NCBI GenBank assembly: GCA_946414025.1
Contig: CAMKMX010000003.1
Coordinates: 1 to 64,000, forward strand
Source of the DNA: an uncultured Fibrobacter sp.
Lineage (GTDB): Bacteria; Fibrobacterota; Fibrobacteria; Fibrobacterales; Fibrobacteraceae
Reading direction: 5' to 3'
Length of the DNA stretch: 64,000 nucleotides
Positions 1-64,000 of the stretch are shown piece by piece (within the stretch, counting starts at the first letter, position 1; every line of letters starts with the position of its first letter). The position numbers were made by a program, and so were the translations under genes. The notes below the pieces were generated by a model. That model was not told the DNA's origin, ran no database searches, and worked only from the letters and a program-made list of their open reading frames with translations.

Positions 1-607
1 TGGGGTTGAGGAGCGCCTTGGTCATGGGCCAGTAGTAAGTCTTGTTGGCAGAGCCGCCGCCCTTGGCGACGAACAGGAACTTGAGGTCAGCCCCTTCTTC
101 GGCGTGGATGTCTATCTGGGCCGGAAGGTTGCAAGCCGTATTCTTCTCCTCGTACATGGTGAGGGGCGCAATCTGGCTGTAGCGTAGGTTCTTGCCAGTG
201 TAAGCATTGTAGATACCTTCAGAAATCGCCTTCGCATCGTCGGCGCCGGTCCAGACCTGCTGGCCCTTGTGGCAAATACAGATGGCAGTACCGGTGTCCT
301 GGCAGAACGGGAGAATTCCCTTGGCGGCCACGCAGGCGTTCTTCAAAAGCGTGAGGGCCACGAACTTGTCGTTGTCCGATGCCTCCGGGTCCTGCAAAAT
401 CTTTGCCACCTTCTGGGTGTGGGCCGGGCGGAGCCGAAAACTCACTTCCTCGAATGCCGCCTGGGCGATCTTGGTCAGCGCCTCGGGGGCGACCTTCAAA
501 ATCTTCTTGCCTTCGAACTCGGCGACGGAAATGCCGTCCTTGCCGAGGTTCACGTATTCAGTCTTGTCTTCGCCGTGCTGCACGGTCGCTTCGTATTTGA
601 ATGCCAT
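1..607 (-). CDS. fumA: Class I (Fe-S) fumarate hydratase, N-terminal part
   Basis: The gene runs off the left edge, so about 202 N-terminal codons are visible ([20 protein letters not shown]...). The stretch [13 protein letters not shown] around residues 100-112 carries the first cluster cysteine of class I, oxygen-sensitive [4Fe-4S] fumarases; these interconvert malate and fumarate in the cytoplasm. In a succinate-forming anaerobe this step feeds fumarate reduction (established for Fibrobacter metabolism; pathway placement here is inference). The ATG at 607 is the first Met and gives the usual family N-terminus. There is no clear Shine-Dalgarno: the upstream sequence is directly a TTAGGGG heptamer array. 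The C-terminal iron-sulphur cysteines lie outside the window. Confidence 0.9.
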
Positions 608-934
608 AGTAGTTTAGGGGTTAGGGGTTAGGATCTAGGGGTTAGGGGTTACGGGGAAAGCCTTCCCCTCGGTGGCACGTTGTTGCCACCTACCCCTTCT
701 AGCGGGCTTCAGTCGCCAGCCCGCAACGCCTGGCTTACAGTTCATACGTTACAAGATAAAATTTCCATGCCCAAATGGAGCGTTTTCGGCTCTTTTAGGC
801 CGCAATAATCAGCAAAAAAGCGACAAAAGGATAAAAAAAGCGGACAAAATGATTTTTTTTGAAAAAAAGTGAGCAAATCGGACAAAGAAGTGCTATTTTT
901 AGAGCGTTAAAGTTTAAACATAGAGAGGATTACT
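608..934. other. Divergent intergenic region fumarase / Ala-Pro protein
   Basis: No gene is seen in these 327 bases. After the heptamer array come two GC-rich hairpins (GGTGGCA/TGCCACC at 671-690 and GCGGGC/GCCCGC at 702-724), then an A/T-rich half that should hold the promoter of the plus-strand gene; TATTTTTAG near 893 resembles the TAnnTTTG box. The listed ORF 672-872 is not convincing. Confidence 0.6.
612..655. repeat. TTAGGGG-type heptamer array
   Basis: About six consecutive 7-bp units (TTAGGGG, TTAGGAT, CTAGGGG, TTACGGGG) begin a few bases upstream of the fumarase ATG. Same unit family as the arrays at 12.6 kb and 27.9 kb. Confidence 0.8.
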
Positions 935-1627
935 ATGAAGATTAAGAATCTGTTGCTGGCAACCATGCTGGCTTCTGCCGTTGCCTTTGCTGCCGATGCC
1001 GCAAAGCCTGCCGCCGCAGCCCCCGCTGCCGCTCCTGCAAAGACCGAAGCCGCCGCTCCGGCTGCTGCTCCTGCCCCGGCTGCTGAAGCCGCCGCTCCCG
1101 CAGCTGCCGCTCCTGCTGAGGCCGCACCGGCACCCGCTGCCGAAGCTGCTCCTGCTGCCCCGGCTGCTGAAGCCGCCGCCGCTCCTGCAGCCGCTCCCGC
1201 CGAAGCTGCTGCTCCCGCAGCTGCTCCTGCTGATTCTGCTGCTCAGCCTGCTGCCGAGGCCGCACCCGCCGAAGCCGCTGCCGCCCCAGCAGATTCCGCC
1301 GCTCAGCCTGCTGAAGCTGCCGCACCCGCCGACTCCGCTGCCGCCGCTCCGGCTGAAGCCGTAGCCGCCGCAGATACCGCCAAGGCCGACTCCGCCGAAG
1401 TGCTGGAAGCCAAGACCGAAGAAGCTCCGGTTGACAGCGCCGCCCTCGCCCAGTCCGAAGCCGACAAGAAGGCCGCCGAAGAAGCCGCCAAGGCCGAGGC
1501 CGCCGCTCAGCCTGCAGAATCTACCGCTTCTGCCAAGTCCTCCATCATGGAAAACCCCTGGGAATTCCTGATTGTGTCCGCCGCCTTTGTGGCGTCCGTG
1601 CTGGTGATTATCTTCACCGGGGACTGA
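935..1627 (+). CDS. Ala/Pro-rich exported protein with C-terminal membrane anchor
   Basis: I do not recognise a family. The 230-residue protein has a signal peptide-like start (MKIKNLLLATMLASAVAFAADA), then about 160 residues of low-complexity Ala/Pro/Glu with embedded ADSAAQPA-type units, a short charged stretch (DKKAAEEAAKAEAAA), and one hydrophobic helix at the C-terminus (WEFLIVSAAFVASVLVII) followed by only three residues. Topology would be a periplasmic Pro-Ala rod held at the inner membrane, by analogy with TonB-like or spacer proteins; function unknown. Start supported by AGAGGAT just upstream of the ATG. Followed by a strong terminator. The codon pattern (GCC GCT GCA CCC) is repetitive enough that several shadow ORFs appear on all frames. 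Confidence 0.75.
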   Translation: MKIKNLLLATMLASAVAFAADAAKPAAAAPAAAPAKTEAAAPAAAPAPAAEAAAPAAAAPAEAAPAPAAEAAPAAPAAEAAAAPAAAPAEAAAPAAAPADSAAQPAAEAAPAEAAAAPADSAAQPAEAAAPADSAAAAPAEAVAAADTAKADSAEVLEAKTEEAPVDSAALAQSEADKKAAEEAAKAEAAAQPAESTASAKSSIMENPWEFLIVSAAFVASVLVIIFTGD

Positions 1628-1659
1628 TAAAAAGTAACGACCGCTCGTTCGTCTTTTTG

Positions 1660-1690
1660 AGCGACCGATGATTATCGGTCGTTTTTTTTT
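1660..1690 (+). terminator. Rho-independent terminator
   Basis: Stem CGACCGAT / ATCGGTCG with a GATT loop followed by nine T residues, 35 nt after the Ala/Pro-rich gene. Confidence 0.9.
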
Positions 1691-1788
1691 CACAAGGGAC
1701 GGCCACACAAAAGAAATTCCGAAAAAAAACACCAAGCTATTGCTTTTTTCAAAAAAAACAGGTAGATTTATTACGAAAAGGAGTTCCT

Positions 1789-1899
1789 ATGGGAAAAATC
1801 ATTAAAATCACGGTCATTATCGCAGTCTGCCTGATTTCCGCCCTCGGTATTTACGGGATCATCCGTACGGCACGCCTCGACGAGAACACCACCGACTAG
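1789..1899 (+). CDS. 36-residue single-helix membrane peptide
   Basis: A small ORF absent from the ORF track. ATG at 1789 is preceded by AAAAGGAG at a proper distance, a strong ribosome site. The product starts MGKIIKITVIIAVCLISALG, one hydrophobic helix flanked by Lys at the N side and an acidic tail (RLDENTTD), so an inner-membrane or exported micropeptide is likely. It is bounded by terminators at 1660-1690 and 1922-1945, so it appears to be its own transcription unit. No family recognised. Confidence 0.65.
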   Translation: MGKIIKITVIIAVCLISALGIYGIIRTARLDENTTD

Positions 1900-1921
1900 C
1901 CGACCTTCCCTTTTTAGAATC

Positions 1922-1945
1922 GCCGGGACTTGTACCCGGCCTTTT
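1922..1945 (+). terminator. Terminator after the small ORF
   Basis: GCCGGG-acttgta... CCCGGC hairpin followed by CTTTT, 22 nt after the stop of the 36-residue ORF. Confidence 0.75.
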
Positions 1946-1947
1946 GT

Positions 1948-1970
1948 GCACCCGTCCTTCGGGTGCTTTT
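1948..1970 (+). terminator. Second hairpin GCACCC/GGGTGC + TTTT
   Basis: Stem GCACCC-gtccttc-GGGTGC then TTTT. It sits 1-2 nt before the predicted TATATT promoter box of the next gene, so it would insulate that promoter from readthrough. Confidence 0.65.
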
Positions 1971-1971
1971 C

Positions 1972-1983
1972 TATATTATCCGC
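1972..1983 (+). promoter_or_regulatory. Leaderless-type promoter box TATATT
   Basis: TATATT at 1972-1977, six nucleotides before the ATG at 1984, no Shine-Dalgarno between. One of ten similarly placed boxes in the window. Confidence 0.6.
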
Positions 1984-4713
1984 ATGAACTTTTTGAACAA
2001 GAAACCCCTATTTTTTGCAGTAATAGCCGCGGTTTTCCTGGGCGTTTTGCTGATTGTTTTCCGGGAATTCGCCTTCAACCCCGACACCCTGATGCTGAAC
2101 AGCGACCAGCTGAACGGTATCGGCAGCCGTATTCTCCGCGCCGAAAACGCTGTCGTCACGGAATGGGACGATTCTCGCCTGGGCGGTGTTCCCACCATCG
2201 ACGCCCTTTTTGCCGACGTCTATCATCCCCTGGTTTGGGTTCAGTTTCTTACTGACCCCGCCCGTGCCGTTGGTTTCAAATTTATTTTGACCGTCTGGGT
2301 GGCCTTCATGAGCGCCATGCTTTTGGCCTGGAACCTGACGGGGAACCGCTGGTGGGCCGCTCTTCTCGGCATGCTCTACGCCTTCTCGCCCGAATACTTC
2401 ACCTACATCTACGGTGGCCACGACGGAAAGATGATGGTATTCGCCATTGCGCCGTTAGCCCTCCTCGCCATCCGTAAAATCGTGCGGGACGGAAGCCTTC
2501 CCTACCTGATTGTTCTCGCCCTTTCTATTACCTGGATGATTCTCGGTAGCCACCTACAGCTCACCTACCTGTTCCTGTGGGGAGCAGGATTCTACACCCT
2601 CTACGAAGCTTTTTTCCATTGTGATTCCTTTAAAACCAAAAGCAAGCGTATAGGCCTAGCGGCTGCGGGACTTGCCTTCGGGCTTGCCATCAGCTGCTTC
2701 CAGGTAGTGCCGCCCTACCTGTACACCACCACCCAGTCCGTCCGTGGCGAAGGGGACCACACCAACCTGGGCCATGCCGTAAGCTGGTCCCTGCATCAAG
2801 AGGAACTGGCCCAGATGCTCCTGCCCGGGTTCATCGGGGTGGACGTCTATGAATACGACGACAAGGCCGGGAAACTGGAAGGCAGTTCTTTCGTAGGATT
2901 TACCGTACAGGAATACCAGTCCTCGGGCGGTTCGCCTTTCTATTGGGGACACAACCCATTCAAGTTGGATCACAACAACGCAGGAGCACTTCTCACCCTG
3001 CTGGGATTCCTATGCCTGTTCTTGCCCGGCAAGCGCCGCTGGGCCATATTCTGGGGCCTTGGGGCAGTCCTTGCCCTGAGCTACGGCATGGGAGCGCACT
3101 CACCGCTATTCAAGCTCTGGTACAACATCTTGCCAGGCGTCAAGAACTTCCGTGCCCCCGGTATGGCCCTGTTCTGGCTGCCCCTGCTGCTCGTGATGAT
3201 GGCCGCCCCGGTCCTCAAGGCCATTTCCGATGACTCTGCCGAATCCATCAAGAATCGCCGCGCCCTGTTCCACGGCGCCGTCATGTTTGTGCTGCTCCTG
3301 GTCATCGTTGTCATCGCCCGCTACAACTGGACACTCTTTATCGGGCCCTTCGGACTTGTCGCCTGCCTGGTGTATGCCGCAGCATGTCTCGGCGTCATGA
3401 GCCTGGACGACCAGGGAAAGGAATTTTCTGTAGCCAACTTCACCGATAGCTTCAAGGCCGGCCTCCCCGGTACCCATCGCGCTATCCAGGCCGGTGTGGT
3501 CCTCGGGTTTGCCCTGATTGGAATGTTCCTCATGAGCGGACAGAAACTGCTGGAAGATTCCATAACGGCGCCCTATTTCAAGCCCCTGAACGAAATCGCC
3601 ATGCAGATGAGCGCAGGGAAAATCATTCCCGGGTTCATCCTGGTGCTCGTAATCGTGGCCGCCACCTTGTTTACCTTCAAGTGGAAAGCGGGCATTGTCC
3701 AGAAAGCAGGACTCCTTGCCGCCGTGGCCGCCGTAGAGCTGTTCTTCATTGACGGGGCGTTCATCCAGAACGTAGAAGCCAAGGAATACCTCCAGCCGGC
3801 AAACCCCGTAGTAGCCGCCGTCAAGGCCCCCTTCAAGACAGACAGTCTGAACACGCCCCGCGTGCTTTCCCTTTCCAGAAACAAGGCGCTGGGAGCAAAC
3901 GCCTTCCCGCAATATCACTTGCGTAACGCCGACGGATTCCACGACAACGAACTGGCAAGCTACAGGGCTTTCCGTGGTGGCCAGCAAAACGCAAACTTCC
4001 TCCTGAACATCAACAATCCCGAAGCGGCCCACCCCTTCTTGGACCTGATGAATATCGGCTTTATCATCTTCGATAGCCAGCGGGGCACGACCTACATGCC
4101 TATCCCTACCGCCATGGGAGAAGCCTACCTCTACGGAGACGCCACCATCATGAGCGACGAAGACGCCATCAAGACCTTGCAGGAGAAAGCCGCCATCCGC
4201 AAACCCAAGGCCCCGGAACCCGCGGCAGAACCTGTTGCAGATTCTACGGCCGCAAACTCCACCGTGGCAACTGCCGACAGCACTGCTGCGCCTACAGAAG
4301 TTGCCGCAGAACCCGAAGACGACCCCAACGTTTTCTACTACAAGGAAAAGGCCATCCTGTCCGAAAATCCTGAGCAAGCCCTAGAAGGCGGTATCGTCCA
4401 AGGACATGCCCGCCTCGTAGAACAGCCCAAGATGGATACCCAGGTGTTCGAAGCCGAAAGCGACCGCCCCGCCATTATGGTGGTGGCCGGAAATTACCAC
4501 CCCTACTGGAAGGCTTATGTAAACGGAAAGGAATCCAAGGTCTATAAGGCCTTCGGGAACTTGCGCGCCGTAGAAGTGCCCAAGGGAAAATCCACCATCC
4601 GCATGGAATACCGGAGCAAGCCTTTCCACGCCTGCCTCAAGGTCAGCGCGCTGGCGATAGCGCTGCTCGCCATCTTCGGTGTGGTGGTGCTTGCGAGAGC
4701 AAAAAAACAATAA
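1984..4713 (+). CDS. YfhO-like polytopic membrane protein
   Basis: The 909-residue product has about a dozen hydrophobic segments in the first 600 residues, an extracytoplasmic C-terminal part and a final helix (LKVSALAIALLAIFGVVVLA). The opening region with FREFAFNPDTLMLNSDQLNG and the WDDSRLGGVP and YGGHDGKM stretches match my memory of the YfhO family, GT-C-fold membrane proteins linked to glycosylation of cell-envelope polymers. The donor and acceptor here are unknown. Start at 1984 is preferred over 1930 because the upstream 18 codons run through a terminator hairpin and because a TATATT box precedes this ATG. Unusual: an Ala/Pro/Ser/Thr/Asp insertion at residues about 738-780 (PAAEPVADSTAANS...), like the linkers used in neighbouring surface proteins. 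Confidence 0.8.
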   Translation: MNFLNKKPLFFAVIAAVFLGVLLIVFREFAFNPDTLMLNSDQLNGIGSRILRAENAVVTEWDDSRLGGVPTIDALFADVYHPLVWVQFLTDPARAVGFKFILTVWVAFMSAMLLAWNLTGNRWWAALLGMLYAFSPEYFTYIYGGHDGKMMVFAIAPLALLAIRKIVRDGSLPYLIVLALSITWMILGSHLQLTYLFLWGAGFYTLYEAFFHCDSFKTKSKRIGLAAAGLAFGLAISCFQVVPPYLYTTTQSVRGEGDHTNLGHAVSWSLHQEELAQMLLPGFIGVDVYEYDDKAGKLEGSSFVGFTVQEYQSSGGSPFYWGHNPFKLDHNNAGALLTLLGFLCLFLPGKRRWAIFWGLGAVLALSYGMGAHSPLFKLWYNILPGVKNFRAPGMALFWLPLLLVMMAAPVLKAISDDSAESIKNRRALFHGAVMFVLLLVIVVIARYNWTLFIGPFGLVACLVYAAACLGVMSLDDQGKEFSVANFTDSFKAGLPGTHRAIQAGVVLGFALIGMFLMSGQKLLEDSITAPYFKPLNEIAMQMSAGKIIPGFILVLVIVAATLFTFKWKAGIVQKAGLLAAVAAVELFFIDGAFIQNVEAKEYLQPANPVVAAVKAPFKTDSLNTPRVLSLSRNKALGANAFPQYHLRNADGFHDNELASYRAFRGGQQNANFLLNINNPEAAHPFLDLMNIGFIIFDSQRGTTYMPIPTAMGEAYLYGDATIMSDEDAIKTLQEKAAIRKPKAPEPAAEPVADSTAANSTVATADSTAAPTEVAAEPEDDPNVFYYKEKAILSENPEQALEGGIVQGHARLVEQPKMDTQVFEAESDRPAIMVVAGNYHPYWKAYVNGKESKVYKAFGNLRAVEVPKGKSTIRMEYRSKPFHACLKVSALAIALLAIFGVVVLARAKKQ

Positions 4714-4745
4714 AAAATGCCGCACTTGCGTTGCGGCATTTTTTC
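4714..4745. terminator. Bidirectional terminator
   Basis: AATGCCGCA / TGCGGCATT stem with A-run on the left and T-run on the right, lying between two convergent genes; works for both strands. Confidence 0.9.
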
Positions 4746-4762
4746 TCCGAAAAAAAAGGAAA

Positions 4763-5764
4763 CTACTTCAATCCGGAAAGAATGAGACTGGCAACGCCCT
4801 TGGCAAAATCCCTGCTGTCAGACTTCAAGGAGGCGGACTTTTTCAGGTTTAGAGGGATGTTCTTGTCTCTCTTCAGATTCAAAATCAGCTGAGCAATACA
4901 GTATTCGTCATATTCGACATTCATTCCGTAATCGGCAAAGTTGAATCCCTCTGCGCCCTTTCCTTTTTCCTTCTCAAAATCGCTGTAGGCGGCATTGCAA
5001 TCTTCCTTTTCCGAGGCGTACCGAATTGCAAAATTCACGGAGCATTCGTCCCCTTCGTAAGAAACCGTCAATTCGCCGGAGGATTCCTTCAGTTCGTCCA
5101 CCTCGATTTCCACAAGGTCGTTGTACAAGGTCAAACGGTCGCAATCCACCGCGCGAATATTCTTGAGAACTTCCTTTTCATCCTTAACTTCTTTCTTGTC
5201 ATCAGGCTGGAACATTAGGTAAAATTTCACCAGGGCGCTTTCTGTCTTGGCAATGGAGGCATTCTTATTGAACATATTCGCCTTGAAATCCTGGGCGTAA
5301 CATTCGCCTGTATAGCGGACTACACTGGACAGGGCGTCGCCCTTTTCGAACACCAAACCCGGCTGGAACTTTAGCCCCTTCTTGTCCAACGCCTCGGACC
5401 AGAATCCCGTAGGGAACTTACCGCCGTCAAAATCGTACTGCTTTGGCTTATCAGCCCCTCTTTGCTGGAGCACCGCCGTATTCCCGTCCAGGTAGGCCTT
5501 AAACTTGGCCGTGGAATCCGAATCCTCGTTTGCTTTTTTCCAAACAAGGTCTCCCAGTGTTCCAACCTTGCAAACGGGATAAGTAACCTTCAGGGTAGAA
5601 TCTTCTGAATTATAATCGTAGCTGGCCTTGGAGAGAACCATGTCAAAAGAATCTTCCAAATCAATACTGGAAGAACCGCTATCGCTACCGCAGGCCGAAA
5701 GCACAAAACCACAAGCGACGGCAACCCCAAAGGGAGCCACATACTTTTTCAAGTTCAAGTTCAT
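4763..5764 (-). CDS. Lipoprotein of unknown function
   Basis: 333 residues. MNLNLKKYVAPFGVAVACGF followed by VLSAC is a lipoprotein signal with the cysteine at about residue 24, then a Ser/Gly spacer (GSDSGSSS) typical of Fibrobacter lipoproteins. The mature part is acidic and Lys-rich with seven or so scattered cysteines (CKVG, ECYA, VDCDR, DECSV, EDCNA, EYCIA), suggesting disulphides outside the inner membrane. No domain recognised. I chose 5764 rather than the track start 5791 because a TATAAT box (5783-5788) and AGAGG lie just upstream and inside the longer reading. Confidence 0.75.
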   Translation of the reverse strand: MNLNLKKYVAPFGVAVACGFVLSACGSDSGSSSIDLEDSFDMVLSKASYDYNSEDSTLKVTYPVCKVGTLGDLVWKKANEDSDSTAKFKAYLDGNTAVLQQRGADKPKQYDFDGGKFPTGFWSEALDKKGLKFQPGLVFEKGDALSSVVRYTGECYAQDFKANMFNKNASIAKTESALVKFYLMFQPDDKKEVKDEKEVLKNIRAVDCDRLTLYNDLVEIEVDELKESSGELTVSYEGDECSVNFAIRYASEKEDCNAAYSDFEKEKGKGAEGFNFADYGMNVEYDEYCIAQLILNLKRDKNIPLNLKKSASLKSDSRDFAKGVASLILSGLK

Positions 5765-5807
5765 CAAAAAACCTCTAGCCCTATTATACATTTTTTCACG
5801 AAGGCCG

Positions 5808-6608
5808 TTACAACCGACCCTCGAAAAAGCCCTCGAAATCGATGTCCTTGACGCTTTCGACCACGTATTCCGGCTTCACATCCAGCTTTTCCACGTCCGA
5901 GCGCTTGGTCTCGCCGCACAGGGGCAGCACGAACCTGCAACCGGAGCGCTTTGCCAGCTCGAAATCCGTATAGAGCCTATCCCCTACAAACAGGATTTCT
6001 TCGGGAGCATACGTCTTCAACAGCCCCGATAGCATAGCCGGGTTCGGCTTACCGAAACTGCGCTCCGGCTCTACACCGTAAGCCGTCTTGAGTAGCGCCA
6101 TGAAACTCCCGATGTCGGGCACGGGGCCCCGGGCGTCGGGGCACACGAAATCTGTATGGGTCACCCAGAAGGGAATCCCCCGCTGCACCCGGAACGAAAG
6201 CTCGCAAAGTTCCCGGTAGTCAAAACTGTTGTGGTAGGCCACCAAAACCAATTCCGTATCAGTTACAGATGGGCGCAAATTGAGAGAGGGATCCTGGGCG
6301 GCAAACCATTCGAAGACTTCGGGATTGGCAAAGAAATAGACGTTCTTGAGCCCTTTTTCATGTATGGCCGTCATGGATAAAGTCAGCGCAGAAATAATGC
6401 CGTCGTCGCGAAGAGGAAGCCCCATCACGTTCAGACGGTTCTCGTAAAACACGGGAGACTTGCTGGTGTTGTTGCTCAGGTAGTAAACGGGCACTTTTGA
6501 GGCCACCCGCTTCACGGTATCTACCGCACCAGGGTACGGACGGCCACTCAGGTAGAGGGTTCCGTCCAGGTCAAAGACCACCACTTTTACGGGCTTGTGC
6601 GCTGTCAT
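5808..6608 (-). CDS. HAD-superfamily class IIA (NagD-like) phosphatase
   Basis: 266 residues, cytoplasmic. Motif I VVVFDLDGTLYLSG near residues 8-21 gives the two catalytic aspartates; motif II is YYLSNNTSKSP with the class IIA SNN; motif III/IV appear as KPNPAMLSGLL and ILFVGDRLYTDFELAKRSG near the end. These fit NagD/PGP-type sugar-phosphate or nucleotide phosphatases; exact substrate not readable. The start at 6608 is chosen because a TACCTT box lies 7 nt upstream and the 13 extra track codons overlap the divergent rsmE promoter. It is transcribed divergently from rsmE. Confidence 0.85.
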   Translation of the reverse strand: MTAHKPVKVVVFDLDGTLYLSGRPYPGAVDTVKRVASKVPVYYLSNNTSKSPVFYENRLNVMGLPLRDDGIISALTLSMTAIHEKGLKNVYFFANPEVFEWFAAQDPSLNLRPSVTDTELVLVAYHNSFDYRELCELSFRVQRGIPFWVTHTDFVCPDARGPVPDIGSFMALLKTAYGVEPERSFGKPNPAMLSGLLKTYAPEEILFVGDRLYTDFELAKRSGCRFVLPLCGETKRSDVEKLDVKPEYVVESVKDIDFEGFFEGRL

Positions 6609-6611
6609 GGG

Positions 6612-6645
6612 TACTAAGGTAGAAAAAATTGCTACCTTAGATGCC
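6612..6645. promoter_or_regulatory. Back-to-back leaderless promoters for HAD gene and rsmE
   Basis: An inverted repeat CTAAGGTA ... TACCTTAG gives a TACCTT box on each strand (complement 6616-6621; plus 6633-6638). Each box is followed by exactly 7 nt and an ATG. The two boxes are only 11 bp apart, so the promoters overlap face to back. Confidence 0.65.
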
Positions 6646-7401
6646 ATGAAGACTCCCGATAGCCGTTTTTACTGCCCACAAATCCAATGCGGAAAGGCAA
6701 CCCTGGACGAAAACGAAAGCGCCCATGCCGTAAAGGTATGCCGCGCCACCCAAGGAGACGTTCTGGAACTTTGCGACGGACTGGGCCACTTTGCAGTCGG
6801 GACCATCGTGGTTGCCGACCCGAGGGCCTGCCAGGTGGAAATCTCCAAGGTAGAAACGCCCAAACCGGCGAGACCCCTGCTAAACCTGGCCATCGCCTGC
6901 CTCAAGGACGATGCCCTGGAAGAAGTGGTATTCCATGCCGCCCAGACCGAAATTGCAAGCATTACCTTCTTGCGTACGGACTATTCCCAAGAGCCCAAGA
7001 ACTCCGACTTGCACAAGCTGGTCCGCCGTTCCGAGCTCAAGAGCCTGGTAAGCCTGAAACAGTCCAAAAAACCTTGGCTTACCGAAATTCGCGGACCCGT
7101 GGAATTCAAGGAATGGCTAAAAAGTTACCGTGGCGACCTGATTCTCTGCGATGTAGATGGCGAAAGGACAGCCCCTAAAGAAGTCACAGACAAACTCACG
7201 GCCGATCCTGCCAGTGACAATAAGAGCGACGCAACTTCAACCCCCGTGACCCTTCTGGTGGGGCCCGAAGGCGGGTTTTCTCCAGAAGAAATCCGCATGA
7301 CCAAAGAATTTACAGGCGGAAAAAGTTACGCCCTGAACCTGGGGAACACGAGGCTCCGGGCCCGTACCGCTGCCATCGTGGCTCTCGGAAAATTGCTGTA
7401 A
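6646..7401 (+). CDS. rsmE: 16S rRNA m3U1498 methyltransferase RsmE
   Basis: 251 residues, SPOUT (knotted) methyltransferase that methylates N3 of U1498 in 16S rRNA with SAM. The N-terminal PUA-like part is MKTPDSRFYCPQI...HAVKVCRATQGDVLELCDG; the knot region holds LLVGPEGGFSPEEIRM and LNLGNTRLRARTAAIVALG. The family usually has LR(T/A)ETA in the last motif; here it is LRARTAA, so the Glu is replaced, a small oddity. The ATG at 6646 is preferred over the track start because of the TACCTT box 7 nt upstream. Confidence 0.9.
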   Translation: MKTPDSRFYCPQIQCGKATLDENESAHAVKVCRATQGDVLELCDGLGHFAVGTIVVADPRACQVEISKVETPKPARPLLNLAIACLKDDALEEVVFHAAQTEIASITFLRTDYSQEPKNSDLHKLVRRSELKSLVSLKQSKKPWLTEIRGPVEFKEWLKSYRGDLILCDVDGERTAPKEVTDKLTADPASDNKSDATSTPVTLLVGPEGGFSPEEIRMTKEFTGGKSYALNLGNTRLRARTAAIVALGKLL

Positions 7402-7406
7402 AACAG

Positions 7407-8162
7407 CTACATCAAGCGAAGACGCATCTCGAAGACGGCACGGTCCGTCTCATCCAAGATGCGCATGTAGGTGGCCCCGCTGTGGTCCGCGCGGAAAATG
7501 CGCAGGGTCTGGCCTTCTTTGGATTCTCCCAGGTAATGAATCTCCAGCGCCGCCGGGTTGCAAAGTTCCCAGTCGGGAGTCCCGAATACGTTCAAGGCCA
7601 GTTTCACATATTCGATGTTGTTCATGTGGTGGGACATGTCGATGTGCTGGGGCAGCACCTTCTGCTGGTAAACTTCCTGGTATTCTTCCGGCTTAACGTG
7701 GAAACGGTCGAATTCCGAAGCATCGAGGGTCTCCGGAAAACCTTCCGTCGGAAAATCCACCGACGAGAGCCGCAGAGGGCGGTGGTTTTCAAAACTGAGG
7801 CAGCACATTTCCTGCTTGGCCAAAATGATGGGCTCGCCCTCGGTCGTAGTGATGGCGGTGTTCTCGTTGAGCCTAATCAGCTGGTTATCCGCCGGAAACG
7901 ACGTGGTGACCACCTTGTCCCGCCAGTACGGGCGCCTGAAAAACTTGAACTTGGCCTTGTAAACCACCCAGAAACCGCCCTTCTCCTTCACCACAAAATT
8001 GTCCATCTTCATGGCACCGAAATTTTCGGTGATATTGTCCTGGACCATAAGCACCGTCTGGGCAAGGCCCATCTTTCCGGACACATCGATATAGGCCGAC
8101 GTGATGGTCCGCTGTTTCTGGAATACAAGAGGGTTCTTTGACAAGGCGTAAATATCTATCAT
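7407..8162 (-). CDS. Acyl-ACP thioesterase (FatA/FatB-like)
   Basis: 251 residues with two hot-dog halves. The N-terminal half (SKNPLVFQKQRTITSAYIDVSG) matches bacterial acyl-ACP thioesterases; the second half has IDMSHHMNNIEYVKLALN, the Asn-x-His type catalytic region related to plant FatB DVNxHVNN. It would release fatty acids from acyl carrier protein in the cytoplasm. The gene converges with rsmE, leaving 5 bp between stops. The track start at 8171 uses TTG; ATG 8162 is preferred because TATATT lies 7 nt upstream (8170-8175), a leaderless arrangement. Confidence 0.85.
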   Translation of the reverse strand: MIDIYALSKNPLVFQKQRTITSAYIDVSGKMGLAQTVLMVQDNITENFGAMKMDNFVVKEKGGFWVVYKAKFKFFRRPYWRDKVVTTSFPADNQLIRLNENTAITTTEGEPIILAKQEMCCLSFENHRPLRLSSVDFPTEGFPETLDASEFDRFHVKPEEYQEVYQQKVLPQHIDMSHHMNNIEYVKLALNVFGTPDWELCNPAALEIHYLGESKEGQTLRIFRADHSGATYMRILDETDRAVFEMRLRLM

Positions 8163-8169
8163 GGTGAGC

Positions 8170-8175
8170 AATATA
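8170..8175 (-). promoter_or_regulatory. Leaderless-type TATATT box of the thioesterase gene
   Basis: TATATT on the minus strand, 7 nt from the ATG at 8162, no ribosome site in between. Confidence 0.6.
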
Positions 8176-8185
8176 ATTTAAATGG

Positions 8186-8878
8186 CTAGCGTTTCAAAAG
8201 GCGCATGATTCCCTGGCGGTTGTATTCCGGGTCGTCCTTGGCGAAGGGGCTTTTCGTCTCTTGCCGCAAGGCGTAAACTCCGCACTCGCCGCAGTCCACT
8301 TCGGTCCCAGACTTGGAGCTGACACCTTCCACAAACAGGCTGTCGGCCACCACGCTCAGGACTTCGCGAGGGTCTGTGCCATCCGAAGCTTTCGAGATGC
8401 ACAGGTCCGGCAGGGCAAAGGTTTCAAGGCCCAAGGTGTAAAGCACGTCCGGGCCTTCCAGGTAATTCATCCAGGGGTCCATCGGGAACTGGGCGTCGCC
8501 CAATTCTTCACGGAAGGCTTCTGCGGTCCAGGCGGCGCCACTCTGCTGCATGTACACGCCCAAGGCTCCCGCCGAAAGCACCTTCAAGATAGCGGTATTC
8601 ACCATAGTCAAGTCCGCAGGGCTTTTCAAGCTCCCTAGCAAGAACAGCAGTGACTTGTGGGAATCGATGGCAGTAGCCTCTTCTGCAGAAATATCCTGAT
8701 GTTCCTTGAAAATCTCGGAAAGTCCCGGAGTTGCCTCCTTGCGGACCACCTTGAAACTCAAGGTACAGCCAGGCACCATCAGGCTTGCCGTCCCTTTTTC
8801 TACTACGACATTAGGCGTTACGGCGAAGGGTTCGTCCTGAGCCACGGTCAACGGGAATGCGAGAACAAAAGAATTCAT
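8186..8878 (-). CDS. Conserved protein of unknown function
   Basis: 230 residues, no signal peptide or membrane helix. Segments such as LLFLLGSLKSPADLTMVNT, GALGVYMQQSGAAW and DVLYTLGLETFALPDL remind me weakly of DUF4261 proteins, but I cannot confirm it. The ATG overlaps the stop of the upstream glycosyltransferase gene (ATGA), so it is translationally coupled as last gene of a three-gene run. Confidence 0.7.
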   Translation of the reverse strand: MNSFVLAFPLTVAQDEPFAVTPNVVVEKGTASLMVPGCTLSFKVVRKEATPGLSEIFKEHQDISAEEATAIDSHKSLLFLLGSLKSPADLTMVNTAILKVLSAGALGVYMQQSGAAWTAEAFREELGDAQFPMDPWMNYLEGPDVLYTLGLETFALPDLCISKASDGTDPREVLSVVADSLFVEGVSSKSGTEVDCGECGVYALRQETKSPFAKDDPEYNRQGIMRLLKR

Positions 8879-9966
8879 ACCTGTTTCAAGGCCTCCTGTA
8901 CCAAGGGGGTGAGCAAGTTCTGTGAAGGCGGTTTCGGCAGGCGGACCTGTGTTTCCATGGCGGTCTGCAATGTTTCCAGGTTCAGTTTTGCCGCAGGAAT
9001 TTCTACCGCGTAACCCGCCCGGGAAAGACTTTTGGCGAGCACCACCTGTTCATACTGCCCAGGCGTGGGCACAAAGATACAGCTGGCGCCGAGAACGGCC
9101 ATGTCCATAATGGTGCTATAGCCTCCTCGAGAAATAATCCAGCGGGCACGCCGGACGGTGCGGGCAAATTCGGAGGATTCTAAATGACTAAAAAACTGAA
9201 TGTTTCCTTCGGTCCAGGATTTTCTTTCGGCACCGGGTTTCCCGAGAATCATCACGTGATTACCGGGCAGTTCGGAGAGTAATTCCCGCAGCCTGCGTTC
9301 AAAGGCGCTTCGGGCAGGCTCCACTCCAGAAACGACCGCTACCACGTTCAAATCTTTCGAAGTAGCGTCCATAATTTCAGGCAAGTCATCCAGTTCCGTA
9401 AAACGGCTCAACGGGCCTGCATAACGAACATTTTCCGGGCAAGATTTCACATGGGACATGGCACCCGCATAACCGGGGAACTCTTCTAAATCGGGAATCC
9501 ACACCTGGTCGAAGTTTTCCATTTTTTTTCGATGCCAATGAACCCCGATTCCCTCGAACCTAGAGAAAAGTGCCGGGAACGCAATACGGCACTGGTGCGT
9601 CATGTAAATGGAAAGCGCCTTCGCCGAATAAAAACCGAAGCGGTTGTCCGAAAACAGGATGTCGAACCCGTGGCGGCGAACCATTTCTTCGGCATAGTGG
9701 TGTTCGTATTCAACGACCCTGTTCAAATGAACGCTGTTTTTCAGGAGCCAAAGCCCCATGTTGAATCCGTGTTTCGGGTAAACAATGCCATAAGACGGAG
9801 CCACATGTTTTTTCAGTTCCGGAAAAATCTCGTTGTACAACGGCGCATAAGATTCCGTAACGGCAAGCTCCACCTGAGCTCCCTGCCGTAGGAACTCCTT
9901 AATGACCGGGACACAACGGGTCGCATGGCCCAGTCCCCAGTCCAGAGGCGCCACCAGGACTTTCAC
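8875..9966 (-). CDS. MurG/GT1-like glycosyltransferase
   Basis: 363 residues, cytoplasmic or membrane-associated GT-B enzyme. The N-terminus KVLVAPLDWGLGHATRC has the Gly-rich loop of UDP-sugar-dependent GT-B transferases; the C-terminal half has WIISRGGYSTIMDMAVLGASCIFVP, matching the donor-binding signature of MurG/GT28-like enzymes. Acceptor unknown. A GTG start at 9966 overlaps the upstream stop (TAGTG) and has GGAGG seven bases before it, which is better than the track ATG at 9984 that would overlap more. Middle gene of a coupled trio, so it may act with the membrane glycosyltransferase upstream. Confidence 0.8.
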   Translation of the reverse strand: MKVLVAPLDWGLGHATRCVPVIKEFLRQGAQVELAVTESYAPLYNEIFPELKKHVAPSYGIVYPKHGFNMGLWLLKNSVHLNRVVEYEHHYAEEMVRRHGFDILFSDNRFGFYSAKALSIYMTHQCRIAFPALFSRFEGIGVHWHRKKMENFDQVWIPDLEEFPGYAGAMSHVKSCPENVRYAGPLSRFTELDDLPEIMDATSKDLNVVAVVSGVEPARSAFERRLRELLSELPGNHVMILGKPGAERKSWTEGNIQFFSHLESSEFARTVRRARWIISRGGYSTIMDMAVLGASCIFVPTPGQYEQVVLAKSLSRAGYAVEIPAAKLNLETLQTAMETQVRLPKPPSQNLLTPLVQEALKQV

Positions 9967-12476
9967 TACCTGGCCTCCAGCCATGCGTTAGCCCAGTCAC
10001 CGTGATCGCAGTCCTTGTTGCCTCCCTGTTCCAGTACCAGCTGCAGGTTCTGGACTCCGGACACATCTACTTCTATGATCTGTTTTTGCGTGGAATACAT
10101 CTTGTTTGAGCGGAACAGTTCGCGACCGTCACCTTTTACCACGAAGAACGCCCCATCACCGCAGGCACTTTCGTCGTCAAGGCCGATAACGCCGTGAAGC
10201 GTACTGAACCTACCCGCAATATCGTATTCCAGGACAGCATCGGCGTGGCTTCCAATTCCGTAGCGGAAGGATTCTTTGTCCAGAGTTATCCCGTTGTGTT
10301 CTACCGTCTGGTCTTTTTGTGGCTCACCCCAATCCTGACGGTAACTCTTCATGGGCATTTCCGAAACCAGGGCAACGCCTTCGCCTGCAACAAACAGGTC
10401 CTTATGCAAAGTCAAGGTGTCGGCATCGGGCATCAAGCACCTCATTTCCAAGCGGTTCATACCCACGGCAAAATCCGTTGAATCCAGTACAAGCAAATCC
10501 TGGGTTTCGGATACCACCTTTTCCTTTTCAGGTTTGCCGTTGATGGAATAGGAGCAGGCCACCGCTTCGGCAAAATTCTTGTGCAGCGATACGATGTTAC
10601 TATCCATGTTCGCAACGGAGAACCGCTGTGCATACTGGGACACACCCTTCTTGGCGTCGATGCGGTAAATGACCAACGGATAGCCGAACAGCTTGGGTTC
10701 CAGGAGTACGCGTTCGTTCTTGTAGGAATCCAGAATTTCGTCAATCTGGTCGGTGGTCTTGAAACCAACCACGCGGCTCTGGCGATTCACCGAACCGTAG
10801 CCATCCTGACCGCGCACCAGGTAGATGTTTCCTCCAGACGCCTGGTACCACTTGGCAAAGGTATCCGTATCCCAACGCTTGAATGTCCGTTCGCTAAAGG
10901 CGCTGTGGCCAGAGGCAAGCATCTGCCAGGGTCTTGAGTAAATGTAGATGGAATTCTCAGGATACTTTTTCAGTTCCGTATTCAAGAAATCTTCTTCACT
11001 CAGCAATTTGTTCTTGTAATAGAGCATGTTGGCCTTGTAACTCGGCGCATGATACATCATGAGCCCAAGGGACATGACAACAGCTACACCAAGGACCAGG
11101 CGACCGATGCCGTCGGGTTTCATCTTGGAGAAAAAGCACAGGGCGTCGTAAGGGCCAAGGGCCATCAAGAGAGCGAACAGGGGCAAGGCCACCAGCACGT
11201 AACGCTGGTTGATGTCGATGGTGAAGGTGCCCGACACGTTCAGCAAGATGACAAAAATCTGGATGCAGAACGAAATCCCGAGAACAAAGCCACGAACATA
11301 GCGCCTGGAGTAAACCATCCTGAACAGGAGCCATACCGTGGATGCCAGCAGGAGTACCGTAAAGGACGTGTAGAACGGATTTTCGAGAATGCCGCCAAAA
11401 GACGGATCCGTCTTCAGGTTCAGCATGACTTCTACATTGGTCTTCAGGTTGAACCACAGGTTTTCAAGAGAATGGGCAGCGTGTTCCCCGCCCTGGAAAT
11501 CATAACCGCGGTAAGCCGCCATGGTATTGATGGAGGGCCAACTCACCGCAATAACCGAAGCCACAAAGAGGGGCAGGCGGTACGGTTTTTCCAAGAAATA
11601 GCGATAATAGTAAAGAGCGAAAGGAATAAAGGCGAAAACAGTTTCCTGTCTAGTCTGTGCAAAGAAGCCAAGCAGGGGCACGGTCAGCAAGAAATGTTTC
11701 CAGGTCACCTTGTTAGTCGGCACAAAGGCGTACCAGGCCATCAAGGCCGTCAGGAGGGCGATGTAGAGGACCTCTGTGGAGGCAGAGCGTGCCTGCAAAA
11801 GGAATATGGGCATGCCGCCCAGGAACGCCGTGGCCGCAAGCGCCAAAGGCTCACTCTTGAACCATCTGCACAGCGCAAAGAAAAAGAAAATCAGGCTCAG
11901 GATGTAGAAGGGGTAGTTCACCAACAGGGCGGTATCCCTGTTGGGTTCCATGAAGTTGAACACTAGGGAATACACAAAGCCGAGGGCCTTGCCCTTGAAG
12001 TTGTTCACCTCGTCGGTACATTCCAGGTTGCCGTCTTTCCAGATACCTTCGTTGCAGATACCGCCGGAGTGCTGGAAGTACATCTGCAAGCCCATGGATT
12101 CCCAGCTGGTCTCGTCGCTCAGCACCCGATGGCTGTTCCCGATGTTTCCGAACATGAATACGGAAAACACCAGGAGCAGCACGGCCAGCCCGCAAAGGCT
12201 CTTGCCGCCAGGCAAATACCCGCGGATATGCTTGGCGATAAAGGGCAGGTTCACCACGACGCCTACGAGGCCCACCACAAACGTGGAAAGGATGGCGTAA
12301 TAGCCCCATTCGATATCCCACTTGCGGGCCGTAGCCACGGAGGTCCCGTTAAAAATAAGGAATGCTATGACCAGCACAATCAGGGTGACTACAAGCATGA
12401 GCCCCTGGGGTTTCCCCAGGTTCAACGACTTGAACCACTCCTTCAAAGCATTTTTCTTTTCTTTATCCTTTTTCAT
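9966..12476 (-). CDS. Membrane glycosyltransferase (GT-C like) with C-terminal NPCBM domain
   Basis: 836 residues. A Lys-rich N-terminus precedes about 11-12 membrane helices (residues 20-480), in the style of dolichyl-phosphate-mannose-type GT-C enzymes (PMT/GT39/GT83). An extracytoplasmic region follows, and residues about 715-836 (FRYGIGSHADAVLEYDIAG, VIGLDDESACGDG, LVLEQGGNKDCDHGDWANAW) match the NPCBM carbohydrate-binding module. It probably transfers a lipid-linked sugar outside the inner membrane and binds glycan with the module; substrate is inference. First gene of the trio ending at 8186. Upstream sequence is heptamer-like (TTTCATT TTACACT TCTCGTT TCACATT), and no clear ribosome site is seen. 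Confidence 0.75.
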   Translation of the reverse strand: MKKDKEKKNALKEWFKSLNLGKPQGLMLVVTLIVLVIAFLIFNGTSVATARKWDIEWGYYAILSTFVVGLVGVVVNLPFIAKHIRGYLPGGKSLCGLAVLLLVFSVFMFGNIGNSHRVLSDETSWESMGLQMYFQHSGGICNEGIWKDGNLECTDEVNNFKGKALGFVYSLVFNFMEPNRDTALLVNYPFYILSLIFFFFALCRWFKSEPLALAATAFLGGMPIFLLQARSASTEVLYIALLTALMAWYAFVPTNKVTWKHFLLTVPLLGFFAQTRQETVFAFIPFALYYYRYFLEKPYRLPLFVASVIAVSWPSINTMAAYRGYDFQGGEHAAHSLENLWFNLKTNVEVMLNLKTDPSFGGILENPFYTSFTVLLLASTVWLLFRMVYSRRYVRGFVLGISFCIQIFVILLNVSGTFTIDINQRYVLVALPLFALLMALGPYDALCFFSKMKPDGIGRLVLGVAVVMSLGLMMYHAPSYKANMLYYKNKLLSEEDFLNTELKKYPENSIYIYSRPWQMLASGHSAFSERTFKRWDTDTFAKWYQASGGNIYLVRGQDGYGSVNRQSRVVGFKTTDQIDEILDSYKNERVLLEPKLFGYPLVIYRIDAKKGVSQYAQRFSVANMDSNIVSLHKNFAEAVACSYSINGKPEKEKVVSETQDLLVLDSTDFAVGMNRLEMRCLMPDADTLTLHKDLFVAGEGVALVSEMPMKSYRQDWGEPQKDQTVEHNGITLDKESFRYGIGSHADAVLEYDIAGRFSTLHGVIGLDDESACGDGAFFVVKGDGRELFRSNKMYSTQKQIIEVDVSGVQNLQLVLEQGGNKDCDHGDWANAWLEAR

Positions 12477-12530
12477 TTTACACTTCTCGTTTCACATTCT
12501 AAACAACCGACCTAAATCACCAACTCCTCA

Positions 12531-12595
12531 AGCAGATCCTCGTGATTCTATCGCCACACCGTGGCTCCAGAATGACAGCGAGGATGACACCTCTT
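12531..12595. repeat. Nested palindromic repeat
   Basis: GATCCTCGTGATTCTATCG ... CTCCAGAATGACAGCGAGGATGAC: outer stem ATCCTCG/CGAGGAT and inner stem ATTCT/AGAAT. Same element, inverted, at 27845-27902; GC variant at 37903-37952. Confidence 0.8.
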
Positions 12596-12715
12596 GAGAC
12601 CCACTGTCCTAACCACTGTTTACCGACCACTTTACCTCTTGCGACCAGCGGCCCCTAGATCCTAGCCCCTAAATCCTAGTCCCTAAATCCTACCCCCTAG
12701 ACCCTAGCCTTTCCA
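12596..12715. repeat. Heptamer array with conserved box, running into the end of the fusion gene
   Basis: Read on the minus strand, units GATTTAG, GGACTAG, GGGCTAG, GATCTAG follow the stop of the large fusion gene, then GGGCCGCTGGTCGCAAGAGG (box shared with 28.0, 28.1 and 61.5 kb), then diverged units. The last codons and stop of the gene (GSRG*) are themselves array sequence. Confidence 0.75.
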
Positions 12716-15700
12716 TGGCAATCTTCTTGCCGGTCTGGAAATCGCACTTGCCGCTGCCCAGCTTGGGCAGGCTTTCCACCTTCACCACGGCGCCAGGCAC
12801 CATCAGGGGCGGAAGCCCTATCTGGCGGAGCATGTCCTTCACCTCGTCTTCGGACTTTTCGCCGGCATAGACCAGCACAATCTTTTCGCCCTTGGACCCG
12901 TCGGGGACGGCCACGGCAAAATGGTCGATCTCGTCGAACATGGCGTTTTCCGAAATCTTGAAGTCCACGGAGCCGAGGCTCACCATCTCGCCGCCAAGCT
13001 TTGCAAATCGGCTGTAGCGGTCCACGATGGTCAGGTAGCCGTCTTCGTCCACATGGCCCTTGTCGCCGGTCTTGTACCAGCGTTTGCCGTTGATGACGGC
13101 TATGGCCTGGGCGGTGCGTTCCGGGTCCTTCAGGTACCCCTTCATAATCTGGGCGCCACCGATGAGAATCAATCCGTCGCTACCGATGGGCAGCTCTTCC
13201 ATGGTGTCCGGGTCCACAATGCGGAACTGGGTTCCAGGCAGTGGCGCCCCCACGGTCCCCGGCTTGTTGCCCTGCAGCACCGTCTTGTAGTCGTCCATCA
13301 GAACGTCCTTGGTGTTTACCGCCGCCACGGGGGTGGTCTCGGTACAGCCGAAACCTTCGAAAATTTCCAGCTTGAACTTGGTGCGGTATAGCTGGCGCAC
13401 ATCTTCGCGAATCTTTTCGGCTCCGGCGTAGATGCTCCGCACATGACCAAACATCAGCGGGTGCACCGCACGGTTCATGCCCCACATCCGCAAGAAGGTG
13501 CCCGTGGCCACCATGATGGTCACCTTGAACTGGGCGCACATGCGGGACACAAGCCTTGCATCCGTGGGGTCGGGGCAAGTAGCCACCGGCACGCCGTCCA
13601 CCAGGCAGAGCATGGTAGTGATGGAGAACCCGAAGGCATGGAACAGCGGGAGCGACCCCAGGAACACGTCGTCGGAGCCGGGGTTCAGCACGCTTTCGCA
13701 CTGCTTGATGTTACCCATCAAGTTGAAGTGGGTCAGTTCCACTCCCTTGGGGCGACCCTCGGAACCGGAACTGAAAATAATCGTCGCCACATCGTCCAGG
13801 GAGACCTTCTTGAAGAACCGAAGTTCCAGGTACCAGGCCGGAAGCAGCATCACCCGCAAGAAGTTCAGCACCAGGGCGGGCTTTTTCAGCTTTTCCTTCA
13901 GGTCTTCCATGTAATAGACCTTGTACTTGTCCAGAAGTTTCTCCATGGGGAGTCCCTTCTGCTTCAGCTTGTCGATAAACACCCGGGCGGTAATGATGGT
14001 CTTCACGTCGGCCACGTTACAGCAGTAGTCCATGGTCTCCGGCGTGTTGGTGTAGTTCAGGTTATAGACCGTCTTGCCCTTGATGAGGCAGGCCATGTTC
14101 ACGATGATGCCCGGGCCCGAAGGCGGAATCAGCACGCCCACGTTCTTTTCGCCCTTGGTAAGACCGTCAATCATCTTGGCAAAAGTCAAGGAAGCCGCCG
14201 CAAGGGCGTTTGCCGCCAGGTGGTGGCCGTCGGGACTATAGACCGAAGGTCCGCTCCCGATACGCTTGACCGTGCGTATCCAGGCAGAAGCCACCGGACG
14301 GAGCAGCCGGATATAAGATGTCCATGCCGTAATAGAAAGTTCCTGCACGGCCCGCTGGACCGTAACCGCATCCGCATCCAGGGGAAGTTCTTCGCCAAAG
14401 GCTACGGAGATGACACGGCCTTCGCTATGGATTAAATCCTTGAAGCCGGAACCCGCCTGGGAGTAACTGCTCCCCCACAGCCCCTGCACATAGAACGGCA
14501 AGAGCTTCAGGTGGTGTACGTCCTTGATGGCGTCGGAATAGTCCAGGCGGAAACGGCTCATGTTGCCCGTGGCGGTCATGGTGTTCTCGGGGAACATCAC
14601 CACGGCCTCGCCCCGGAGCAGGGCCTCCCGGGCCTCCTTCATGGCGGACTCCGGGTGTGCAATGTCCAGCTCGATGGTCCGCATCTGTGAAAGGAGCAGA
14701 CGCACGTACCACTTTTCAAAAGGCCGCTTGGTAATCACAAAGCGCAAGGGGCGGGGGCTTGCCATCTGGATCATGGCCCAGTCCACATAAGAAATGTGGT
14801 TACCCACCAAAAGCACCGGGCCTTCCCAAGGAATACGCTCCACGCCAGACACCAGGAACTTGTAATGGAACGAAAGCACCGAGCGCATCAGCTGACGAAG
14901 CAGCGTATGGGGCATGGCCATCAGGGCCCAAATGGTGCCGCCCAGGCACACGATACCCAGAATAAAGAACAGGCTCATCCGGTCCAAGTTCAAGAACCGG
15001 ATAAGGACAACGGCCACGATTTCAAAGAGGAGGATACAAAGGTTTTGCACCCCGTTGGCCACCGAAAGCACGTGGCCCGCCGACCTGGGCTTGGTATGGT
15101 ACAGCAGCATGGAGAACATGGGAATCATGTAGATGCCGCCACAGAACCCCAGCAGGGTAAAGGCGATGGCGTTGTAGGGCCTGGGGATAAAGGGAATCAG
15201 GAAGATGAGGATGGCCGCCCCGGCGGTACCCATGGGGATAAGCCCGGTCTCGATAAAGTTCCTGGACATGCGCATGGCAAAGACGATGCCCACCACAAGA
15301 CCCAGGGCCGTTCCGAAGATGGCGTAGTTGGCCAAGATATCCCGGTTAAAGAGCGAACCCGAACCGAACAGGTCCTGGATGACAAACACCAGTAGGAATA
15401 TCATGACCCAGAACATGGAAAGCCCGATAATGGACTGGCGGAGCGCCCGATTCACCCAGAGCTTGCTCAGCTTGCGGCGGGCAAACAGCAGGTTCCAGTA
15501 ACGCTTCCAGGGGAATTTCAGCTCGGCATCGTAGGCGCCAATAGGCGGAAGCCCGAAGGTGAACAGGATTCCGAAAATTTCAAGAGCCACGAGGGTTATC
15601 CCCACAAGGGCGAATGTCTGGAGCGCCTCCGAAAGATTCCCTGCCACAGGGAGCATCCGCTCATAGGCGTAGGCGGTAACGCCTCCACTCAGCACCAGGG

Positions 15701-16163
15701 CCACGAACAGGATAATCATCAGGATACCGCTCCCCTGGGTCAGGGAACGGACTCCCACCAGTTCCTTCATGTAGCCGTTCTTGGCCGGGCTCTGGAACGC
15801 CTGCAGCACAAAGAAAAGACCAATGGAAAGAAACTCGAGCAAGAGGTTCGCCGTACAGACCCCGTAACCGAACAGCACCACCGCAGGTAGCGAAAGCAGG
15901 GTCGTCCACCTAAGGACCCGCTCCTTGGGGAACTTGTCGGAAAAATAACCCGCAGGAGTCATGAGCAAGGCACAGGGCAGCAGGAACAACAGGTGCAGCA
16001 CATAGAACTGCCAAGAGCCCATGGCCGTAAAACCGGCACGGCTCAGCACCAGTTCCATATAGGCGACAAGGATAGTAGAGAGGGCCACCTGGGTAAAGGC
16101 AAACCCGTAAAAAGCAAAAAATCCCTTAGACTTTTTCATCGGTTTATCCCGCAAATCTTTCAT
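12690..16163 (-). CDS. aas: Lysophospholipid transporter / acyltransferase / acyl-ACP ligase fusion (LplT-Aas)
   Basis: 1157 residues in three parts. Residues 1-420 are a 12-helix MFS transporter like LplT. Residues about 435-620 are a PlsC-type acyltransferase with NHISYVD (His456, Asp461 of HX4D) and FPENTMT at 524-530, a divergent form of the usual FPEGTRS. Residues about 640-1157 are an AMP-forming acyl ligase with IIFSSGSEGRPKGVE (795-809), YKTGDKGHVDEDGYL and a C-terminal LPKLGSGKCDF holding the catalytic Lys. E. coli uses separate lplT and aas genes to flip, re-acylate and recycle lysophosphatidylethanolamine; here one chain does it at the inner membrane. A TATCTTT box ends only 4 nt before the ATG, so a leaderless start at 16163 or a start at the second ATG (codon 9) are both possible. 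Confidence 0.9.
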   Translation of the reverse strand: MKDLRDKPMKKSKGFFAFYGFAFTQVALSTILVAYMELVLSRAGFTAMGSWQFYVLHLLFLLPCALLMTPAGYFSDKFPKERVLRWTTLLSLPAVVLFGYGVCTANLLLEFLSIGLFFVLQAFQSPAKNGYMKELVGVRSLTQGSGILMIILFVALVLSGGVTAYAYERMLPVAGNLSEALQTFALVGITLVALEIFGILFTFGLPPIGAYDAELKFPWKRYWNLLFARRKLSKLWVNRALRQSIIGLSMFWVMIFLLVFVIQDLFGSGSLFNRDILANYAIFGTALGLVVGIVFAMRMSRNFIETGLIPMGTAGAAILIFLIPFIPRPYNAIAFTLLGFCGGIYMIPMFSMLLYHTKPRSAGHVLSVANGVQNLCILLFEIVAVVLIRFLNLDRMSLFFILGIVCLGGTIWALMAMPHTLLRQLMRSVLSFHYKFLVSGVERIPWEGPVLLVGNHISYVDWAMIQMASPRPLRFVITKRPFEKWYVRLLLSQMRTIELDIAHPESAMKEAREALLRGEAVVMFPENTMTATGNMSRFRLDYSDAIKDVHHLKLLPFYVQGLWGSSYSQAGSGFKDLIHSEGRVISVAFGEELPLDADAVTVQRAVQELSITAWTSYIRLLRPVASAWIRTVKRIGSGPSVYSPDGHHLAANALAAASLTFAKMIDGLTKGEKNVGVLIPPSGPGIIVNMACLIKGKTVYNLNYTNTPETMDYCCNVADVKTIITARVFIDKLKQKGLPMEKLLDKYKVYYMEDLKEKLKKPALVLNFLRVMLLPAWYLELRFFKKVSLDDVATIIFSSGSEGRPKGVELTHFNLMGNIKQCESVLNPGSDDVFLGSLPLFHAFGFSITTMLCLVDGVPVATCPDPTDARLVSRMCAQFKVTIMVATGTFLRMWGMNRAVHPLMFGHVRSIYAGAEKIREDVRQLYRTKFKLEIFEGFGCTETTPVAAVNTKDVLMDDYKTVLQGNKPGTVGAPLPGTQFRIVDPDTMEELPIGSDGLILIGGAQIMKGYLKDPERTAQAIAVINGKRWYKTGDKGHVDEDGYLTIVDRYSRFAKLGGEMVSLGSVDFKISENAMFDEIDHFAVAVPDGSKGEKIVLVYAGEKSEDEVKDMLRQIGLPPLMVPGAVVKVESLPKLGSGKCDFQTGKKIAMERLGSRG

Positions 16164-16235
16164 GGGAAAGATACATAATTAGGAGTCCTACCGGCGGGCG
16201 TCAAGCCTGCAAAAAAGAAGGAAACGGAGAAATAA

Positions 16236-16270
16236 AAAAAATCCGGCGAGCCGAAGCCCACCGGATTCAA
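16236..16270 (-). terminator. Terminator of the 16.3-17.1 kb lipoprotein gene
   Basis: On the minus strand ATCCGG ... CCGGAT closes a hairpin followed by eight T residues. Confidence 0.85.
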
Positions 16271-16289
16271 AAGCTTTTTCAAGAGCGGA

Positions 16290-17153
16290 TTACTTGTTCT
16301 CGAAGTAGTAGGTGGTCAGAGTCTTGCCATCCTGGGAGAACTGGATAATCTGCTTGCCCTTGGGCAGATCGCCGGTGATCTTGAACAGGTTTTCGGCCAT
16401 GTAGGTCACCGTCAGGTTCGTGCCCTTGTCCTTGTCGGCAAAGAGGCCCTTCTTCTCGCTTTCTTCGAAGCCCTTGCAGTCCTTGTGGGCAGAAACGTCC
16501 TGTTCCACGGCGGGATAGGTCTTGGCAATGAGCGGAGAGGTCACGGAGCTAGCATTGCGGTAGAAGACTTCCAGCTTGCCCTCGATTACGCGGGGGGCCG
16601 GCAGCGGAGACATCTTGGCAGCTTCCTTCTTGCCTTTCTTCTTGCCCTTCTTCTGATCGGGCACCTTGGCGCCGTCGCCAGCCTGGGGGCGTTCCAGCTG
16701 GTAACCTGCGATGGATTCGTTGCACTGGGTGGACCAGACAACCCATTCGTTAGAAATCTTCTTCGGGCCGTTTTCTTCGTCGCCAGGCAGGTAGAGACCC
16801 GGTTCAATCTGGTCGCTATAGATGTACAGAGTCACCTTCAGGTTCGGGTTCTCTTCGGTGGTAGAAATCATGTTCTTGCTCTTGATGTACTTGGAGCGGC
16901 CGGCGAGAATCTTGTAGTTACCCACGGGGACCTTTTCGAACTTGAACTGGCCCTTGCGGAGTTCCTGCTTGTACTTGTACTTTTCCTTGAGGGTGGAGTA
17001 GATAGTGGAGTCCATCCAGACGGTGGGCATTTCGAGAGGCTTGCCAGTGAAAGCGTCACAGACTTCACCTTCGATGGTACCGGTCTTTTCGCAACCGGTG
17101 AGAGCCATAGCCACGAGAGCGGCGGTAGCACAGAGAGTAAGTGTTTTTTTCAT
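16290..17153 (-). CDS. Lipoprotein with carboxypeptidase-regulatory-like N-domain
   Basis: 287 residues. MKKTLTLCATAALVAMALTGC is a lipoprotein signal with Cys21. Residues 26-80 (GTIEGEVCDAFTGKPLEMP ... KFEKVPVGNYKILAG) look like a CarboxypepD_reg/PEGA-type beta-sandwich that presents a Gly-Lys-rich loop. A basic insertion KKGKKKGKK lies near residue 165, and the C-terminus is a small beta-rich domain. Function unknown; probably surface or periplasmic. AAAGGAAAAACG before the ATG is a good ribosome site. Confidence 0.75.
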   Translation of the reverse strand: MKKTLTLCATAALVAMALTGCEKTGTIEGEVCDAFTGKPLEMPTVWMDSTIYSTLKEKYKYKQELRKGQFKFEKVPVGNYKILAGRSKYIKSKNMISTTEENPNLKVTLYIYSDQIEPGLYLPGDEENGPKKISNEWVVWSTQCNESIAGYQLERPQAGDGAKVPDQKKGKKKGKKEAAKMSPLPAPRVIEGKLEVFYRNASSVTSPLIAKTYPAVEQDVSAHKDCKGFEESEKKGLFADKDKGTNLTVTYMAENLFKITGDLPKGKQIIQFSQDGKTLTTYYFENK

Positions 17154-17184
17154 CGTTTTTCCTTTTGAGTTTCTCTAAATATAC

Positions 17185-17212
17185 AAAAACCCTCCCGTTT
17201 TAGGGGAGGGCA
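17185..17212 (-). terminator. Terminator of rpmE2
   Basis: CCCTCCC/GGGAGGG stem with T-run on the minus strand; it also lies in the 5' leader of the next lipoprotein gene. Confidence 0.85.
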
Positions 17213-17220
17213 TAAAAAGA

Positions 17221-17523
17221 CTAGGCTTCTTCTTCGGCCTTGGCGGGAGCCGCCTTGCGGGTCTTGCGCTTTGCACCGGTGATGTTGCCGGCGAAACGCT
17301 TGTTGAAGCGGTCGATACGGCCAGCCGTATCCACGCGATGCTGCTTGCCCGTCCAGAACGGATGGGTATCAGCCGTAATTTCCAAGGAAATTACGCTATA
17401 TTCAACACCATCGATAGTCTTCTTTTCGGCGGAAGACTTCGTGGAGCGGGTGATGTATTCTTTACCCGTATTCGCATCGACGAACACGACCGGTTGATAG
17501 TTAGGGTGGATACCTTCTTTCAT
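17221..17523 (-). CDS. rpmE2: 50S ribosomal protein L31, type B
   Basis: 100 residues. MKEGIHPNYQPVVFVDANTG is the type B (Zn-independent, no CxxC) L31 N-terminus; TRSTKSSAEKKTIDGVEYSVI and HPFWTGKQ follow the family. The C-terminal tail is extended with Lys/Arg/Ala/Glu. The start at 17523, not 17589, fits the family and has AGGAAG upstream. Zn-free L31 often replaces the zinc form under Zn limitation, but no Zur-like site was recognised. Confidence 0.95.
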   Translation of the reverse strand: MKEGIHPNYQPVVFVDANTGKEYITRSTKSSAEKKTIDGVEYSVISLEITADTHPFWTGKQHRVDTAGRIDRFNKRFAGNITGAKRKTRKAAPAKAEEEA

Positions 17524-17608
17524 TTTTAAACTTCCTGTGAAGTAGTTAATTGGAGCACACAATTTAGAAGAATTAGGCCTTTTTGGCAAGCGTAGGCCCG
17601 CTTTTTTG

Positions 17609-17620
17609 TATCTTTAGGCC
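17609..17620 (+). promoter_or_regulatory. Leaderless-type TATCTT box
   Basis: TATCTT at 17609-17614, six nucleotides before ATG 17621, preceded by a T-run; no ribosome site. Confidence 0.6.
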
Positions 17621-18262
17621 ATGATTCGGAGCCGTTTTCCAAAGAGAATCGCCCGACCCGGGTGCTGGAAATTCCTCGGACTGTCCCTGCTTGTCGGGGC
17701 TCTTGTCGCCTGCAAGTCGGAGCCGCCTGTGGCGACCATCGTGGTCGTGAACAAGAAAATGCCCCTCGTAGAATGGCCCGACAGCACCTACATCGCCGAC
17801 CTGGATTCCATCCTGGCCCTGGAACCGCTAAAGAAGCAGGACAAGAACAAGCCAAGCATCGCCATGAACACCTTCAAGGCGCCGAACTTTATACTGCCCT
17901 CTTCGGTGACGGGGAAAAAGCCCGAAAAAGGACCCAAGGCGGACCAAGGGACAAGGACCGGCAGCGGAAAACCGGGACCGGCAGCCACTCAACCCCGCAA
18001 AGACAATTCCGCCGAAAATTTCGCGAACCAGTTCACCCAGGCCCTTTCTGCGTTGCAGTCGGACCCCAGCAATTCAAAGCTTTACAAGGTAGTTGAATCC
18101 AAGGACGGCGAGGACCTGTTCCAGCTTTTACGCCGGACCTACGGGGCGGGTGCCCAGAGCCTCCCCCGCTTTTACGTGCTCTCTACCCTGCAATCAGTAA
18201 ACCCCGGCGTGATGCTGGAGCACCTGAATGCCGGGGATAAGGTACGGGTCCCTAAGATTTAG
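17621..18262 (+). CDS. Lipoprotein with LysM-like C-terminal end
   Basis: 213 residues. A basic N-terminus and hydrophobic stretch end in LVGALVAC (lipid Cys31). A Pro/Gly/Lys/Thr-rich linker spans about residues 85-125. The last 65 residues (LYKVVESKDGEDLFQLLRRTYG ... VNPGVMLEHLNAGDKVRVPKI) have the spacing of a LysM-type module (V.xGD.L..I....Y ... N......i..G..L.iP), which binds peptidoglycan; this is a tentative reading. A periplasmic or outer-membrane peptidoglycan-linked role is inferred. Divergent from rpmE2. Confidence 0.7.
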   Translation: MIRSRFPKRIARPGCWKFLGLSLLVGALVACKSEPPVATIVVVNKKMPLVEWPDSTYIADLDSILALEPLKKQDKNKPSIAMNTFKAPNFILPSSVTGKKPEKGPKADQGTRTGSGKPGPAATQPRKDNSAENFANQFTQALSALQSDPSNSKLYKVVESKDGEDLFQLLRRTYGAGAQSLPRFYVLSTLQSVNPGVMLEHLNAGDKVRVPKI

Positions 18263-18418
18263 ACGAAAGAACGGCCCTGCGGGCCTTTAGACGAAAGACG
18301 AAAGGTTTTTCAAATCCAAGGCATTTTTTTTCAAAAAAAGAATGCAACACAATCAGTTACATTCTTTCGTCTATCGTCTGTAGCTCCGCTGTAAGCGGGG
18401 CGTTCTTTCGTCTAAAGT
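18256..18418. repeat. GACGAAA heptamer arrays as an inverted pair between convergent genes
   Basis: TTTAGACGAAAGAACG directly at the stop of the lipoprotein gene and its reverse complement CGTTCTTTCGTCTAAAG at the stop of hisB, with further GACGAAA/TTTCGTC units between. GCC-ctgc-GGGC adds a small hairpin. The ends can pair over about 160 bp. Likely a bidirectional transcription end. Confidence 0.75.
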
Positions 18419-18996
18419 ACGCCCTTGCTGCTGGGGACGCCCTTCACATTGCGGCTCGGTGCAACGGCCATGGCCACGGAACGGGCAAAGGCCTTGAAGA
18501 TGCTTTCCAGGCAATGGTGGTTGTCGCTGCCGTAGAACAGTTCTACATGCAGGTTCATGCGGGCGTTCTCGCAGACCGTCTTGAAGAAATGCTCGAACAT
18601 GCTGGCCTCGATGCCGCCAGCCGTCTCTCCGGGGAGTTCCACCTTCCACACGAAACCGATGCGGTTGCTGAAATCGATGCACACGCGGCTGAGGGCCTCG
18701 TCCATAGGGACAAAGTAAAAGCCGTAGCGTTCAATCCCCTTTTTGTCGCCGAGGCATTCCACAAGAGCCTGCCCGAGCACAATGCCGATGTCTTCCATGC
18801 TGTGGTGCATGTCGATAGCGGTGTCGCCCTTGCAGGTCAAATCCAGACGGAAGCCGCCGTGGACCTGGAACAAGTCCAGCATGTGGTCCAGAAACGCATT
18901 GCCGGAATCAATGACGCCCCTGCTGGCCTCGTCCAGATTGAGGCTCAGGGAAATGTTGGTTTCGCTGGTCTTTCTTTCGATCTTGGAAACTCGCAT
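18412..18996 (-). CDS. hisB: Imidazoleglycerol-phosphate dehydratase
   Basis: 194 residues, the monofunctional dehydratase of histidine biosynthesis (IGP to imidazole-acetol phosphate), Mn-dependent. FLDHMLDLFQVHGGFRL and DMHHSMEDIGIVLGQAL carry the first metal-binding His/Glu set, and the later FKTVCENARMNLHVELFYG and DNHHCLESIFKAFARS the second set. No fused phosphatase domain as in E. coli. Start overlaps the stop of the RodZ-like gene (TAATG) with GGAGCGG upstream, so translation is coupled. Confidence 0.95.
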   Translation of the reverse strand: MRVSKIERKTSETNISLSLNLDEASRGVIDSGNAFLDHMLDLFQVHGGFRLDLTCKGDTAIDMHHSMEDIGIVLGQALVECLGDKKGIERYGFYFVPMDEALSRVCIDFSNRIGFVWKVELPGETAGGIEASMFEHFFKTVCENARMNLHVELFYGSDNHHCLESIFKAFARSVAMAVAPSRNVKGVPSSKGVL

Positions 18997-20006
18997 TATT
19001 CCGCTCCTTCGATGACTTTACCGCCAAAGACCCTGAACTTGGTGACCCGACCGAATTTCATGCCGGGCAGCGGCACTTCCTTGCCGTTCAGGTAGAACTT
19101 GGAAATGGCCCTGGGTTCGCCCACCACCACATACAGGGTGTCCGAAGATTCGTAAACCATGCGGGTGCCGGCCTTGGAAAGGTTGGATTCCTTGAGGAAC
19201 GAGGTATCGTCTTCGTTGTGCTTGATACCGATCCAGGTGCGCATCTCGCCAGAGGCCACCAAGATAAGCTTGGAGCTTACGCCTGCCGGAGCGGCCTTGG
19301 CCTCCTCGGTCTTGGAATCGGACGAAAGGAATATGGTCGCCGAAGCGGGGCGGTCGGATTTCTTGATAGCTTCATCCACAACGGCCTGGCTGATAGGCTG
19401 ATCCTTAGCGGGAGCGGCCTTCGCCGTATCGGCGGGAGCGACCTGGGCTGCAGAGGTATCCGCATTCATGGAGTCGGCGGGAACGGCCTCGGCCCCTTCG
19501 GGCATTTCCGTGGGCGTTTCTACGGCGGGTTCTTCTTCCACCACTTCGGTCTTCACAGGTTCGGGAGCGTTCTGCACCGGAGTCACGTCCTTGAGGAACT
19601 TGGAGGCGACCACCAGGGCAAGTCCAATAACCACGAGAATAATGACGATTACCTTCCCCTTGGAGCCACCCTCCCCTTCGGCAGAACCCGAAGGCTTGCC
19701 CGGGTTACCGTCAGAAAGGTCCGTAAGGAGGCTTGCAAACTTGGAGCCGTTCTCGGCGGCATACCAGTCCAGCACCCGTTTGGAATCCAGGCCCAGTTTG
19801 GTGCTCACGGAGTTCAGATAGCCGCGCAAATAGGCCTGCACCGGAAAAGCCTTCCAGTCACCGGCCTCAATCAACGAAATGTTCTTTTCGGACAAACGCG
19901 TGGCCGTGGCAAGGTCCGCCACCGTCATGGATTTTGCTTCGCGGGCGCGGGCCAGGTAGGCGCCAAGCCGTTCGTCGGGGCGTTTATCTTCAACAGGATT
20001 ACTCAT
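18996..20006 (-). CDS. RodZ-like cytoskeletal/HTH membrane protein
   Basis: 336 residues. Residues 12-85 are an HTH_25-type helix-turn-helix (LGAYLARAREAKSMTVADLA ... LSEKNISLIEAGDW), then a helix VIVIILVVIGLALVVASKFL at about 117-136, an acidic Pro/Ala/Thr linker (140-205) and a beta-rich C-terminal domain (DUF4115-like: GEMRTWIGIKHNEDD ... LNGKEVPLPGMKFG). RodZ links MreB filaments to the membrane and helps cell shape. Overlaps maf at its start (ATGAG) and hisB at its end. Confidence 0.85.
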   Translation of the reverse strand: MSNPVEDKRPDERLGAYLARAREAKSMTVADLATATRLSEKNISLIEAGDWKAFPVQAYLRGYLNSVSTKLGLDSKRVLDWYAAENGSKFASLLTDLSDGNPGKPSGSAEGEGGSKGKVIVIILVVIGLALVVASKFLKDVTPVQNAPEPVKTEVVEEEPAVETPTEMPEGAEAVPADSMNADTSAAQVAPADTAKAAPAKDQPISQAVVDEAIKKSDRPASATIFLSSDSKTEEAKAAPAGVSSKLILVASGEMRTWIGIKHNEDDTSFLKESNLSKAGTRMVYESSDTLYVVVGEPRAISKFYLNGKEVPLPGMKFGRVTKFRVFGGKVIEGAE

Positions 20007-20587
20007 ACCTTCACCTTCAAATTCTTAAGCATGTCTAGCGTGCGGGCTACAGGGAGCCCCACTACATTGTAATAGCATCCGCGGATAGAGCGGATCAGGC
20101 GGGCTCCGTTTGTCTGGATGCCGTAGGCCCCCGCTTTATCCATTGGGTCCAATGAATTTACATATTCTTCCAGCTCCTGTAAGGAACAGTCCCTGAAAAA
20201 CACCTCCGTTTCCTCTTGGGAAGCGTCGAGGAGCATGCCCCCGTGGGCCACCGCCACACCGGTAATCACCTTGTGGGAGCGACCATTCAGGGACTTGAGC
20301 ATCCGGAGAGCGTCATCTTTATCCTTGGGCTTTCCGAGAGGGCGACCGTCCAGAAACACCAAAGTGTCAAAACCCAGCACCACGGCGGAAGGGTCCTTCT
20401 TGGAGACCGCCAAGGCCTTTTGGCTAGCATTTTCGCGGGGAAAATCCAGGGGATTTTCGGCGGTAGGCTTTTCCTCTTCGCCCGACACCGAAACGCGGAA
20501 CTTGACCCCGATTTGCTCCAGGATTTCGCGACGGCGAGGAGACCCGCTGGCAAGTACCAGGTCTACCGACTTTAAACACTCTTCCAT
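20003..20587 (-). CDS. maf: Maf-like nucleotide pyrophosphatase
   Basis: 194 residues. LVLASGSPRRREILEQIG near the N-terminus is the Maf signature; VVLGFDTLVFLDGRPLGKPKD holds the catalytic Asp and Lys, and GAYGIQTNGARLIRSIRGCYYNVVGLP closes the fold. Such enzymes hydrolyse dTTP/UTP or modified nucleotides to monophosphates. The start at 20587 (MEECLKSVD) rather than 20632 is supported by a TACATT box 7 nt upstream (20595-20600), with no ribosome site. Confidence 0.9.
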   Translation of the reverse strand: MEECLKSVDLVLASGSPRRREILEQIGVKFRVSVSGEEEKPTAENPLDFPRENASQKALAVSKKDPSAVVLGFDTLVFLDGRPLGKPKDKDDALRMLKSLNGRSHKVITGVAVAHGGMLLDASQEETEVFFRDCSLQELEEYVNSLDPMDKAGAYGIQTNGARLIRSIRGCYYNVVGLPVARTLDMLKNLKVKV

Positions 20588-20594
20588 GAGAGGA

Positions 20595-20600
20595 AATGTA
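20595..20600 (-). promoter_or_regulatory. Leaderless-type TACATT box of maf
   Basis: TACATT on the minus strand, 7 nt before ATG 20587. Confidence 0.55.
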
Positions 20601-20621
20601 GCAAAATGAGGGAAGCCCGAC

Positions 20622-21099
20622 CTATCCCACAAGGTCCATCAGGTCATAATACATGAGGCGCGTGTGGGGGTCATCGTCCTCAACATTCATCCTGCGAAAA
20701 CCATTCTTTTCGTAGAACGGGACTGCATCAAGGTAGGCGTCCACAGTCAGGAAACGACACATCAACGCCCAGACGGCACAACTTGACCGCCGGGTAACTT
20801 TTAAGGCGTTTTTCGTTCGGAAAACCGTTCTTTTTACGAAATCGGTTGAATTCCGTTTTATCCTTGAAATCAGTTATTGCCACCTTGTCGTTTGCTAGAC
20901 TGCAATAAGCCAAAATTTGTCCCGTATTGGGATCGGCATACGCATAACTTACAGAAATCAGGTGCTTTTGGAACGACGGGGCATGATTCAATATAAAGTC
21001 GTTCAAATCCCTGTCGCCGCAGTCAAATCTTTTGATTGAGTCCGTCGAATTTAAGCGAATAAACTTAAAAGATGATAACTCTATACTTGGTTGAACCAC
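20622..21099 (-). pseudogene. GNAT acetyltransferase toxin (TacT-like), internal deletion with frameshift
   Basis: The first part (GTG start at 21099) reads FDCGDRDLNDFILNHAPSF, LAYCSLANDK and KSYPAVKLCRLGVDV, matching toxin-type GNAT proteins. The reading frame then breaks; a shifted frame resumes with CRFLTVDAYLDAVPFYEKNG and ends VEDDDPHTRLMYYDLMDL before a stop at 20622-20624. Between GVDV and CRFLTVDAY the family has about 30-35 residues with the acetyl-CoA loop (RGxGIGS...), which are missing here, so a deletion of roughly 100 bp not divisible by three destroyed the active site. The track ORF 20728-21099 is only the truncated reading. Confidence 0.85.
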
Positions 21100-21299
21100 G
21101 GGTCGATACCTCCGTTGGCCGCTTCGCGGGCGCGCTTTTCGCGCATTCCCTCCTCGTAGGCCTTCTTGAAAATTTCGTAATTCCGCTGGATGCGGGCACG
21201 AACTTCCGGAGGTTCCGGGTGCCGCTCTTCCATACGGGCCAAAAACCGGCGAGCGTCCTCGCCGAACAAAATCGGGGTCTCTCGAATTTCGCGAGCCAT
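21081..21299 (-). CDS. Small protein, probable antitoxin of the broken GNAT toxin
   Basis: 72 residues: MAREIRETPILFGEDARRFL..., charged and helical, no DNA-binding motif certain. It starts at ATG 21299 with AGAGG upstream and its 3' end overlaps the GTG start of the GNAT gene by 19 bp, the usual layout of type II antitoxin-toxin pairs. Role is inferred from context only. With its toxin dead, it would now be free to drift. Confidence 0.65.
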   Translation of the reverse strand: MAREIRETPILFGEDARRFLARMEERHPEPPEVRARIQRNYEIFKKAYEEGMREKRAREAANGGIDPWFNQV

Positions 21300-21392
21300 G
21301 TTTCCTCTTTTGCTATACCATATAGAAAACTGGCCTAGGGCCAGGCGGCAACCAGTCAAGTCGGTTCCATTAACCAAAATATACCTATTAAC

Positions 21393-21428
21393 AATGCAAA
21401 AAACAAGCCCCCGAGCAGAGAGCTTGCA
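21393..21428 (-). terminator. Terminator after the first FISUMP gene
   Basis: On the minus strand CAAGC ... GCTTG hairpin followed by TTTTTT, about 100 nt beyond the stop at 21526. Confidence 0.6.
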
Positions 21429-21525
21429 TTTTGCAAACAACTGTTGCCGTAAATCAACCGATTTGTAGTACGACCGCCAGCTTTTCGCACATGACAAAGC
21501 ATGGGCCATGGCCTTCGCCTCGCTA

Positions 21526-22614
21526 CTAGTCCTGCAAGCAACGAACAGAAAGCCCATGCTCCTTACCGTATCTGCCCTGGTCCGCGAAGTCGCTGTCGTA
21601 GCTCATGCCCATTACGATGGCGTAGTCCTCGTCGTACTGCGTGGCACTCCAGAAGGAGGCGATGTCGCCAGCCAAACCAAAGTTGAAGAAAAGGCCGTTC
21701 TTTTTAGCAGTAGCCTCGCCAGCAGGGAGCGCAGAGAAGCCGTAGGCATCCTCGTTGGTGATGCCGCCATAGGCCGTCCAGCCAGTCCGGGCCTTGAGTT
21801 TAGCGCCCGCCGTGAAAAGATCGCCCACCGCAGCGATCAGGGTTTCCCATTCCGTCCGACTCGGCAAGTGCCAACCAGCAGGGCATACACCCTGCACGAT
21901 GTCCGAGCCAAGGTCACAGCTGTTGCCGCAGCCACACTGTTCCTCGGACTTGCCTATGGCAGTAGCCCACGTGTAAAGGCGACCGTACTTGGTGCAATTA
22001 CTAACATCGTCATTGTAGCAGGAACTACCGTACTTCGTTTCATAATTCAGATTCTGAGCCATCCACCATTGATTACCGATTTTTACCGTCTTGTACCTAT
22101 GGCCGTCGCGGGAATCCATCAGGGTCCCGTATTCAATGAGGCTTGAACTAGCAGACGAGCCTTGCGACGAAGACGATTTCACGGAACTGCTGTTTGACTT
22201 GGCAACGGAACTTGAAGAGAATCTCACAGAACTGCTGCTAGATTTTGCAGAATTGCTTGATGAGGACTTCGCGAAACTGCTACTCGACTCTACAGAGCTG
22301 CCGGATGTCGGCATTTCACTGGACGAAAACGACTGGGTGGCTGAATTTCCGGAGGCGTCGGGCCATTCCTCCACGGAATTCCACTGCTTGTCCGCACACT
22401 GGAAATTTTCGCAGGGGTCCGGCTGGAACGCCTGATTGCCTTCGCAATTTTCGGTGCAGCTAGGCAAGTTGTCAACGGGACCGAAGTCGGCAACATTTCC
22501 ATCCGCATTTTTTTCGCCAATCGGCGCGGTCGCAGAATCTCCGCAGGCGATGAGAAACAGTGCAAAAGCACCCACGAAAAAAAATTTTCCCCTAATAAGC
22601 ATTTTTGATAACAT
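21526..22614 (-). CDS. FISUMP-domain lipoprotein 1
   Basis: 362 residues. Lipoprotein signal MLSKMLIRGKFFFVGAFALF-LIAC with Cys24; then a Cys-rich stretch (CTENCEGNQAF, DPCENFQCADKQW) shared with its two neighbours; a Ser linker (SSSSFAKSSSSNSAKSSSSS) at about 110-165; and one FISUMP domain (LMDSRDGHRYKTVKIGNQWW, MAQNLNYETKYG, CPAGWHLPSRTEWETLIAAV, GFSALPAGEAT, SVRCLQD). FISUMP (TIGR02145) is a large paralogous surface family in Fibrobacter of unknown function. ATG 22614 has GGAGGAACCGG in front. Confidence 0.85.
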   Translation of the reverse strand: MLSKMLIRGKFFFVGAFALFLIACGDSATAPIGEKNADGNVADFGPVDNLPSCTENCEGNQAFQPDPCENFQCADKQWNSVEEWPDASGNSATQSFSSSEMPTSGSSVESSSSFAKSSSSNSAKSSSSSVRFSSSSVAKSNSSSVKSSSSQGSSASSSLIEYGTLMDSRDGHRYKTVKIGNQWWMAQNLNYETKYGSSCYNDDVSNCTKYGRLYTWATAIGKSEEQCGCGNSCDLGSDIVQGVCPAGWHLPSRTEWETLIAAVGDLFTAGAKLKARTGWTAYGGITNEDAYGFSALPAGEATAKKNGLFFNFGLAGDIASFWSATQYDEDYAIVMGMSYDSDFADQGRYGKEHGLSVRCLQD

Positions 22615-22648
22615 CCGGTTCCTCCGCACTAAAAAATTCACTATTTCA

Positions 22649-24442
22649 CTAGTTCCTTAGACAACGAACGCTAATAGCGTCGGACTTGAAGTTTTGGGTG
22701 TCCTGGCCCGCACCGTCGTCGCTGTAGTCCAAGTACATGTAGTATGCGTGGCTGTCACCGAACTCAGTGGAACTCCAGAAGTACGCATATTCACTCTCGA
22801 AGATGTAAGTCCCAGTGCGCCCCCATCTGATGCCAGCAGGCAAGGCAGAAAAACCGAAGGCATCATCACCATTTCCGTTACTGTTCCAGCCGCTTTGGCT
22901 CTTGAGCTTGGTTCCAGCCATGGTGAACTTGGTTCCGACCAGCCTGCCGCCCACTGCCGTTAACAGGGGGGTCCAGTCCGATACCGAAGGCAAATGCCAG
23001 CCTTCGGGGCAAACGCCCTTCACTGGTTCGATTGGCGAGCATATATAATTAGAGTAATGCCCGCAGCCCTTGGCGTTCACACTCCATCTGCCCGCACTGT
23101 CCATGGCTGCAGCCCACGTATAAAGTCGGCCGTACTTGGTGCAGTTGCTGGCTTTGTCGTCGTAACAGTAGCTGTTTGCTGTTTTGTAGTTCAGGTTCTG
23201 GGCCATCCACGTCTGAGTGCCGATGGTCACCGTCTTGTACGTCTGGCCGTCGCGGGAATCCGTCAGGGTACCATATTCAACGAGACTTGAACTGGATGAC
23301 GAGCCTTTCGACGAAGACGATATCGCGGAACTGCTGCTTGACCTAGCAACGGAACTTGAAGAGGACTTCGCGGAACTGCTGCTAGATTTTGCAGAACTGC
23401 TACTTGACATTACAGAACTGCTGCTGGATTTTGCAGAACTGCTACTTGACATTACAGAACTGCTGCTGGATTTTGCTGAGATGCTTGAAGAGGACTTCAC
23501 AGAACTGCTGCTAGATGTTGCAGAACTACTTGACACTTTTGTTACGCTGGAACTAGACTGCTGTGAGACGCTAGAAGAGGATTTCTGTTCCGCCGATTCG
23601 CCCTTAACGCAACGAACAGAAAAACCGTCGCTCTTGAGGTCAAGGTTCATGTTCGCTTTGCCAGAGTTGTAGTACAAGTACACGAGGAACACGTTGCCGT
23701 AATTATTCTCCGTAGAACTCCAGAAGTACGCGAACTCACCCTCGCTTGTGAAATCCCCAGCGCCGTTCCTGTAGCCGGCAGGCAACGCCGAGAACGAAAA
23801 GGCGTCCGTTCCGCTTACGCTGTCGCCGCTACTGCTCCAACCGCTTGTCGATTTGAGCATCTTGCCCGCCGTCGATTGACCTCCGACAACAGTGAACAAA
23901 GTTTCAAACTCTTCTTTTGTAGGCAAGTGCCAACCAGAGGGACAAGCAGAAGCCGCTGCACCCCACGTGTAAAGGCGACCGTACTTGGCGCAGTTGCCAG
24001 CATTGTCGTCGTAACAGTAGCTGTTTGCCGTTTCGTAGTTCAGATTCTGGGCCATCCACGTCTGAGTGCCGATGGTCACCGTCTTGTAGGTCTGTCCATC
24101 GCGGGAATCCGTCAGGGTACCGTATTCAATGAGACCTGAACTGGATGACGAGCCACTCGACGAAGATGACTGGGTAGCGAAACTTCCGGGGGCATCGGAC
24201 CTTTCCTCCACGGAATTCCACTGATTGTCCGCACACTGGGAATTTTCGCAGGGGTCCAGCGGGAACGCCTGATTGCCTTCGCAATTTTCGGTGCAGCCGG
24301 GAAGGTCCCCGATCGTCTCCACGCCACCTTCTTCGGGTGTCAAAGCATCCTTGCCTCCACCAGAATCACCACAGGCCGCGAGAAGCAGGGCGGAAACACC
24401 CACGAAAAAAAGCTTCCCCTTGATAAGCATTTTTGACAACAT
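22649..24442 (-). CDS. FISUMP-domain lipoprotein 2 with two FISUMP domains
   Basis: 597 residues. Same signal and Cys-rich N-region as its neighbours (LLAACGDSGGGKD). FISUMP domain A covers about residues 105-290 (GTLTDSRDGQTYKTVTIGTQ ... VRCVKG). A Ser/Lys/Val linker of about 110 residues follows, encoded by tandem repeats (AKSSSSSVMSSSSS). FISUMP domain B fills about 400-597 (CPEGWHLPSVSDWTPLLTAV ... ISVRCLRN). GGAGGAATCGG precedes the ATG. Same unit as neighbours, probably by duplication; domain B has a 15-20 residue insertion (GCGHYSNYICSPIEPVKG). Confidence 0.85.
   Translation of the reverse strand: MLSKMLIKGKLFFVGVSALLLAACGDSGGGKDALTPEEGGVETIGDLPGCTENCEGNQAFPLDPCENSQCADNQWNSVEERSDAPGSFATQSSSSSGSSSSSGLIEYGTLTDSRDGQTYKTVTIGTQTWMAQNLNYETANSYCYDDNAGNCAKYGRLYTWGAAASACPSGWHLPTKEEFETLFTVVGGQSTAGKMLKSTSGWSSSGDSVSGTDAFSFSALPAGYRNGAGDFTSEGEFAYFWSSTENNYGNVFLVYLYYNSGKANMNLDLKSDGFSVRCVKGESAEQKSSSSVSQQSSSSVTKVSSSSATSSSSSVKSSSSISAKSSSSSVMSSSSSAKSSSSSVMSSSSSAKSSSSSAKSSSSSVARSSSSSAISSSSKGSSSSSSLVEYGTLTDSRDGQTYKTVTIGTQTWMAQNLNYKTANSYCYDDKASNCTKYGRLYTWAAAMDSAGRWSVNAKGCGHYSNYICSPIEPVKGVCPEGWHLPSVSDWTPLLTAVGGRLVGTKFTMAGTKLKSQSGWNSNGNGDDAFGFSALPAGIRWGRTGTYIFESEYAYFWSSTEFGDSHAYYMYLDYSDDGAGQDTQNFKSDAISVRCLRN
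23370..23480. repeat. 51-bp tandem repeats coding the Ser linker
   Basis: GAACTGCTGCTGGATTTTGC / AGAACTGCTACTTGACATTAC units alternate two or more times with near identity, coding KSSSSS-type linker on the minus strand. Slippage-prone. Confidence 0.75.
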
Positions 24443-24476
24443 CCGATTCCTCCGCACTAAACATTCCACTGTTTTA

Positions 24477-25517
24477 CTAGTCTTTTAGACAACGAACCGA
24501 GAGCGCGATTGTCTCGTTGATGAAGCTCATGTACGCATAGTCGCCGTATTTGTAGCCCAAGTATACGCCGTACGCGGCGCGGGCATCGTTTACATCGTAC
24601 ACGGGGAGGTCTTCGTATACCGTAGAACTCCAGAAGACTGCGTTGTCGCCTTCGTTGCGGTAGACATCGGCTCTGTAGCCAGCTGGCAAAGCGGAAAACC
24701 CGAAGGCATCCGTTCCGTTTTCACAGCCAGTCCACCCGGACGTAGACTTGAGAACCATGCCCGCAGTTGATTCTCCACCCACCGCCGTGATCAGGGTGTT
24801 CCATTCCGTTTGGGTCGGCAAGTGCCAGCCTTTGGGGCAAATACCATAACGGTTGCCGTCTACTATAAGGTGTGTGTCCATTGCCGAAGTCCACGTATAA
24901 AGCCGACCGTACTTAGTGCAGTTGCTGGTATTGAGACTGTAGCAGTAACTACCGTAGGACGCTTCGTAGTTCAGGTTCTGAGCCATCCACCATTGATTAC
25001 CGATTTTTACCGTCTTGTACGTCTGACCGTCGCGGGAATCCATCAGGGTCCCGTATTCAATGAGGTTTGAACTGGCAAACGAGCCTTGCGACGAAGACGA
25101 TTTCACTGAACTGCTGCTTGACCTGGCTACGGAACTTGAAGAGAACTTAACAGAATTGCTTGATGAGGACTTCGCGAAACTACTACTCGACTCTATAGAG
25201 CTGCCGGATATCGGCAGTTCACTGGACGAAAACGACTGGGTAGCGGAGCTTCCGGGAGCGTCGGGCCATTCCTCCACAGAGTTCCACTGCTTGTCCGCAC
25301 ACTGGGAATTTTCGCAGGGGTCCGGCTGGAACGCCTGATTGCCTTCGCAATTTTCGGTGCAGCTGGGCAAGTTGTCAACGGGACCGAAGTCAGCAATATT
25401 TCCATCCGCATTTTTTTCGCCAGCCGGCGCGGTCGCAGAATCTCCGCAGGCCACGAGAAGCAGGATGGGAACGCCCACGAAAAAAAATTTTCCCCTAACA
25501 AGCGTTTTTGATAACAT
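24477..25517 (-). CDS. FISUMP-domain lipoprotein 3
   Basis: 346 residues. Lipoprotein signal MLSKTLVRGKFFFVGVPILL-LVAC. Cys-rich region and Ser linker nearly identical to lipoprotein 1 (SSSFAKSSSSNSVKFSSSS), then one FISUMP domain (YKTVKIGNQWWMAQNLNYEA, CPKGWHLPTQTEWNTLITAV, GFSALPAGYRADVY, ALSVRCLKD). Start at 25517 is preferred to 25565 by comparison with the two copies; the upstream GGAGAAACCG is the ribosome site. First of the three in transcription order; gaps to the next genes are 34 bp each. Confidence 0.85.
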   Translation of the reverse strand: MLSKTLVRGKFFFVGVPILLLVACGDSATAPAGEKNADGNIADFGPVDNLPSCTENCEGNQAFQPDPCENSQCADKQWNSVEEWPDAPGSSATQSFSSSELPISGSSIESSSSFAKSSSSNSVKFSSSSVARSSSSSVKSSSSQGSFASSNLIEYGTLMDSRDGQTYKTVKIGNQWWMAQNLNYEASYGSYCYSLNTSNCTKYGRLYTWTSAMDTHLIVDGNRYGICPKGWHLPTQTEWNTLITAVGGESTAGMVLKSTSGWTGCENGTDAFGFSALPAGYRADVYRNEGDNAVFWSSTVYEDLPVYDVNDARAAYGVYLGYKYGDYAYMSFINETIALSVRCLKD

Positions 25518-25551
25518 TCGGTTTCTCCGCATTGAACATTTCGCCACTATT

Positions 25552-25974
25552 TTATAAGCTTTCAAAAATTTTTTTTATATCCTGATTTTCAAGAGGTTGA
25601 GGTTTCATTTCGACATTTCGCTCATTGTAAACAGCGTCCTCGTCCAAAGATGGATAAAAGAACCATTTTCCGTTAAAACGTTCAAAATAGGATTGTCCCA
25701 TTATTTCAGACAGGTTATTGTTAGATGTTTTTATTTGGATACGGTCAGGAAAATCCATAAAGGCGAACGGGTCAATATAAAGTTCCAACCATTTCTCGTC
25801 TAATTGGAATCTTGTTTTCTTGTAATTTTTTCTTCCGTTGTCATATACATTTTCCCAAACAAATCCTTCGGGCAAGTTTACCGCAAATTCTTTGAAACTA
25901 GTATTTTCCCTGGCTTCATTGAACAATTTTGTCAAATCATTTAAATTCGAAATTTGCCTTTCTATGTTAATCAT
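25552..25974 (-). CDS. Unknown protein (AT-rich gene pair, second gene)
   Basis: 140 residues, soluble and acidic, with aromatic-rich stretches (FVWENVYDNGRKNYKKTRF, WLELYIDPFAFMDFPDR, FERFNGKWFFYPSLDEDAVY). No family recognised. The ATG overlaps the stop of the upstream membrane protein by 8 bp, so the two are coupled. Clearly lower G+C than the neighbours, suggesting recent acquisition. Confidence 0.7.
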   Translation of the reverse strand: MINIERQISNLNDLTKLFNEARENTSFKEFAVNLPEGFVWENVYDNGRKNYKKTRFQLDEKWLELYIDPFAFMDFPDRIQIKTSNNNLSEIMGQSYFERFNGKWFFYPSLDEDAVYNERNVEMKPQPLENQDIKKIFESL

Positions 25975-26305
25975 GAAGCACTCTCTCCTCTATTTTTTTT
26001 AGGTTATCCAGCAGGTTGATTGTTGCCTGTAGCTCATTTTTTATGTCGCGAGTGGTTACACCCTTTACCATCTTCGACATCCTTCCCTTTTGCTCGGAGA
26101 CATCAAGAAGAATTGAATTAATCATATCCAAAATGGACATTCTAGCCACCTTCTTTGAAAGGTACGCATAAAGCATATTTGCCAAAAAAGATATTGTAAA
26201 GGGAATAATCAGTGTACTTATGGGGTCATTCCATGAAGAATACATGCTGTTACAAACAAGTAAAAGCAAAAGGACGAACGCCATCGACAACAGTTTATTT
26301 TTCAT
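25967..26305 (-). CDS. Unknown two-helix membrane protein (AT-rich gene pair, first gene)
   Basis: 112 residues from ATG 26305. Two hydrophobic segments (LLSMAFVLLLLLVCNSMY and TLIIPFTISFLANMLYAYL) are followed by a cytoplasmic coiled-coil-like part (ILDMINSILLDVSEQKGRM ... NELQATINLLDNLKKIEERV). No family recognised. A start at 26335 adds ten residues without better support; GGAAGT lies just before 26305. AT-rich. Confidence 0.65.
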   Translation of the reverse strand: MKNKLLSMAFVLLLLLVCNSMYSSWNDPISTLIIPFTISFLANMLYAYLSKKVARMSILDMINSILLDVSEQKGRMSKMVKGVTTRDIKNELQATINLLDNLKKIEERVLHD

Positions 26306-26699
26306 TTCAACTTCCTGCTTGAACAATGTCCGCATTTAACAATTCCGAATGTAAAAAAAAAAAACAAAGTCAAGTAAATTTTCGTTTACATTACCAAACT
26401 GCCCATTTTAGGCGTTTTTTAGGGGTTTTAGGGGGCATAGCCCCCTAGGCGAAGGGGTAGGCCGAGCGCGGCTCGGCCGAGGGGGAGGCCTCCCCCTTTT
26501 CAATTCGGATTTCGGAATTACGATTTCAAAGCACTCAAAAAAAATCCGAGCCTCATGCATAGAGCCTTTTACCCGCAAGCGGATCCTCGCATTGGTTCGA
26601 CTTCGCTCACCACAGGACGCGAGGATGACGATACCCGTGCCTCGCGCCTCGAACCTCGTGCCTTTTTATTACCTTTCTGGGCAAATACCGGAGTTTATT
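26306..26699. other. GC-rich palindromes and repeats upstream of the GH8 gene
   Basis: No gene seen. A poly-A tract (26354-26363) and AT-rich stretch hold the likely promoter of the AT-rich pair. Then GTTTTAGGGGG-cata-GCCCCCTAGG (about 26424-26448), GGCCGAGCGCGGCTCGGCC (26460-26478) and GGGGGAGGCCTCCCCC followed by TTTT (26481-26500), a strong terminator-like hairpin. A GGATCCTCGC / GCGAGGATGAC palindrome spans 26580-26630, and a heptamer array CGTGCCT CGCGCCT CGAACCT CGTGCCT lies at 26634-26662. Confidence 0.75.
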
Positions 26700-27812
26700 A
26701 TGGAAAGATTCAAGCCGCGTGACATGTTCGTGGAGGCGGGTTACGGCCCGAACTTTGCAGACCAGCTTTTGCAGAACGCCTACAGCAAGCTTTTCGAAGG
26801 CGACCCTATCGACGAGCGCATCTGCTTTGAAGCCTCCGACGACATGGCCTACATCGTGGATATCGGGCACGACGACATCCGCTCCGAAGGCATGAGCTAC
26901 GGCATGTTCGTCACCGCCCTCACCGACCATCCGGAACTTTTCGAGAAACTGTGGCGCTTCACCAAGCGCTATCTGTACAACGCGGGCGGCCCGCACCAGG
27001 GTTTCTATTCCTGGCAGGTTTCCACTACGGATTTTTCCATGATGGATCCCGGGTCCGCCCCCGACGGCGAAGAATATATCGCGGCGGCCCTTTTGATTGC
27101 GGCCAAGCGGTTCGGTCGCGACGACTACAAGCAGGCGGCGGTGGAACTCATCAACATGATGCGGCACAAGCAGGCGAACGAGCTGGTGGGCCCCATCATT
27201 GACCCGAAGATGGGAATCGTGCGGTTCTCCCCAGTGCTGGGCAACGACTTTACCGACCCCAGTTACCATACCGTGGCGTTCTACCGCATGTTCGCCGAAG
27301 CCACCGGCGATGACGAGTGGAACGAAATCGCCAAGCGGAGCGTGGAATACTTGACGCATGCCGCACACCCGGAGACGGGACTCTGCGCCGACTACTCGGA
27401 ATTCGACGGCACGCCCAAATCCATGCCCTGGTTCCCCGAAAGCAACTGCTTCAGCGGAGACGCCTGGCGTGTGGCCCTGAACCTGAGCCTCGACTACACG
27501 CTGTTCCGCGCCGACGAGCGGGAGAAGCAGATTTGCGAGCGAATCCTGAACTTCTTCGAAAGCCGGCGGCCCTACCTGGCGGACTATTCCGTAGACGGTA
27601 GCCCATTCCCGCGGCAGGGGCGCGAGGCCACTCCAGGTGTAATCGCCATGAACGCCGCCGCCACCCAGGTGCTTGATTCCGAAAATCCGCTGATCCACGG
27701 GTTCGTGCGGGACCTTTCGAACCTGTCGGTGCCCTTCCGTTTCTGGCGCTACTACGACGGCATGCTCTACATTATCGGGATTCTCGGGACCGCCGGGAAG
27801 ATTGTGTTTTAG
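26700..27812 (+). CDS. GH8 reducing-end xylose-releasing exo-oligoxylanase (Rex-like)
   Basis: 370 residues, no signal peptide, hence cytoplasmic. Family GH8 (inverting): HDDIRSEGMSYGMFV gives the general acid Glu63, SAPDGEEYIAAALL gives Asp122, and FSGDAWRVALNLSLDY gives Asp254; these sit close to the spacing of Glu70, Asp128 and Asp263 reported for the Bacillus halodurans Rex. The length matches Rex (about 388) rather than secreted endoglucanases with dockerins. It would trim imported xylo-oligosaccharides from the reducing end. Start at 26700 is preceded by CCGGAG; the ORF track start lies in repeat sequence. Confidence 0.85.
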   Translation: MERFKPRDMFVEAGYGPNFADQLLQNAYSKLFEGDPIDERICFEASDDMAYIVDIGHDDIRSEGMSYGMFVTALTDHPELFEKLWRFTKRYLYNAGGPHQGFYSWQVSTTDFSMMDPGSAPDGEEYIAAALLIAAKRFGRDDYKQAAVELINMMRHKQANELVGPIIDPKMGIVRFSPVLGNDFTDPSYHTVAFYRMFAEATGDDEWNEIAKRSVEYLTHAAHPETGLCADYSEFDGTPKSMPWFPESNCFSGDAWRVALNLSLDYTLFRADEREKQICERILNFFESRRPYLADYSVDGSPFPRQGREATPGVIAMNAAATQVLDSENPLIHGFVRDLSNLSVPFRFWRYYDGMLYIIGILGTAGKIVF

Positions 27813-27845
27813 AGGCTCGAGGTTCGGGGCACGAGGATCGAAGAG
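27811..27845. repeat. GAGGNNC heptamer array abutting the GH8 stop
   Basis: GAGGCTC GAGGTTC GGGGCAC GAGGATC GAAGAGT begins at the stop TAG. It is the reverse complement pattern of the array at 26634-26662, so the GH8 gene is bracketed by inverted arrays. Confidence 0.75.
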
Positions 27846-27902
27846 TGTCATCCTCGCTGTCATTCTGGAGCGCAGCGATAGAATCACGAGGATCCGCTTG
27901 AA
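27845..27902. repeat. Nested palindromic repeat (inverted copy of 12.5 kb element)
   Basis: TGTCATCCTCGCTGTCATTC ... GCGATAGAATCACGAGGATC, outer and inner stems as in the 12.5 kb copy. Confidence 0.8.
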
Positions 27903-27904
27903 GT

Positions 27905-28020
27905 GTTAATGGTTAGGGGTTAGGGGTTAGGATTTAGGGGTTAGGATTTAGGGGTTAGGATTTAGGGGTTAGGATTTAGGGGCTAGGATCTAGGGGCTAG
28001 GATCTAGGGGTCGCTGGACA
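27905..28020. repeat. TTAGGGG/TTAGGAT heptamer array
   Basis: About fifteen 7-bp units alternate TTAGGGG, TTAGGAT, and later CTAGGGG, CTAGGAT. It ends in the shared box GGGGTCGCTGGACACAAGATG (28007-28027); a second copy of the box (AGGGCCGCTGGTCACAAGACG) lies at 28111-28131, and a GTCATCCTGACG...AGGATCC palindrome at about 28043-28076. Confidence 0.85.
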
Positions 28021-28169
28021 CAAGATGCTTTGAAGCGCGAGGGATGTCATCCTGACGCCGGAGGCGGAAGGATCCAGTCCGTAGGAATAGTTGCACAGTG
28101 GTTAGTGATTAGGGCCGCTGGTCACAAGACGATTTGATGGTTAGGAAAGTTTTTTCGAAGGAGTAAGAC

Positions 28170-29099
28170 ATGAACAAAATCTCTCGTAAAGTTTTTGCCG
28201 CAGGGCTCGCGATTTCTATCGCCTTTTTGGTCGCGGGTTGCGAAGACGTGCGGGTAGAAAAATACCCCAATGGCCAGGTGCAGTTCGAAACCACCTACGT
28301 AAACGACAAGCGCGAAGGTCTGGAAAAGGAGTTCTACGAGAACGGCACGCTGAAGCGGGAAACACCCTACAAGGAAGACCGGCGGGAAGGCCTTACCAAG
28401 GAATACTTTGAAGACGGCACCTTGAAATCGGAAATTCCCTACGCCGACGGTTACATCGAAGGAACGGTGCTCCGCTACCACAAGAACGGCAAGCTCGCCT
28501 CCAAGGCCCTGTACCAGAAGAACAAGCAGGTGGAATTTGGGGAAGTTTTCGATGAAAGCGGCGACCCCGCCACTAACGGCAGCTACAAGGACCCCCGAGA
28601 CGGTATCGCCTACGAGTGGGTCCGCATCGGCGACCAGCTCTGGACCGCAGAAAACCTGAACTACGCCCCGGCGGCAGGCTCCCTATGCATGCAGTGCAAC
28701 AACTGGGGCCGCCTCTACAATTTCGAAAGCGCGAAGACCGCCTGCATGGACGGATTCCACATGCCCACCAAGGAAGAATGGCAAAAACTGATTGCCGCCG
28801 CAGGCAACAAACCCGCCCTGGCCTTGAAAGCCGGTTTCGGCTGGGACCCCATTACAGAAGGCTCCAACAACTACGGCAACGGCAAGGACGAGCTGGGCTT
28901 TGGCGTAAAAGCGGGAGGAGCACACTTCGCGAAGAGCGATGTGCCGCTCAAAGAACGCAAGTTCGATTCCGCCGGGAAAAAGGCCTACTTCTGGACCGCC
29001 GAAGGCGAAGTGGTGGTATTCCACCACAACAAGGACAACGTCACCTTCGAAAAGTTCAATCCCGAACACGGCGCAAGCCTGAGGTGCCTGAAGGACTAA
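28170..29099 (+). CDS. Lipoprotein with MORN-like repeats and FISUMP domain
   Basis: 309 residues. Signal MNKISRKVFAAGLAISIAFL-VAGC (Cys24). Residues 27-115 hold about four MORN_2/YwqK-type repeats (YPNGQVQFETTYVNDKREG, FYENGTLKRETPYKEDRREG, YFEDGTLKSEIPYADGYIEG, YHKNGKLASKALYQKNK). Residues about 130-309 are a FISUMP domain (YEWVRIGDQLWTAENLNYAP, CMDGFHMPTKEEWQKLIAAA, ASLRCLKD). The pairing joins the two large surface-repeat families seen in this window. Ribosome site GAAGGAG seven bases before the ATG. Confidence 0.85.
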   Translation: MNKISRKVFAAGLAISIAFLVAGCEDVRVEKYPNGQVQFETTYVNDKREGLEKEFYENGTLKRETPYKEDRREGLTKEYFEDGTLKSEIPYADGYIEGTVLRYHKNGKLASKALYQKNKQVEFGEVFDESGDPATNGSYKDPRDGIAYEWVRIGDQLWTAENLNYAPAAGSLCMQCNNWGRLYNFESAKTACMDGFHMPTKEEWQKLIAAAGNKPALALKAGFGWDPITEGSNNYGNGKDELGFGVKAGGAHFAKSDVPLKERKFDSAGKKAYFWTAEGEVVVFHHNKDNVTFEKFNPEHGASLRCLKD

Positions 29100-29168
29100 T
29101 TACAAGTGTGTAGTGTGTGATGTGAGATGTGAAATTACACATTCCACACCACACATTTCACATTAATC
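29100..29168. repeat. Heptamer arrays forming an inverted pair between convergent genes
   Basis: AAGTGTG TAGTGTG TGATGTG AGATGTG after the first stop, and (minus strand) AATGTGA AATGTGT GGTGTGG AATGTGT after the argJ stop; the two halves are complementary and can fold. Confidence 0.8.
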
Positions 29169-30386
29169 CTACGTCGTGTATTCAGCGTTGATCTTTACGT
29201 AGCCGTAGCTCAGGTCGCAGGTGAAGGCGCTGGCAGAAGCCTGACCGATGTTCAGCACCAGCGTCACCTTGTATTCACGCTGGCGAACCACCGCATGGAG
29301 TGCCGCCGTCTGAGCTTCGTCGAGCTGGAGCGGGCGCCCGCCTTCAAGCACCTTCACGTCACCGAAGTACAGGTCGGTGTGTTCGGCCACCATGTTGCAA
29401 CCGCTACTGCCTGCACTGCTGAGAATGCGGCCCCAGTTGGGGTCTTCGCCGAACATGGCGCACTTCGCAAGGTTCGATGTTCCGATGAAGCGGGCCATGC
29501 GGAGAGCTTCTTCGTGGCTTTCGGCTTTTTCGATGCGCAGTTCGATCAGCTTGGTAGCGCCTTCGCCATCACGGACGATATCCTTGGCAAGGCTCTGCAT
29601 GATAAGCATCAGGGCCGCGCGGAACTCGCCCTGCTCCGAGAGGCTCAGGTCTTCGTAGCGCAGACCGCTCATGCCGTTGGCCAGCAAGATGCAGGTATCG
29701 TTGGTGCTGGTGTCACCATCGACGGTAATTGCGTTGAAGGAATCGGCGATGTCCGCACGGAATTCGGCAAAGAAGTCGATGGGGAGCGAAATGTCGGTGG
29801 TAATGAAGGCGAGCATGGTGGCCATGTTGGGGTGAATCATTCCCGAGCCCTTGCAGGCGCCGCCGATGGTCACTACGCCCTTTTCGGTATGGATTTCAAC
29901 AGCGTGGCTCTTGAGGGCAAGGTCGGTAGTGAGGATGGCGCGGCCGAATTCCTCGGAGGCGTCGGCGTGGAGCTTTTCCACCAGCTTGGGGATCCCGGCC
30001 TCGATCTTGTCCATGGGCATCAGGTGGCCGATCACGCCGGTGCTGCACACCAGCACGCTCTTGGGCGCAAGGTTCAGGGCCTCTTCGGTAAGGGTGGCCA
30101 TGCGTTCGGCATCCTTGTAGCCCTGTTCACCGGTACAGGCGTTGGCGTTTCCGCTGTTCACCACCACAGCCGTTGCAAAATGGGCATGCTCCAGGGCAGC
30201 CTTGTCATAAAGCACCGGGGCGGCCTTCACCTTGTTGGTGGTAAACACCGCAAAGCAGCGGGCGGCCTTTTCGCTCTTGAGAAGCGCCATGTCGGCATTG
30301 CCGCTGGCCTTGATGCCTGCGCAGATTCCAGATGCCGTGAAGCCCTTGGGGGAACACACACCGCCATTTTCCAACAGATTGTACAT
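29169..30386 (-). CDS. argJ: Bifunctional ornithine acetyltransferase / N-acetylglutamate synthase
   Basis: 405 residues, arginine biosynthesis. SGMIHPNMATMLAFITTD holds the autocleavage site Ala189-Thr190; the new N-terminal Thr is the nucleophile. TVDGDTSTNDTC and MFGEDPNWGRIL are further signatures. It transfers acetyl from N-acetylornithine to glutamate, recycling acetyl groups. CAGGAGTCGAT precedes the ATG. Divergent from greA. Downstream it meets the heptamer arrays. Confidence 0.95.
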   Translation of the reverse strand: MYNLLENGGVCSPKGFTASGICAGIKASGNADMALLKSEKAARCFAVFTTNKVKAAPVLYDKAALEHAHFATAVVVNSGNANACTGEQGYKDAERMATLTEEALNLAPKSVLVCSTGVIGHLMPMDKIEAGIPKLVEKLHADASEEFGRAILTTDLALKSHAVEIHTEKGVVTIGGACKGSGMIHPNMATMLAFITTDISLPIDFFAEFRADIADSFNAITVDGDTSTNDTCILLANGMSGLRYEDLSLSEQGEFRAALMLIMQSLAKDIVRDGEGATKLIELRIEKAESHEEALRMARFIGTSNLAKCAMFGEDPNWGRILSSAGSSGCNMVAEHTDLYFGDVKVLEGGRPLQLDEAQTAALHAVVRQREYKVTLVLNIGQASASAFTCDLSYGYVKINAEYTT

Positions 30387-30448
30387 ATCGACTCCTGCAA
30401 AAGGCGCCCTTCAGGAACTGCCGTTCCCCAAAACGCCGGTAAATTTTT

Positions 30449-30461
30449 TACCTTGTAGAGC
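30449..30461 (+). promoter_or_regulatory. Leaderless-type TACCTTG box of greA
   Basis: TACCTTG at 30449-30455, with 7 nt between TACCTT and the ATG at 30462; no ribosome site. Confidence 0.6.
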
Positions 30462-30932
30462 ATGGAAAAGAAAATCCCGTTTACACAAGAAGCCTACGAC
30501 CAGCTCGTCAAGGACCTCAATAATTTAAAAAATGTAGAACGTCCCCGCGTGCTGCAGGAACTGGTTGACGCCCGCGCACAGGGCGATTTGAGCGAAAACG
30601 CCGAATACCATGCCGCCAAGGAGCGGCTCGCCGCCATCGACAACGTGGAACTGCCCAAACTGCAGGACCAGCTGGCCCGCGCCGAAGTGGTGGCCTTTGA
30701 CGCCTCCTCCGACACCATCCGTTTTGGTGCCACCGTCACCGTCAAGAACCTGAAAACCAAGCGGGACGTGGTTTACCAGTTGGTGTCTCCCGAAAGCGTA
30801 GACGCCCTCAACGGGAAAATCAGTTTCAAGAGCCCCATCGGCGCCGCCCTCATGGGCAAGAAGCGGGGCGACAAGGTAGAAGTTTCCACCCCCAAGGGCG
30901 TGAACAACTTCGAAATCATCGACTTCAAGTAA
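30462..30932 (+). CDS. greA: Transcript cleavage factor GreA
   Basis: 156 residues. N-terminal coiled coil with LVDARAQGDLSENAEYHAAK (acidic DLSENAEY tip for RNA polymerase backtrack cleavage), and C-terminal FKBP-like domain (FGATVTVKNLKT ... KISFKSPIGAALMGKKRGD). It rescues stalled RNA polymerase. Next gene holA begins 28 bp downstream on the same strand; a short GGCGG/CCGCC hairpin lies in the gap. Confidence 0.95.
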   Translation: MEKKIPFTQEAYDQLVKDLNNLKNVERPRVLQELVDARAQGDLSENAEYHAAKERLAAIDNVELPKLQDQLARAEVVAFDASSDTIRFGATVTVKNLKTKRDVVYQLVSPESVDALNGKISFKSPIGAALMGKKRGDKVEVSTPKGVNNFEIIDFK

Positions 30933-30960
30933 GGCGGACAGGACCGCCCGCGAGACTAGG

Positions 30961-31932
30961 ATGATTGTAGCCCTCATTGGCAAGGACCAGTTTTCCAAGG
31001 ACATCCGCATCGAGAAATTCATTGCCGATGCCCTGGGCGAACGGAAAGACGACGCTCTTTCCAAGCAGATCCTGTACGCCACGGACACGAACATCCCTTC
31101 CATCGCCGAAGCGGTAATGACCGCCTGCGACTCCGTGTCCATGTTCAGCCCGGAACAGGCCGTGGTAGTACGCAAGGCCGAAGCCCTCAAGGCAGACGAT
31201 ACCAGGGCTCTGGCCAAATGGCTGGGGCATGGCCCCCAGTGCAAGCTTTTGCTGGATTTCGAAACCCTCGCCGCCAACACGGAACTCTACAAGGCCCTGA
31301 AAAAGGCAGGCGAAATCGAGAAGGAATACGACGAGCCCAAGTCCTACAAGATGGCCGACTGGATTGCCTCGGTCATCCCCTCCCATTTCAAGAAGGCCAT
31401 CGACAAGGATGCCTGCCAGTACCTGGCCGAAGCCCTGGGCACCGACACCAAGCTGGTGTGCGAAGAAGTCGAAAAGATTCTCCTGTTCCAGCCGGACTGC
31501 AAGAAAATCGACCTGGAACTGGTCAAGACCATGGTGGTTTCCCAGCGGAAAATCGTGGCCTACGAAATCAACGACTATTTCGGCATGCGTGACGGCAAGG
31601 CCTACGCCAAGAAACTGAACGAAATGTTCAACAACGGCGTGCAGGCGGTGCAAATCGTGGCGTCGCTGTACTACTACGCCGTTGACCTGATGAACTTTTC
31701 GGCCCTGCTCGCGAAAGGCATGACCCCCAAAGACGCCGCTGCCGAACTGGGCAAGAACGACTTTATCTTCAACGTGAAGGGCAAGGCTCCTGAATGCGCA
31801 AGGCGCTGGGGCAAGCCGCTCCTGTGCAGGGTCATCCGCAGGCTTGCCGACCTGGACTTTGAAATCAAGAGCGGGAAATGCTCCACCCGCATTAGCCAGG
31901 AGTTGGCGCTAGCCGCCCTGGTGGTGCGGTAA
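30961..31932 (+). CDS. holA: DNA polymerase III delta subunit
   Basis: 323 residues. MIVALIGKDQFSKDIRIEKF matches the delta N-terminus; CKLLLDFETLAANTELYKAL and MADWIASVIPSHFKKAIDKD follow the family, as does MVVSQRKIVAYEINDYFGM. The protein opens the beta clamp as part of the clamp loader. Walker A is degenerate, as usual for delta. ATG 30961 follows a weak upstream region; its spacing to greA suggests co-transcription. Confidence 0.8.
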   Translation: MIVALIGKDQFSKDIRIEKFIADALGERKDDALSKQILYATDTNIPSIAEAVMTACDSVSMFSPEQAVVVRKAEALKADDTRALAKWLGHGPQCKLLLDFETLAANTELYKALKKAGEIEKEYDEPKSYKMADWIASVIPSHFKKAIDKDACQYLAEALGTDTKLVCEEVEKILLFQPDCKKIDLELVKTMVVSQRKIVAYEINDYFGMRDGKAYAKKLNEMFNNGVQAVQIVASLYYYAVDLMNFSALLAKGMTPKDAAAELGKNDFIFNVKGKAPECARRWGKPLLCRVIRRLADLDFEIKSGKCSTRISQELALAALVVR

Positions 31933-32053
31933 TCCCCGAAAAACAAGTCCCAGAACCCCATAAGGGCGTTTTAGAAACATTAACAAGACCGAATCACATT
32001 TGAAAAATATATTTTTCGAATGCAGGCACATTGTCATTCAGGAGGAGTGTCAC

Positions 32054-35000
32054 ATGAAAAAAATGTGGAAGGGCATTTTGTCCCTATTCGTCGGGATTGC
32101 AATTATCAGTTGCGCCGGTACTGATTCTTCGGCACAAAAGAAGGGACATGATAATTCGAACCTGGTCAAGGCAGGGACGCCTGCCGCGGACAGCCTTGTC
32201 TCTGGGATGACTGAATTCGCCCGTTCAATATTCAAGGGAACTTTCGATTCCATTCCGGGGGATTATTACTACCACGTGACCGACGGCAGGATTGACTCGC
32301 TGTTCAAAAAGGAAGGCGGACAGTACAAGCCTATCATTTCTATCGACTACGACTTCATCGTCGGGCAAAGCGGCTTTGAACTAAAAAAAAACAATTACAG
32401 TTACTTTATAAAGGAAGGCGTTTTAACACAAGAGGTTGATTTCCCAAAATATTCCAAAGCATATTGGAGCAACGGGAAAACAAAAGCCATAATGACAGGT
32501 CTCCTTTATAGGGACGACCAAGGCGTTTTTCAAGTAGATAGCGGGCTTTCCGAAATATATTTTGAAAACGGGAAAATCAAAGAGCAGAACGACTGGAAGG
32601 ACAAGCAGCTTATTGTAAGCAAAGTATGGAACGAGAATGGTATATTGATAACAGAATTAGATTTCCCTAAATATGTCAAGGCGTATTGGGACAACGGAAA
32701 GCCCAAAGCTGTAATGACAGGAGTCCTTTATAGAAGTAATCAGAGCAATATCGCGATGGATAGCGGGCACTCGGAAATTTATTTTGAAAACGGGAAAATT
32801 AATCAGCAAAATGACTGGAAAGGCAAAAAACTTATTGCACAAAAAGAATGGAACGAAAAAGGAACTTTGACAAAAGAATTTGAATTCCCAAAATATTACA
32901 AGGAATATTGTGATGACGGGAAGCCAAAAATCGTATCGACAGGACTCCTTTACAAAGATGACCAAGGCAATTTCTCTGTGGATAGCGGACACTCGGAAAT
33001 ATATTTTGAAAACGGAAAAATCAAAGAACAGAACGAATGGAAAGACAAGCAGGTTGTTGCAAACAAGACATGGAACGAAAACGGGGTGTTGACACTTGAT
33101 ATAGATTTCCCTAAATATGCCAAGATGTATTGGGACAACGGAAAACCCAAAGAGGTATTGACCGGACTCCTTTATAAAAATGATCGAGGTTCCATCCGTG
33201 CGGACAGCGGGCATTCCGAAATATATTTTGAAAACGGGCAAATCAAAGAGCAGAACGACTGGAAGGATAAGCAGATCATTGCAAGTAAGCTGTGGAATGA
33301 AAACGGGGTGTTGATAACAGATTTTATTTCCTACAAATATGCCAAGATATACTGGGATAACGGGAATTTAAAGGGTGTAATAACAGGTTCTCTTTATGTT
33401 GATGATCGAGGTAATTTCGTAGTGGACAGCGGTCACACGGAATCCTATTTTGAAAATGGAAAGATTAGAGAGCAAATCGATTGGAAAGACAAACAGGTTG
33501 TTGCAAACAAGACATGGAACGAAAACGGGGTGTTGACACTTGATATAGATTTCCCTAAATATGCCAAGATGTATTGGGACAACGGAAAACCAAAAGAGGT
33601 ATTGACCGGACTCCTTTATAAAAACGATCAAGGCTTCATCCGCGTGGACAGCGGGCATTCCGAAATATATTTTGAAAACGGGAAATTCAACGAAAAAAAT
33701 GAATGGAAGGACAAACTGCTTATTGCAAGCAAAGTATGGAACGAGAATGGAATATTGATAAAAGAATTAGATTTCCCTAAATATGCCAGGATGTATTGGG
33801 ACAACGGAAAACCAAAAGAGGTATTGTCCGGGCTCCTTTATAAAAATGATCGAGGCAATTTCGAATTGGACAGCGGGCATTCCGAAATTTATTTCGAAAA
33901 TGGAAAAATCAAAGAACAAAATGACTGGAAGAATAAGCAACCTGTGGCAAGCAAGCAATGGAACGAAAACGGAGTATTGATAAAAGAATTAGATTTTCCA
34001 AAATCTATCAAAACATACTGGAACAACGGAAAGCCCAAAAGCGTAGCGATAGGTCTTCTTTATAAAGATGATCAGGGCGACATTCGCGTGGACAGCGGGC
34101 GCTCGGATATATATTTCGAAAATGGCAAAATCAAAGAGCAGAACGATTGGAAGGACAAACAATTCGTTGCACAAAAAATATGGAACGAAAGAGGGGTGAT
34201 AACATTTGATCTAAATTTCCCCAAATATGTCAAGGAATACTGGGACAATGGAAAGCCAAAAAGCGTAGCAATAGGTCTCCTTTATAGAGTTGATCAAGGC
34301 CCTATCAAAGTGGATAGCGGACATTCCGAAATATATTTCGAAAACGGAAAAATCAAACAACAATGCGACTGGAAGAATAAGCAACCTATAGCGAACAAGC
34401 AATGGAACGAAAACGGCGTACTATTAGTAGAACTAAATTTTCCAAAGTCTTTCAAAGCATACTGGGACAACGGAAAGCCTAAGGCTATATTGACAGGAGT
34501 CCTTTATAGGGATAATCAAGGCAATATCGAGGTGGATAGCGGGCATTCCGAAATATATTTTGAAAATGGACAAATTAAAGAGCAGAACGACTGGAAAAAC
34601 AAGCAGATTGTTACGAATAAAACATGGAACGAAAACGGCGTATTGACAGTTGATATAGATTTCCCAAAACATATCAAAGGATATTGGGATAACGGGAAAT
34701 TAAAAGGGATAATGACAGGTTTGCTTTATAGAGATGACCAAGGAAACTTCCATTTAGATAGTGGACACTCGGAAGCATATTTCGAAAATGGACAAATCAA
34801 AGAGCAGAACGACTGGAAGGACAAGCAGATTGTTGCAAACAAAACATGGAACGAAAAAGGGGTATTGACAGTTGATATAAATTTACCAAAATATTCCAAA
34901 TGGTATTGGGATGACGGAAGATTAGAACAAATTGCCACAGGTGTCCTTTATAGAGACGACCAAGGCGTCATCCGCGTGGACAGCGGGCGCTCGGAGGTAT

Positions 35001-36274
35001 ATTTCGAAAACGGAAAAATTAAAGAACAAAACGACTGGAAGGACAAACAGCCCACTGTAAGCAAGCGATGGAACGAAAACGGAATACTAACAGTAGATTT
35101 TATTTTCCCAAAATATTATGAATTATATTGGGACAACGGAAATATAAAAGAAATAGCAACAGGACTCCTTTATAGAGACGACAAAGGCAATTTTGAAGTG
35201 GATAGCGGACACACGGAGACTTATTTCGAAAATGGAGGAATTCAGCGAATATCCGTCTGTAATAACAAACAACTCATTGCATACAAGCAATGGAACGAAA
35301 ACGGAACCGTAAAGAAGGAAGGTGTCGTAGCAAAAGGATTTCATAAGGAATACTTCCCTAACGGCAAAATCTCTGTGGATATTTCAGGAAAATTCCACTA
35401 CGATGACAATTGGGGCATAATTCTCGAAAACGCCATCGATAAACAATGGAACGAAAACGGGATTCTAACAGATGAAATCCTTTTCCCAAAATACGCAAAG
35501 TTTTATTCCGACAGCGGAGCCCTTGATTCTGAATTGGAGGGAACCTTATACTACGATGAAGAGAAGGAAATCCAGGTACAGGATGGCACAAAAAAATGGT
35601 ATCGCGATAACGGGAAATTATGGAGCCTTCGAATCTATAAGGAGAAAAAGTTAGTTAGTAAAAAGAAGTGGTATAAAAACGGAAATCTAGACGAGGAAGG
35701 GGACGCATCAAAAGGATTTTATAGGAGTTACCATTCGGACGGTAAACTCTATATGAATGTATTAGGCAAATTTCATTATAACAACAAAGGATTCTTTGAG
35801 AACATAATCTTGGAGAATGCCACCCAAAAGTGGTGGGGCACAAATGGGAATCTTAAAAAAGAGATTGTTTTCCCGAAATATGTAAAAGAATATTCCGATA
35901 ACGGAACCCTTGTCAAAGAACTAGAGGGAACGTTGTATTATGACGACCAGGATGAAATCCAGGTACAGGACGGCTTCAAAAAAGAATATTCCGATAAAGG
36001 GAAATTAACGGTACAAAAAAATTACAAAGGAAAAAAGCTTGTCCGCAAGACCGTATGGAGAGAAAACGGCAATATATTCATTTCTGCGGAGCTGCCAGAC
36101 CGCTACAGGGAATTTTACAATGATGGAAAAATCAGAACCGAAGTTATCGGAGTCATCGTCGAAGAAGACGACTCGTTCAGAATAAAGGACGGAACATACA
36201 AAGAATACGATTTCAACGGCAAAGTTACCTACACCGCAACCTACGAGGATTTTCAGAGAATTTCTGAAAAGTGA
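32054..36274 (+). CDS. Giant lipoprotein with 13+ 74-residue MORN-like repeats
   Basis: 1406 residues. MKKMWKGILSLFVGIAIISC is a lipoprotein signal (Cys20). The middle carries 13 units of about 74 residues (222 bp), each with YFENGKIKEQNDWKDKQ, KTWNENGVL, FPKYAKMYWDNGKPKEV, TGLLYKNDQG and DSGHSEI, which fit the MORN_2/YwqK-type pattern. A C-terminal part (about 1060-1406) has diverged repeats with AKFYSDSGAL, NGNLKKEI, FYNDGKIRTEV. Two segments at about 33050-33180 and 33494-33620 are almost identical at DNA level, exactly two periods apart. Presumably surface-exposed beta-solenoid; ligand unknown. AGGAGGAGTGTCAC precedes the ATG. Lower G+C than the housekeeping genes. Confidence 0.8.
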   Translation: MKKMWKGILSLFVGIAIISCAGTDSSAQKKGHDNSNLVKAGTPAADSLVSGMTEFARSIFKGTFDSIPGDYYYHVTDGRIDSLFKKEGGQYKPIISIDYDFIVGQSGFELKKNNYSYFIKEGVLTQEVDFPKYSKAYWSNGKTKAIMTGLLYRDDQGVFQVDSGLSEIYFENGKIKEQNDWKDKQLIVSKVWNENGILITELDFPKYVKAYWDNGKPKAVMTGVLYRSNQSNIAMDSGHSEIYFENGKINQQNDWKGKKLIAQKEWNEKGTLTKEFEFPKYYKEYCDDGKPKIVSTGLLYKDDQGNFSVDSGHSEIYFENGKIKEQNEWKDKQVVANKTWNENGVLTLDIDFPKYAKMYWDNGKPKEVLTGLLYKNDRGSIRADSGHSEIYFENGQIKEQNDWKDKQIIASKLWNENGVLITDFISYKYAKIYWDNGNLKGVITGSLYVDDRGNFVVDSGHTESYFENGKIREQIDWKDKQVVANKTWNENGVLTLDIDFPKYAKMYWDNGKPKEVLTGLLYKNDQGFIRVDSGHSEIYFENGKFNEKNEWKDKLLIASKVWNENGILIKELDFPKYARMYWDNGKPKEVLSGLLYKNDRGNFELDSGHSEIYFENGKIKEQNDWKNKQPVASKQWNENGVLIKELDFPKSIKTYWNNGKPKSVAIGLLYKDDQGDIRVDSGRSDIYFENGKIKEQNDWKDKQFVAQKIWNERGVITFDLNFPKYVKEYWDNGKPKSVAIGLLYRVDQGPIKVDSGHSEIYFENGKIKQQCDWKNKQPIANKQWNENGVLLVELNFPKSFKAYWDNGKPKAILTGVLYRDNQGNIEVDSGHSEIYFENGQIKEQNDWKNKQIVTNKTWNENGVLTVDIDFPKHIKGYWDNGKLKGIMTGLLYRDDQGNFHLDSGHSEAYFENGQIKEQNDWKDKQIVANKTWNEKGVLTVDINLPKYSKWYWDDGRLEQIATGVLYRDDQGVIRVDSGRSEVYFENGKIKEQNDWKDKQPTVSKRWNENGILTVDFIFPKYYELYWDNGNIKEIATGLLYRDDKGNFEVDSGHTETYFENGGIQRISVCNNKQLIAYKQWNENGTVKKEGVVAKGFHKEYFPNGKISVDISGKFHYDDNWGIILENAIDKQWNENGILTDEILFPKYAKFYSDSGALDSELEGTLYYDEEKEIQVQDGTKKWYRDNGKLWSLRIYKEKKLVSKKKWYKNGNLDEEGDASKGFYRSYHSDGKLYMNVLGKFHYNNKGFFENIILENATQKWWGTNGNLKKEIVFPKYVKEYSDNGTLVKELEGTLYYDDQDEIQVQDGFKKEYSDKGKLTVQKNYKGKKLVRKTVWRENGNIFISAELPDRYREFYNDGKIRTEVIGVIVEEDDSFRIKDGTYKEYDFNGKVTYTATYEDFQRISEK

Positions 36275-36298
36275 CAGGCGGCCCTAAGGACGCCATCG

Positions 36299-37846
36299 CT
36301 AGAACTTCGTATCTACAGGATTGAACTGGAGCTGGATTCCCGAGCGGATCCAGCCGTCCATGCCGTCTTTGCCGGGGATGTTGGCCAGGTTCTCGTACTT
36401 GCGGCCTCCGCCACCCAGATAGATGCGCAACCATTCGTTAAACTTGAGACGGTATTGAATGTCCAACATGTATTGGGCTTCTTCCACACCGGAGGTTGCA
36501 CCTTCTACATCGACGGCGATGTCGTAATCGGTGTAGAGTTCCTTGTCGCCCTGACGGAGCCACGCCGCCGTAATGGCAAGAGAGTGGTCGCCATAGGTCC
36601 AGCCCAGTTCAAGCCACAGGTCCAGAGCGTCTGCGCCACGACGGTAGCCCACGGGATAGTCCACAAAATAGGCGTCGGCATAACCGGGGTCTCCCTGCTC
36701 GCGGTAATTGCTGCGGTAGTTCCGGCGACTGGTGTACTTCAGGAGCGGAAGCCTGCTGTTGTTGGCGGCGGGGTCGGTGCGGACCACCTCGAAACGCCAG
36801 GAGTATTCGCCAAAGCGGTTGGTCTTGACCTGATGGAAATAGCCCGCCATGTAATTCAAGATGGAACGGTTGGTGCCCTTGTCGTCGTCTTCGCCTACGG
36901 GGCTGTTGATGTCTTCCATGTTGATCTGCCCGTAGAATTTGGCACCGTTGGCGGTCTTGTAGCCCAATTCAAAGGACGTCATGGCAGAGGTGTAACCCGT
37001 GGCGTAGTTGTCGTGCCAATAGATGAAGGGGCTGATGGAACGGAATTCCAGGGCCTTGCCCCCCACCATACTCTGCTCCACCACGTAGGCCCAGAACTTG
37101 TTGGTCTCTACGCCAAAGCGGTGGAACACCAGGTTCTTGACGTTGTCAGTGTAGGTGCGGTTCCGCTGGTTCGATACCTGCCGGCCGGGGTCGGTGCATT
37201 TCTGGTCGTAGGCCTCGGTGCCTACCGGCGGGCAGCCCGTAGAGTGGTCCGTCACATCACCAAAAAGCCAGGGGTTCAGGGAGCTGAGCATGAAATCGTA
37301 ACGGAAAATGCCGGGGGCGAATTTCCAGTGGACACCGTCGTGGTAGGGCGCACCTCCCATCAAGATGTCGTTCTTGGAGATTTTCAGGTCGTCGGGGCTG
37401 AAGCGGCCGAACTGCACGAAACCCACGCCGTTGTTCCACTTGGCATAGGCGTTGTTAGGGACGTTGATATCCAGCTCACTGGGCTTGTAGGTGAAATTCG
37501 TTTTCCAGTCGTCCTGATACCAGGCCTCCAGATCTTTGCGGAGGGGCGCTTCCAGAAGCACCTGGAAATCCTTGTAACCTGCACGAAAACTGAGGGTAAA
37601 GAAGGGATGAACCGACTCTTCGTAACTGCGGGCGTTTTCCAGCGGGATGCGAAGCCCCCGCCAGTTGCGACCGTACCAGTCCGCCGTATCGACAGCAAAC
37701 TCCGGGTCCGTAGGGCCGCCGTTGAGCCCGATGTCGAAATCCGTGCCTATCTGGAAATAGCCGGTTTCGCCATAGGCGGAGACGGACAGGCCCAGAGAGG
37801 CTGCCGCCAGTGTCAAAATCGCAAATTTGGAGCGAATTGCACCCAT
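36299..37846 (-). CDS. Outer-membrane beta-barrel protein
   Basis: 515 residues from ATG 37846. MGAIRSKFAILTLAAASLGL-SVSAYGE is a signal peptide; the mature protein is rich in alternating aromatic/polar strands (FIYWHDNYATGYTSAMTSFE, DALDLWLELGWTYGDHSLAI) and ends FNEWLRIYLGGGG ... LQFNPVDTKF, as typical barrels end. One Cys pair (CPPVGTEAYDQKC) may form a disulphide. A capsule-assembly Wzi-like barrel is one possibility that I cannot confirm. The track start 38122 runs through repeats. TAGATT lies 8 nt before ATG. Confidence 0.7.
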   Translation of the reverse strand: MGAIRSKFAILTLAAASLGLSVSAYGETGYFQIGTDFDIGLNGGPTDPEFAVDTADWYGRNWRGLRIPLENARSYEESVHPFFTLSFRAGYKDFQVLLEAPLRKDLEAWYQDDWKTNFTYKPSELDINVPNNAYAKWNNGVGFVQFGRFSPDDLKISKNDILMGGAPYHDGVHWKFAPGIFRYDFMLSSLNPWLFGDVTDHSTGCPPVGTEAYDQKCTDPGRQVSNQRNRTYTDNVKNLVFHRFGVETNKFWAYVVEQSMVGGKALEFRSISPFIYWHDNYATGYTSAMTSFELGYKTANGAKFYGQINMEDINSPVGEDDDKGTNRSILNYMAGYFHQVKTNRFGEYSWRFEVVRTDPAANNSRLPLLKYTSRRNYRSNYREQGDPGYADAYFVDYPVGYRRGADALDLWLELGWTYGDHSLAITAAWLRQGDKELYTDYDIAVDVEGATSGVEEAQYMLDIQYRLKFNEWLRIYLGGGGRKYENLANIPGKDGMDGWIRSGIQLQFNPVDTKF

Positions 37847-37854
37847 ATACGAAT

Positions 37855-37860
37855 AATCTA
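37855..37860 (-). promoter_or_regulatory. Leaderless-type TAGATT box
   Basis: TAGATT on the minus strand, 8 nt before ATG 37846, no ribosome site. Confidence 0.5.
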
Positions 37861-37902
37861 GAAAAAAGCGGTGGCAGGAGGGTTGCGGACTTTGAAAGGA
37901 GA

Positions 37903-37952
37903 TGCCCGTGATTCTATCGGGGCGTTGCCCCTCCAGAATGACAGCGGGCATG
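37903..37952. repeat. Nested palindromic repeat (GC variant)
   Basis: GCCCGTGATTCTATCG ... CTCCAGAATGACAGCGGGC: outer GCCCG/CGGGC replaces TCCTCG/CGAGGA of the other copies, inner GATTCT/AGAATG kept, and an extra GGGGC/GCCCC loop stem. Confidence 0.75.
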
Positions 37953-38076
37953 ACAAGAGGAACGCGAGCGGCCTCCGTGAGCGACAACCGACTCATATTA
38001 ATGAGTCGTGGTCGCGAGAGCGACTGAGATTCCGGAGACGCCGCCCCACAAACAACGAAGGAGCGGCAATTAAAAA

Positions 38077-38116
38077 CCTTCTTGTATCGAAGACAATTGT
38101 CTTCGATACAAGAAGG
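38077..38116. repeat. Perfect 40-bp palindrome
   Basis: First half CCTTCTTGTATCGAAGACAA, second half its exact reverse complement, no loop. Confidence 0.95.
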
Positions 38117-38201
38117 GATCACCCAGGCAGGGAGACCCAGGTGATCCCTCGTGTTGTGGTGGATACGCTTGCGCGTATCCGGTGTGTGTGTTAGTTAAGG
38201 A

Positions 38202-39776
38202 CTAGAAAGAATCCAGCTTGAAACCACCATTGCGGAGGAACGCCGGCACATCGTAATCCACGCCGTTGGTCTTCAGGGAACCTTCGGCATAGTTCGTGTT
38301 GCGGGGTTCTTCCACTTCGCGAGCAGGCATTTCAGCCATGGTCTGGTGGGTGTAAGCCGAAGCGCCGTAGTCTCCGTTAGAGAGCTGGTCCATGTCGGCG
38401 ATGCCGGGCATTTCTTCCGTTTCAGGAAGCGTTGCCGTGGCAATGCCTTCGGGCATCATCTTCTCTTCGAAGGCGGGGGCCTGGGCGTTGAACTGTGCAG
38501 AGGCAAAGTCAGCGGCAGGAGCCTGGGCTTCGGTCTGGGGAAGAGTGTCCATAGGAATGGTCAGGGACTCACCAGCAGGCATGGCGACCGTCGTGGGCTG
38601 GGCAAGCGCCACGAAGTTGGTAGCCGTCGGGCGCGGAGTCGCAGCTACAGGCTGGGTCTGCTGGAAACTAGCCGGACCGCCGATGGAATTTACCAGGTCC
38701 TGCATCTTGGGAGCAGCAGGGGCCATAGGCACGTCGGCAGCGCTTGCAAACATAGGCTTCATCTCGGAACCAGAAGTTCCACCGCAACCGGTAGCGATAA
38801 CGGTGATGCTCACCTTGTCGCCCAGTTCCGGCAGCAGGATATCGCCGATAATAATGTTCGGGTCGCCCATCTCGCCCACTGCGTCATAGAGATGATCCAT
38901 AGCTTCTTCGGTTTCCAGCATGGAGAAGTTTTCGCCATGAGCAACATTCACCAGCACGCCAGAAGCACCTTCCACGTTCACTTCTTCCAGAAGTGGAGAG
39001 GAAAGGGCCATATCCACAGCCTTGATGCCGCGGCCTTCGCCTTCGGCAATGCCCGTACCCATAAGGGCGGCACCGCCATTAGACATAACCGTCTTCACGT
39101 CGGCAAAGTCCGCATGGATAAGACCGTGGCGGAACATAATGGCGCAAATACTGCGAACGGCGTTACCGAGGATTTCATCGGTAAGCTTGAAAGCACCTTC
39201 CATCGTCATTTTCTTGTCCGTACTTTCCACGGTGGCGGCAAGTTTCTTGTTGTCCACCACGATCATGGTGTCCACGGCCTTTCTCAGAGCCTGAATGCCA
39301 CCTTCGGCATTGCGCTTGCGGACAGGGCCTTCGTAACGGAAGGGCTTGGTGACCACAGCAACGGTAAGAATGCCCAATTCACGGGCAATAGAGCCTACCA
39401 CCGGAGCAGCACCCGTACCTGTACCACCGCCCATACCGGCAGTGATAAACACCAGGTCAGCGCCCTTCATGGCTTCCTTCAGGTCGTCGATGTTCTCTTC
39501 GGCGGCCTTGCGACCAATTTCGGGCTTGGCACCTGCACCAAGGGTCTTGGTGGTCTTCTGGCCAATGGCGATCTTGTGGTCCGCCTTGCTCAAGTCCAGA
39601 GCCATGGCGTCGGTATTGACGGCGTAGTATTCCACGCCTTCAATATTCATATCGACCATGCGGTTCACGGTGTTGCCACCGGCGCCGCCCACACCAAAGA
39701 CCTTGACCTTCGCGTTGTTGATGGTTGAATCATCCATCAGGATGTGTGAGGTTGGGGTTATGTCGAATTCACTCAT
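38202..39776 (-). CDS. ftsZ: Cell division protein FtsZ
   Basis: 524 residues. Tubulin-like GTPase that forms the Z ring at midcell. VKVFGVGGAGGNTVNRMVDM and AGMGGGTGTGAAPVVG (tubulin signature) bind GTP; the T7-loop half is RHGLIHADFADVKTVM. Residues 335-505 are a Pro/Ala/Thr-rich linker, longer than in E. coli, then the conserved tail YDVPAFLRNGGFKLDSF (FtsA/membrane-anchor binding site). Ribosome site GGGAGACAAACT. Last gene of the dcw cluster, 35 bp after ftsA. Confidence 0.98.
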   Translation of the reverse strand: MSEFDITPTSHILMDDSTINNAKVKVFGVGGAGGNTVNRMVDMNIEGVEYYAVNTDAMALDLSKADHKIAIGQKTTKTLGAGAKPEIGRKAAEENIDDLKEAMKGADLVFITAGMGGGTGTGAAPVVGSIARELGILTVAVVTKPFRYEGPVRKRNAEGGIQALRKAVDTMIVVDNKKLAATVESTDKKMTMEGAFKLTDEILGNAVRSICAIMFRHGLIHADFADVKTVMSNGGAALMGTGIAEGEGRGIKAVDMALSSPLLEEVNVEGASGVLVNVAHGENFSMLETEEAMDHLYDAVGEMGDPNIIIGDILLPELGDKVSITVIATGCGGTSGSEMKPMFASAADVPMAPAAPKMQDLVNSIGGPASFQQTQPVAATPRPTATNFVALAQPTTVAMPAGESLTIPMDTLPQTEAQAPAADFASAQFNAQAPAFEEKMMPEGIATATLPETEEMPGIADMDQLSNGDYGASAYTHQTMAEMPAREVEEPRNTNYAEGSLKTNGVDYDVPAFLRNGGFKLDSF

Positions 39777-39811
39777 AGTTTGTCTCCCTGTTGTGAGTGG
39801 TTGTTTTGGTT

Positions 39812-41053
39812 TTAGAAATATGTTTTAAGGACATCCTTGAACCATTGAAGGCTCTTTTTCATGGATACCGAAATCTGCTTGCCGGTCTCGCGGCGCTTGT
39901 CCCTGCGGCGCTGCTTGGCAGCGTACAACAACAGCCCGATTCCTGTGGCGTAAGACGGATTGGAATAACTCTGCACGCCGCCAACCTCTCGAGGGTGGCC
40001 GATACGCACGGACTTGCCGAACACCTTTTCGGCCACGGCATCGATACCGTCCAGGGCACAGCAGCCACCGGTCAAAACGATACCGCCATTCAGCAGCACA
40101 TCCATATTGTGCTTTACCAGGTCCTTTTGCAGGAGCTTGAAAATTTCTGCGCAACGGGCCGTAATCACCTGAGCCAAAAGTTTGCGAGAACACGGAACAT
40201 CGCCACGGTCACCCACGCTTGGGACCGGGAATGTCTCATCTTCAATCAGGTTGTTCAGACGGCAAGTGCCGTAGCGTTTCTTGATATCTTCGGCCTTCGA
40301 AAGGGAAATGGGCACGCTCAGGCTTTTGCTGATATCGCTAGTAATGGAATTTCCAGCCATATCCAGAGACGCCGTGTAGCGAACGGACTCACCCACAAAT
40401 ACGGCGATGTCGGCCGAACCCGCTCCCACATCGATGAGAGCCACGCCCAGTTCACGTTCGTCATCGGTCAGTACAGCCGAGGCGGCGGCCAACGGTTCCA
40501 GCACCAGTTCTTCTACATGAAGGCCTGCGCGGGTGACGCTCTTGTCCAGGTTCTGGATGGCATTCGGGCGGGAGGTGACCACCTGAACGTCAACGCTGAG
40601 CCTACGACCGTTAAGCCCCTTCGGATTGCGGATTCCGGTCTGGTCGTCCAGGGCGTATTCCCCAGGGAACACGTGGAGGATCTGACCAGCCGATTCCGGA
40701 ATGGTGCTGGCCAAATTCTTGACCCGTTCAATATCCACTTCGCGAACCTCTCCGGTAGGGAGCGTAATCAGGCCCTTGTAATTGACGGAGGAAACGTGGC
40801 TTCCGGCAATGCCCACATAGACATCACGAACATCGAAATCGATGAAAGGTTCCAGCTGCCTAGTAACATCCTGCAGCGTTTCCACCACATCGTCCATCTC
40901 GTCAGGACGCTTCAGGGGCAGAGCCCCGCAGCAAAGAATCCTTACCGTGTTGTCGGGGTTCATAGCTCCCGCGAACAGGTTAATCTTGGAAGTCCCGATG
41001 TCGAGACCAAAAACCAGATCTTCTTTTCTCAATTCGTTGTTGTTGTCATCCAT
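39812..41053 (-). CDS. ftsA: Cell division protein FtsA
   Basis: 413 residues. Actin-fold ATPase that tethers FtsZ to the membrane. LVFGLDIGTSKINLFAG is the phosphate 1 loop; ALIDVGAGSADIAVFVG and LLNGGIVLTGGCCALDGID follow. The C-terminus (ISVSMKKSLQWFKDVLKTYF) is an amphipathic membrane-targeting helix. ATG 41053 overlaps the ftsQ stop by 8 bp and has AAGAGG in front, better than the track start. Confidence 0.95.
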   Translation of the reverse strand: MDDNNNELRKEDLVFGLDIGTSKINLFAGAMNPDNTVRILCCGALPLKRPDEMDDVVETLQDVTRQLEPFIDFDVRDVYVGIAGSHVSSVNYKGLITLPTGEVREVDIERVKNLASTIPESAGQILHVFPGEYALDDQTGIRNPKGLNGRRLSVDVQVVTSRPNAIQNLDKSVTRAGLHVEELVLEPLAAASAVLTDDERELGVALIDVGAGSADIAVFVGESVRYTASLDMAGNSITSDISKSLSVPISLSKAEDIKKRYGTCRLNNLIEDETFPVPSVGDRGDVPCSRKLLAQVITARCAEIFKLLQKDLVKHNMDVLLNGGIVLTGGCCALDGIDAVAEKVFGKSVRIGHPREVGGVQSYSNPSYATGIGLLLYAAKQRRRDKRRETGKQISVSMKKSLQWFKDVLKTYF

Positions 41054-41891
41054 TGACACACCTCTTGTCAAAATTCCTTATGTACAAGAAACCCGCAAAA
41101 CGCAAATCCACCTCTCGGGCACAGTTCATGTCCTGAGGGAACCCGCGCTTCACCGATTCGTATAAGGTCCATAGATTACTGTCCCATTCCCTTTCGGGGA
41201 ACAGAACCTTGTAGCCCACATCGCTAAAGAACACTTCGTATGCCCGGTGCTCATCGCTCCAGGATACCTGAGATACAAGACCATAAAGTTCGGCATTTTC
41301 CTGTTTGAGCTTTTGCAGGTGAGACGCCACATCCGCAATACGTTCAAAGGCCATAGAATCCACCACCGGCAAATGGAACGCCGTAGAGGTGGACATGGGC
41401 AAGAGAAGTCCCCGTTCCGAATAAACCGTAGCATGGCTCCCCTGGAAGAACGCCACCACAGGCGAGGATTCCTGCACCTTGATGGTGAGGGAAGAGGGGA
41501 AATGTTTTTCCACCGTCACCTTGTGAATCAGGGGGAGTTGCATCAAGTTTTTCTCTACAGAATCCTCGAACACTTCGGACAGGAGCATTCCAGGTTCCAC
41601 CTGGGCATTCTGCACCACGTCTTCCCAGGTGAGCATGCGATTACCTTCAATATCGATATACTGCAGGTGCCGAAGTTCCATGGGGTTAAAACGCTGCAGG
41701 TAGAAACGGTTCGTCCACGCGAGGGTAGCAAGGATTACCAGCACAAGACCGATAATCCAGCCACGACGCTTAAACCAGCCCAAGCTTTTCTTCGCGCCAT
41801 TCTTGATTTTCATGGCACGGGTACGCTTGCGCTTCTCCTCGTTGTAGCCTATACGGCGTCCAAGGAATGTGGTTTTAGGACTCAAATACAT
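41046..41891 (-). CDS. ftsQ: Cell division protein FtsQ/DivIB
   Basis: 281 residues, bitopic. A basic cytoplasmic tail (to residue 45), one helix (WIIGLVLVILATLAW), then POTRA (YIDIEGNRMLTWEDVVQNAQ ... TVEKHFPSSLTIKVQESSPV) and the beta domain in the periplasm. It couples FtsB/FtsL with FtsW/FtsI. Weak overall conservation, as usual for FtsQ; the position between murC and ftsA decides it. The ATG overlaps murC by 10 bp. Confidence 0.85.
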   Translation of the reverse strand: MYLSPKTTFLGRRIGYNEEKRKRTRAMKIKNGAKKSLGWFKRRGWIIGLVLVILATLAWTNRFYLQRFNPMELRHLQYIDIEGNRMLTWEDVVQNAQVEPGMLLSEVFEDSVEKNLMQLPLIHKVTVEKHFPSSLTIKVQESSPVVAFFQGSHATVYSERGLLLPMSTSTAFHLPVVDSMAFERIADVASHLQKLKQENAELYGLVSQVSWSDEHRAYEVFFSDVGYKVLFPEREWDSNLWTLYESVKRGFPQDMNCAREVDLRFAGFLYIRNFDKRCVNG

Positions 41892-43264
41892 TCCTCCAAA
41901 ATCTTCTGACCCAGTTTCCAGATGTTGCCGGCGCCCATCAGCACCACCACATCACCCGGCTTGAGTTCTTCTTTCAAAATCGGCAGCAGGTTCATCTGGT
42001 CGCCCACAAAGCGGGCATTCCGGTGACCAAAGGCTAGGGCACTTTCAGAAACCAGGGCTCCGGTCACACCTTCAATAGGCCGCTCACGGGCAGGGTAAAT
42101 GTCGGTACACAGCAGCACATCGCAGTTGGCAAAAGCGCTCCCGAAGGCGTCGTGCTGGTCCCTGGTGCGGGAGAACAGATGGGGCTGGAAAGCCACAATC
42201 ACGCGGCGATCCGGGAAAGCATCCCTGAACCCTTGCAGGGTCGCCGTCGCCTCCGTGGGGTGATGGGCATAATCGTCAAACACCAGCACGTCATTCTTTT
42301 CACCCAAGAATTCAAAGCGGCGCTGCACGCCTTCAAAGGCAGCCACGGCACGTCTTGCCACTTCCACGTCGATTCCCTCTTCCATAGCAAGGGCCACGGC
42401 GGCGGTGGCGTTCAGCACATTGTGCCGCCCCGGAATCTGCAGCTGGAATTCGCCGAGAGATTTCCCGTCGTTGAAAATTTCAAAATGAGGGTATCCCTTC
42501 TCGAAACGGAGGTTGTCGATATGGTACTTGGCCTGGCGGGAGAACCCGTAGGTAATCACCGGCTTGCGCACCTTGGAATAAATCTGCTGAACGTTGGGGT
42601 CGTCAATGCAAAGGATGGCCTGTCCGTAGAAGGGAATCTTGTTCACGAACTGGACAAAGGCTTCCTTGATTTCGTCAATATTTTCGTAGGTGTCCAGATG
42701 GTCGGCATCGATGTTGGTCACGATAGCGGAACTGGGCATCATGGAGAGGAAACTGCGGTCAAACTCGTCGCTTTCGGCAATGAGGTAATCCCCCTTGCCC
42801 ACTTTTGCGCCACTTCCCTTGCCCTTCACCACGCCACCAACGATAATGGTGGGGTCAAGACCCGCCGCTTCCCAGATTTCTCCGACAATAGAAGTGGTGG
42901 TGGTCTTGCCGTGTGTACCGGAAATGGCCAAGGTGTATTTCATGCGCATGAGTTCGCCAAGCATTTCGGCACGGCGAATCACGGGTATGCGACGGGCACG
43001 AGCCTCTACCAGCTCGGGATTGTCGTAAGGAATGGCAGAAGAGTAAACCACCAGGTCGGCGTCTTCCACATTCTTGGCCTCGTGCTTGCTATCCACGCGG
43101 ATACCCAGGTGCTTCAGGTAGTCAATGACAGAGCCCTCGCCCATGTCCGAGCCGGTCACCACAAAGCCGTTCTCGTGAAGGACTTCTGCGATACCGGACA
43201 TACCGGCACCACCGATACCCACCATGTGCAAGCGACGGACACGTTTACAATCATTAATCTGCAT
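41882..43264 (-). CDS. murC: UDP-N-acetylmuramate--L-alanine ligase
   Basis: 460 residues. HMVGIGGAGMSGIAEVL is the N-terminal UDP-MurNAc-binding motif; ISGTHGKTTTTSIV is the P-loop; FDDYAHHPTEATATLQG is the third Mur ligase motif. It adds L-Ala to UDP-MurNAc with ATP in the cytoplasm. Starts one base inside the murG stop (TAATG). Confidence 0.97.
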   Translation of the reverse strand: MQINDCKRVRRLHMVGIGGAGMSGIAEVLHENGFVVTGSDMGEGSVIDYLKHLGIRVDSKHEAKNVEDADLVVYSSAIPYDNPELVEARARRIPVIRRAEMLGELMRMKYTLAISGTHGKTTTTSIVGEIWEAAGLDPTIIVGGVVKGKGSGAKVGKGDYLIAESDEFDRSFLSMMPSSAIVTNIDADHLDTYENIDEIKEAFVQFVNKIPFYGQAILCIDDPNVQQIYSKVRKPVITYGFSRQAKYHIDNLRFEKGYPHFEIFNDGKSLGEFQLQIPGRHNVLNATAAVALAMEEGIDVEVARRAVAAFEGVQRRFEFLGEKNDVLVFDDYAHHPTEATATLQGFRDAFPDRRVIVAFQPHLFSRTRDQHDAFGSAFANCDVLLCTDIYPARERPIEGVTGALVSESALAFGHRNARFVGDQMNLLPILKEELKPGDVVVLMGAGNIWKLGQKILEECI

Positions 43265-44334
43265 TATGCACTTTCCTTTTCCAAAATCACCTTTGCAATC
43301 TTGTCGGCTGCATCGGGCATTCCAAGCTTCTTTGCCGCAGCCGCCATCTTGGCAAGTTTCTCGCTATCGAACAGCAGGGATTCCACCTTGTCCCACAAAT
43401 GATTCTCGTCGCTGTCCAGCTCCACCAAGGCAGCCCCCGCCTTTTCGACGGCACGGGCGTTGTGTTCCTGATGGTTTGCCGTAGCGTGAGGAAACGGAAG
43501 CAGAATAGAGGGCTTGCCGAAGGCAAGGATTTCTGCCAGGGCCGAAGCTCCTGCGCGGCTGATAATCAAATCCGCATGTTTCATGTAGGCGTAGATCCCG
43601 TTCAAGAATCCCTTCACCGATACGTTGGGCAGAATTCCCAGACGACCAGTAATGTCATCTACATTCTTGACACCTACCTGCCACACCACGGAAACGTCCT
43701 CGTTCCCGGTAATCCGGCCGATACTTTCCTCGATTTTCGTGTTGATGCCGACTGCTCCCTGAGAGCCCCCCACGATAAACACGGCCTTCTTGCCCTCGCG
43801 GAATTCCACGGGGCGTTCCAGGCTGTCTTCGGCGGGCAATTCACGGACGGGGTTTCCAAAAATCATGGTCTTTCCTGCCGGGAAATACTTGGCGGCATCT
43901 TCGGAGGTCACAAAAACCGTCTTCGCGTAGCGAGCGCCCATCTTGTTGGCAATTCCCGCCACCGCATTCTGTTCTTGCAGGTAAACGGGGATGCCCATGC
44001 TGCCTGCGGCAAGGACGATCGGGAGCGAGACGTAACCGCCCGTCGCCACCACCACGTCGGGTTTCACCTTGCGGATTACCTTCTTGGCATTGGACAGGGA
44101 CTTGAGCAGCTTGTAGGGCAGCGCCAGGTTCTTGAGGAACGGACCGCGATGGAGAGGCTCTGCGGTAATGTATTCGTAGGGCCAGTTGCCTGCCACCAGG
44201 CGTTCTTCCATAGAATTCTTACGACCGGCAAAGGTAATGTCTTCAACACCCATTTTCTTGAGGCTTTCGGCAATCGCCACAGCCGGGAAAATGTGTCCGC
44301 CGGTTCCACCGCACACAAAAAGGAACTTTTTCAT
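43264..44334 (-). CDS. murG: Undecaprenyl-PP-MurNAc-pentapeptide GlcNAc transferase
   Basis: 356 residues. FVCGGTGGHIFPAVAIAESL is the G-loop; VVVATGGYVSLPIVLAAGSM and FIVGGSQGAVGINTK the other Gly-rich loops; ADLIISRAGASALAEILAFG recognises the UDP-GlcNAc donor. It makes lipid II at the inner leaflet. Overlaps ftsW (ATGA). Confidence 0.97.
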   Translation of the reverse strand: MKKFLFVCGGTGGHIFPAVAIAESLKKMGVEDITFAGRKNSMEERLVAGNWPYEYITAEPLHRGPFLKNLALPYKLLKSLSNAKKVIRKVKPDVVVATGGYVSLPIVLAAGSMGIPVYLQEQNAVAGIANKMGARYAKTVFVTSEDAAKYFPAGKTMIFGNPVRELPAEDSLERPVEFREGKKAVFIVGGSQGAVGINTKIEESIGRITGNEDVSVVWQVGVKNVDDITGRLGILPNVSVKGFLNGIYAYMKHADLIISRAGASALAEILAFGKPSILLPFPHATANHQEHNARAVEKAGAALVELDSDENHLWDKVESLLFDSEKLAKMAAAAKKLGMPDAADKIAKVILEKESA

Positions 44335-45500
44335 CGTCCACTCCTTGAAGTTTCATAATCCGTACGGGGGCGAGTATCCGTCCTGTCCCCGTTTTTCATA
44401 TAGGGTTCCCAGATTTTCGTGCCTGTTCCCGGTTTTGAGATGTTCAAAAGAATCCCGATGAACAGGGCCGAGAAAATCAGGTTAGTTCCGCCAAAGCTGA
44501 GGAAAGGCAAGGGCTGCCCTGTGGTGGGGAAAAGCCCAGTACTCACACAGACATGCACCAGGAAATTCAGGAACAGGGAAATCGTCAAAGCCACCGCCAT
44601 GTACTTTCCGAAACGGCTAGAAGAATTGCGGGCGATTTCAAAGCCCTGGTAGAACAACATTCCAAAAAGAAGGAGAATGGCAAAAGTCCCCACAAAGCCG
44701 AACTCCTCGCCTATCACCGCATAGACCACGTCTTTGTGGGCCTCGGGCAGGTAGCCCAGTTTCTGCACGCCCATGCCGAAGCCGGTCCCGAAAAAGCCTC
44801 CGTTTCCGAGAGCTTCAAGAGCGTGTTCACCCTGGTAGGCCGAATTCTGGTTCTCCGCCGGATTGAAGAACGCCATCAGGCGCTTGGAAGTGTGGGACTT
44901 GATCAAAAGCACAATCAGGCCCACCGGAATGCATGCCGCAAGAGAGATGGCGATATACTTGAACCGGGCTTCCGCCACAAACAAGACCGCAAGGGTAATG
45001 CCCGCAAACAGGAGCAACATGGAGAAATTCGGTTGCAGTGCAAGCAATATTGCCGAAATCCCGAAGGGAACTGCCGGCTGTATCAGGCTACATTTTAAGG
45101 TCTTGATGTCTGTACCTGCTACCGCAAGCTTTGCGCATATCCAAGAAATCAAGCCCAGTTTCAAGATTTCAGAGGGCTGGATTCCCCAAATCCAGCGGTT
45201 TGCTCCCTTGACGCTACCGCCGGCCACAATGGCCGCCACGGTAAGTACCGCCCCGATAATGAACACCACGCGGGAGCCCTTCATCCACACGCTGTAATCA
45301 ACCTTCGAGACCACGAACATGATAACCAGGGCCGCAAGGACCTTCCACAGGTGGGCCTTCAGGTAGAATTCCGGAGAAAGTCCCCGTTGCAGGGCATGAG
45401 GCGTTGACGCCGTATAAACTACGGCTATGCCGAAGCATATCAACAAGAGCGTTGCAAGCAACAGCCACTTGTTTACGCCTATGGTCTGCATGTTATTCAT
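44331..45500 (-). CDS. ftsW: SEDS peptidoglycan polymerase FtsW
   Basis: 389 residues, about ten membrane helices. FGMGVQKLGYLPEAHKDVVY and FAVIGEEFGF-type segments (VVYAVIGEEFGFVGTFAILL) and FPTTGQPLPFLSFGGTNL are the SEDS signatures. Polymerises lipid II at the septum with the class B PBP. Position next to murG supports FtsW over RodA. The C-terminal tail (YMKNGDRTDTRPRTDYETSR) is unusual and hydrophilic. Start 45500 or ATG three codons later. Confidence 0.92.
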   Translation of the reverse strand: MNNMQTIGVNKWLLLATLLLICFGIAVVYTASTPHALQRGLSPEFYLKAHLWKVLAALVIMFVVSKVDYSVWMKGSRVVFIIGAVLTVAAIVAGGSVKGANRWIWGIQPSEILKLGLISWICAKLAVAGTDIKTLKCSLIQPAVPFGISAILLALQPNFSMLLLFAGITLAVLFVAEARFKYIAISLAACIPVGLIVLLIKSHTSKRLMAFFNPAENQNSAYQGEHALEALGNGGFFGTGFGMGVQKLGYLPEAHKDVVYAVIGEEFGFVGTFAILLLFGMLFYQGFEIARNSSSRFGKYMAVALTISLFLNFLVHVCVSTGLFPTTGQPLPFLSFGGTNLIFSALFIGILLNISKPGTGTKIWEPYMKNGDRTDTRPRTDYETSRSGR

Positions 45501-45522
45501 CTAAAGACAGTTCCTTATTCCC

Positions 45523-46926
45523 TTAAGCCTTGGACACCAGAGAAAGTTTCAGCAGGGCATCTACTACCTGCTCCATTTTCATCCCACGGGAGCCCTTGAC
45601 CAAGAGCACGTCGCCCTTGCTCACCACGTCCGAAAGGAAAACGATGGCGTCCTGCACAGTGTCAAAATGTTCCACGCAGGCCATGCCCTTTTCCTTGGCT
45701 CCCTTCACATAGTTCTTCGCTTCTTCGCCAACAGTCACCAGCAAGTCAAAGTTCATTTCGGGAACCAGCGCCCCGATACTCCGGTGCAGTTCCTTGGATT
45801 CCTTGCCCAGTTCCAGCATATCGCCAAGGACCGCAATACGGCTACCTTCCACATTCATGTTGCCGATGGTCTGCAGGGCCATGCGGGTAGAAGAGGGGTT
45901 CGCGTTGTAGCAGTCGGACACAATCTTGAAACCGTCGCCCTTCTTGATTTCCATGCGCATGTTGGTGGCGCAGAAATTCTTGAGCACCTTGGCGATTTCC
46001 GCCTTAGGGATACGGAAGGCCTCGCCCACGGCAATAGCTGCCAGGGCATTGTACAAGTTATGGGTTCCGGGCACGTTCAGCACAAAGTGGGTGCGGCCCA
46101 CGTAAAAGTCGGCGCAGGCGTTTTCGTTCCAGCTAAGTTTTTCGGGTTTCACCACACCACGGCGGAGCCCGAAGGTCACCACCTTGTAGTTCTTGGTGGA
46201 TTTCACCTTGCAAAGCCTCGGGTCATCGGCGTTCACAATCAGGGTACCGTTCTTCTTGAGGCCTGCGGTAATGGTAATCTTTTCGCGAAAAACACCGTCC
46301 AGGTCGCCCAGGCGTTCCAGATGAGAAGCGCCGATGTTGGTAATCACCGCCACGTCGGGTTCTGCCGCCAGAGAAAGAGGGCGGATTTCGTCGGGACCGC
46401 TGGTGCCCATCTCCACCACAGCGGCTTCGTGCTTGTGCTTCAGCTGGAAAAGGGTCATGGGCACGCCGATATGGTTGTTGAAGTTTCCGGCGGTGGCATG
46501 AGTCACGAACTTGGAAGAAAGCACCGCCTTCACCATTTCCTTGGTAGTGGTCTTGCCGTTACTTCCGGTAATGGCCACCTTCTTCACCTTGAAAAGCCTC
46601 TGGTATCCCTTGGCCAGCTTGAGCAACGCCTTGGTGGTATCGTCCACAGGCGCATAGGCCTTGAAGGTTTCGTTTTGGGTAGAGTATTCTTCCACGGCTG
46701 TCTGGTTTACAACGCTCATGAGCGCCCCTTCCTTTTCCATCTGGTTTACAAACTTGTGGGCGTCAAAACGGACACCCTTGATAGGCCAAAAGACAACTCC
46801 CTTGGCGCTTTCCCTGGAATCCATGCAGAGATTCACCTTGCGTTTCAGAACCTTGGGAGCAACTCCCACAGGTTCCGTTTCCAGAATCTTCAGCATTTCA
46901 CCTATTGTCAAATCCAACTTCAGCAT
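45523..46926 (-). CDS. murF: UDP-MurNAc-tripeptide--D-Ala-D-Ala ligase
   Basis: 467 residues. AITGSNGKTTTKEMVKAVL P-loop, MGTSGPDEIRPLSLAAEPDV and VSDCYNANPSSTRMALQTIG mark MurF. Adds D-Ala-D-Ala to UDP-MurNAc-tripeptide. Overlaps the murE stop by 7 bp. Only 22 bp separate it from ftsW, where mraY and murD sit in most dcw clusters. Confidence 0.96.
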   Translation of the reverse strand: MLKLDLTIGEMLKILETEPVGVAPKVLKRKVNLCMDSRESAKGVVFWPIKGVRFDAHKFVNQMEKEGALMSVVNQTAVEEYSTQNETFKAYAPVDDTTKALLKLAKGYQRLFKVKKVAITGSNGKTTTKEMVKAVLSSKFVTHATAGNFNNHIGVPMTLFQLKHKHEAAVVEMGTSGPDEIRPLSLAAEPDVAVITNIGASHLERLGDLDGVFREKITITAGLKKNGTLIVNADDPRLCKVKSTKNYKVVTFGLRRGVVKPEKLSWNENACADFYVGRTHFVLNVPGTHNLYNALAAIAVGEAFRIPKAEIAKVLKNFCATNMRMEIKKGDGFKIVSDCYNANPSSTRMALQTIGNMNVEGSRIAVLGDMLELGKESKELHRSIGALVPEMNFDLLVTVGEEAKNYVKGAKEKGMACVEHFDTVQDAIVFLSDVVSKGDVLLVKGSRGMKMEQVVDALLKLSLVSKA

Positions 46927-48347
46927 TTTTCCATAGCCTTTACTGCAATCTCGCGGTCGTCAAAATGATGTTTAGTCTTTCCGATAATCTGGTAGTCCTC
47001 GTGGCCCTTGCCCGCAATCACCAGCCAGTCACCGTCCTTCAGTTCGGCACAGGCCTTGTAGATGGCCTCTTCGCGGTTTTCCACCACGGAGAACTTGTCC
47101 GTCTTCATGCCGGCGCGCACGTCGTTGATGATATCTGTCGGGTTTTCGGTACGGGGATTGTCCGAAGTGAGCCAGGCCTTGTCCGCCATGCGTTCGGCGA
47201 TAGCCCCCATAATGGGCCGTTTGGTCTTGTCGCGGTCGCCACCGCAGCCGAACACGCAAGAGAGTTTACCCCTGCAAAGGCTGCGGGCGGTAGAGAGCAC
47301 GCGCTCTAACGCGTCGGGAGTGTGGGCGTAGTCCACAATCACGTGGCGACCGTTACGGTTCCACACCTTCTCGAAACGTCCGGGCACCCGAATGCCTGCC
47401 AGGGCCTTTCGCATGGCCGATTCCGGCACACCGACAGCCTTCGCCCACGAAAGCACCAGCATCACGTTATCTACGTTAAAGTCCCCGCAAAGGGGCGTCT
47501 CGAAAGGCACGCCGCTAATGGCGGGCAACAGCATCTTCAGGCCGTCTTCGGTGTTTTCGACAGGGCCTTCGGGCTTCACATTAGCGCTAACGATTCCAAG
47601 ACGCGAGACAGCCACCTTGCGGCCCGCTTCAATCTCGGTCAGGGAATCGTATAGTTTCTTTCCGTAGAAATCATCTACGTTAATGACAGCCACACCGTCA
47701 CTGGCGAGGTAACGGGTAAACAAAAGCTTTTTCGCCTCAAAGTAGGCGTCCATGGTCTTGTGGAAATCCAGGTGGTCCTGGGTCAGGTTGCTGAACAAGC
47801 CGCTCCTGTAAAGCACTCCAGCCATACGTCCCTGATAAAGGGAATGGGACGACGCCTCCATCACCAGGTCGGTGCAGCCCGCATCTACGGCAGAGGCGGC
47901 AAAGGCGTACAGGTCCAAAAGTCCCGGCGTCGTGAGGGTCGCCTGCACGGACTTTTCGCCGATCTTGTTCTTGATGGTCCCCAGCAGGGCCACCTTGTGG
48001 CCAGCGGCGGTGAGCATGGCATCCATCAAGAAGGCGCTGGTGGTCTTGCCGTTGGTCCCCGTCACCGCATGAGCGGTAAGCTTACTGAATGGATCCTTGT
48101 AGAAAATCTTTGCCGCTTCCAGACGGGCCCTGCGCACATCCATCACCTGGATCCACTTGGCGGTCATTTTTTCGGGAGCGGGCATTTCGGCCACCACGGC
48201 GACAGCGCCTGCGTCAAGCGCCTTCTGGGCAAATTCCTCCGCCCCTTCCGTAGGCATGGAGAAGAACAGGTTCCCCGGTTTCACCCGGCGGGAATCGTCG
48301 CAAAGTCCAGTCACTTGGAGGTTCTGCATCAATCCTTCAGAAATCAT
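46920..48347 (-). CDS. murE: UDP-MurNAc-tripeptide synthetase (diaminopimelate type)
   Basis: 475 residues. HAVTGTNGKTTSAFLMDAML is the P-loop; VIVDYAHTPDALERVL and TSDNPRTENP (DNPR at about 396-399) are present; the DNPR tetrad is the known marker for meso-diaminopimelate as third residue. ATG overlaps the ftsI stop (TGATG), so coupled. Confidence 0.96.
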   Translation of the reverse strand: MISEGLMQNLQVTGLCDDSRRVKPGNLFFSMPTEGAEEFAQKALDAGAVAVVAEMPAPEKMTAKWIQVMDVRRARLEAAKIFYKDPFSKLTAHAVTGTNGKTTSAFLMDAMLTAAGHKVALLGTIKNKIGEKSVQATLTTPGLLDLYAFAASAVDAGCTDLVMEASSHSLYQGRMAGVLYRSGLFSNLTQDHLDFHKTMDAYFEAKKLLFTRYLASDGVAVINVDDFYGKKLYDSLTEIEAGRKVAVSRLGIVSANVKPEGPVENTEDGLKMLLPAISGVPFETPLCGDFNVDNVMLVLSWAKAVGVPESAMRKALAGIRVPGRFEKVWNRNGRHVIVDYAHTPDALERVLSTARSLCRGKLSCVFGCGGDRDKTKRPIMGAIAERMADKAWLTSDNPRTENPTDIINDVRAGMKTDKFSVVENREEAIYKACAELKDGDWLVIAGKGHEDYQIIGKTKHHFDDREIAVKAMEKC

Positions 48348-50254
48348 CAGCCCTTCTCCTTCAGTGTCAGCTTGCAGGTGGCACCTTTTGTAAGTTCCGT
48401 CTCGGCCTTGGGGGACTGGGAAACCACCCTCCCCTTGCCTTCAAATTCCACGTTCATGCGGATATTGCCCATCACTTCCAGGGCTTCCTTCAAAGAAAGC
48501 CCCACCAGGTTCGGCATCTTGCTCGCCGAGGTTTCGCCAAGATTCAGCACCACCCCGAAAGAATCCAGCACGTCGCTACGCTGGGACACCACACGGCCCC
48601 CTTCGCCCTTGAATTCCACAGGGCATCCGTGTTCTGCAGCCATCTTCTTTGCGGCCGCCACCGTCATGCCCATAAAGTCCACGTTGCAGCCGTTCTTGGC
48701 AGGCACTCTCGCCAGCTTGTGAGTCAAGGGAGAAATTGCCGGATGGTAATAGATACTTTCCACGATATTGCGGAAAATAGGCCCTGCCGTCACACCGCCG
48801 GCGTGACCGTAGGCCTTGTCGGAGTTGGGGTCATCTACAAGAACCAGGCAAACATAGCGGGCGTTCTCCACGGGGACCATCCCTATGAAAGAGGCTACCT
48901 GGAGCTTGCTATCGTACTCGCCGGTCTTCTGGTTGAACTTTTCGGCCGTACCCGTCTTGCCACCAATAATCACGTCAGGGATTTTCTTGCTCCTCACCTG
49001 CTTCGCCGTACCGTCGCTGTCGTTCACCACATGACTGAGCATGCCGCGAATCTTTGCAGCGGTCACTTCTGAAATCACCCGGCGAACTTCTACCGGCTCG
49101 TTCTTTTCCACCACCTCGCCATTGGCATCCCGCCATTCCTTCACGATCATGGGCTCCATCAACTTGCCGCCGTTAGCAATGGTGGAATAGACCATCACCA
49201 TCTGCATGGGCGTCACCAGCAGGGCGTGGCCATAGCCCATGGTTTTCAGGGTGCGGTCGTCGCGGGTCAGTTCGTAGGGCTGGTAAAGCTTGCCCGATTC
49301 CTCGCCGTAGAAATTCTCCGAAGTCTTCATGCCCAGTCCAAAGTTACGGGCCATGCGGTAAAGCTTGTCCGCCCCCACCTCGTTTGCAATCTTTGCAAAC
49401 ACGATATTGGAGGACTGCACCATGGCCTGGGTCATGTTCATGTCGCCATATACGTGAGAATCCCTGATAGGAGCCGATCTCGGGTTCCAGCTCCAGCTCT
49501 TGCCCTCGTTCGCGAACACCTTTTCCGGGTCCACCACGTTATTTTCCAGAGCGGCGGCGGCGGTAACCACCTTGAAGGTGGAGCCGGGCTCATAAGACAT
49601 GGAGACAATCTCGTTCTTTGCCACACGACCGATTCCCTGGGTCTTGGAATTGGGATCGAACGTAGGGTAACTGGCCATGGCCAGGATTTCGCCGGTGTAA
49701 GGATCAACCACCACGGCAGAGGCGCTGGTGGCGCTGTATTTCGTCACGCCATCCTTCAGGCCCTTTTCCACCAGTTCCTGCATATTCTTGTCAATCGTCA
49801 GCACCAGGTTCTTGCCCGGCACCGCTTCCGCCAGGTTTTCGGAACGGGAATACACTTCACGGCGGTGGGCGTCCTGCACACTCACCCGGAACCCTTCGTT
49901 CCCGCTTAGGCGTTCGTCAAACACGCGTTCCACGCCCATGACGCCATGACCGTTAAAGTCCAGCTTGCCAATCACCTGGGAGGCAAGTTTGCCTTGCAAG
50001 AACACGCGGCTGTAATCCAGGGCCTTGTTGGCGGTATCCCTGAAGTTGTCCGCCAGAACCACACCGTTCCGGTCCATAATCTGGCCCCGTTCGGCGTAGA
50101 TGTTCTTGGAACGGGTCACCAGACTCATGGTCTTCTTCTGGTACACTTCACGGTTCAGCACCTGGATGTTGAAGGTCTGCAAGGTCAGCACCACCACTAA
50201 GGACAGCACTATCCATTTCAGGAATCCGAGCGGTTCAAGAGGGAATCTATTCAC
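48347..50254 (-). CDS. ftsI: Class B penicillin-binding protein with two PASTA domains
   Basis: 635 residues. One N-terminal helix (FLKWIVLSLVVVLTLQTFNI), dimerisation domain, then transpeptidase with SxxK Ser225-Thr-Phe-Lys228, SxN Ser281-Ser-Asn283 and KTG at 433-435. The last 120 residues form two PASTA repeats (MGMTVAAAKKMAAEHGCP and MPNLVGLSLKEALEVMGNIR). Cross-links septal peptidoglycan with FtsW. GTG start at 50254 overlaps ftsL and has GGAGGG five bases upstream; the track ATG at 50320 would overlap by 74 bp. Confidence 0.93.
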   Translation of the reverse strand: MNRFPLEPLGFLKWIVLSLVVVLTLQTFNIQVLNREVYQKKTMSLVTRSKNIYAERGQIMDRNGVVLADNFRDTANKALDYSRVFLQGKLASQVIGKLDFNGHGVMGVERVFDERLSGNEGFRVSVQDAHRREVYSRSENLAEAVPGKNLVLTIDKNMQELVEKGLKDGVTKYSATSASAVVVDPYTGEILAMASYPTFDPNSKTQGIGRVAKNEIVSMSYEPGSTFKVVTAAAALENNVVDPEKVFANEGKSWSWNPRSAPIRDSHVYGDMNMTQAMVQSSNIVFAKIANEVGADKLYRMARNFGLGMKTSENFYGEESGKLYQPYELTRDDRTLKTMGYGHALLVTPMQMVMVYSTIANGGKLMEPMIVKEWRDANGEVVEKNEPVEVRRVISEVTAAKIRGMLSHVVNDSDGTAKQVRSKKIPDVIIGGKTGTAEKFNQKTGEYDSKLQVASFIGMVPVENARYVCLVLVDDPNSDKAYGHAGGVTAGPIFRNIVESIYYHPAISPLTHKLARVPAKNGCNVDFMGMTVAAAKKMAAEHGCPVEFKGEGGRVVSQRSDVLDSFGVVLNLGETSASKMPNLVGLSLKEALEVMGNIRMNVEFEGKGRVVSQSPKAETELTKGATCKLTLKEKG

Positions 50255-50561
50255 CTTTACCCTCCAGAACCATAATCTTCTGCGGGACCTCGTAAAGTCC
50301 GAGCCCTGCGCTATCGGCAAAGTCGGACAGGCGTTCCAGCGAAGACATCTGGTTAATCTTCAGTTCCAGCAAGAGCGCGTCGCGCTGCAAGAAGGTCACC
50401 TGCCTCTCGAGCATGCGGGACTGGCCGTAAAGGCTGTTCAGGCGGTTCTGCAGGTACAGCGGAAGCATCAGGAGCAGGGCTCCCAAAAGCACAACGCAAA
50501 AGACGATTATAAAAATCGACCTGTTGGTTGCCGCCACCTTGAATTTCTCAGTTCCGCTCAT
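50247..50561 (-). CDS. ftsL: FtsL-like division protein
   Basis: 104 residues: short cytoplasmic tail, one helix (SIFIIVFCVVLLGALLLMLP) and a periplasmic coiled coil (NSLYGQSRMLERQVTFLQRD, LLLELKINQMSSLERLSD). Family identity rests on size, topology and position between rsmH and ftsI. ATGA overlap with rsmH. Confidence 0.85.
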   Translation of the reverse strand: MSGTEKFKVAATNRSIFIIVFCVVLLGALLLMLPLYLQNRLNSLYGQSRMLERQVTFLQRDALLLELKINQMSSLERLSDFADSAGLGLYEVPQKIMVLEGKGE

Positions 50562-51535
50562 ACCCTCTCGTAAATCCTAAGCTTCGCAGAGCGAGCCCTG
50601 CTGTTCCTCGCAATCTCCTGTTCCGTAGGCAGAATCGGCTTGCGATTCACCTTCTTCAAACGCTGGTGGTTCCCGCCGCACACGCACACCGGCAAGTTTT
50701 CCGGGCAGATACAGGCCTTCTCGAACCGGGCCGCAGTTTCCTTCACGCAGCGGTCCTCCACCGAGTGATAGCTCATCACCACCAGGCGGCCGCCCACCTT
50801 CAGGCAATCCACCGCGGCACTCAGGCTATCTTCAATTTCTTTCAGCTCGCCGTTCACTTCCATGCGCACCGCCTGGAAAACACGGGCCAGCAGGCCGTTC
50901 ACTTCCCGCCGCTTGTCGGGGAACACCGATTCCACAACGGCCTTCACATCACTCGGCAAAATCTCGCGACCCTCGGCCGTAACCGCAGAAGCCATCTCCA
51001 CAAGGCGGGAGGCCAGTTTATAGGCGCGGTCCATGTCGGCGTTCTTGCGGAGCACTGCGGCCAGGTCGTCGGCACTTGCCGACTTCAGCCATTCCTGGGC
51101 AGAGACTCCTTCGCGACGGTCCATGCGCAAATCCAGAGGGTTGTTGCCCACAAAGGTGAACCCGCGGCTAGAATCATCCACCTGATGGCTGCTGATTCCC
51201 AGGTCGTAAAGGATTCCGTCCAGAGTGTTCGGCGCGATTTCGTTCTTCAGTTCACCGAACCGCACCGGATGCACAACGAACTTGCACTTTACACCCGCAA
51301 GGCGCCTGGTGGCAAAAGCAACCGCTTCCTCATCGCGGTCAAAAGCGTGAAGCGTTCCGTTTTCGTTTAGTTTGTTTGCAATTCCGAAGGAATGTCCGCC
51401 ACCGCCCAGGGTGCAGTCGCCGTAAGTTCCGTCCGGCCTGATGCAGAGACCGTCAAGGCACTCGGCAAGCATCACCGGGTCGTGATAAAATTCATTTGTC
51501 TGTAATTTGGATTGACGCAGGTCAGCGTTTTGCAT
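50558..51535 (-). CDS. rsmH: 16S rRNA m4C1402 methyltransferase RsmH
   Basis: 325 residues. FYHDPVMLAECLDGLCIRPD, GDCTLGGGGHSFGI (SAM loop), LDGILYDLGISSHQVDD and VVMSYHSVEDRCVKE are diagnostic. Methylates N4 of C1402. Overlaps mraZ by 14 bp. Contains four extra Cys near the C-terminus (CICPENLPVCVCGGNH), a possible zinc site. Confidence 0.97.
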   Translation of the reverse strand: MQNADLRQSKLQTNEFYHDPVMLAECLDGLCIRPDGTYGDCTLGGGGHSFGIANKLNENGTLHAFDRDEEAVAFATRRLAGVKCKFVVHPVRFGELKNEIAPNTLDGILYDLGISSHQVDDSSRGFTFVGNNPLDLRMDRREGVSAQEWLKSASADDLAAVLRKNADMDRAYKLASRLVEMASAVTAEGREILPSDVKAVVESVFPDKRREVNGLLARVFQAVRMEVNGELKEIEDSLSAAVDCLKVGGRLVVMSYHSVEDRCVKETAARFEKACICPENLPVCVCGGNHQRLKKVNRKPILPTEQEIARNSRARSAKLRIYERV

Positions 51536-51998
51536 CGTCGCCCTCCGTCAAACCTTCTCCGTAGAACGCAGCATCGAATGCGGCAATCGCATCGTCCGAT
51601 TGCAGGCCATACTTGGCATTGAAGCGTTCCGGATTCCATAGTTCAAGAGTTTTACCGCTAGCTTGTACGTAAAGGACTTCACCCTTCAGCTCAGCATACT
51701 CCAACAAGATCTTTGGAAGTAAAATGCGGTTCTGGCCATCCAACTCCACCACGGTGGGAGCGAGGCCTCTCCGAACTAGGTCGGCTTGACGGCGGTCGGA
51801 CCGGCTGTCCAGGTCCGCCATGAACTTTTCGTATTCCGGCAAGGTAAACAACCGGAGAGTCTGGTTCGGGCCACGGGTGACCACGAATTCATCCCCTTCG
51901 GTTGGCCCAAGCTGACGACGGAATTCCCTGGGGAAGGAAGACCTTCCCTTTCCATCGATAGCCGTTTGGGCTTGACCTATGAAAGACGTAAAGTTCAT
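51522..51998 (-). CDS. mraZ: Transcriptional regulator MraZ
   Basis: 158 residues. Two AbrB-like halves: FIGQAQTAIDGKGRSSFPREFR ... and VVELDGQNRILLPKILLEYAEL. Binds GTGG-type boxes in its own promoter and represses the dcw operon in other bacteria. Start at 51998 (MNFTSFIGQ) matches the family; GTG/ATG upstream readings in the track cross the promoter. Confidence 0.95.
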   Translation of the reverse strand: MNFTSFIGQAQTAIDGKGRSSFPREFRRQLGPTEGDEFVVTRGPNQTLRLFTLPEYEKFMADLDSRSDRRQADLVRRGLAPTVVELDGQNRILLPKILLEYAELKGEVLYVQASGKTLELWNPERFNAKYGLQSDDAIAAFDAAFYGEGLTEGDDAKR

Positions 51999-52015
51999 AC
52001 TAGTTTGACACATTT

Positions 52016-52052
52016 TACCACAACACAGTACAAATATACCACTTTCTACCAC
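52016..52052 (-). promoter_or_regulatory. dcw promoter with MraZ boxes
   Basis: On the minus strand GTGGTA occurs three times (52047-52052, 52037-52042, 52016-52021), starts 10 and 21 bp apart. A perfect TAnnTTTG box (TATATTTG, 52031-52038) lies within the set, so MraZ binding would cover the promoter. Confidence 0.75.
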
Positions 52053-52103
52053 TCCGGCAACAAAAATTATGGATTTCTTACAAAATCCACCCCAAAAAGA
52101 ACG

Positions 52104-52131
52104 ACCGGACCACCAGGTCCGGCCTCTTTTT
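52104..52131. terminator. Bidirectional hairpin CCGGACC/GGTCCGG
   Basis: Seven-bp stem with ACCA loop, T-run on both sides; insulates the dcw promoter. Confidence 0.8.
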
Positions 52132-52252
52132 AGTGAACATTTGTATATTAAAGCAGAACTGTGCCCACTTTTCCCGCTCCTTATATTATTATAAAGGGGG
52201 AAGCATCCCCCTGATTGCAGCCTTGCTTCGTCGAATTACACCCCGCCACTTT

Positions 52253-52298
52253 TCTCGTCATCCTCGCGCAGGCGAGGATCCACTATCATCTTGGCGGG
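52253..52298. repeat. GTCATCCTCGCG palindrome, copy 1
   Basis: GTCATCCTCGCGCAGGCGAG then GATCCACTATCAT; repeated almost exactly at 52399-52444, 146 bp away. Confidence 0.85.
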
Positions 52299-52327
52299 GA
52301 CTTTTCTCCCTCAGCAAGTCTTCCATC

Positions 52328-52372
52328 ACCCCCTCCCCTAGGGGGACACCCCCTAAAACCCCCGCCCCGCGA
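52328..52372. repeat. GC-rich CCCCCT/AGGGGG repeat
   Basis: Complement reads GTTTTAGGGGG-tgtc-CCCCCTAGGG, near copy of the element at 26424-26448. Confidence 0.65.
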
Positions 52373-52398
52373 CCTTTTCTCGTCATCCCCGCCTCCTT

Positions 52399-52444
52399 TC
52401 TCGTCATCCTCGCGCAGGCGAGGATCCACTATCATTTTAGCGGG
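52399..52444. repeat. GTCATCCTCGCG palindrome, copy 2
   Basis: Near-exact direct copy of 52253-52298. Confidence 0.85.
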
Positions 52445-52523
52445 GATTGACTGCAAAAATGCGGGGATTTAGTACCGAAATGCGGGGATTAGCATTGAAA
52501 ACGCGGGGATTCAGCAGCGAAAT
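52440..52523. repeat. Four 21-bp tandem repeats
   Basis: GCGGGGATT followed by 12 variable bases, four times in register; coding in frame for a 7-residue unit RGFSTEM / RGLALKT / RGFSSEI. Confidence 0.8.
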
Positions 52524-52638
52524 ATTCGGAGCATCCAAGGTAATGGAACTGACCGGCTGCAAACCGACCGCAGCAACATCGCTTATCAAGAAACTGTTAT
52601 CTTTTGAAATTATCGAGCCCGTCACCGCCCCAACTTGA
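52447..52638 (+). pseudogene. C-terminal remnant of a Fic/AlbA_2-type protein
   Basis: 63 codons. The end FGASKVMELTGCKPTAATSLIKKL resembles the C-terminal winged-helix of Fic-domain or AAA_4/AlbA_2 proteins, whose usual ending is IIEPVxGxGKGKY; here it goes IIEPVTAPT and stops. No start or catalytic part is present; the upstream part is tandem repeat. Read as decayed gene. Confidence 0.55.
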
Positions 52639-52823
52639 AATTTCTACGAATGTAATGATGATGTTGATAGTTGTTTGCGTTGCGACACGCCCTTTCAAAA
52701 TTGTCGCAAGCATTTAGAGGCCTTTTTTCTGTGAAAGCGTAGGATAAAACTCTGCTTTTGTCCGAATAGTTTGTGGACGAAATTTTCGTCCGCAAAATTT
52801 TAACCCAACCCCATAGACAGAGT

Positions 52824-53741
52824 CTAGTATTTTTGAGTTTCTTTTAACACTTCTTCCAAGGTAAAATCCTCCTTGCTGAAAAAGAACATCTTTTTCCCGA
52901 GGTCTTTTAGGGATGCCCCAAAATGATAGGCCTTGTCATCAATAAATAGAAAGCGATCGTGAGTGTTCGTGTTCGGGAAGATTTCTATGGGGCAATCGGC
53001 ATACTGCGCGTTATATTTCTGGAGATCCAGTTCAAAAATCTTGCTCTTGTCGTAGGTGTAAATAGTCACCGAGACGCCCTTTTTCCTCTTGAGCATCATT
53101 AAAAGGGTCGTTTCGTCCACATAGTTATCCACAAGGACAATGCGTCTTTGCGCCTGGCGGATAAGACCGCACGCAAATGCGTAGGCATCGAACTCCTGAC
53201 TTTCGTAGAAAATGCCCTTGGTCTTGAGCTCTCCGCGATCCATGGCCTCAAAGAGAGAATCAATTTTGTGGTCATGATCAAGCAAGCGAGCGTCTTGTTG
53301 CAAAATTTTAGATTCAACACTAGACAAGCGATTAACTATACCGCCATTGCCTGCCATGATGTGCCGCAACTGTACGAAAGCATCCATTATAGCGAGAGAC
53401 ACCTTAATTGCCGTTTTGGTACGCAAAACAGCTGAAAGCATTGCCACTCCCTGCTCAGTAAAGGCAAACGGCATCTTACGCAAGCCCATTTTCTCAGAAT
53501 TGGACATCACAATTTGTGATTTCCAATTTGAAAATTCCAGCTCTGTCAACTGAAAACAGTTCCTTTCCGGGAACCTTTCCATATTTCGCTTGACGGCCTG
53601 ATTTATCGCCCTAGTTTCTACACCATAAAGCGTCGCTAGATCGCGGTCAAGCAACACCTGCTTGTCACGAATGACCAGAATCATCTTTTCTACGCCCGAT
53701 TCTTCCAACAGGTTCGGGACAGCAATCTCTTTTTCATTCAT
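52824..53741 (-). CDS. ORF6N-domain protein, copy A
   Basis: 305 residues. Residues 15-105 (VIRDKQVLLDRDLATLYGVE ... FTEQGVAMLSAVLRTKTAI) are an ORF6N/KilA-N-type DNA-binding domain seen in phage antirepressors and Bacteroidetes chromosomes. A short coiled coil (IVNRLSSVESKILQQDARLL) follows, then a C-terminal domain (RRIVLVDNYVDETTLLMML, THDRFLFIDDKAYHFGASLK) that resembles a PLD-like fold with HxK changed to HxR (HDR). Role unknown, probably DNA-related. GGAGTAGAAG precedes the ATG. Confidence 0.8.
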   Translation of the reverse strand: MNEKEIAVPNLLEESGVEKMILVIRDKQVLLDRDLATLYGVETRAINQAVKRNMERFPERNCFQLTELEFSNWKSQIVMSNSEKMGLRKMPFAFTEQGVAMLSAVLRTKTAIKVSLAIMDAFVQLRHIMAGNGGIVNRLSSVESKILQQDARLLDHDHKIDSLFEAMDRGELKTKGIFYESQEFDAYAFACGLIRQAQRRIVLVDNYVDETTLLMMLKRKKGVSVTIYTYDKSKIFELDLQKYNAQYADCPIEIFPNTNTHDRFLFIDDKAYHFGASLKDLGKKMFFFSKEDFTLEEVLKETQKY

Positions 53742-53915
53742 CTTCTACTCCTTCCGCCTACAAGCAAAAAAGGCGGGGCAAAGTGTTCTCGATGCAAATA
53801 TACATTCCTCGGATATCACATTATGACAACCAGCGATTTTCACGGAATTTTTGGTATTTTTGAAGAAAAACGACCCCTGCAGGCGATTGAATTCTGCATT
53901 GTCACCTTGTAATGC
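53742..53915 (-). repeat. Duplicated upstream region of ORF6N copy A
   Basis: Similar to 54858-55020: hairpin CCGCC/GGCGG, AAAGTGTTCTCGA, TATACATTCCTCGGAT, TCACATTATGACAA. Together with its gene it forms one tandem duplication unit. Confidence 0.75.
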
Positions 53916-54857
53916 CTAGCTTTCTTTTTCTGCCTGAATTTTCTGCGATTCCTTCAACACTTCGTCCAACGTGAAATCTTCCTGCGTAAAGAAGAACGTG
54001 TTCTTGCCCAAATCCTTGAGCGAAGCCCCAAAGTGGTAAGCCGTATCGTCTATGAATAGGAATCGGTCGTGCATTCCGTAACTTGGCAAGACTTGCATCG
54101 GGCTGTCGGGATATTGTTCGTTGTAAGTGGCTAGGTCCATTTCAAGGACTTTGCTTTTGTCATAGGTGTAGATTGTCACGGAAACGCCTTTTTCCCGCTT
54201 GAGCATCATGGCCAGAGTCTTCTCGGTCACGTACCTGTCGACAAGTACGATTCTTTTCTTTGCCTGGCGAATCAGGTTGCAGACAAATACATAGGCATCG
54301 AACTCCTGGTTGTTGTAAAATAAACCCTTGGTTTTGAGCTCGCCACGGTCCATCGCCTCGAAAAGTGAGTCGATTTTATGATCATGATCTAAAAGACGGG
54401 CGTCTTGTTCCAAATCTTTTGCTTCGACATTAGAAAGACGATTGACGATTCCGCCATTTTGATATAAATACTGCCGCATGGCGACAAACGCATCCATGAT
54501 TGCGATGGATACATTCACGGCAACCTTGCTTTTCAGGACGGATGAAAGCATGGCAAAGCCCTGTTCCGTAAAAACATAGGGCTTAAACCTGTCTCCGCCC
54601 CAACTTGAAATCACATTTTGTGATTTCAAGTTGTCTAATTCACTTTTTTCCAATTGGAAACAATATCTGTCGGGGAAACGTTCTATATTTCGCTTGACGG
54701 CTTGATTTATCGCCCTAGTTTCAACACCGTATAATGTTGCAATATCGCGATCAAGCAACACCTGCTTGCCACGAATGACTCGAATCATCTTTTCTACGCC
54801 CGACTCCATGAGCGGGTTAGGTGCGATATCATCCGTTTTTTCGGTCTTTCTAGCCAT
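53916..54857 (-). CDS. ORF6N-domain protein, copy B
   Basis: 313 residues, paralogue of copy A over the full length (VIRGKQVLLDRDIATLYGVE, LLDHDHKIDSLFEAMDRGEL, MHDRFLFIDDTAYHFGASLK). The N-terminus is slightly longer (MARKTEKTDDIAPNPLMESG). The 160 bp before each copy are also similar, including CCGCC-tacaagcaaaaaa-GGCGG hairpin, so the promoter was duplicated with the gene. Same GGAGTAGAAG ribosome site. Confidence 0.8.
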   Translation of the reverse strand: MARKTEKTDDIAPNPLMESGVEKMIRVIRGKQVLLDRDIATLYGVETRAINQAVKRNIERFPDRYCFQLEKSELDNLKSQNVISSWGGDRFKPYVFTEQGFAMLSSVLKSKVAVNVSIAIMDAFVAMRQYLYQNGGIVNRLSNVEAKDLEQDARLLDHDHKIDSLFEAMDRGELKTKGLFYNNQEFDAYVFVCNLIRQAKKRIVLVDRYVTEKTLAMMLKREKGVSVTIYTYDKSKVLEMDLATYNEQYPDSPMQVLPSYGMHDRFLFIDDTAYHFGASLKDLGKNTFFFTQEDFTLDEVLKESQKIQAEKES

Positions 54858-55100
54858 CTTCTACTCCAATCCGCCTACAAGCAAAAAAGGCGGGGTAAAG
54901 TGTTCTCGACGCAAATATACATTCCTCGGATGTCACATTATGACAATCGGCGATTTTCGCGGAAATTTTGGCAATTTTTGGGGAAAATCGACCCCTGTAG
55001 GCGGTTGAATTCTACATTTTTACGCTTTTTTCTCGCCTTCCGGGCGTGGCGTCACCTTTTGACACCGGAATAATTTATATTTTGGGTGAAAATAGAGTTT

Positions 55101-55148
55101 TTGCTCCTGTTCTCTACCTGAAAACTAGACACTTTCAAGATTATAGAG
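55101..55148. repeat. 48-bp direct repeat, copy 1
   Basis: 34 identical bases starting TACCTGAAAACTAGACACTT, flanked by TTGCTC and GTTCT. Second copy at 55395-55442. Confidence 0.85.
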
Positions 55149-55394
55149 GACCGGACAAACGCTCACGTCTGCGACCGGCCTGTGCCTGCCGCATCGTTTT
55201 GCTACATGGTCTATTGTTTAAATAGCAGTTTGCCTGTATGCAAGCGGCCTTTTGGGGCGTGAGTTGTTTGTGCTTGTTTATAATCGGGTTGTCTAGGCCT
55301 TCAGGTAGATAAGTGCATTCAACTCCACGCCTTTTTTATATCCTGAAAAAGCTTGGAAGTGTCTGCAAGAATGAGAGCGAACGCTCGTTGAGTA

Positions 55395-55442
55395 TTGCTC
55401 TCGTTCTTTACCTGAAAACTAGACACTTTCAAGATTATAGAG
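55395..55442. repeat. 48-bp direct repeat, copy 2
   Basis: Same core as copy 1, 294 bp downstream; preceded by GAGAGC ... GCTCTC hairpin. Confidence 0.85.
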
Positions 55443-55676
55443 AATAAGACAATGACTCGCCATCGCCCGTGGATTGCATGGGCGTAGTGTCCCCTGGGCG
55501 TATTGCATCCGCTCGGGTTTTGCGGGTATATTGTATTCTTTTGAAAATGTCGCGCTTTTAGGCGAGGAGTGAGTCGGCTCCCCGCCCTTTCTTTTTGCCT
55601 GCACCCCGGCCAAGCGAATCGGCCAGAACCGCTCCCGCGAGAGTGAACTCGTTCACTTTCAACACGGAGCGAAAAG

Positions 55677-56684
55677 ATGGCACAGAAAAAAGCCGCAACA
55701 ACCGAAGCCAAAATTCAAGAATTTCATCTCTTTGCTGGAATTGGTGGTGGTATTTATGGAGGTGAACTATTGGGTCATGAATGTTGCGCAGGCGTTGAAA
55801 TCAGTGATTTTTGTCAGAAAGTTTTGAAACAGCGTCAAAAAGACGGATGGATGAATCCGTTTGAAATTTACGGAGATCTTCGCGCATTAAATGGCAAGGA
55901 ATTCAAAGGAAAATTTGATGTCCTGTGCGGAGGGTTTCCCTGTCAGGCTTTCAGTACTGCGGCCCATGGTAAAAATATCGCAGAGAAAAACCTTTGGGAT
56001 GAAATGTTGCGCTTCGCCAAAGAATCTGACGCTCCGGTTGTTTTCGGTGAAAATGTTGTATTACGCGCTATTTCTAAAGCTAAGGAAGATTTAGAGTCCA
56101 TTGGATATAAGGTCCATTTTTGTCGTTTGAGCTGTTCTAACCTTGGAGCAGATCATCAGCGTAACCGTTTCTGGTTGTTGGCGGTCAAGAATCAGAAAGT
56201 TTTTGAAAAGATAAAAGACCACATCATTAGCCTTCCCAAATTTAAAGGTTCTTACTGGAGTAAGAATCCTGATGACCTTGGTGTAGATGTTCCTATTGCG
56301 GACCGCCGAGAACAACTGAAAGGAGTCGGAAACGCCCAATCGCCTTTTGTTGCCGCAAGTGCATTTAGGATTTTGGTAAATCGCCACATTGAAAATGGAA
56401 CGTATACAGAAGATGTTTCGGAAAAAGAAATATCCCAGGTTTTTGAAAAACAGAAAACTTGGATAAGGAAAACCTATGGTGAAGAGATGGGGTTAGTTCA
56501 TACGCCAACTACGATGGCAAACTACTCAGCCCCATCAATGATGAAACATCAAGGTTGTAGAAATTTCAAAGAGGTTTTTGGAAAACCGGCTCCAAAGAAT
56601 GCTGAATACTTGATGGGATTCCCGTTGGGTGCAAGTTCCCCTGAACCGCAGAAAAAAGAGAATCTTAAAAAGTGGGGCGCGTGA
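55677..56684 (+). CDS. DNA cytosine-5 methyltransferase of LlaJI-like system
   Basis: 335 residues. Motif I FHLFAGIGGG (17-26), motif IV GGFPCQAFS with catalytic Cys89, motif VI FGENVV (123-128), motif VIII QRNRFWLLA (161-169), motif X KGVGNAQSPFVAA (215-227). The space between VIII and X is only about 45 residues, so no normal target-recognition domain fits; instead LVHTPTTMANYSAPSMMK and YLMGFPLG lie after motif X (273-318). Protects the host from the downstream nuclease. Ribosome site CGGAGCGAAAAG. TGATG overlap with the next gene. Confidence 0.9.
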   Translation: MAQKKAATTEAKIQEFHLFAGIGGGIYGGELLGHECCAGVEISDFCQKVLKQRQKDGWMNPFEIYGDLRALNGKEFKGKFDVLCGGFPCQAFSTAAHGKNIAEKNLWDEMLRFAKESDAPVVFGENVVLRAISKAKEDLESIGYKVHFCRLSCSNLGADHQRNRFWLLAVKNQKVFEKIKDHIISLPKFKGSYWSKNPDDLGVDVPIADRREQLKGVGNAQSPFVAASAFRILVNRHIENGTYTEDVSEKEISQVFEKQKTWIRKTYGEEMGLVHTPTTMANYSAPSMMKHQGCRNFKEVFGKPAPKNAEYLMGFPLGASSPEPQKKENLKKWGA

Positions 56685-58135
56685 TGTTTGGAAAATACGA
56701 TGCAGATAGATTATTTAGTCAATATGGATTTAATCAAAAACAAAAAAATGATGAGACCATCATCAATACAGCGAAAGCATTTGATTCCAATGAATATATT
56801 GGCTCAAGCCGAAACAGATTGAATAGCGGAATTTTACGCAATCAATTTTTACTACTTTTAGATTCTTTAAATGGCAAACCTTTGTCAAATCAAACTTTTT
56901 CAGGGGTTACACAGTTACGAGCTGATCAATATGTATTAGTTCATCAAAATCGTGAAAGTGAATTATGGGAAGTTTATCAAGGAAATTCCCCAAATAATCC
57001 CAGAAAGATTTACGACGCAATAACTTTAAAAAATTTTTTTGACAGTATTCAAGAGGTTGTTGACACAACCATCAATGATGTGAAAAAAGATGATTCAGGG
57101 ACAGATAATGGCCTTGGCTCTAGTTTACCTAATTTCACCCTTTCCCAAATCATCTACTACGGTGTTCCTGGCTGCGGTAAGAGCAATAAAATCAGAGAGC
57201 AACTGAAGGACGTTCCTGAGAAAAATAAGGTTCGTGTCGTGTTCCACCCAGAATACACCAACGCCGAATTCATCGGGCAAATCTTGCCGAAAGTCAACGG
57301 CCATGTCACCTACGAATTTACTCCCGGGCCGTTTACGCAAATTATCAAGCGGGCTTATCTCAATCCCAACGAACAATTCTACCTAGTTATCGAAGAAATC
57401 AACCGCGGTAATGCGGCCGCCATTTTCGGCGATACCTTCCAGTTGTTGGATAGGCTCAAGGCTGGCGAAATAGACTCTCTCGGCAACGATCCGGCAAATG
57501 CGGCGGTAAACACGTTTACAGAAGGCTGGAGCCAGTATTTTGTCCAGAACGATGATGTGAACGCCTATATTCGAGGAACTGAAAATAGCATTCAGATTGG
57601 GAATATTCGCTTTGATTCGAATACGGCTATCCGCTTGCCGCCTAACCTTTCCATCTTGGCGACGATGAACACTAGCGACCAGAATGTGTTCACCTTGGAT
57701 AATGCCTTCCAGCGTCGTTTTGACATGGAACTGGTCCGCAACGAATTTGACCTCACTAAGCCTGCCGTCAATGCTCAGTACAACGCAGAAATTGACGATA
57801 CCGGTATTAAATGGGGGCAATTCTGGGGATGGATCAACGCCAAAATTACGGCCACCCTCAAGGGTCTTTCCAGCACTGAAGACAAGCGGCTTGGAGTCTG
57901 GTTCGTGAGCAACGTGGGCGGCATTATAGACGACAAGGTCTTTGCCGAAAAGGTCCTGAAGTTCCTGTGGGATGACGTTTTCAAGTTCAAGCGTCCGCAA
58001 GTATTTGCCGAAGGGATTGATACTCTGGAAAAGCTGATTAACTTCTTTGAAAATCCTCCTGAAGGGAAAGAACGCTTTAACGTTTTCAAGGACAAGGCGA
58101 ATCTTGTTGCATTTGTAGCATCGCCTACGCTGTAA
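56684..58135 (+). CDS. McrB-like AAA+ GTPase (LlaJI.R1-like)
   Basis: 483 residues. An N-terminal DNA-binding part (1-150) is unlike McrB and AT-rich. Walker A GVPGCGKS (160-167), Walker B FYLVIEEINRGNAA (232-245), MNTSDQ (328-333), and arginine finger region FQRRF (342-346) define the McrB family. With its partner it would translocate DNA using GTP and cut. ATG overlaps the methyltransferase stop by one base. Confidence 0.9.
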   Translation: MFGKYDADRLFSQYGFNQKQKNDETIINTAKAFDSNEYIGSSRNRLNSGILRNQFLLLLDSLNGKPLSNQTFSGVTQLRADQYVLVHQNRESELWEVYQGNSPNNPRKIYDAITLKNFFDSIQEVVDTTINDVKKDDSGTDNGLGSSLPNFTLSQIIYYGVPGCGKSNKIREQLKDVPEKNKVRVVFHPEYTNAEFIGQILPKVNGHVTYEFTPGPFTQIIKRAYLNPNEQFYLVIEEINRGNAAAIFGDTFQLLDRLKAGEIDSLGNDPANAAVNTFTEGWSQYFVQNDDVNAYIRGTENSIQIGNIRFDSNTAIRLPPNLSILATMNTSDQNVFTLDNAFQRRFDMELVRNEFDLTKPAVNAQYNAEIDDTGIKWGQFWGWINAKITATLKGLSSTEDKRLGVWFVSNVGGIIDDKVFAEKVLKFLWDDVFKFKRPQVFAEGIDTLEKLINFFENPPEGKERFNVFKDKANLVAFVASPTL

Positions 58136-58141
58136 TCCTTG

Positions 58142-59488
58142 ATGCAAAAGCTAAACGAAATATGTTCCTGCGAATCCAAGGCTAATTCGGAGACCGAGTT
58201 TGTCGGCATTCGTTGTGAAAAAACAAAGGAAGGTGGCGCGCTAGAAACAAGTATCATCTTTCCCTTGGGATATTTCAAGGATGACACGGCTTTGCGCGAG
58301 CTCCCCGAAGAAGAATTACGGGAATGCGCCGTCAATCTTTTTACGGTACTTTCTGACCCTTCGCTGCAGGAACAGATTCATCAGGATTCGTCCATTTCCA
58401 CATTTGCGGAAGAACATGGCGAATCTGAATTTCCGATGGTTTCGTACTTGAATGTTATCCGGAATTTTCTCGATTTTGGCTACCTTGACGAAAAGGAAAT
58501 TCTGTACAAAAAGGGCGCAAACGGGAAGATCAGTTGGGGACGGACAATCAAGGCCGTGCAACCTGTCATTACTGAAAACGAACAGAATCTTGTGTACCTG
58601 GATTTTGTCGCCCGTAAAGTCAGTTATAACGAAGATACGCTCATTACGCAAGTCCACAAATTCTGCGTTCATGACGCTCTTGTGAAACTCGGATTTTTGT
58701 TTGGCATAGACCCATCCGAAGAGCCGCATTTGGATTTTGATTATGACCTGTTCTGTAACGCAATTCATTCCAAGCTTGCGAAAACGTTTAACGACCGCGA
58801 TTTACGCTTGCTCGCCGACTTGGCTCGAATTGTGGAGTATCTTGCCAGGCATAAAACCGAAGACGGAAAAACGGCAGACGATTTTTATTTCGGAGTAAAG
58901 AAGTTCGCCCCCGTGTGGGAAGCGATGGTGGATAGAATATTCGGAAGGTTGCCGCAGGGAGTTGCCAAGGATAAATTTAATCCGCACTGCGAATGGGATT
59001 TGAGTTCTGGAGTACGTGGGTATGAAAATACCAATTATGCCATGCGTCCCGATACGATTATGGCACTTTCATCTGGCATATTCGTTATTGACGCGAAATA
59101 CTACAAGTTTGGATTGACGCGTAACCCGATGGATTTGCCCTCTTCTGGATCAATCTGCAAGCAAATCGCGTATGCGGAGTATGTGGAACAATTCATGCAA
59201 GAAAAGGAGATCCCCGCCTTCGCGGGGATGACATCGGGCGACATTTACAATGCGTTTATTATGCCATATTGCGCGGATGATGAAGTGGACTCTATCGCTT
59301 CGCTCCAGAGTGACAATTTGTCATATAAGATGCAATTTATCGGACATTGTTCTGGCAATTGGAAAGATCCCGATGCTCGTCCATACCACAAGATAGCGGG
59401 CATCCTCCTCGATATGAAATCTGTCATGCAGAATTACGCAAACAACCCCACCGCGCAAAACGAACTCGCGGGGTTGACAGCATTGTGA
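58142..59488 (+). CDS. LlaJI/McrC-like PD-(D/E)xK restriction endonuclease
   Basis: 448 residues. NYAMRPDTIMALSSGIFVID followed by AKYYKFG gives Pro303-Asp304 and Asp317-Ala-Lys319 of the PD-(D/E)xK nuclease fold, then KQIAYAEYVEQ. Overall it fits the RE_LlaJI family (LlaJI.R2). Upstream parts (1-250) are likely R1-binding. Two palindromic repeats lie in frame: IPAFAGMT (357-364) and DSIASLQSD (383-391). ATG 58142 follows the McrB-like stop by 6 bp; the track TTG at 58139 is less likely. Confidence 0.85.
   Translation: MQKLNEICSCESKANSETEFVGIRCEKTKEGGALETSIIFPLGYFKDDTALRELPEEELRECAVNLFTVLSDPSLQEQIHQDSSISTFAEEHGESEFPMVSYLNVIRNFLDFGYLDEKEILYKKGANGKISWGRTIKAVQPVITENEQNLVYLDFVARKVSYNEDTLITQVHKFCVHDALVKLGFLFGIDPSEEPHLDFDYDLFCNAIHSKLAKTFNDRDLRLLADLARIVEYLARHKTEDGKTADDFYFGVKKFAPVWEAMVDRIFGRLPQGVAKDKFNPHCEWDLSSGVRGYENTNYAMRPDTIMALSSGIFVIDAKYYKFGLTRNPMDLPSSGSICKQIAYAEYVEQFMQEKEIPAFAGMTSGDIYNAFIMPYCADDEVDSIASLQSDNLSYKMQFIGHCSGNWKDPDARPYHKIAGILLDMKSVMQNYANNPTAQNELAGLTAL
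59209..59232. repeat. Palindromic repeat inside the nuclease gene (IPAFAGMT type)
   Basis: GATCCCCGCCTTCGCGGGGA then TGAC: stem ATCCCCGC/GCGGGGAT. Same design as intergenic GATCCTCGCC...GCGAGGATGAC copies. Confidence 0.85.
59288..59314. repeat. Second palindromic repeat inside the nuclease gene
   Basis: GACTCTATCGCTTCGCTCCA then GAGTGAC. Intergenic form has ATTCT/AGAAT; here ACTCT/AGAGT, paired changes that keep the stem. Confidence 0.85.
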
Positions 59489-59605
59489 TTCTGAAATCCA
59501 ATGTACGCGTCTCGTATCTTTTGACAAGGATTCCAACCGTATCCTTTTTGTTATGATGCCGTAGAAAACAGGCGGCGGGCAAAAAAGTTTTTGCCTCGCT
59601 TTTTC

Positions 59606-59617
59606 TAACTTTTTTAC
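59606..59617 (+). promoter_or_regulatory. Leaderless-type TAACTT box
   Basis: TAACTT at 59606-59611, six nucleotides before ATG 59618; no ribosome site. Confidence 0.5.
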
Positions 59618-61438
59618 ATGCGCTTATCCAAGAACATTTTCCCTGCCCTGTGCCTTGCGGGCGCCACTTTTGTGAACCTCGCGCCCGCCGCAGAGCCCGT
59701 CTATTCCCCCCTCCAGAAAGACGCCTACCTCACCTCCTCCTTTGGCGAGAACCGCGGCACCCGCTACCACGCCGGCGTGGACTACTCCACCCTCATGGAA
59801 GAAGGCTGGGTCATCTACGCTCCCGAAAACGGCAAGGTCGAAGAAATCCGGGTCTCCCCCTTCTTTTACGGCAAGGTGATGTTCTTCAAGGGCGAAAGCG
59901 GCAAGACCTGGGTCTTTGCCCACCAGAGCAGTTTCGGCAAGCTGGACAGCCTCTATATCGCAAAGCAGTTCAACAAAAAGAGCAACGACGTCATCTTGAA
60001 ACCGAACGCCCCCTACAAGAAGGGCGACACCCTGACATTTTCCGGTAGCACCGGCATCGGGAACCCCCACCTGCACCTGGAAATCCGCCAGGGCAAGAAC
60101 AACGTGATTTCTCCCTGCAGAAACGGAATCTATTGCGGTGACACCCTGGACCCCCAGATTTTCGGCATGGCCGTGTGGCAAAAAGACGACATGGCCGTCA
60201 CCGGCCCCGAGGCCCTGGACAAGGGCTGCGTGGAATACCCCGGCTGGAAAAAGGAGAAGGCCTACCTAGCGGTAAAGATTGCCGACTACAGCCGCCACCC
60301 CAAGGAGAACCCCATGTCCATCCGCAGGCTCACCCTGTGGGAGGGCAAAAAGAAGGCCTACGAAAAAATCCAGGACACCCTGACCTACGGCAACATGCTG
60401 AAAATCCGAACGGAACTGCTGTGGGCTGAAGAGGCGGACACCGCCGGGGACTGGCACTTTGTAGATGCCGCCCTGAAGGCTGGCTCCAAGTACCGAGTAG
60501 AAGTAGAAGACATGGTGGGCCGAAAAACTTCACGGGAATTCACCTTCCAGGATTCCTGTGCGGCAAACTCCCCCATATTGCAAAAGCAGGTGCAGGAATC
60601 TCCCCTGTACAGCTTTATGAGCCGGAGCATGCTGGACCTCGCCCTCTGCGACAAGGGCCAAAAGTTCTCGGTGCAGGACAGTTCCAAGAACACCCTTGAC
60701 GAAGACCTGTGCAAGACCTTCCCCCACCGGGGAGTCACTCTCGGGAAAATCGTCCAGAAGTTCCCCAAGGCCAGGTTCATCGGGCACAAGACCGGGACCA
60801 TCGCCATGCACGCCGTGCACCAAAACGAAAAGACCGTGCAGTGGAACACGACCCTGGACAGTGTCGCCATTTCCCAGAAGATTACCAAGCTCCGCAGCGC
60901 CTTCGGCAACGAAACCCAGGTGCTGGCCGTCACCAAGACCCACACCGACAGCCTGGACTTTTACGAGTTCCACCCCAAGGGTCTGCACTTTACGGGCAGC
61001 TGGGAAGTCTGCCTGGACCCCGGCAAGGAATCCGCACCGCTCTACTGGCTTGGCGAGACCAGCCGCCGCTGGTTTATCTTTAGCAAGCAGGAGGGCACAA
61101 GCAAGCGCTGCGCCCAGGTGAACGAACTCCGGGACCTTGCAAACATCCTGAACAAGACCGCACCCACCCTGGGCACGCCCTACTGGGGCAAGTCCTTTAT
61201 CTTGGGCAAGGAACAGGACGTGCTGCGCATCCCGACCCTGTTCCGCTACGACGGATTCGAAAACGGCAACTCCATACAGACCACCGTAAACGGCAACTGG
61301 ATTCCTACCGAATACGATTCCGAACCTCGCGAAATCGTGCTGGACGGGCGCCGCCTCAAAAAAGGTGACAAGCTCCACATCCAGCTGGAAGACGAAGCCC
61401 ACAACAAGGCCGAGTTCGACGTGGTAGTGCCGAGGTAG
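59618..61438 (+). CDS. LytM/M23 family metallopeptidase
   Basis: 606 residues. Signal peptide (MRLSKNIFPALCLAGATFVN). LytM domain about 30-190: RYHAGVDYS gives zinc ligands His51 and Asp55, FAHQS His102, HLHLEIR His151/His153, so a complete active site of a periplasmic peptidoglycan endopeptidase. The following 400 residues are several beta-sandwich-like segments with four Cys (CGDTLD, DSCAANSP, ALCDKG, EDLCKTF) and no recognised family. The stop is followed directly by the TGAGTTA heptamers. Confidence 0.9.
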   Translation: MRLSKNIFPALCLAGATFVNLAPAAEPVYSPLQKDAYLTSSFGENRGTRYHAGVDYSTLMEEGWVIYAPENGKVEEIRVSPFFYGKVMFFKGESGKTWVFAHQSSFGKLDSLYIAKQFNKKSNDVILKPNAPYKKGDTLTFSGSTGIGNPHLHLEIRQGKNNVISPCRNGIYCGDTLDPQIFGMAVWQKDDMAVTGPEALDKGCVEYPGWKKEKAYLAVKIADYSRHPKENPMSIRRLTLWEGKKKAYEKIQDTLTYGNMLKIRTELLWAEEADTAGDWHFVDAALKAGSKYRVEVEDMVGRKTSREFTFQDSCAANSPILQKQVQESPLYSFMSRSMLDLALCDKGQKFSVQDSSKNTLDEDLCKTFPHRGVTLGKIVQKFPKARFIGHKTGTIAMHAVHQNEKTVQWNTTLDSVAISQKITKLRSAFGNETQVLAVTKTHTDSLDFYEFHPKGLHFTGSWEVCLDPGKESAPLYWLGETSRRWFIFSKQEGTSKRCAQVNELRDLANILNKTAPTLGTPYWGKSFILGKEQDVLRIPTLFRYDGFENGNSIQTTVNGNWIPTEYDSEPREIVLDGRRLKKGDKLHIQLEDEAHNKAEFDVVVPR

Positions 61439-61482
61439 TTGTGAGTTATGAGTTATGAGTTGTGAGTTGTGAGTTGTGAGGT
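61438..61482. repeat. TGAGTTA/TGAGTTG heptamer array abutting a stop
   Basis: Six 7-bp units begin at the peptidase stop. Then the shared box GTGCCGCTGGGGACAAGAGG (61487-61506), and palindrome GTCATCCTCACG...GTGAGGATCC (61508-61533). Confidence 0.85.
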
Positions 61483-61601
61483 AGTAGTGCCGCTGGGGAC
61501 AAGAGGTGTCATCCTCACGAAGGTGAGGATCCGCTTGCGGAAAAACAGAATAGGTTTTAGAGGCTAGAAAAACAATAAAACGTCTTCTTTATTTCTGTAC
61601 T

Positions 61602-61642
61602 AGTAACAAGAAACTATCAACTAGTAACTACATTTGCACTCC
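61602..61642 (+). promoter_or_regulatory. ACTAGTA heptamers and leaderless-type TACATTTG box
   Basis: Units ACTAGTA ACAAGAA ACTATCA ACTAGTA (from 61599) end in TACATTTG (61629-61636), a perfect TAnnTTTG box, six nt before ATG 61643. Confidence 0.6.
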
Positions 61643-62401
61643 ATGCGTCTCTCGTTTACAAAGATCATCTTCACGATGGCCCTGGCCTATTCCGGAGCTA
61701 TTGCCCAGGAGCTTTGTCCGCATTTCCTTTTGGACAAGGACCTGGTGGTAAACGTAGAAGGCAGGTTCGTAAACGAGGCCAAGAGCCGCACCAGCATGGA
61801 CATCCAGTGGCGGCACCATCCGGAGGCCCTGGACACTTTCTACGTGAGTTTCCCCAACGCCAAGCCCTTCCGTTTTATTACCGCGGGGGCCTACCGCTAC
61901 ATGGAATTCGAGAACCCGAAAATCAAGCGGCAGCTGGGGCTGCACCACCTGCGGGAAACCATCGGCAACACCCCCCTCAGGCTAGACGACCTGGAGCTCC
62001 TCGCCAACGGGGCGTTTCTCTGCAAAGACACTACGGAGCAGCCCGCCACCGTCCTCTCGACCGCACTTTCCAACATGTGGTGGTCCATGTCCGTCAACCG
62101 GCTAGAAGAACCGGACAGCGTCTCCATGAGGGGTGCCTACAAAGAAAGCAGGCTTTTTAGAATCGGGCAATGGAAGGACTTTTCGGGAACGAGGCTTCCG
62201 ACCTTGATCAAGCTTTCGAACGAAAAATACCGGGGCGACCTTTGGGTGCGTTCCGCCTACACCGCCGAGGCCCTGAAAGAAGACCCCATAAAGTCCCGCT
62301 ACAAGAACGGGTTCAACGGTTTATTCCGAAAAGTTTCGGGAGAGGGGAAACGGGAAATACCCCTCATACTCAAGCTGAACCAGGAACTCCTGCGCAACTG
62401 A
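61643..62401 (+). CDS. Exported protein of unknown function
   Basis: 252 residues. Signal peptide MRLSFTKIIFTMALAYSGAI-AQE. Two Cys in the mature part (ELCPHF, FLCKDT). The rest (DIQWRHHPEALDTFYVSFPN, HHLRETIGNTPLRLDDLELL, MWWSMSVNRLEEPDSVSMRG) is not recognised. Its 3' 81 bp overlap the opposite-strand barrel gene. ATG 61643 fits the upstream promoter better than 61634. Confidence 0.7.
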   Translation: MRLSFTKIIFTMALAYSGAIAQELCPHFLLDKDLVVNVEGRFVNEAKSRTSMDIQWRHHPEALDTFYVSFPNAKPFRFITAGAYRYMEFENPKIKRQLGLHHLRETIGNTPLRLDDLELLANGAFLCKDTTEQPATVLSTALSNMWWSMSVNRLEEPDSVSMRGAYKESRLFRIGQWKDFSGTRLPTLIKLSNEKYRGDLWVRSAYTAEALKEDPIKSRYKNGFNGLFRKVSGEGKREIPLILKLNQELLRN

Positions 62402-63304
62402 GCCGTCGTAGAACCTGGACTTGTGCCGTTTCCAGCCGCCGAACTGCAGCGTGACGCTGTTCAGCCCATTGTTCCAGGACAGTTGCGGACCAGCCTTGAT
62501 TATCCCGTAACCCAGGGATTCCTTTTCTACGGAGCCGCCCTTGCGCAAGTAACCTGTGCGTAGGTAGTTCGTCTCGAAAACACCCGCAAAGTATTCGTTG
62601 AAGGCTAGGCGACCGTAGAACTGCAATTCCATCAAGAAATCCCTGTTGAATATGGGCATATTTCGCTTGTAGTCGTAGCTCTTGGCTTCAAAGTCCGTAG
62701 TGATGTCCGACAGCACGTAATGGACTCCCACCCCAAGTAGGGACCCGGCCTTGAAAAAGTATTCCACCGAAGCGCCAAAGTCAAACAGCTGGGAATAGTC
62801 CCAGGCCACGGAATCGCTTTTGCGCACGTTGTCCGAAATGTAATCGGCATTCCAGGTTTCTGCGATGTGGCCCGAGCCTTCCACATCGGAGGTCACCATT
62901 TCCAGGTTGGAATTGAAGTAGAGGTAGCTCTCATACATGAACGACACCTCCAGCTGGGGATTCGTCCTGAGCGGCCTAAGGCCGAGACCTGCAGTATAAC
63001 CGCCATAAAAAGGAGATACTTCCAAGGAGGCCGCCATTTTCAGGTAGGTGGGCGTAACGCCCAAGGCATCGCCGTAATTCAGGCTATCCAAGGGTTCAAG
63101 CCAGGTGTAACGCAAAGAACCCTCGGCCTGGGGCAGCCACTGCCCCCACACGAAGGGAGTGTTACCCATGAGCCGCCACGACAGGTTGGGGCCATACCTG
63201 AAGCCGTTCTGGGCACTCTGGTTGAAGTCGCCGGCCAGGGCCGATGCGGCAAACACCGCAAGCGCCACGAGAAAACGGGCCAATGTCATGCGAATCGCAA
63301 TCAT
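62321..63304 (-). CDS. Probable outer-membrane barrel protein
   Basis: 327 residues from 63304 (or 322 from 63289). Signal peptide IRMTLARFLVALAVFAASALAG. Alternating aromatic strands (ASLEVSPFYGGYTAGLGLRP, SFMYESYLYFNSNLEMVTSD, VEYFFKAGSLLGVGVHYVLS) and a C-terminal FLVQLEYEGYFPFPLSRNFSE suggest an outer-membrane barrel; the last strand is not in canonical F-final form. No family recognised. Overlaps the previous gene by 81 bp in antisense. Confidence 0.65.
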   Translation of the reverse strand: MIAIRMTLARFLVALAVFAASALAGDFNQSAQNGFRYGPNLSWRLMGNTPFVWGQWLPQAEGSLRYTWLEPLDSLNYGDALGVTPTYLKMAASLEVSPFYGGYTAGLGLRPLRTNPQLEVSFMYESYLYFNSNLEMVTSDVEGSGHIAETWNADYISDNVRKSDSVAWDYSQLFDFGASVEYFFKAGSLLGVGVHYVLSDITTDFEAKSYDYKRNMPIFNRDFLMELQFYGRLAFNEYFAGVFETNYLRTGYLRKGGSVEKESLGYGIIKAGPQLSWNNGLNSVTLQFGGWKRHKSRFYDGSVAQEFLVQLEYEGYFPFPLSRNFSE

Positions 63305-63389
63305 TTCAGCAAAAAAAATAAAAATAATTGCCACTTTTGCTCCACAAATTCTTATTATTAGGGGCAAATAAATCTTTATAGGAGAATCT

Positions 63390-63830
63390 ATGAAACTCGC
63401 ACATATTTGCCTCCTGGGGCTCTCCGCCATGCTGTTCTGGAGCTGCGCCAGCCGCTATTCCTCTCCGGTCCTTATCGAACGTGGCGAAGGCCGCAAGGAA
63501 TACGAACGTGAATATTTCGCCATCAAGGAAAGCATGGGCATCGACAAGCGCCTGAAAGACGTGTTCAAGCAGGGCTATATCGAAGAAGGCATGACCAACG
63601 ACATGGTGAACCTCCTGTGGGGACCTCCTGACCACGAAAAGACCACCGAAAAGCAGAGCATTTGGGAATACTACACCCGCGAAGGCGAACTCATTACCCG
63701 CCTCTTCTGGAAGCACCCCGACCAGGCTCGCTTGAAGGGCTACGAAGAAGAATGGATTCTGGAAAAGATCGAAGGCGACCGCTACGGTGGATCCCCGGCT
63801 CCGACGTCCAAGCACTCTTCTAACTACTAA
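63390..63830 (+). CDS. BamE/SmpA-like lipoprotein
   Basis: 146 residues. Lipoprotein signal MKLAHICLLGLSAMLFWSC (Cys19). KQGYIEEGMTNDMVNLLWGPPD and IWEYYTREGELI match the BamE fold pattern (G-M-t...V...lG-P). BamE-type proteins help beta-barrel assembly in the outer membrane; its neighbours are outer-membrane proteins, but function here is inferred. AGGAGAATCT is the ribosome site. Confidence 0.75.
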   Translation: MKLAHICLLGLSAMLFWSCASRYSSPVLIERGEGRKEYEREYFAIKESMGIDKRLKDVFKQGYIEEGMTNDMVNLLWGPPDHEKTTEKQSIWEYYTREGELITRLFWKHPDQARLKGYEEEWILEKIEGDRYGGSPAPTSKHSSNY

Positions 63831-63837
63831 TAGACAC

Positions 63838-63862
63838 GCCCGCTACCAAGCGGGCATTCTTT
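63838..63862 (+). terminator. Terminator after BamE-like gene
   Basis: GCCCGCT-acca-AGCGGGC, then ATTCTTTTT. Confidence 0.85.
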
Positions 63863-63872
63863 TTATGCAAAT

Positions 63873-63910
63873 TTGACCGTCTCGGACTACCGGGGGCGGT
63901 CTTTTTTTAC
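63873..63910 (+). terminator. Second hairpin GACCG/CGGTC with T-run
   Basis: GACCG ... CGGTC plus seven T residues; a backup terminator upstream of tpiA. Confidence 0.75.
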
Positions 63911-63954
63911 TAAATTTAGGCGCGTTAAATTTTAAACCTCTCAAGGAGTTAATT

Positions 63955-64000
63955 ATGCGTCAGTATATCATTGCTGGTAACTGGAAGATGAACAAGACCG
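63955..64000 (+). CDS. tpiA: Triosephosphate isomerase, N-terminal fragment
   Basis: Only 15 codons visible (MRQYIIAGNWKMNKT). AGNWKMN is the conserved N-terminus with the catalytic Lys of TpiA. AAGGAG seven bases before the ATG. The rest lies outside. Confidence 0.9.
   Translation, partial: MRQYIIAGNWKMNKT

Follow-up and report, generated by a model that had tools for sequence, protein, structure and literature searches.

The described elements closest to the 40-bp palindrome analysed here are the ftsZ-DE RNA family (Rfam RF02985), intrinsic terminators, and REP/BIME repeats. The ftsZ-DE family is represented by a covariance model of 69 positions with a gathering cut-off of 72.2 bits, an intrinsic terminator by a stable stem-loop followed by a T tract, and REP/BIME repeats by multiple dispersed copies. 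In E. coli, most inverted repeats at gene ends belong to intrinsic terminators (PMC6060812), and imperfect inverted repeats (quasipalindromes) can be made perfect by template switching (PMC7202029). The palindrome lies in a stretch of 64,000 nucleotides (the window) from a Fibrobacter assembly of 2.52 Mb in 56 contigs which is 82% complete. Its surroundings belong to the end of the dcw cluster, whose genes other than ftsZ were recognised by eye from their translations:

38202-39776, minus strand: ftsZ, the last gene of the dcw cluster
38112-38180, minus strand: ftsZ-DE RNA (RF02985), full length, covariance model match of 83.1 bits
38161-38180, minus strand: ftsZ-DE hairpin 1, GGATACGCGCAAGCGTATCC, from sequence and fold
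38115-38148, minus strand: ftsZ-DE hairpin 2, terminator-like on its own, with two C residues (38115-38116) common to hairpin 3
38077-38116, minus strand: hairpin 3, the perfect palindrome of 40 bp, whose RNA would fold into a stem of 18 bp around the loop AAUU, from inverted-repeat search and fold
38068-38076, minus strand: T-rich tail TTTTTAATT directly 3' of hairpin 3, from sequence
37977-38020, minus strand: REP-like hairpin unit, the neighbour of the palindrome and part of a rearranging module in relatives
36299-37846, minus strand: next gene, 515 aa with a signal-peptide-like start and no Pfam match, found behind ftsZ genus-wide

The order on the minus strand is therefore ftsZ stop codon, CA-rich linker, hairpin 1, hairpin 2, palindrome, TTTTTAATT and REP-like unit. 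The CA-repeat linker between ftsZ and hairpin 1 (ACACACACAC, 38181-38200, minus strand) lies outside the Rfam model and is kept in nearly all species compared. Further away, the plus strand carries an ORF of 1424 aa (32000-36274) made up of numerous repeats that resemble one another, of the form YWDNGKPKAV...DSGHSEIYFENGKIKEQNDWKDKQ. A match to the HIV-1 SL4 family at 38009-38028 stayed under the family cut-off and was put down to chance, and a search for plasmid relatives found none.

The palindrome as a third hairpin behind ftsZ

The palindrome (CCTTCTTGTATCGAAGACAATTGTCTTCGATACAAGAAGG, 38077-38116) is built from two arms of 20 nt each (38077-38096 and 38097-38116) which are 100% complementary with 0 nt between them, in agreement with the sequence-only reading that had described it as free of loop and mismatch. 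Its near end is reached 85 nt after the ftsZ stop codon, within one base of the 86 bp given in that reading, and the other hairpins that had been noticed nearby are represented by the two hairpins of ftsZ-DE and one REP-like repeat. The palindrome is not a product of chance, as in a 464 kb sample of the genome (about 18% of the assembly) the runner-up among perfect inverted repeats with loops of up to 10 nt has arms of 15 bp, and a first-order Markov null of equal size reaches a maximum arm of 11 bp versus the 20 bp found here. The 40-mer has one copy in the genome. It was also considered as a dispersed element and rejected, given this single copy and a looser pattern, CTTCTTG..CAAGAAG, that is about as frequent in the genus as a control. 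The perfect dyad is a feature of this one genome because the loop of the hairpin, AATT, is self-complementary; close relatives keep the hairpin with loops that are of odd length or non-palindromic. That the DNA shows no loop is thus incidental, as the 4 nt of the loop happen to read AATT.

On the ftsZ strand, hairpin 3 is an 18 bp stem with the loop AATT followed by a T tract, and both the fold and the pairing of the stem mark it as the stable stem-loop that an intrinsic terminator requires (z = -10.1 for the fold of the region). The U tract directly after the stem, UUUUUAAUU in this genome, is the best T tail of the group. The terminator-like score of d = 41.8 is the second-best in the 64 kb window by the formula of d'Aubenton Carafa and colleagues, with the caveat that its parameters are those of E. 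coli. Hairpin 3 follows the last dcw gene, but the gene after it (36299-37846) is read in the same direction. Taken together, the palindrome is probably a second hairpin of the intrinsic-terminator or 3'-end type which in one clade follows ftsZ-DE where the ftsZ (dcw operon) transcript would end. Among the functions suggested by the sequence-only reading, the end of transcription of the division operon has the best support, with the position after the last dcw gene, the T tract, the high score and the compensatory changes in the stem all pointing towards it. We infer transcription of the region, its termination and its protection from decay from the sequence.

The palindrome overlaps the RF02985 model by only 5 nt, and the remainder lies outside it. 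The ftsZ-DE RNA itself was found in 37/37 Fibrobacter genomes searched with the family, 36 of them above the cut-off, and in 0 of 24 genomes outside Fibrobacter. As its hairpin 2 together with its own T-rich tail has a terminator score above 0 in all 43 sequences compared, two tandem terminators, hairpin 2 of ftsZ-DE and hairpin 3, are the likely arrangement. RNA polymerase leaving ftsZ would make the two ftsZ-DE hairpins first, the second of which is already terminator-like, and transcripts that read through would then form hairpin 3, with U5AAUU after the stem in this genome, which would stop transcription and leave a very stable 3' end. The terminator-like character of hairpin 2 in every species compared also means that hairpin 3 may be redundant. 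A “hand-over”, in which the rise of hairpin 3 went along with loss of the U tract of hairpin 2, was considered as well; it vanished once stem ends were defined uniformly across genomes, all 43 sequences then scoring above 0 with an nT in the clade that is only slightly lower (3.88 vs 4.14).

In six genomes (G005, G009, G011, G013, G024 and G030), the downstream gene starts just 21-33 nt after ftsZ-DE, often with a T run and a TAnATT-like box right before the ATG. This short gap and the box suggest that ftsZ-DE may also lie in or beside the promoter or leader of the downstream gene.

Hairpin 3 across Fibrobacter

The region behind ftsZ-DE was extracted from 43 genomes or loci. Hairpin 3 is present in G000, G002, G016, G021, G027, L003, L004, L005, L006, L008 and L010, and these 11 carriers form one clade in the FtsZ tree with 100/100 support, all 11 members of which have the hairpin. 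A separate hairpin of 14 bp is found in G032, elsewhere in the FtsZ tree, and the other 31 of the 43 genomes or loci have none at this position. The outer TTCTTG...CAAGAA does not change within the clade, but the inner stem and the loop do, and the length ranges from 11 bp (L008) to 24 bp (L003, L004 and L005); stems of 18 bp carry the loops AATT, AAA or GAA, and stems of 17 bp the loops AGG, GGA, GTAA or TTGA. In the seven rows of the clade that align without gaps in the stem, 119/119 cells are paired and 5/17 pairs are changed on both sides, compared to 37-47% paired cells and no double change in a control in which the partner was slid by 1-3 columns. Pairing that is held while the sequence and length of the stem and its loop change argues for an RNA hairpin as the kept feature and against a conserved DNA site. 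The sequence-only reading had named lack of conservation in close relatives as the outcome that would speak against it; the sequence is indeed not conserved, and what stands is the hairpin and its position, which are kept within one clade.

The tail is less constant than the stem. In 7/11 members of the clade it is interrupted, being AT-rich, mostly TATTATAA or TATTATGA, and devoid of a T run, so that termination may be weak in these relatives. This makes protection of the 3' end a serious alternative, in which hairpin 3 acts as a stabilising or processing element of a transcript that ends at hairpin 2 or at some later point, either by blocking exonucleases or as an RNase III substrate that sets the level of ftsZ mRNA. 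The very long perfect stems of up to 24 bp would fit such a role, as would the broken T tails and a hairpin 2 that already scores as a terminator. By contrast, the best T tail of the group sits directly behind hairpin 3 in this genome, and as termination and stabilisation are compatible with each other, a role in stabilisation instead of termination is considered unlikely.

A binding site for a dimeric protein, such as a nucleoid or SMC protein, or a cruciform with a function, both of which had been proposed from the sequence, is the least credible explanation and very improbable: the perfect 40-bp dyad would suit either one, and its symmetry alone would suffice for a cruciform, but the half-site is replaced between sister species and not kept even where ftsZ is about 98% identical, a search of the Fibrobacter relatives and of this genome found it neither conserved nor repeated, the 3-nt loops of close relatives break the central symmetry, and nothing supports a function for a cruciform.

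Stem alleles and the neighbouring repeats

The extent to which the stem can change is best seen between sister species. G000 and L003 have ftsZ genes which are 97.7% identical and match at 96.3% where the 300 bp that follow can be aligned, yet the inner parts of the two hairpins show no relation (59.6% across 47 aligned positions). Likewise, L005 and L007, the latter identical in sequence to G021, share 98.7% identity in ftsZ and 96.7% downstream versus 65.2% in the hairpin. Two alleles can be told apart, allele A (TATCGAAGAC) in G000, G021 and L006, and allele B (CGTCTACGGGGACTCG) in L003, L004 and, slightly mutated, L005. Traces of both are found in two relatives: the array of L006 consists of the full A hairpin, a REP-like unit, and an orphan 3' arm of B with the tail of B, and in L004 the full B hairpin and a REP-like unit precede an orphan 3' arm that belongs to A and has an A-like tail. 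These orphan arms lie about 170-190 nt past the end of ftsZ-DE, between REP-like units.

Two unrelated alleles between matching flanks, with remnants of both in two relatives, point to local rearrangement of repeats. As the modules of the arrays are separated by direct repeats of the GACCGCTC type, a single deletion between two of them would in several cases turn one observed form into another, such as an L006-like array into the G000 form. This deletion scheme would account for the difference between sister species without DNA transfer between them, and recombination within the nearly identical ftsZ-DE is also possible. Transfer of the hairpin between species, considered as the sole cause of the two alleles, is possible, but given the compound arrays of L004 and L006, differential deletion is no less likely. 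The inner stem probably turns over fast through rearrangement of neighbouring repeat copies combined with template-switch correction of imperfect inverted repeats, and template switching may help to explain the close match of the arms. A bolder extension, possible but rather doubtful, is that hairpin 3 is a rapidly exchanged module: a local repeat array would hold a small set of perfectly paired alleles, and one of them would take the place of the whole stem next to ftsZ-DE, with array deletion and template switching rewriting both arms together. The 3' end of ftsZ mRNA would then change repeatedly in sequence and length and yet always form a near-perfect hairpin, which might adjust the output of ftsZ from strain to strain.

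The same processes could also have produced the palindrome as a non-functional by-product, formed next to REP-like units and kept by chance. The orphan 3' arms of the other allele in L004 and L006, the ability of template switching to perfect quasipalindromes, and the core of allele B, GACTCG..CGAGTC, which resembles the REP-like core, would be in line with such an origin. On the other hand, hairpin 3 is found at exactly the same place in 11/11 members of the clade, with paired changes and an AT-rich tail despite the rearranged DNA downstream, while the orphan second copies have no matching 5' arm. A palindrome kept by chance is therefore quite improbable.

The REP-like unit follows a hairpin pattern of CTCTCGCC, NN, CA, an 8 bp variable stem around a short loop, CTT, NN and GGCTCACG, which has matches in 38/41 Fibrobacter genomes and very few in a reversed control. 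Copies also occur at L106, L107, L125, L132 and many other loci of the genus. Among 46 distinct copies of 45 nt, 91.3% of the cells are paired and 8/12 pairs are changed on both sides, in a pairing register that was fitted, the first one tried giving 29.5% and the one a single base over giving the higher value. The unit has no Rfam match.

Comparison with known systems

The likeness to REP/BIME repeats lies in the surroundings of the palindrome, where hairpin units that are dispersed, and in some cases arranged in tandem at a spacing of about 95 bp, occur together with local rearrangement between short direct repeats. The palindrome itself differs from them in being single copy, only the neighbouring unit being dispersed, and no RAYT-type Y1 transposase (PF01797) that could belong to the REP-like units was found in this 82% complete genome.

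With ftsZ-DE, hairpin 3 shares the strand, the position after ftsZ and 5 nt of sequence. In contrast to ftsZ-DE, the family model of which stops before hairpin 3 and which is present in every Fibrobacter genome searched, hairpin 3 occurs only in one clade and in G032. The catalogued RNA is thereby extended by a clade-specific third hairpin, and the terminator-like hairpin 2 in every sequence compared suggests that ftsZ-DE acts where the transcript of the division operon ends.

Hairpin 3 resembles an intrinsic terminator in that a stem-loop (18 bp with a 4-nt loop) leads straight into a T tract, on the strand from which the last gene of an operon is read. It differs in a stem that is unusually long and perfect (17-24 bp in most relatives) at a modest G+C content, in a T tract that is broken in 7/11 relatives, and in its place directly behind another terminator-like hairpin. 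The locus is a small natural case in which both arms of a terminator-like hairpin are rewritten together between sister species. The palindrome is a clade-specific form of a known kind of element, attached to a known RNA family, and the exchange of the whole stem between sister species is the unexpected part.

Follow-up and report, generated by a model that had tools for sequence, protein, structure and literature searches.

CGTC-tagged REPs were described by Di Nocera, De Gregorio and Rocco in 2013 (PMC3733652). Each consists of an unpaired CGTC or TGTC tag, a stem of 8-9 bp in which the first pair is A-T and the second is T-A, a loop of 4-5 bases, and a tail that is mostly CCA. They occur in high copy number, with a predominance of head-to-head dimers. 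Most are intergenic and some lie within ORFs, with uvrA, uvrB and ligase genes among the hosts; GTAG REPs are found in genes too, including repair genes. In recB of two Xanthomonas, different REPs are present at about one site. Di Nocera and others found no dedicated transposase for the CGTC REPs, and RPE-6 and RPE-4 of Rickettsia are classed as CGTC-1 and CGTC-4 REPs, respectively (PMC3733652). The RPEs of Ogata and others were ~150 bp long as first reported, as cited in PMC10969869 and PMC3733652. Most discussion of coding palindromes concerns Rickettsia and scattered REP cases. The word "Fibrobacter" is absent from PMC3733652, and no report of such elements for this genus was found in the papers searched. 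A described counterpart of the host gene considered here is that of R2.LlaJI, in which a PD...D/ExK motif has been described (PMC1459862).

The DNA analyzed, termed the window, is a stretch of 64,000 nucleotides from an uncultured Fibrobacter sp. (assembly GCA_946414025.1, contig CAMKMX010000003.1). The draft genome around it comprises 2.52 Mb in 56 contigs and is 82% complete, and its close relatives, judging from record titles, are rumen and gut Fibrobacter. An initial annotation of the window had reported two palindromic repeats, separated by 55 bp and with compensatory changes in their arms, inserted in frame into a LlaJI-like nuclease.

Results

The restriction-modification operon

A LlaJI-like restriction-modification operon occupies positions 55677-59488 of the window, with all genes on the plus strand. 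The first gene (55677-56684) encodes a C5 cytosine DNA methyltransferase (Pfam DNA_methylase, 4.8e-28) and the second (56672-58135) an R1-like restriction subunit of the McrB type, an AAA/GTPase (Pfam AAA_5, 9.6e-12; PADLOC REase_II PDLC03547, 4.2e-66). The third (58142-59488) carries both elements in frame and encodes an R2-like, McrC-like nuclease of the PD-(D/E)xK kind (Pfam RE_LlaJI, 2.4e-29; PADLOC, 2.1e-52; Foldseek to McrC 6ut6, 4.6e-9). This gene is an ORF of 448 codons with no internal stop and is open throughout, so the report of two in-frame palindromes in an intact gene is borne out. The combination of PD...D/ExK in R2 with neighboring genes for an R1 AAA subunit and a C5 methyltransferase makes the operon one of the LlaJI type, with recognition and cleavage of DNA as its putative activity.

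Among 56 aligned sequences, P303 is nearly conserved and D304, D317 and K319 are fully conserved, followed by K340-Q341. The codons for these invariant columns (D304, D317-x-K319, then the K340-Q341 helix; 59051-59164, plus strand) lie directly upstream of element 1, which agrees with the annotated placement of the palindromes just after the catalytic core of a LlaJI.R2-like nuclease. A sequence search of solved structures with the nuclease returned nothing meaningful, and a fold search with its model matched McrC (PDB) and a YdjA-YdiS model. The AlphaFold model (mean pLDDT 85) places element 1 after helix 335-355 and before strand 368-376, and element 2 in the next loop, which is modeled at low confidence (block 381-390, pLDDT 53). 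The model thus has loops at both element sites.

Pairs of element-bearing nucleases gave dN/dS values of 0.076-0.283 (Nei-Gojobori counts), with 0.076 obtained for the window nuclease and a G036 homologue that has both elements in common with it. By these counts the nuclease gene is under purifying selection, and together with the intact operon they argue against pseudogene status.

Several other repeats are present in the window. Just upstream of the restriction operon, positions 52975-54987 hold two tandem copies ~1.1 kb apart that are 72-89% identical. At 32400-35300 a 222-bp coding-like unit is repeated in tandem twelve or thirteen times, its copies being 70-80% alike, and 21950-25600 contains several direct repeats that are long and diverged and include leucine-rich sub-repeats of 21/45 bp.

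Sequence and copies of the two elements

Element 1 (59203-59233, minus strand) is a CGTC-type REP, recognized by its copy pattern and by a loop that is absent or different in homologues. The palindrome itself is ATCCCCGCCTTCGCGGGGATGACA at 59210-59233, with a conserved AAAGGAG ahead of it, from 59203. In minus-strand order the element consists of the tag TGTC, the 8-bp stem ATCCCCGC, a 4-nt loop, the returning stem and the tail CTC. It codes for KEIPAFAGMT (residues 355-364), of which EIPAFAGMT (E356-T364) is encoded by the palindrome. The likeness to Rickettsia elements that had been suggested is apt, since this is the layout of the CGTC-1 REPs, the class assigned to RPE-6 (PMC3733652).

Element 2 (59288-59315, minus strand) is a longer, interrupted palindrome, GACTCTATCGCTTCGCTCCAGAGTGACA, which belongs to the CTCT/AGAG subtype of a TTCT/AGAA family and codes for DSIASLQSD (D383-D391). 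It is common only to two G036 homologues, and a different element is present here in other genomes. Its minus-strand layout, TGTC-ACTCT...AGAGT-CCA, has the TGTC tag and CCA tail of a CGTC REP but not the continuous 8-9 bp stem with an AT start; five outer pairs (ACTCT/AGAGT here, usually ATTCT/AGAAT) are interrupted before the inner part. Within the source genome the CTCT/AGAG form is unique, and it is found outside the nuclease gene in G059, G009 and G026. The spacing of the two elements was measured as 54 bp, one less than annotated.

The element 1 pattern has 89 copies in the source genome (≤3 mismatches) and the element 2 pattern has 13. These numbers are not due to chance, because the same patterns read backwards gave 0 and 0 matches in this genome. 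For element 1, 93 copies (≤4 mismatches) were read in 771 kb around nearly all known copies. Each of the 8 stem pairs is canonical in 91-93 of these, with covariation (pair 5 is C-G in 50 and T-A in 42); the first pair is A-T in 91/93 and the second T-A in 93/93. The tag is TGTC in 66/93, as in the window nuclease, and CGTC in 27/93, and the 4-base loop is CTNC in most copies. Two sub-families, CCCCG/CGGGG (36/93) and CCTCG/CGAGG (35), are of about equal size genome-wide. Their tails are CTC in the former, which is also the tail of the window copy, and CCG, CTG or CCA in the latter.

Relative to intergenic copies, the nuclease elements had been said to carry paired changes (CCTCG/CGAGG to CCCCG/CGGGG and ATTCT/AGAAT to ACTCT/AGAGT). 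The letters are as stated, but the term "compensatory" does not hold. Since the CCCCG and CTCT variants both pre-exist as sub-families, the paired differences reflect stem conservation in the family and not the repair of a stem in the nuclease gene. Compensatory evolution within this gene was rejected on these grounds, and coding copies also decay uncompensated (the second G036 copy and G081).

The family reference in the window is an intergenic nested copy at 27846-27899 (plus strand), in which an element-2-type hairpin lies within element-1-type arms; the nested relation of the two elements to an intergenic family is therefore as described. Two further intergenic copies of the element 1 family, both CCTCG/CGAGG, lie at 52257-52279 and 52403-52425 (minus strand). 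Arrays of a 14-bp TTAGGATTTAGGGG-like unit occur at 614-669, 12637-12712 and 27899-28024, the third of which adjoins the nested palindrome. Hairpin-like DNA near 59449-59484 was considered as an additional insert and rejected, as it is a conserved tail in homologues.

Only ~14 of the 93 located copies of element 1 are within genes, and the family is mainly intergenic. Coding DNA makes up a far larger share of the genome, a difference that would be expected if most insertions into genes were removed. The codon-score gene caller reached 67% of the sample and did not call the window nuclease, so the intragenic counts were taken from located copies and Pfam.

Empty and variously occupied loops in nuclease homologues

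Thirty homologues were aligned at first, and about fifteen were added. Loop 1, which connects the KQxAYAEYVE helix to the YNAF strand, has 22 residues in the window nuclease. Where no element is recognizable it mostly has 10-17 residues (e.g., in G068, G055, G011, G024, the third G036 copy and G007), in keeping with the prediction that homologues would lack the inserted residues. No frameshift was found in the gene, nor does any homologue clearly without the palindrome carry the element residues.

In Fibrobacter homologues, loop 1 contains one of five element types (A-E), in frame, or nothing, and its flanks are otherwise alignable. Type A (EIPAFAGMT) is present twice in G036 and in G006 and G008, and in decayed form in G081; in contig L105, also Fibrobacter, a second palindrome is nested in the loop of a type A element. 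Type B (DSIATPSASLQND) is present in G060 and G070. Type C (DPSTxLHxAQDD) was found in G069, G003, G032 and G056, and decayed in G033; type D (DSSNATHSQND) in G076, G074, G072 and G077, with a variant in G017; and type E (RHLEQSEGSS..STPQNDD) in G037. Types B, C and D have the flanks ETHWKEIL ... LPKPIYNAF in common; the neighborhood was thus retained as the element changed. The C and D families are dispersed in 22/22 genomes searched, with 0 control matches.

Other loops are occupied as well. Loop 2 is the site of element 2 in the window nuclease and in both type A homologues of G036; in other genomes it is occupied by elements of the IAAVAVLPRND type. Elements of the IAAASPRNDN type are present in G074, G072 and G037 at a third loop, which lies between RPDTIM and VYILDSKYY. 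On a tree of the C-terminal core (97 conserved columns, many open forks), there are at least 13 changes of element type and 6 changes between occupied and empty, and at least 4 of these 6 are forced by well-supported branches. On a tree with so few columns and so many open forks, the changes may be independent insertions or in-place replacements.

In Treponema and Clostridia homologues the loop varies in length with no evident palindromes, which indicates that the site is a naturally tolerant loop. All element-bearing nucleases with a named record are from metagenome assemblies; two homologues are encoded by an isolate, F. intestinalis ATCC 43854, and neither contains elements. Separately, the N- and C-terminal halves of LlaJI.R2 homologues recombine (L012, L018, L022 and L040 versus L011 and L013-L017), with L022 and L040 combining a different N-terminal type with a C-terminal half close to that of L012.

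Elements in other genes

In the source genome, copies of the element 1 type are in frame in the genes for UvrB (two), HrpB helicase (two) and patatin (two). Further in-frame copies were located in genes for a GFO/IDH/MocA oxidoreductase, CobA-HemD (reverse orientation), a UvrA-like ATPase, a THUMP-like methyltransferase, a GluRS-like synthetase, TilS and an RNA m5U methyltransferase (RumA-like). Of the other families, type C is represented in LigA, and type F in the gene for a periplasmic binding protein, by one element each.

Among ~30 Fibrobacter genomes, different repeat-type peptides occupy one place, in frame, in the LigA loop that directly precedes the KxDG motif, and likewise in the linker of UvrB; they include peptides of the DPSTPLRSAQDDK type. 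UvrB of G065, a 99% identical protein, has the same element as the source genome plus a 24-nt hairpin nested in frame in its loop, and in G032 the UvrB linker contains a CGTC copy in reverse orientation. Hairpins nested in hairpin loops within reading frames, with intact outer arms, were seen in UvrB at L242 and L244-L246, in the nuclease at L105, and at L058. Values of dN/dS for UvrB and LigA were 0.04-0.10. LigA and TilS are essential in well-studied bacteria, and for this reason translation and tolerance of their inserts are very probable. The idea that one reading frame is preferred was considered and rejected: KEIPAxAGMT is the main peptide in the first six genes, but a fuller tally includes GDPRLRGDD and reverse-strand frames. 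The coding elements are not peculiar to the nuclease, and the phenomenon is far wider.

Mobility and possible exchange at defence loci

No match to RAYT (PF01797) was found in the source genome, which is 82% complete. PF01797 genes are present in 37/91 genomes searched, and four RAYT loci examined in relatives have no flanking tagged palindromes. The arrangement of RAYT-associated REPs, in which the RAYT gene is flanked by repeats, was thus seen neither in the source genome at this completeness nor at the four loci, and mobilization by RAYT is not supported.

The 3' part of the nuclease gene is found alone in ~16 genomes (short matches), mostly behind other genes. Four of these orphan ends start exactly at the loop-1 element, three of them behind the same type III restriction gene and one behind an HNH gene; others break at conserved YHKI codons. 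Orphan llaJIR2 ends at L054/L284 (G065), L055 (G033), L057 (G059), L058 (G047) and L276-L282 are behind restriction, HNH or unknown genes. They look like a defence-module exchange slot with a fixed right border. The ends that start at the element suggest that intragenic repeats may act as recombination breakpoints.

Discussion

Our best explanation, which we regard as very likely, is that dispersed REP-like repeats (CGTC/TGTC-tagged), selfish or neutral, landed in a coding gene, were translated, were kept where the frame and a tolerant loop allowed, and were then replaced there. Copies would arise genome-wide, and most of those hitting genes would be lost by selection. Surviving genic copies would be open in the host frame and would lie in a length-tolerant, probably solvent-exposed loop; in the nuclease, these sites would be the loop that follows the helix bearing the conserved K-Q, together with the loop after that. 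In an occupied loop, related elements may then replace the resident, nest in it or swap its inner part, whether by recombination or by repeated insertion, or the resident may decay, and orthologues would consequently show different elements at one place. The elements are presumably neutral in a nuclease that is probably made and working.

More tentatively, certain loops of Fibrobacter core and defence proteins may be landing or exchange sites at which palindromic cassettes are swapped in frame repeatedly by recombination between hairpin ends, in an ongoing process that would diversify the proteins and leave breakpoints for the exchange of entire restriction modules. We consider this bolder proposal doubtful.

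Four other explanations were weighed against that of dispersed repeats tolerated in coding loops. The covariation of the stem across the family, and the retention of arms while inner loops change, also within coding genes, would fit a function in nucleic acid, with the mRNA or DNA hairpin kept for translation pausing, attenuation, mRNA stability, or gyrase or protein binding, and the protein merely tolerating it. Stems are nevertheless broken in coding copies of G036 (second gene) and G081, and both window-gene variants belong to pre-existing sub-families, so their paired stems need not reflect upkeep within that gene; we judge such a function unlikely. A recruited function at the protein level, in which the inserted peptides tune the nuclease (specificity, R1 contact, toxicity) and are kept by positive selection, is quite improbable. 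Unrelated peptides of ~9-27 residues occupy one loop beside the same catalytic core, some decayed (KLPACEGMT) and some absent, and the same peptides are found in unrelated proteins (UvrB, HrpB, LigA), although the element loops adjoin the core and many homologues keep some loop 1 element, with the frame kept as the peptides vary.

It is also very unlikely that recombination is the main driver, that is, that elements in defence genes persist by giving homology for exchange of restriction modules. The four orphan ends that start at the loop-1 element, where two distinct modules have taken the place of the upstream part, are what this account would lead one to expect, but other orphan ends break elsewhere, and elements are equally present in the core genes LigA and UvrB, which leaves exchange as a consequence at most. 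Finally, although the window comes from a draft genome, an artefact (chance palindromes, a pseudogene or misassembly) is extremely improbable given 0 control matches, an open frame, invariant catalytic residues, a dN/dS of 0.076 versus G036, and the same elements in independent assemblies.

Under the favored explanation of landing, tolerance and replacement, Fibrobacter is a natural laboratory for selfish DNA becoming protein, with related bacteria filling one loop with different elements. Within one genus, some 80 genomes show empty, occupied, replaced, nested and decayed states in orthologous LlaJI.R2, LigA (before KxDG) and UvrB-linker loops of near relatives. The route by which short selfish repeats come to lie in reading frames, be it new insertion or exchange in place, thereby becomes open to direct testing. 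For annotation, KEIPAFAGMT or DPSTxLRSAQDD peptides in such proteins should be read as translated repeats and not as motifs.

Comparison with known systems

Intragenic palindromes in Rickettsia and REPs in genes (Di Nocera 2013, PMC3733652) are established. The present case extends them to another host phylum, enlarges the scale on which single loops are occupied in series, and adds nesting inside reading frames.

The operon resembles the LlaJI system (PMC1459862) in the McrB-like AAA domain of R1, the PD...D/ExK motif of R2 and the adjoining C5 methyltransferase; it differs in that palindromic elements are present at as many as three loops of the Fibrobacter R2. The Lactococcus and Fibrobacter R2 proteins were compared through the Pfam family only. 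RAYT-mobilized GTAG REPs and REPINs (PMC3116915, PMC8266576) are likewise short, tagged palindromes in many copies and probably non-autonomous, but the Fibrobacter tag is TGTC or CGTC, not GTAG, and no RAYT was found in the source genome.

The Fibrobacter elements behave like Rickettsia coding palindromes in being dispersed, in frame in unrelated genes, and matched by empty sites in homologues. As cited in PMC10969869 and PMC3733652, RPEs are also palindromic repeats that are in frame and translated in unrelated genes. As first reported they are ~150 bp long, as compared with about 24-80 bp in Fibrobacter, in a comparison made by layout only, through PMC3733652. Rickettsia is intracellular with a reduced genome, whereas Fibrobacter is a free-living gut bacterium. 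Element 1 and the CGTC REPs (PMC3733652) have in common the tag, an 8-bp stem starting with A-T and T-A, a 4-nt loop, high copy number, a mainly intergenic location, and some copies inside ORFs, those of DNA repair genes included. Unlike in those REPs, the stems of element 2 and of types C-F are longer and interrupted. Across the genus, moreover, a single loop of a single gene family is occupied by several families of elements, and the Fibrobacter elements nest within each other in coding DNA.
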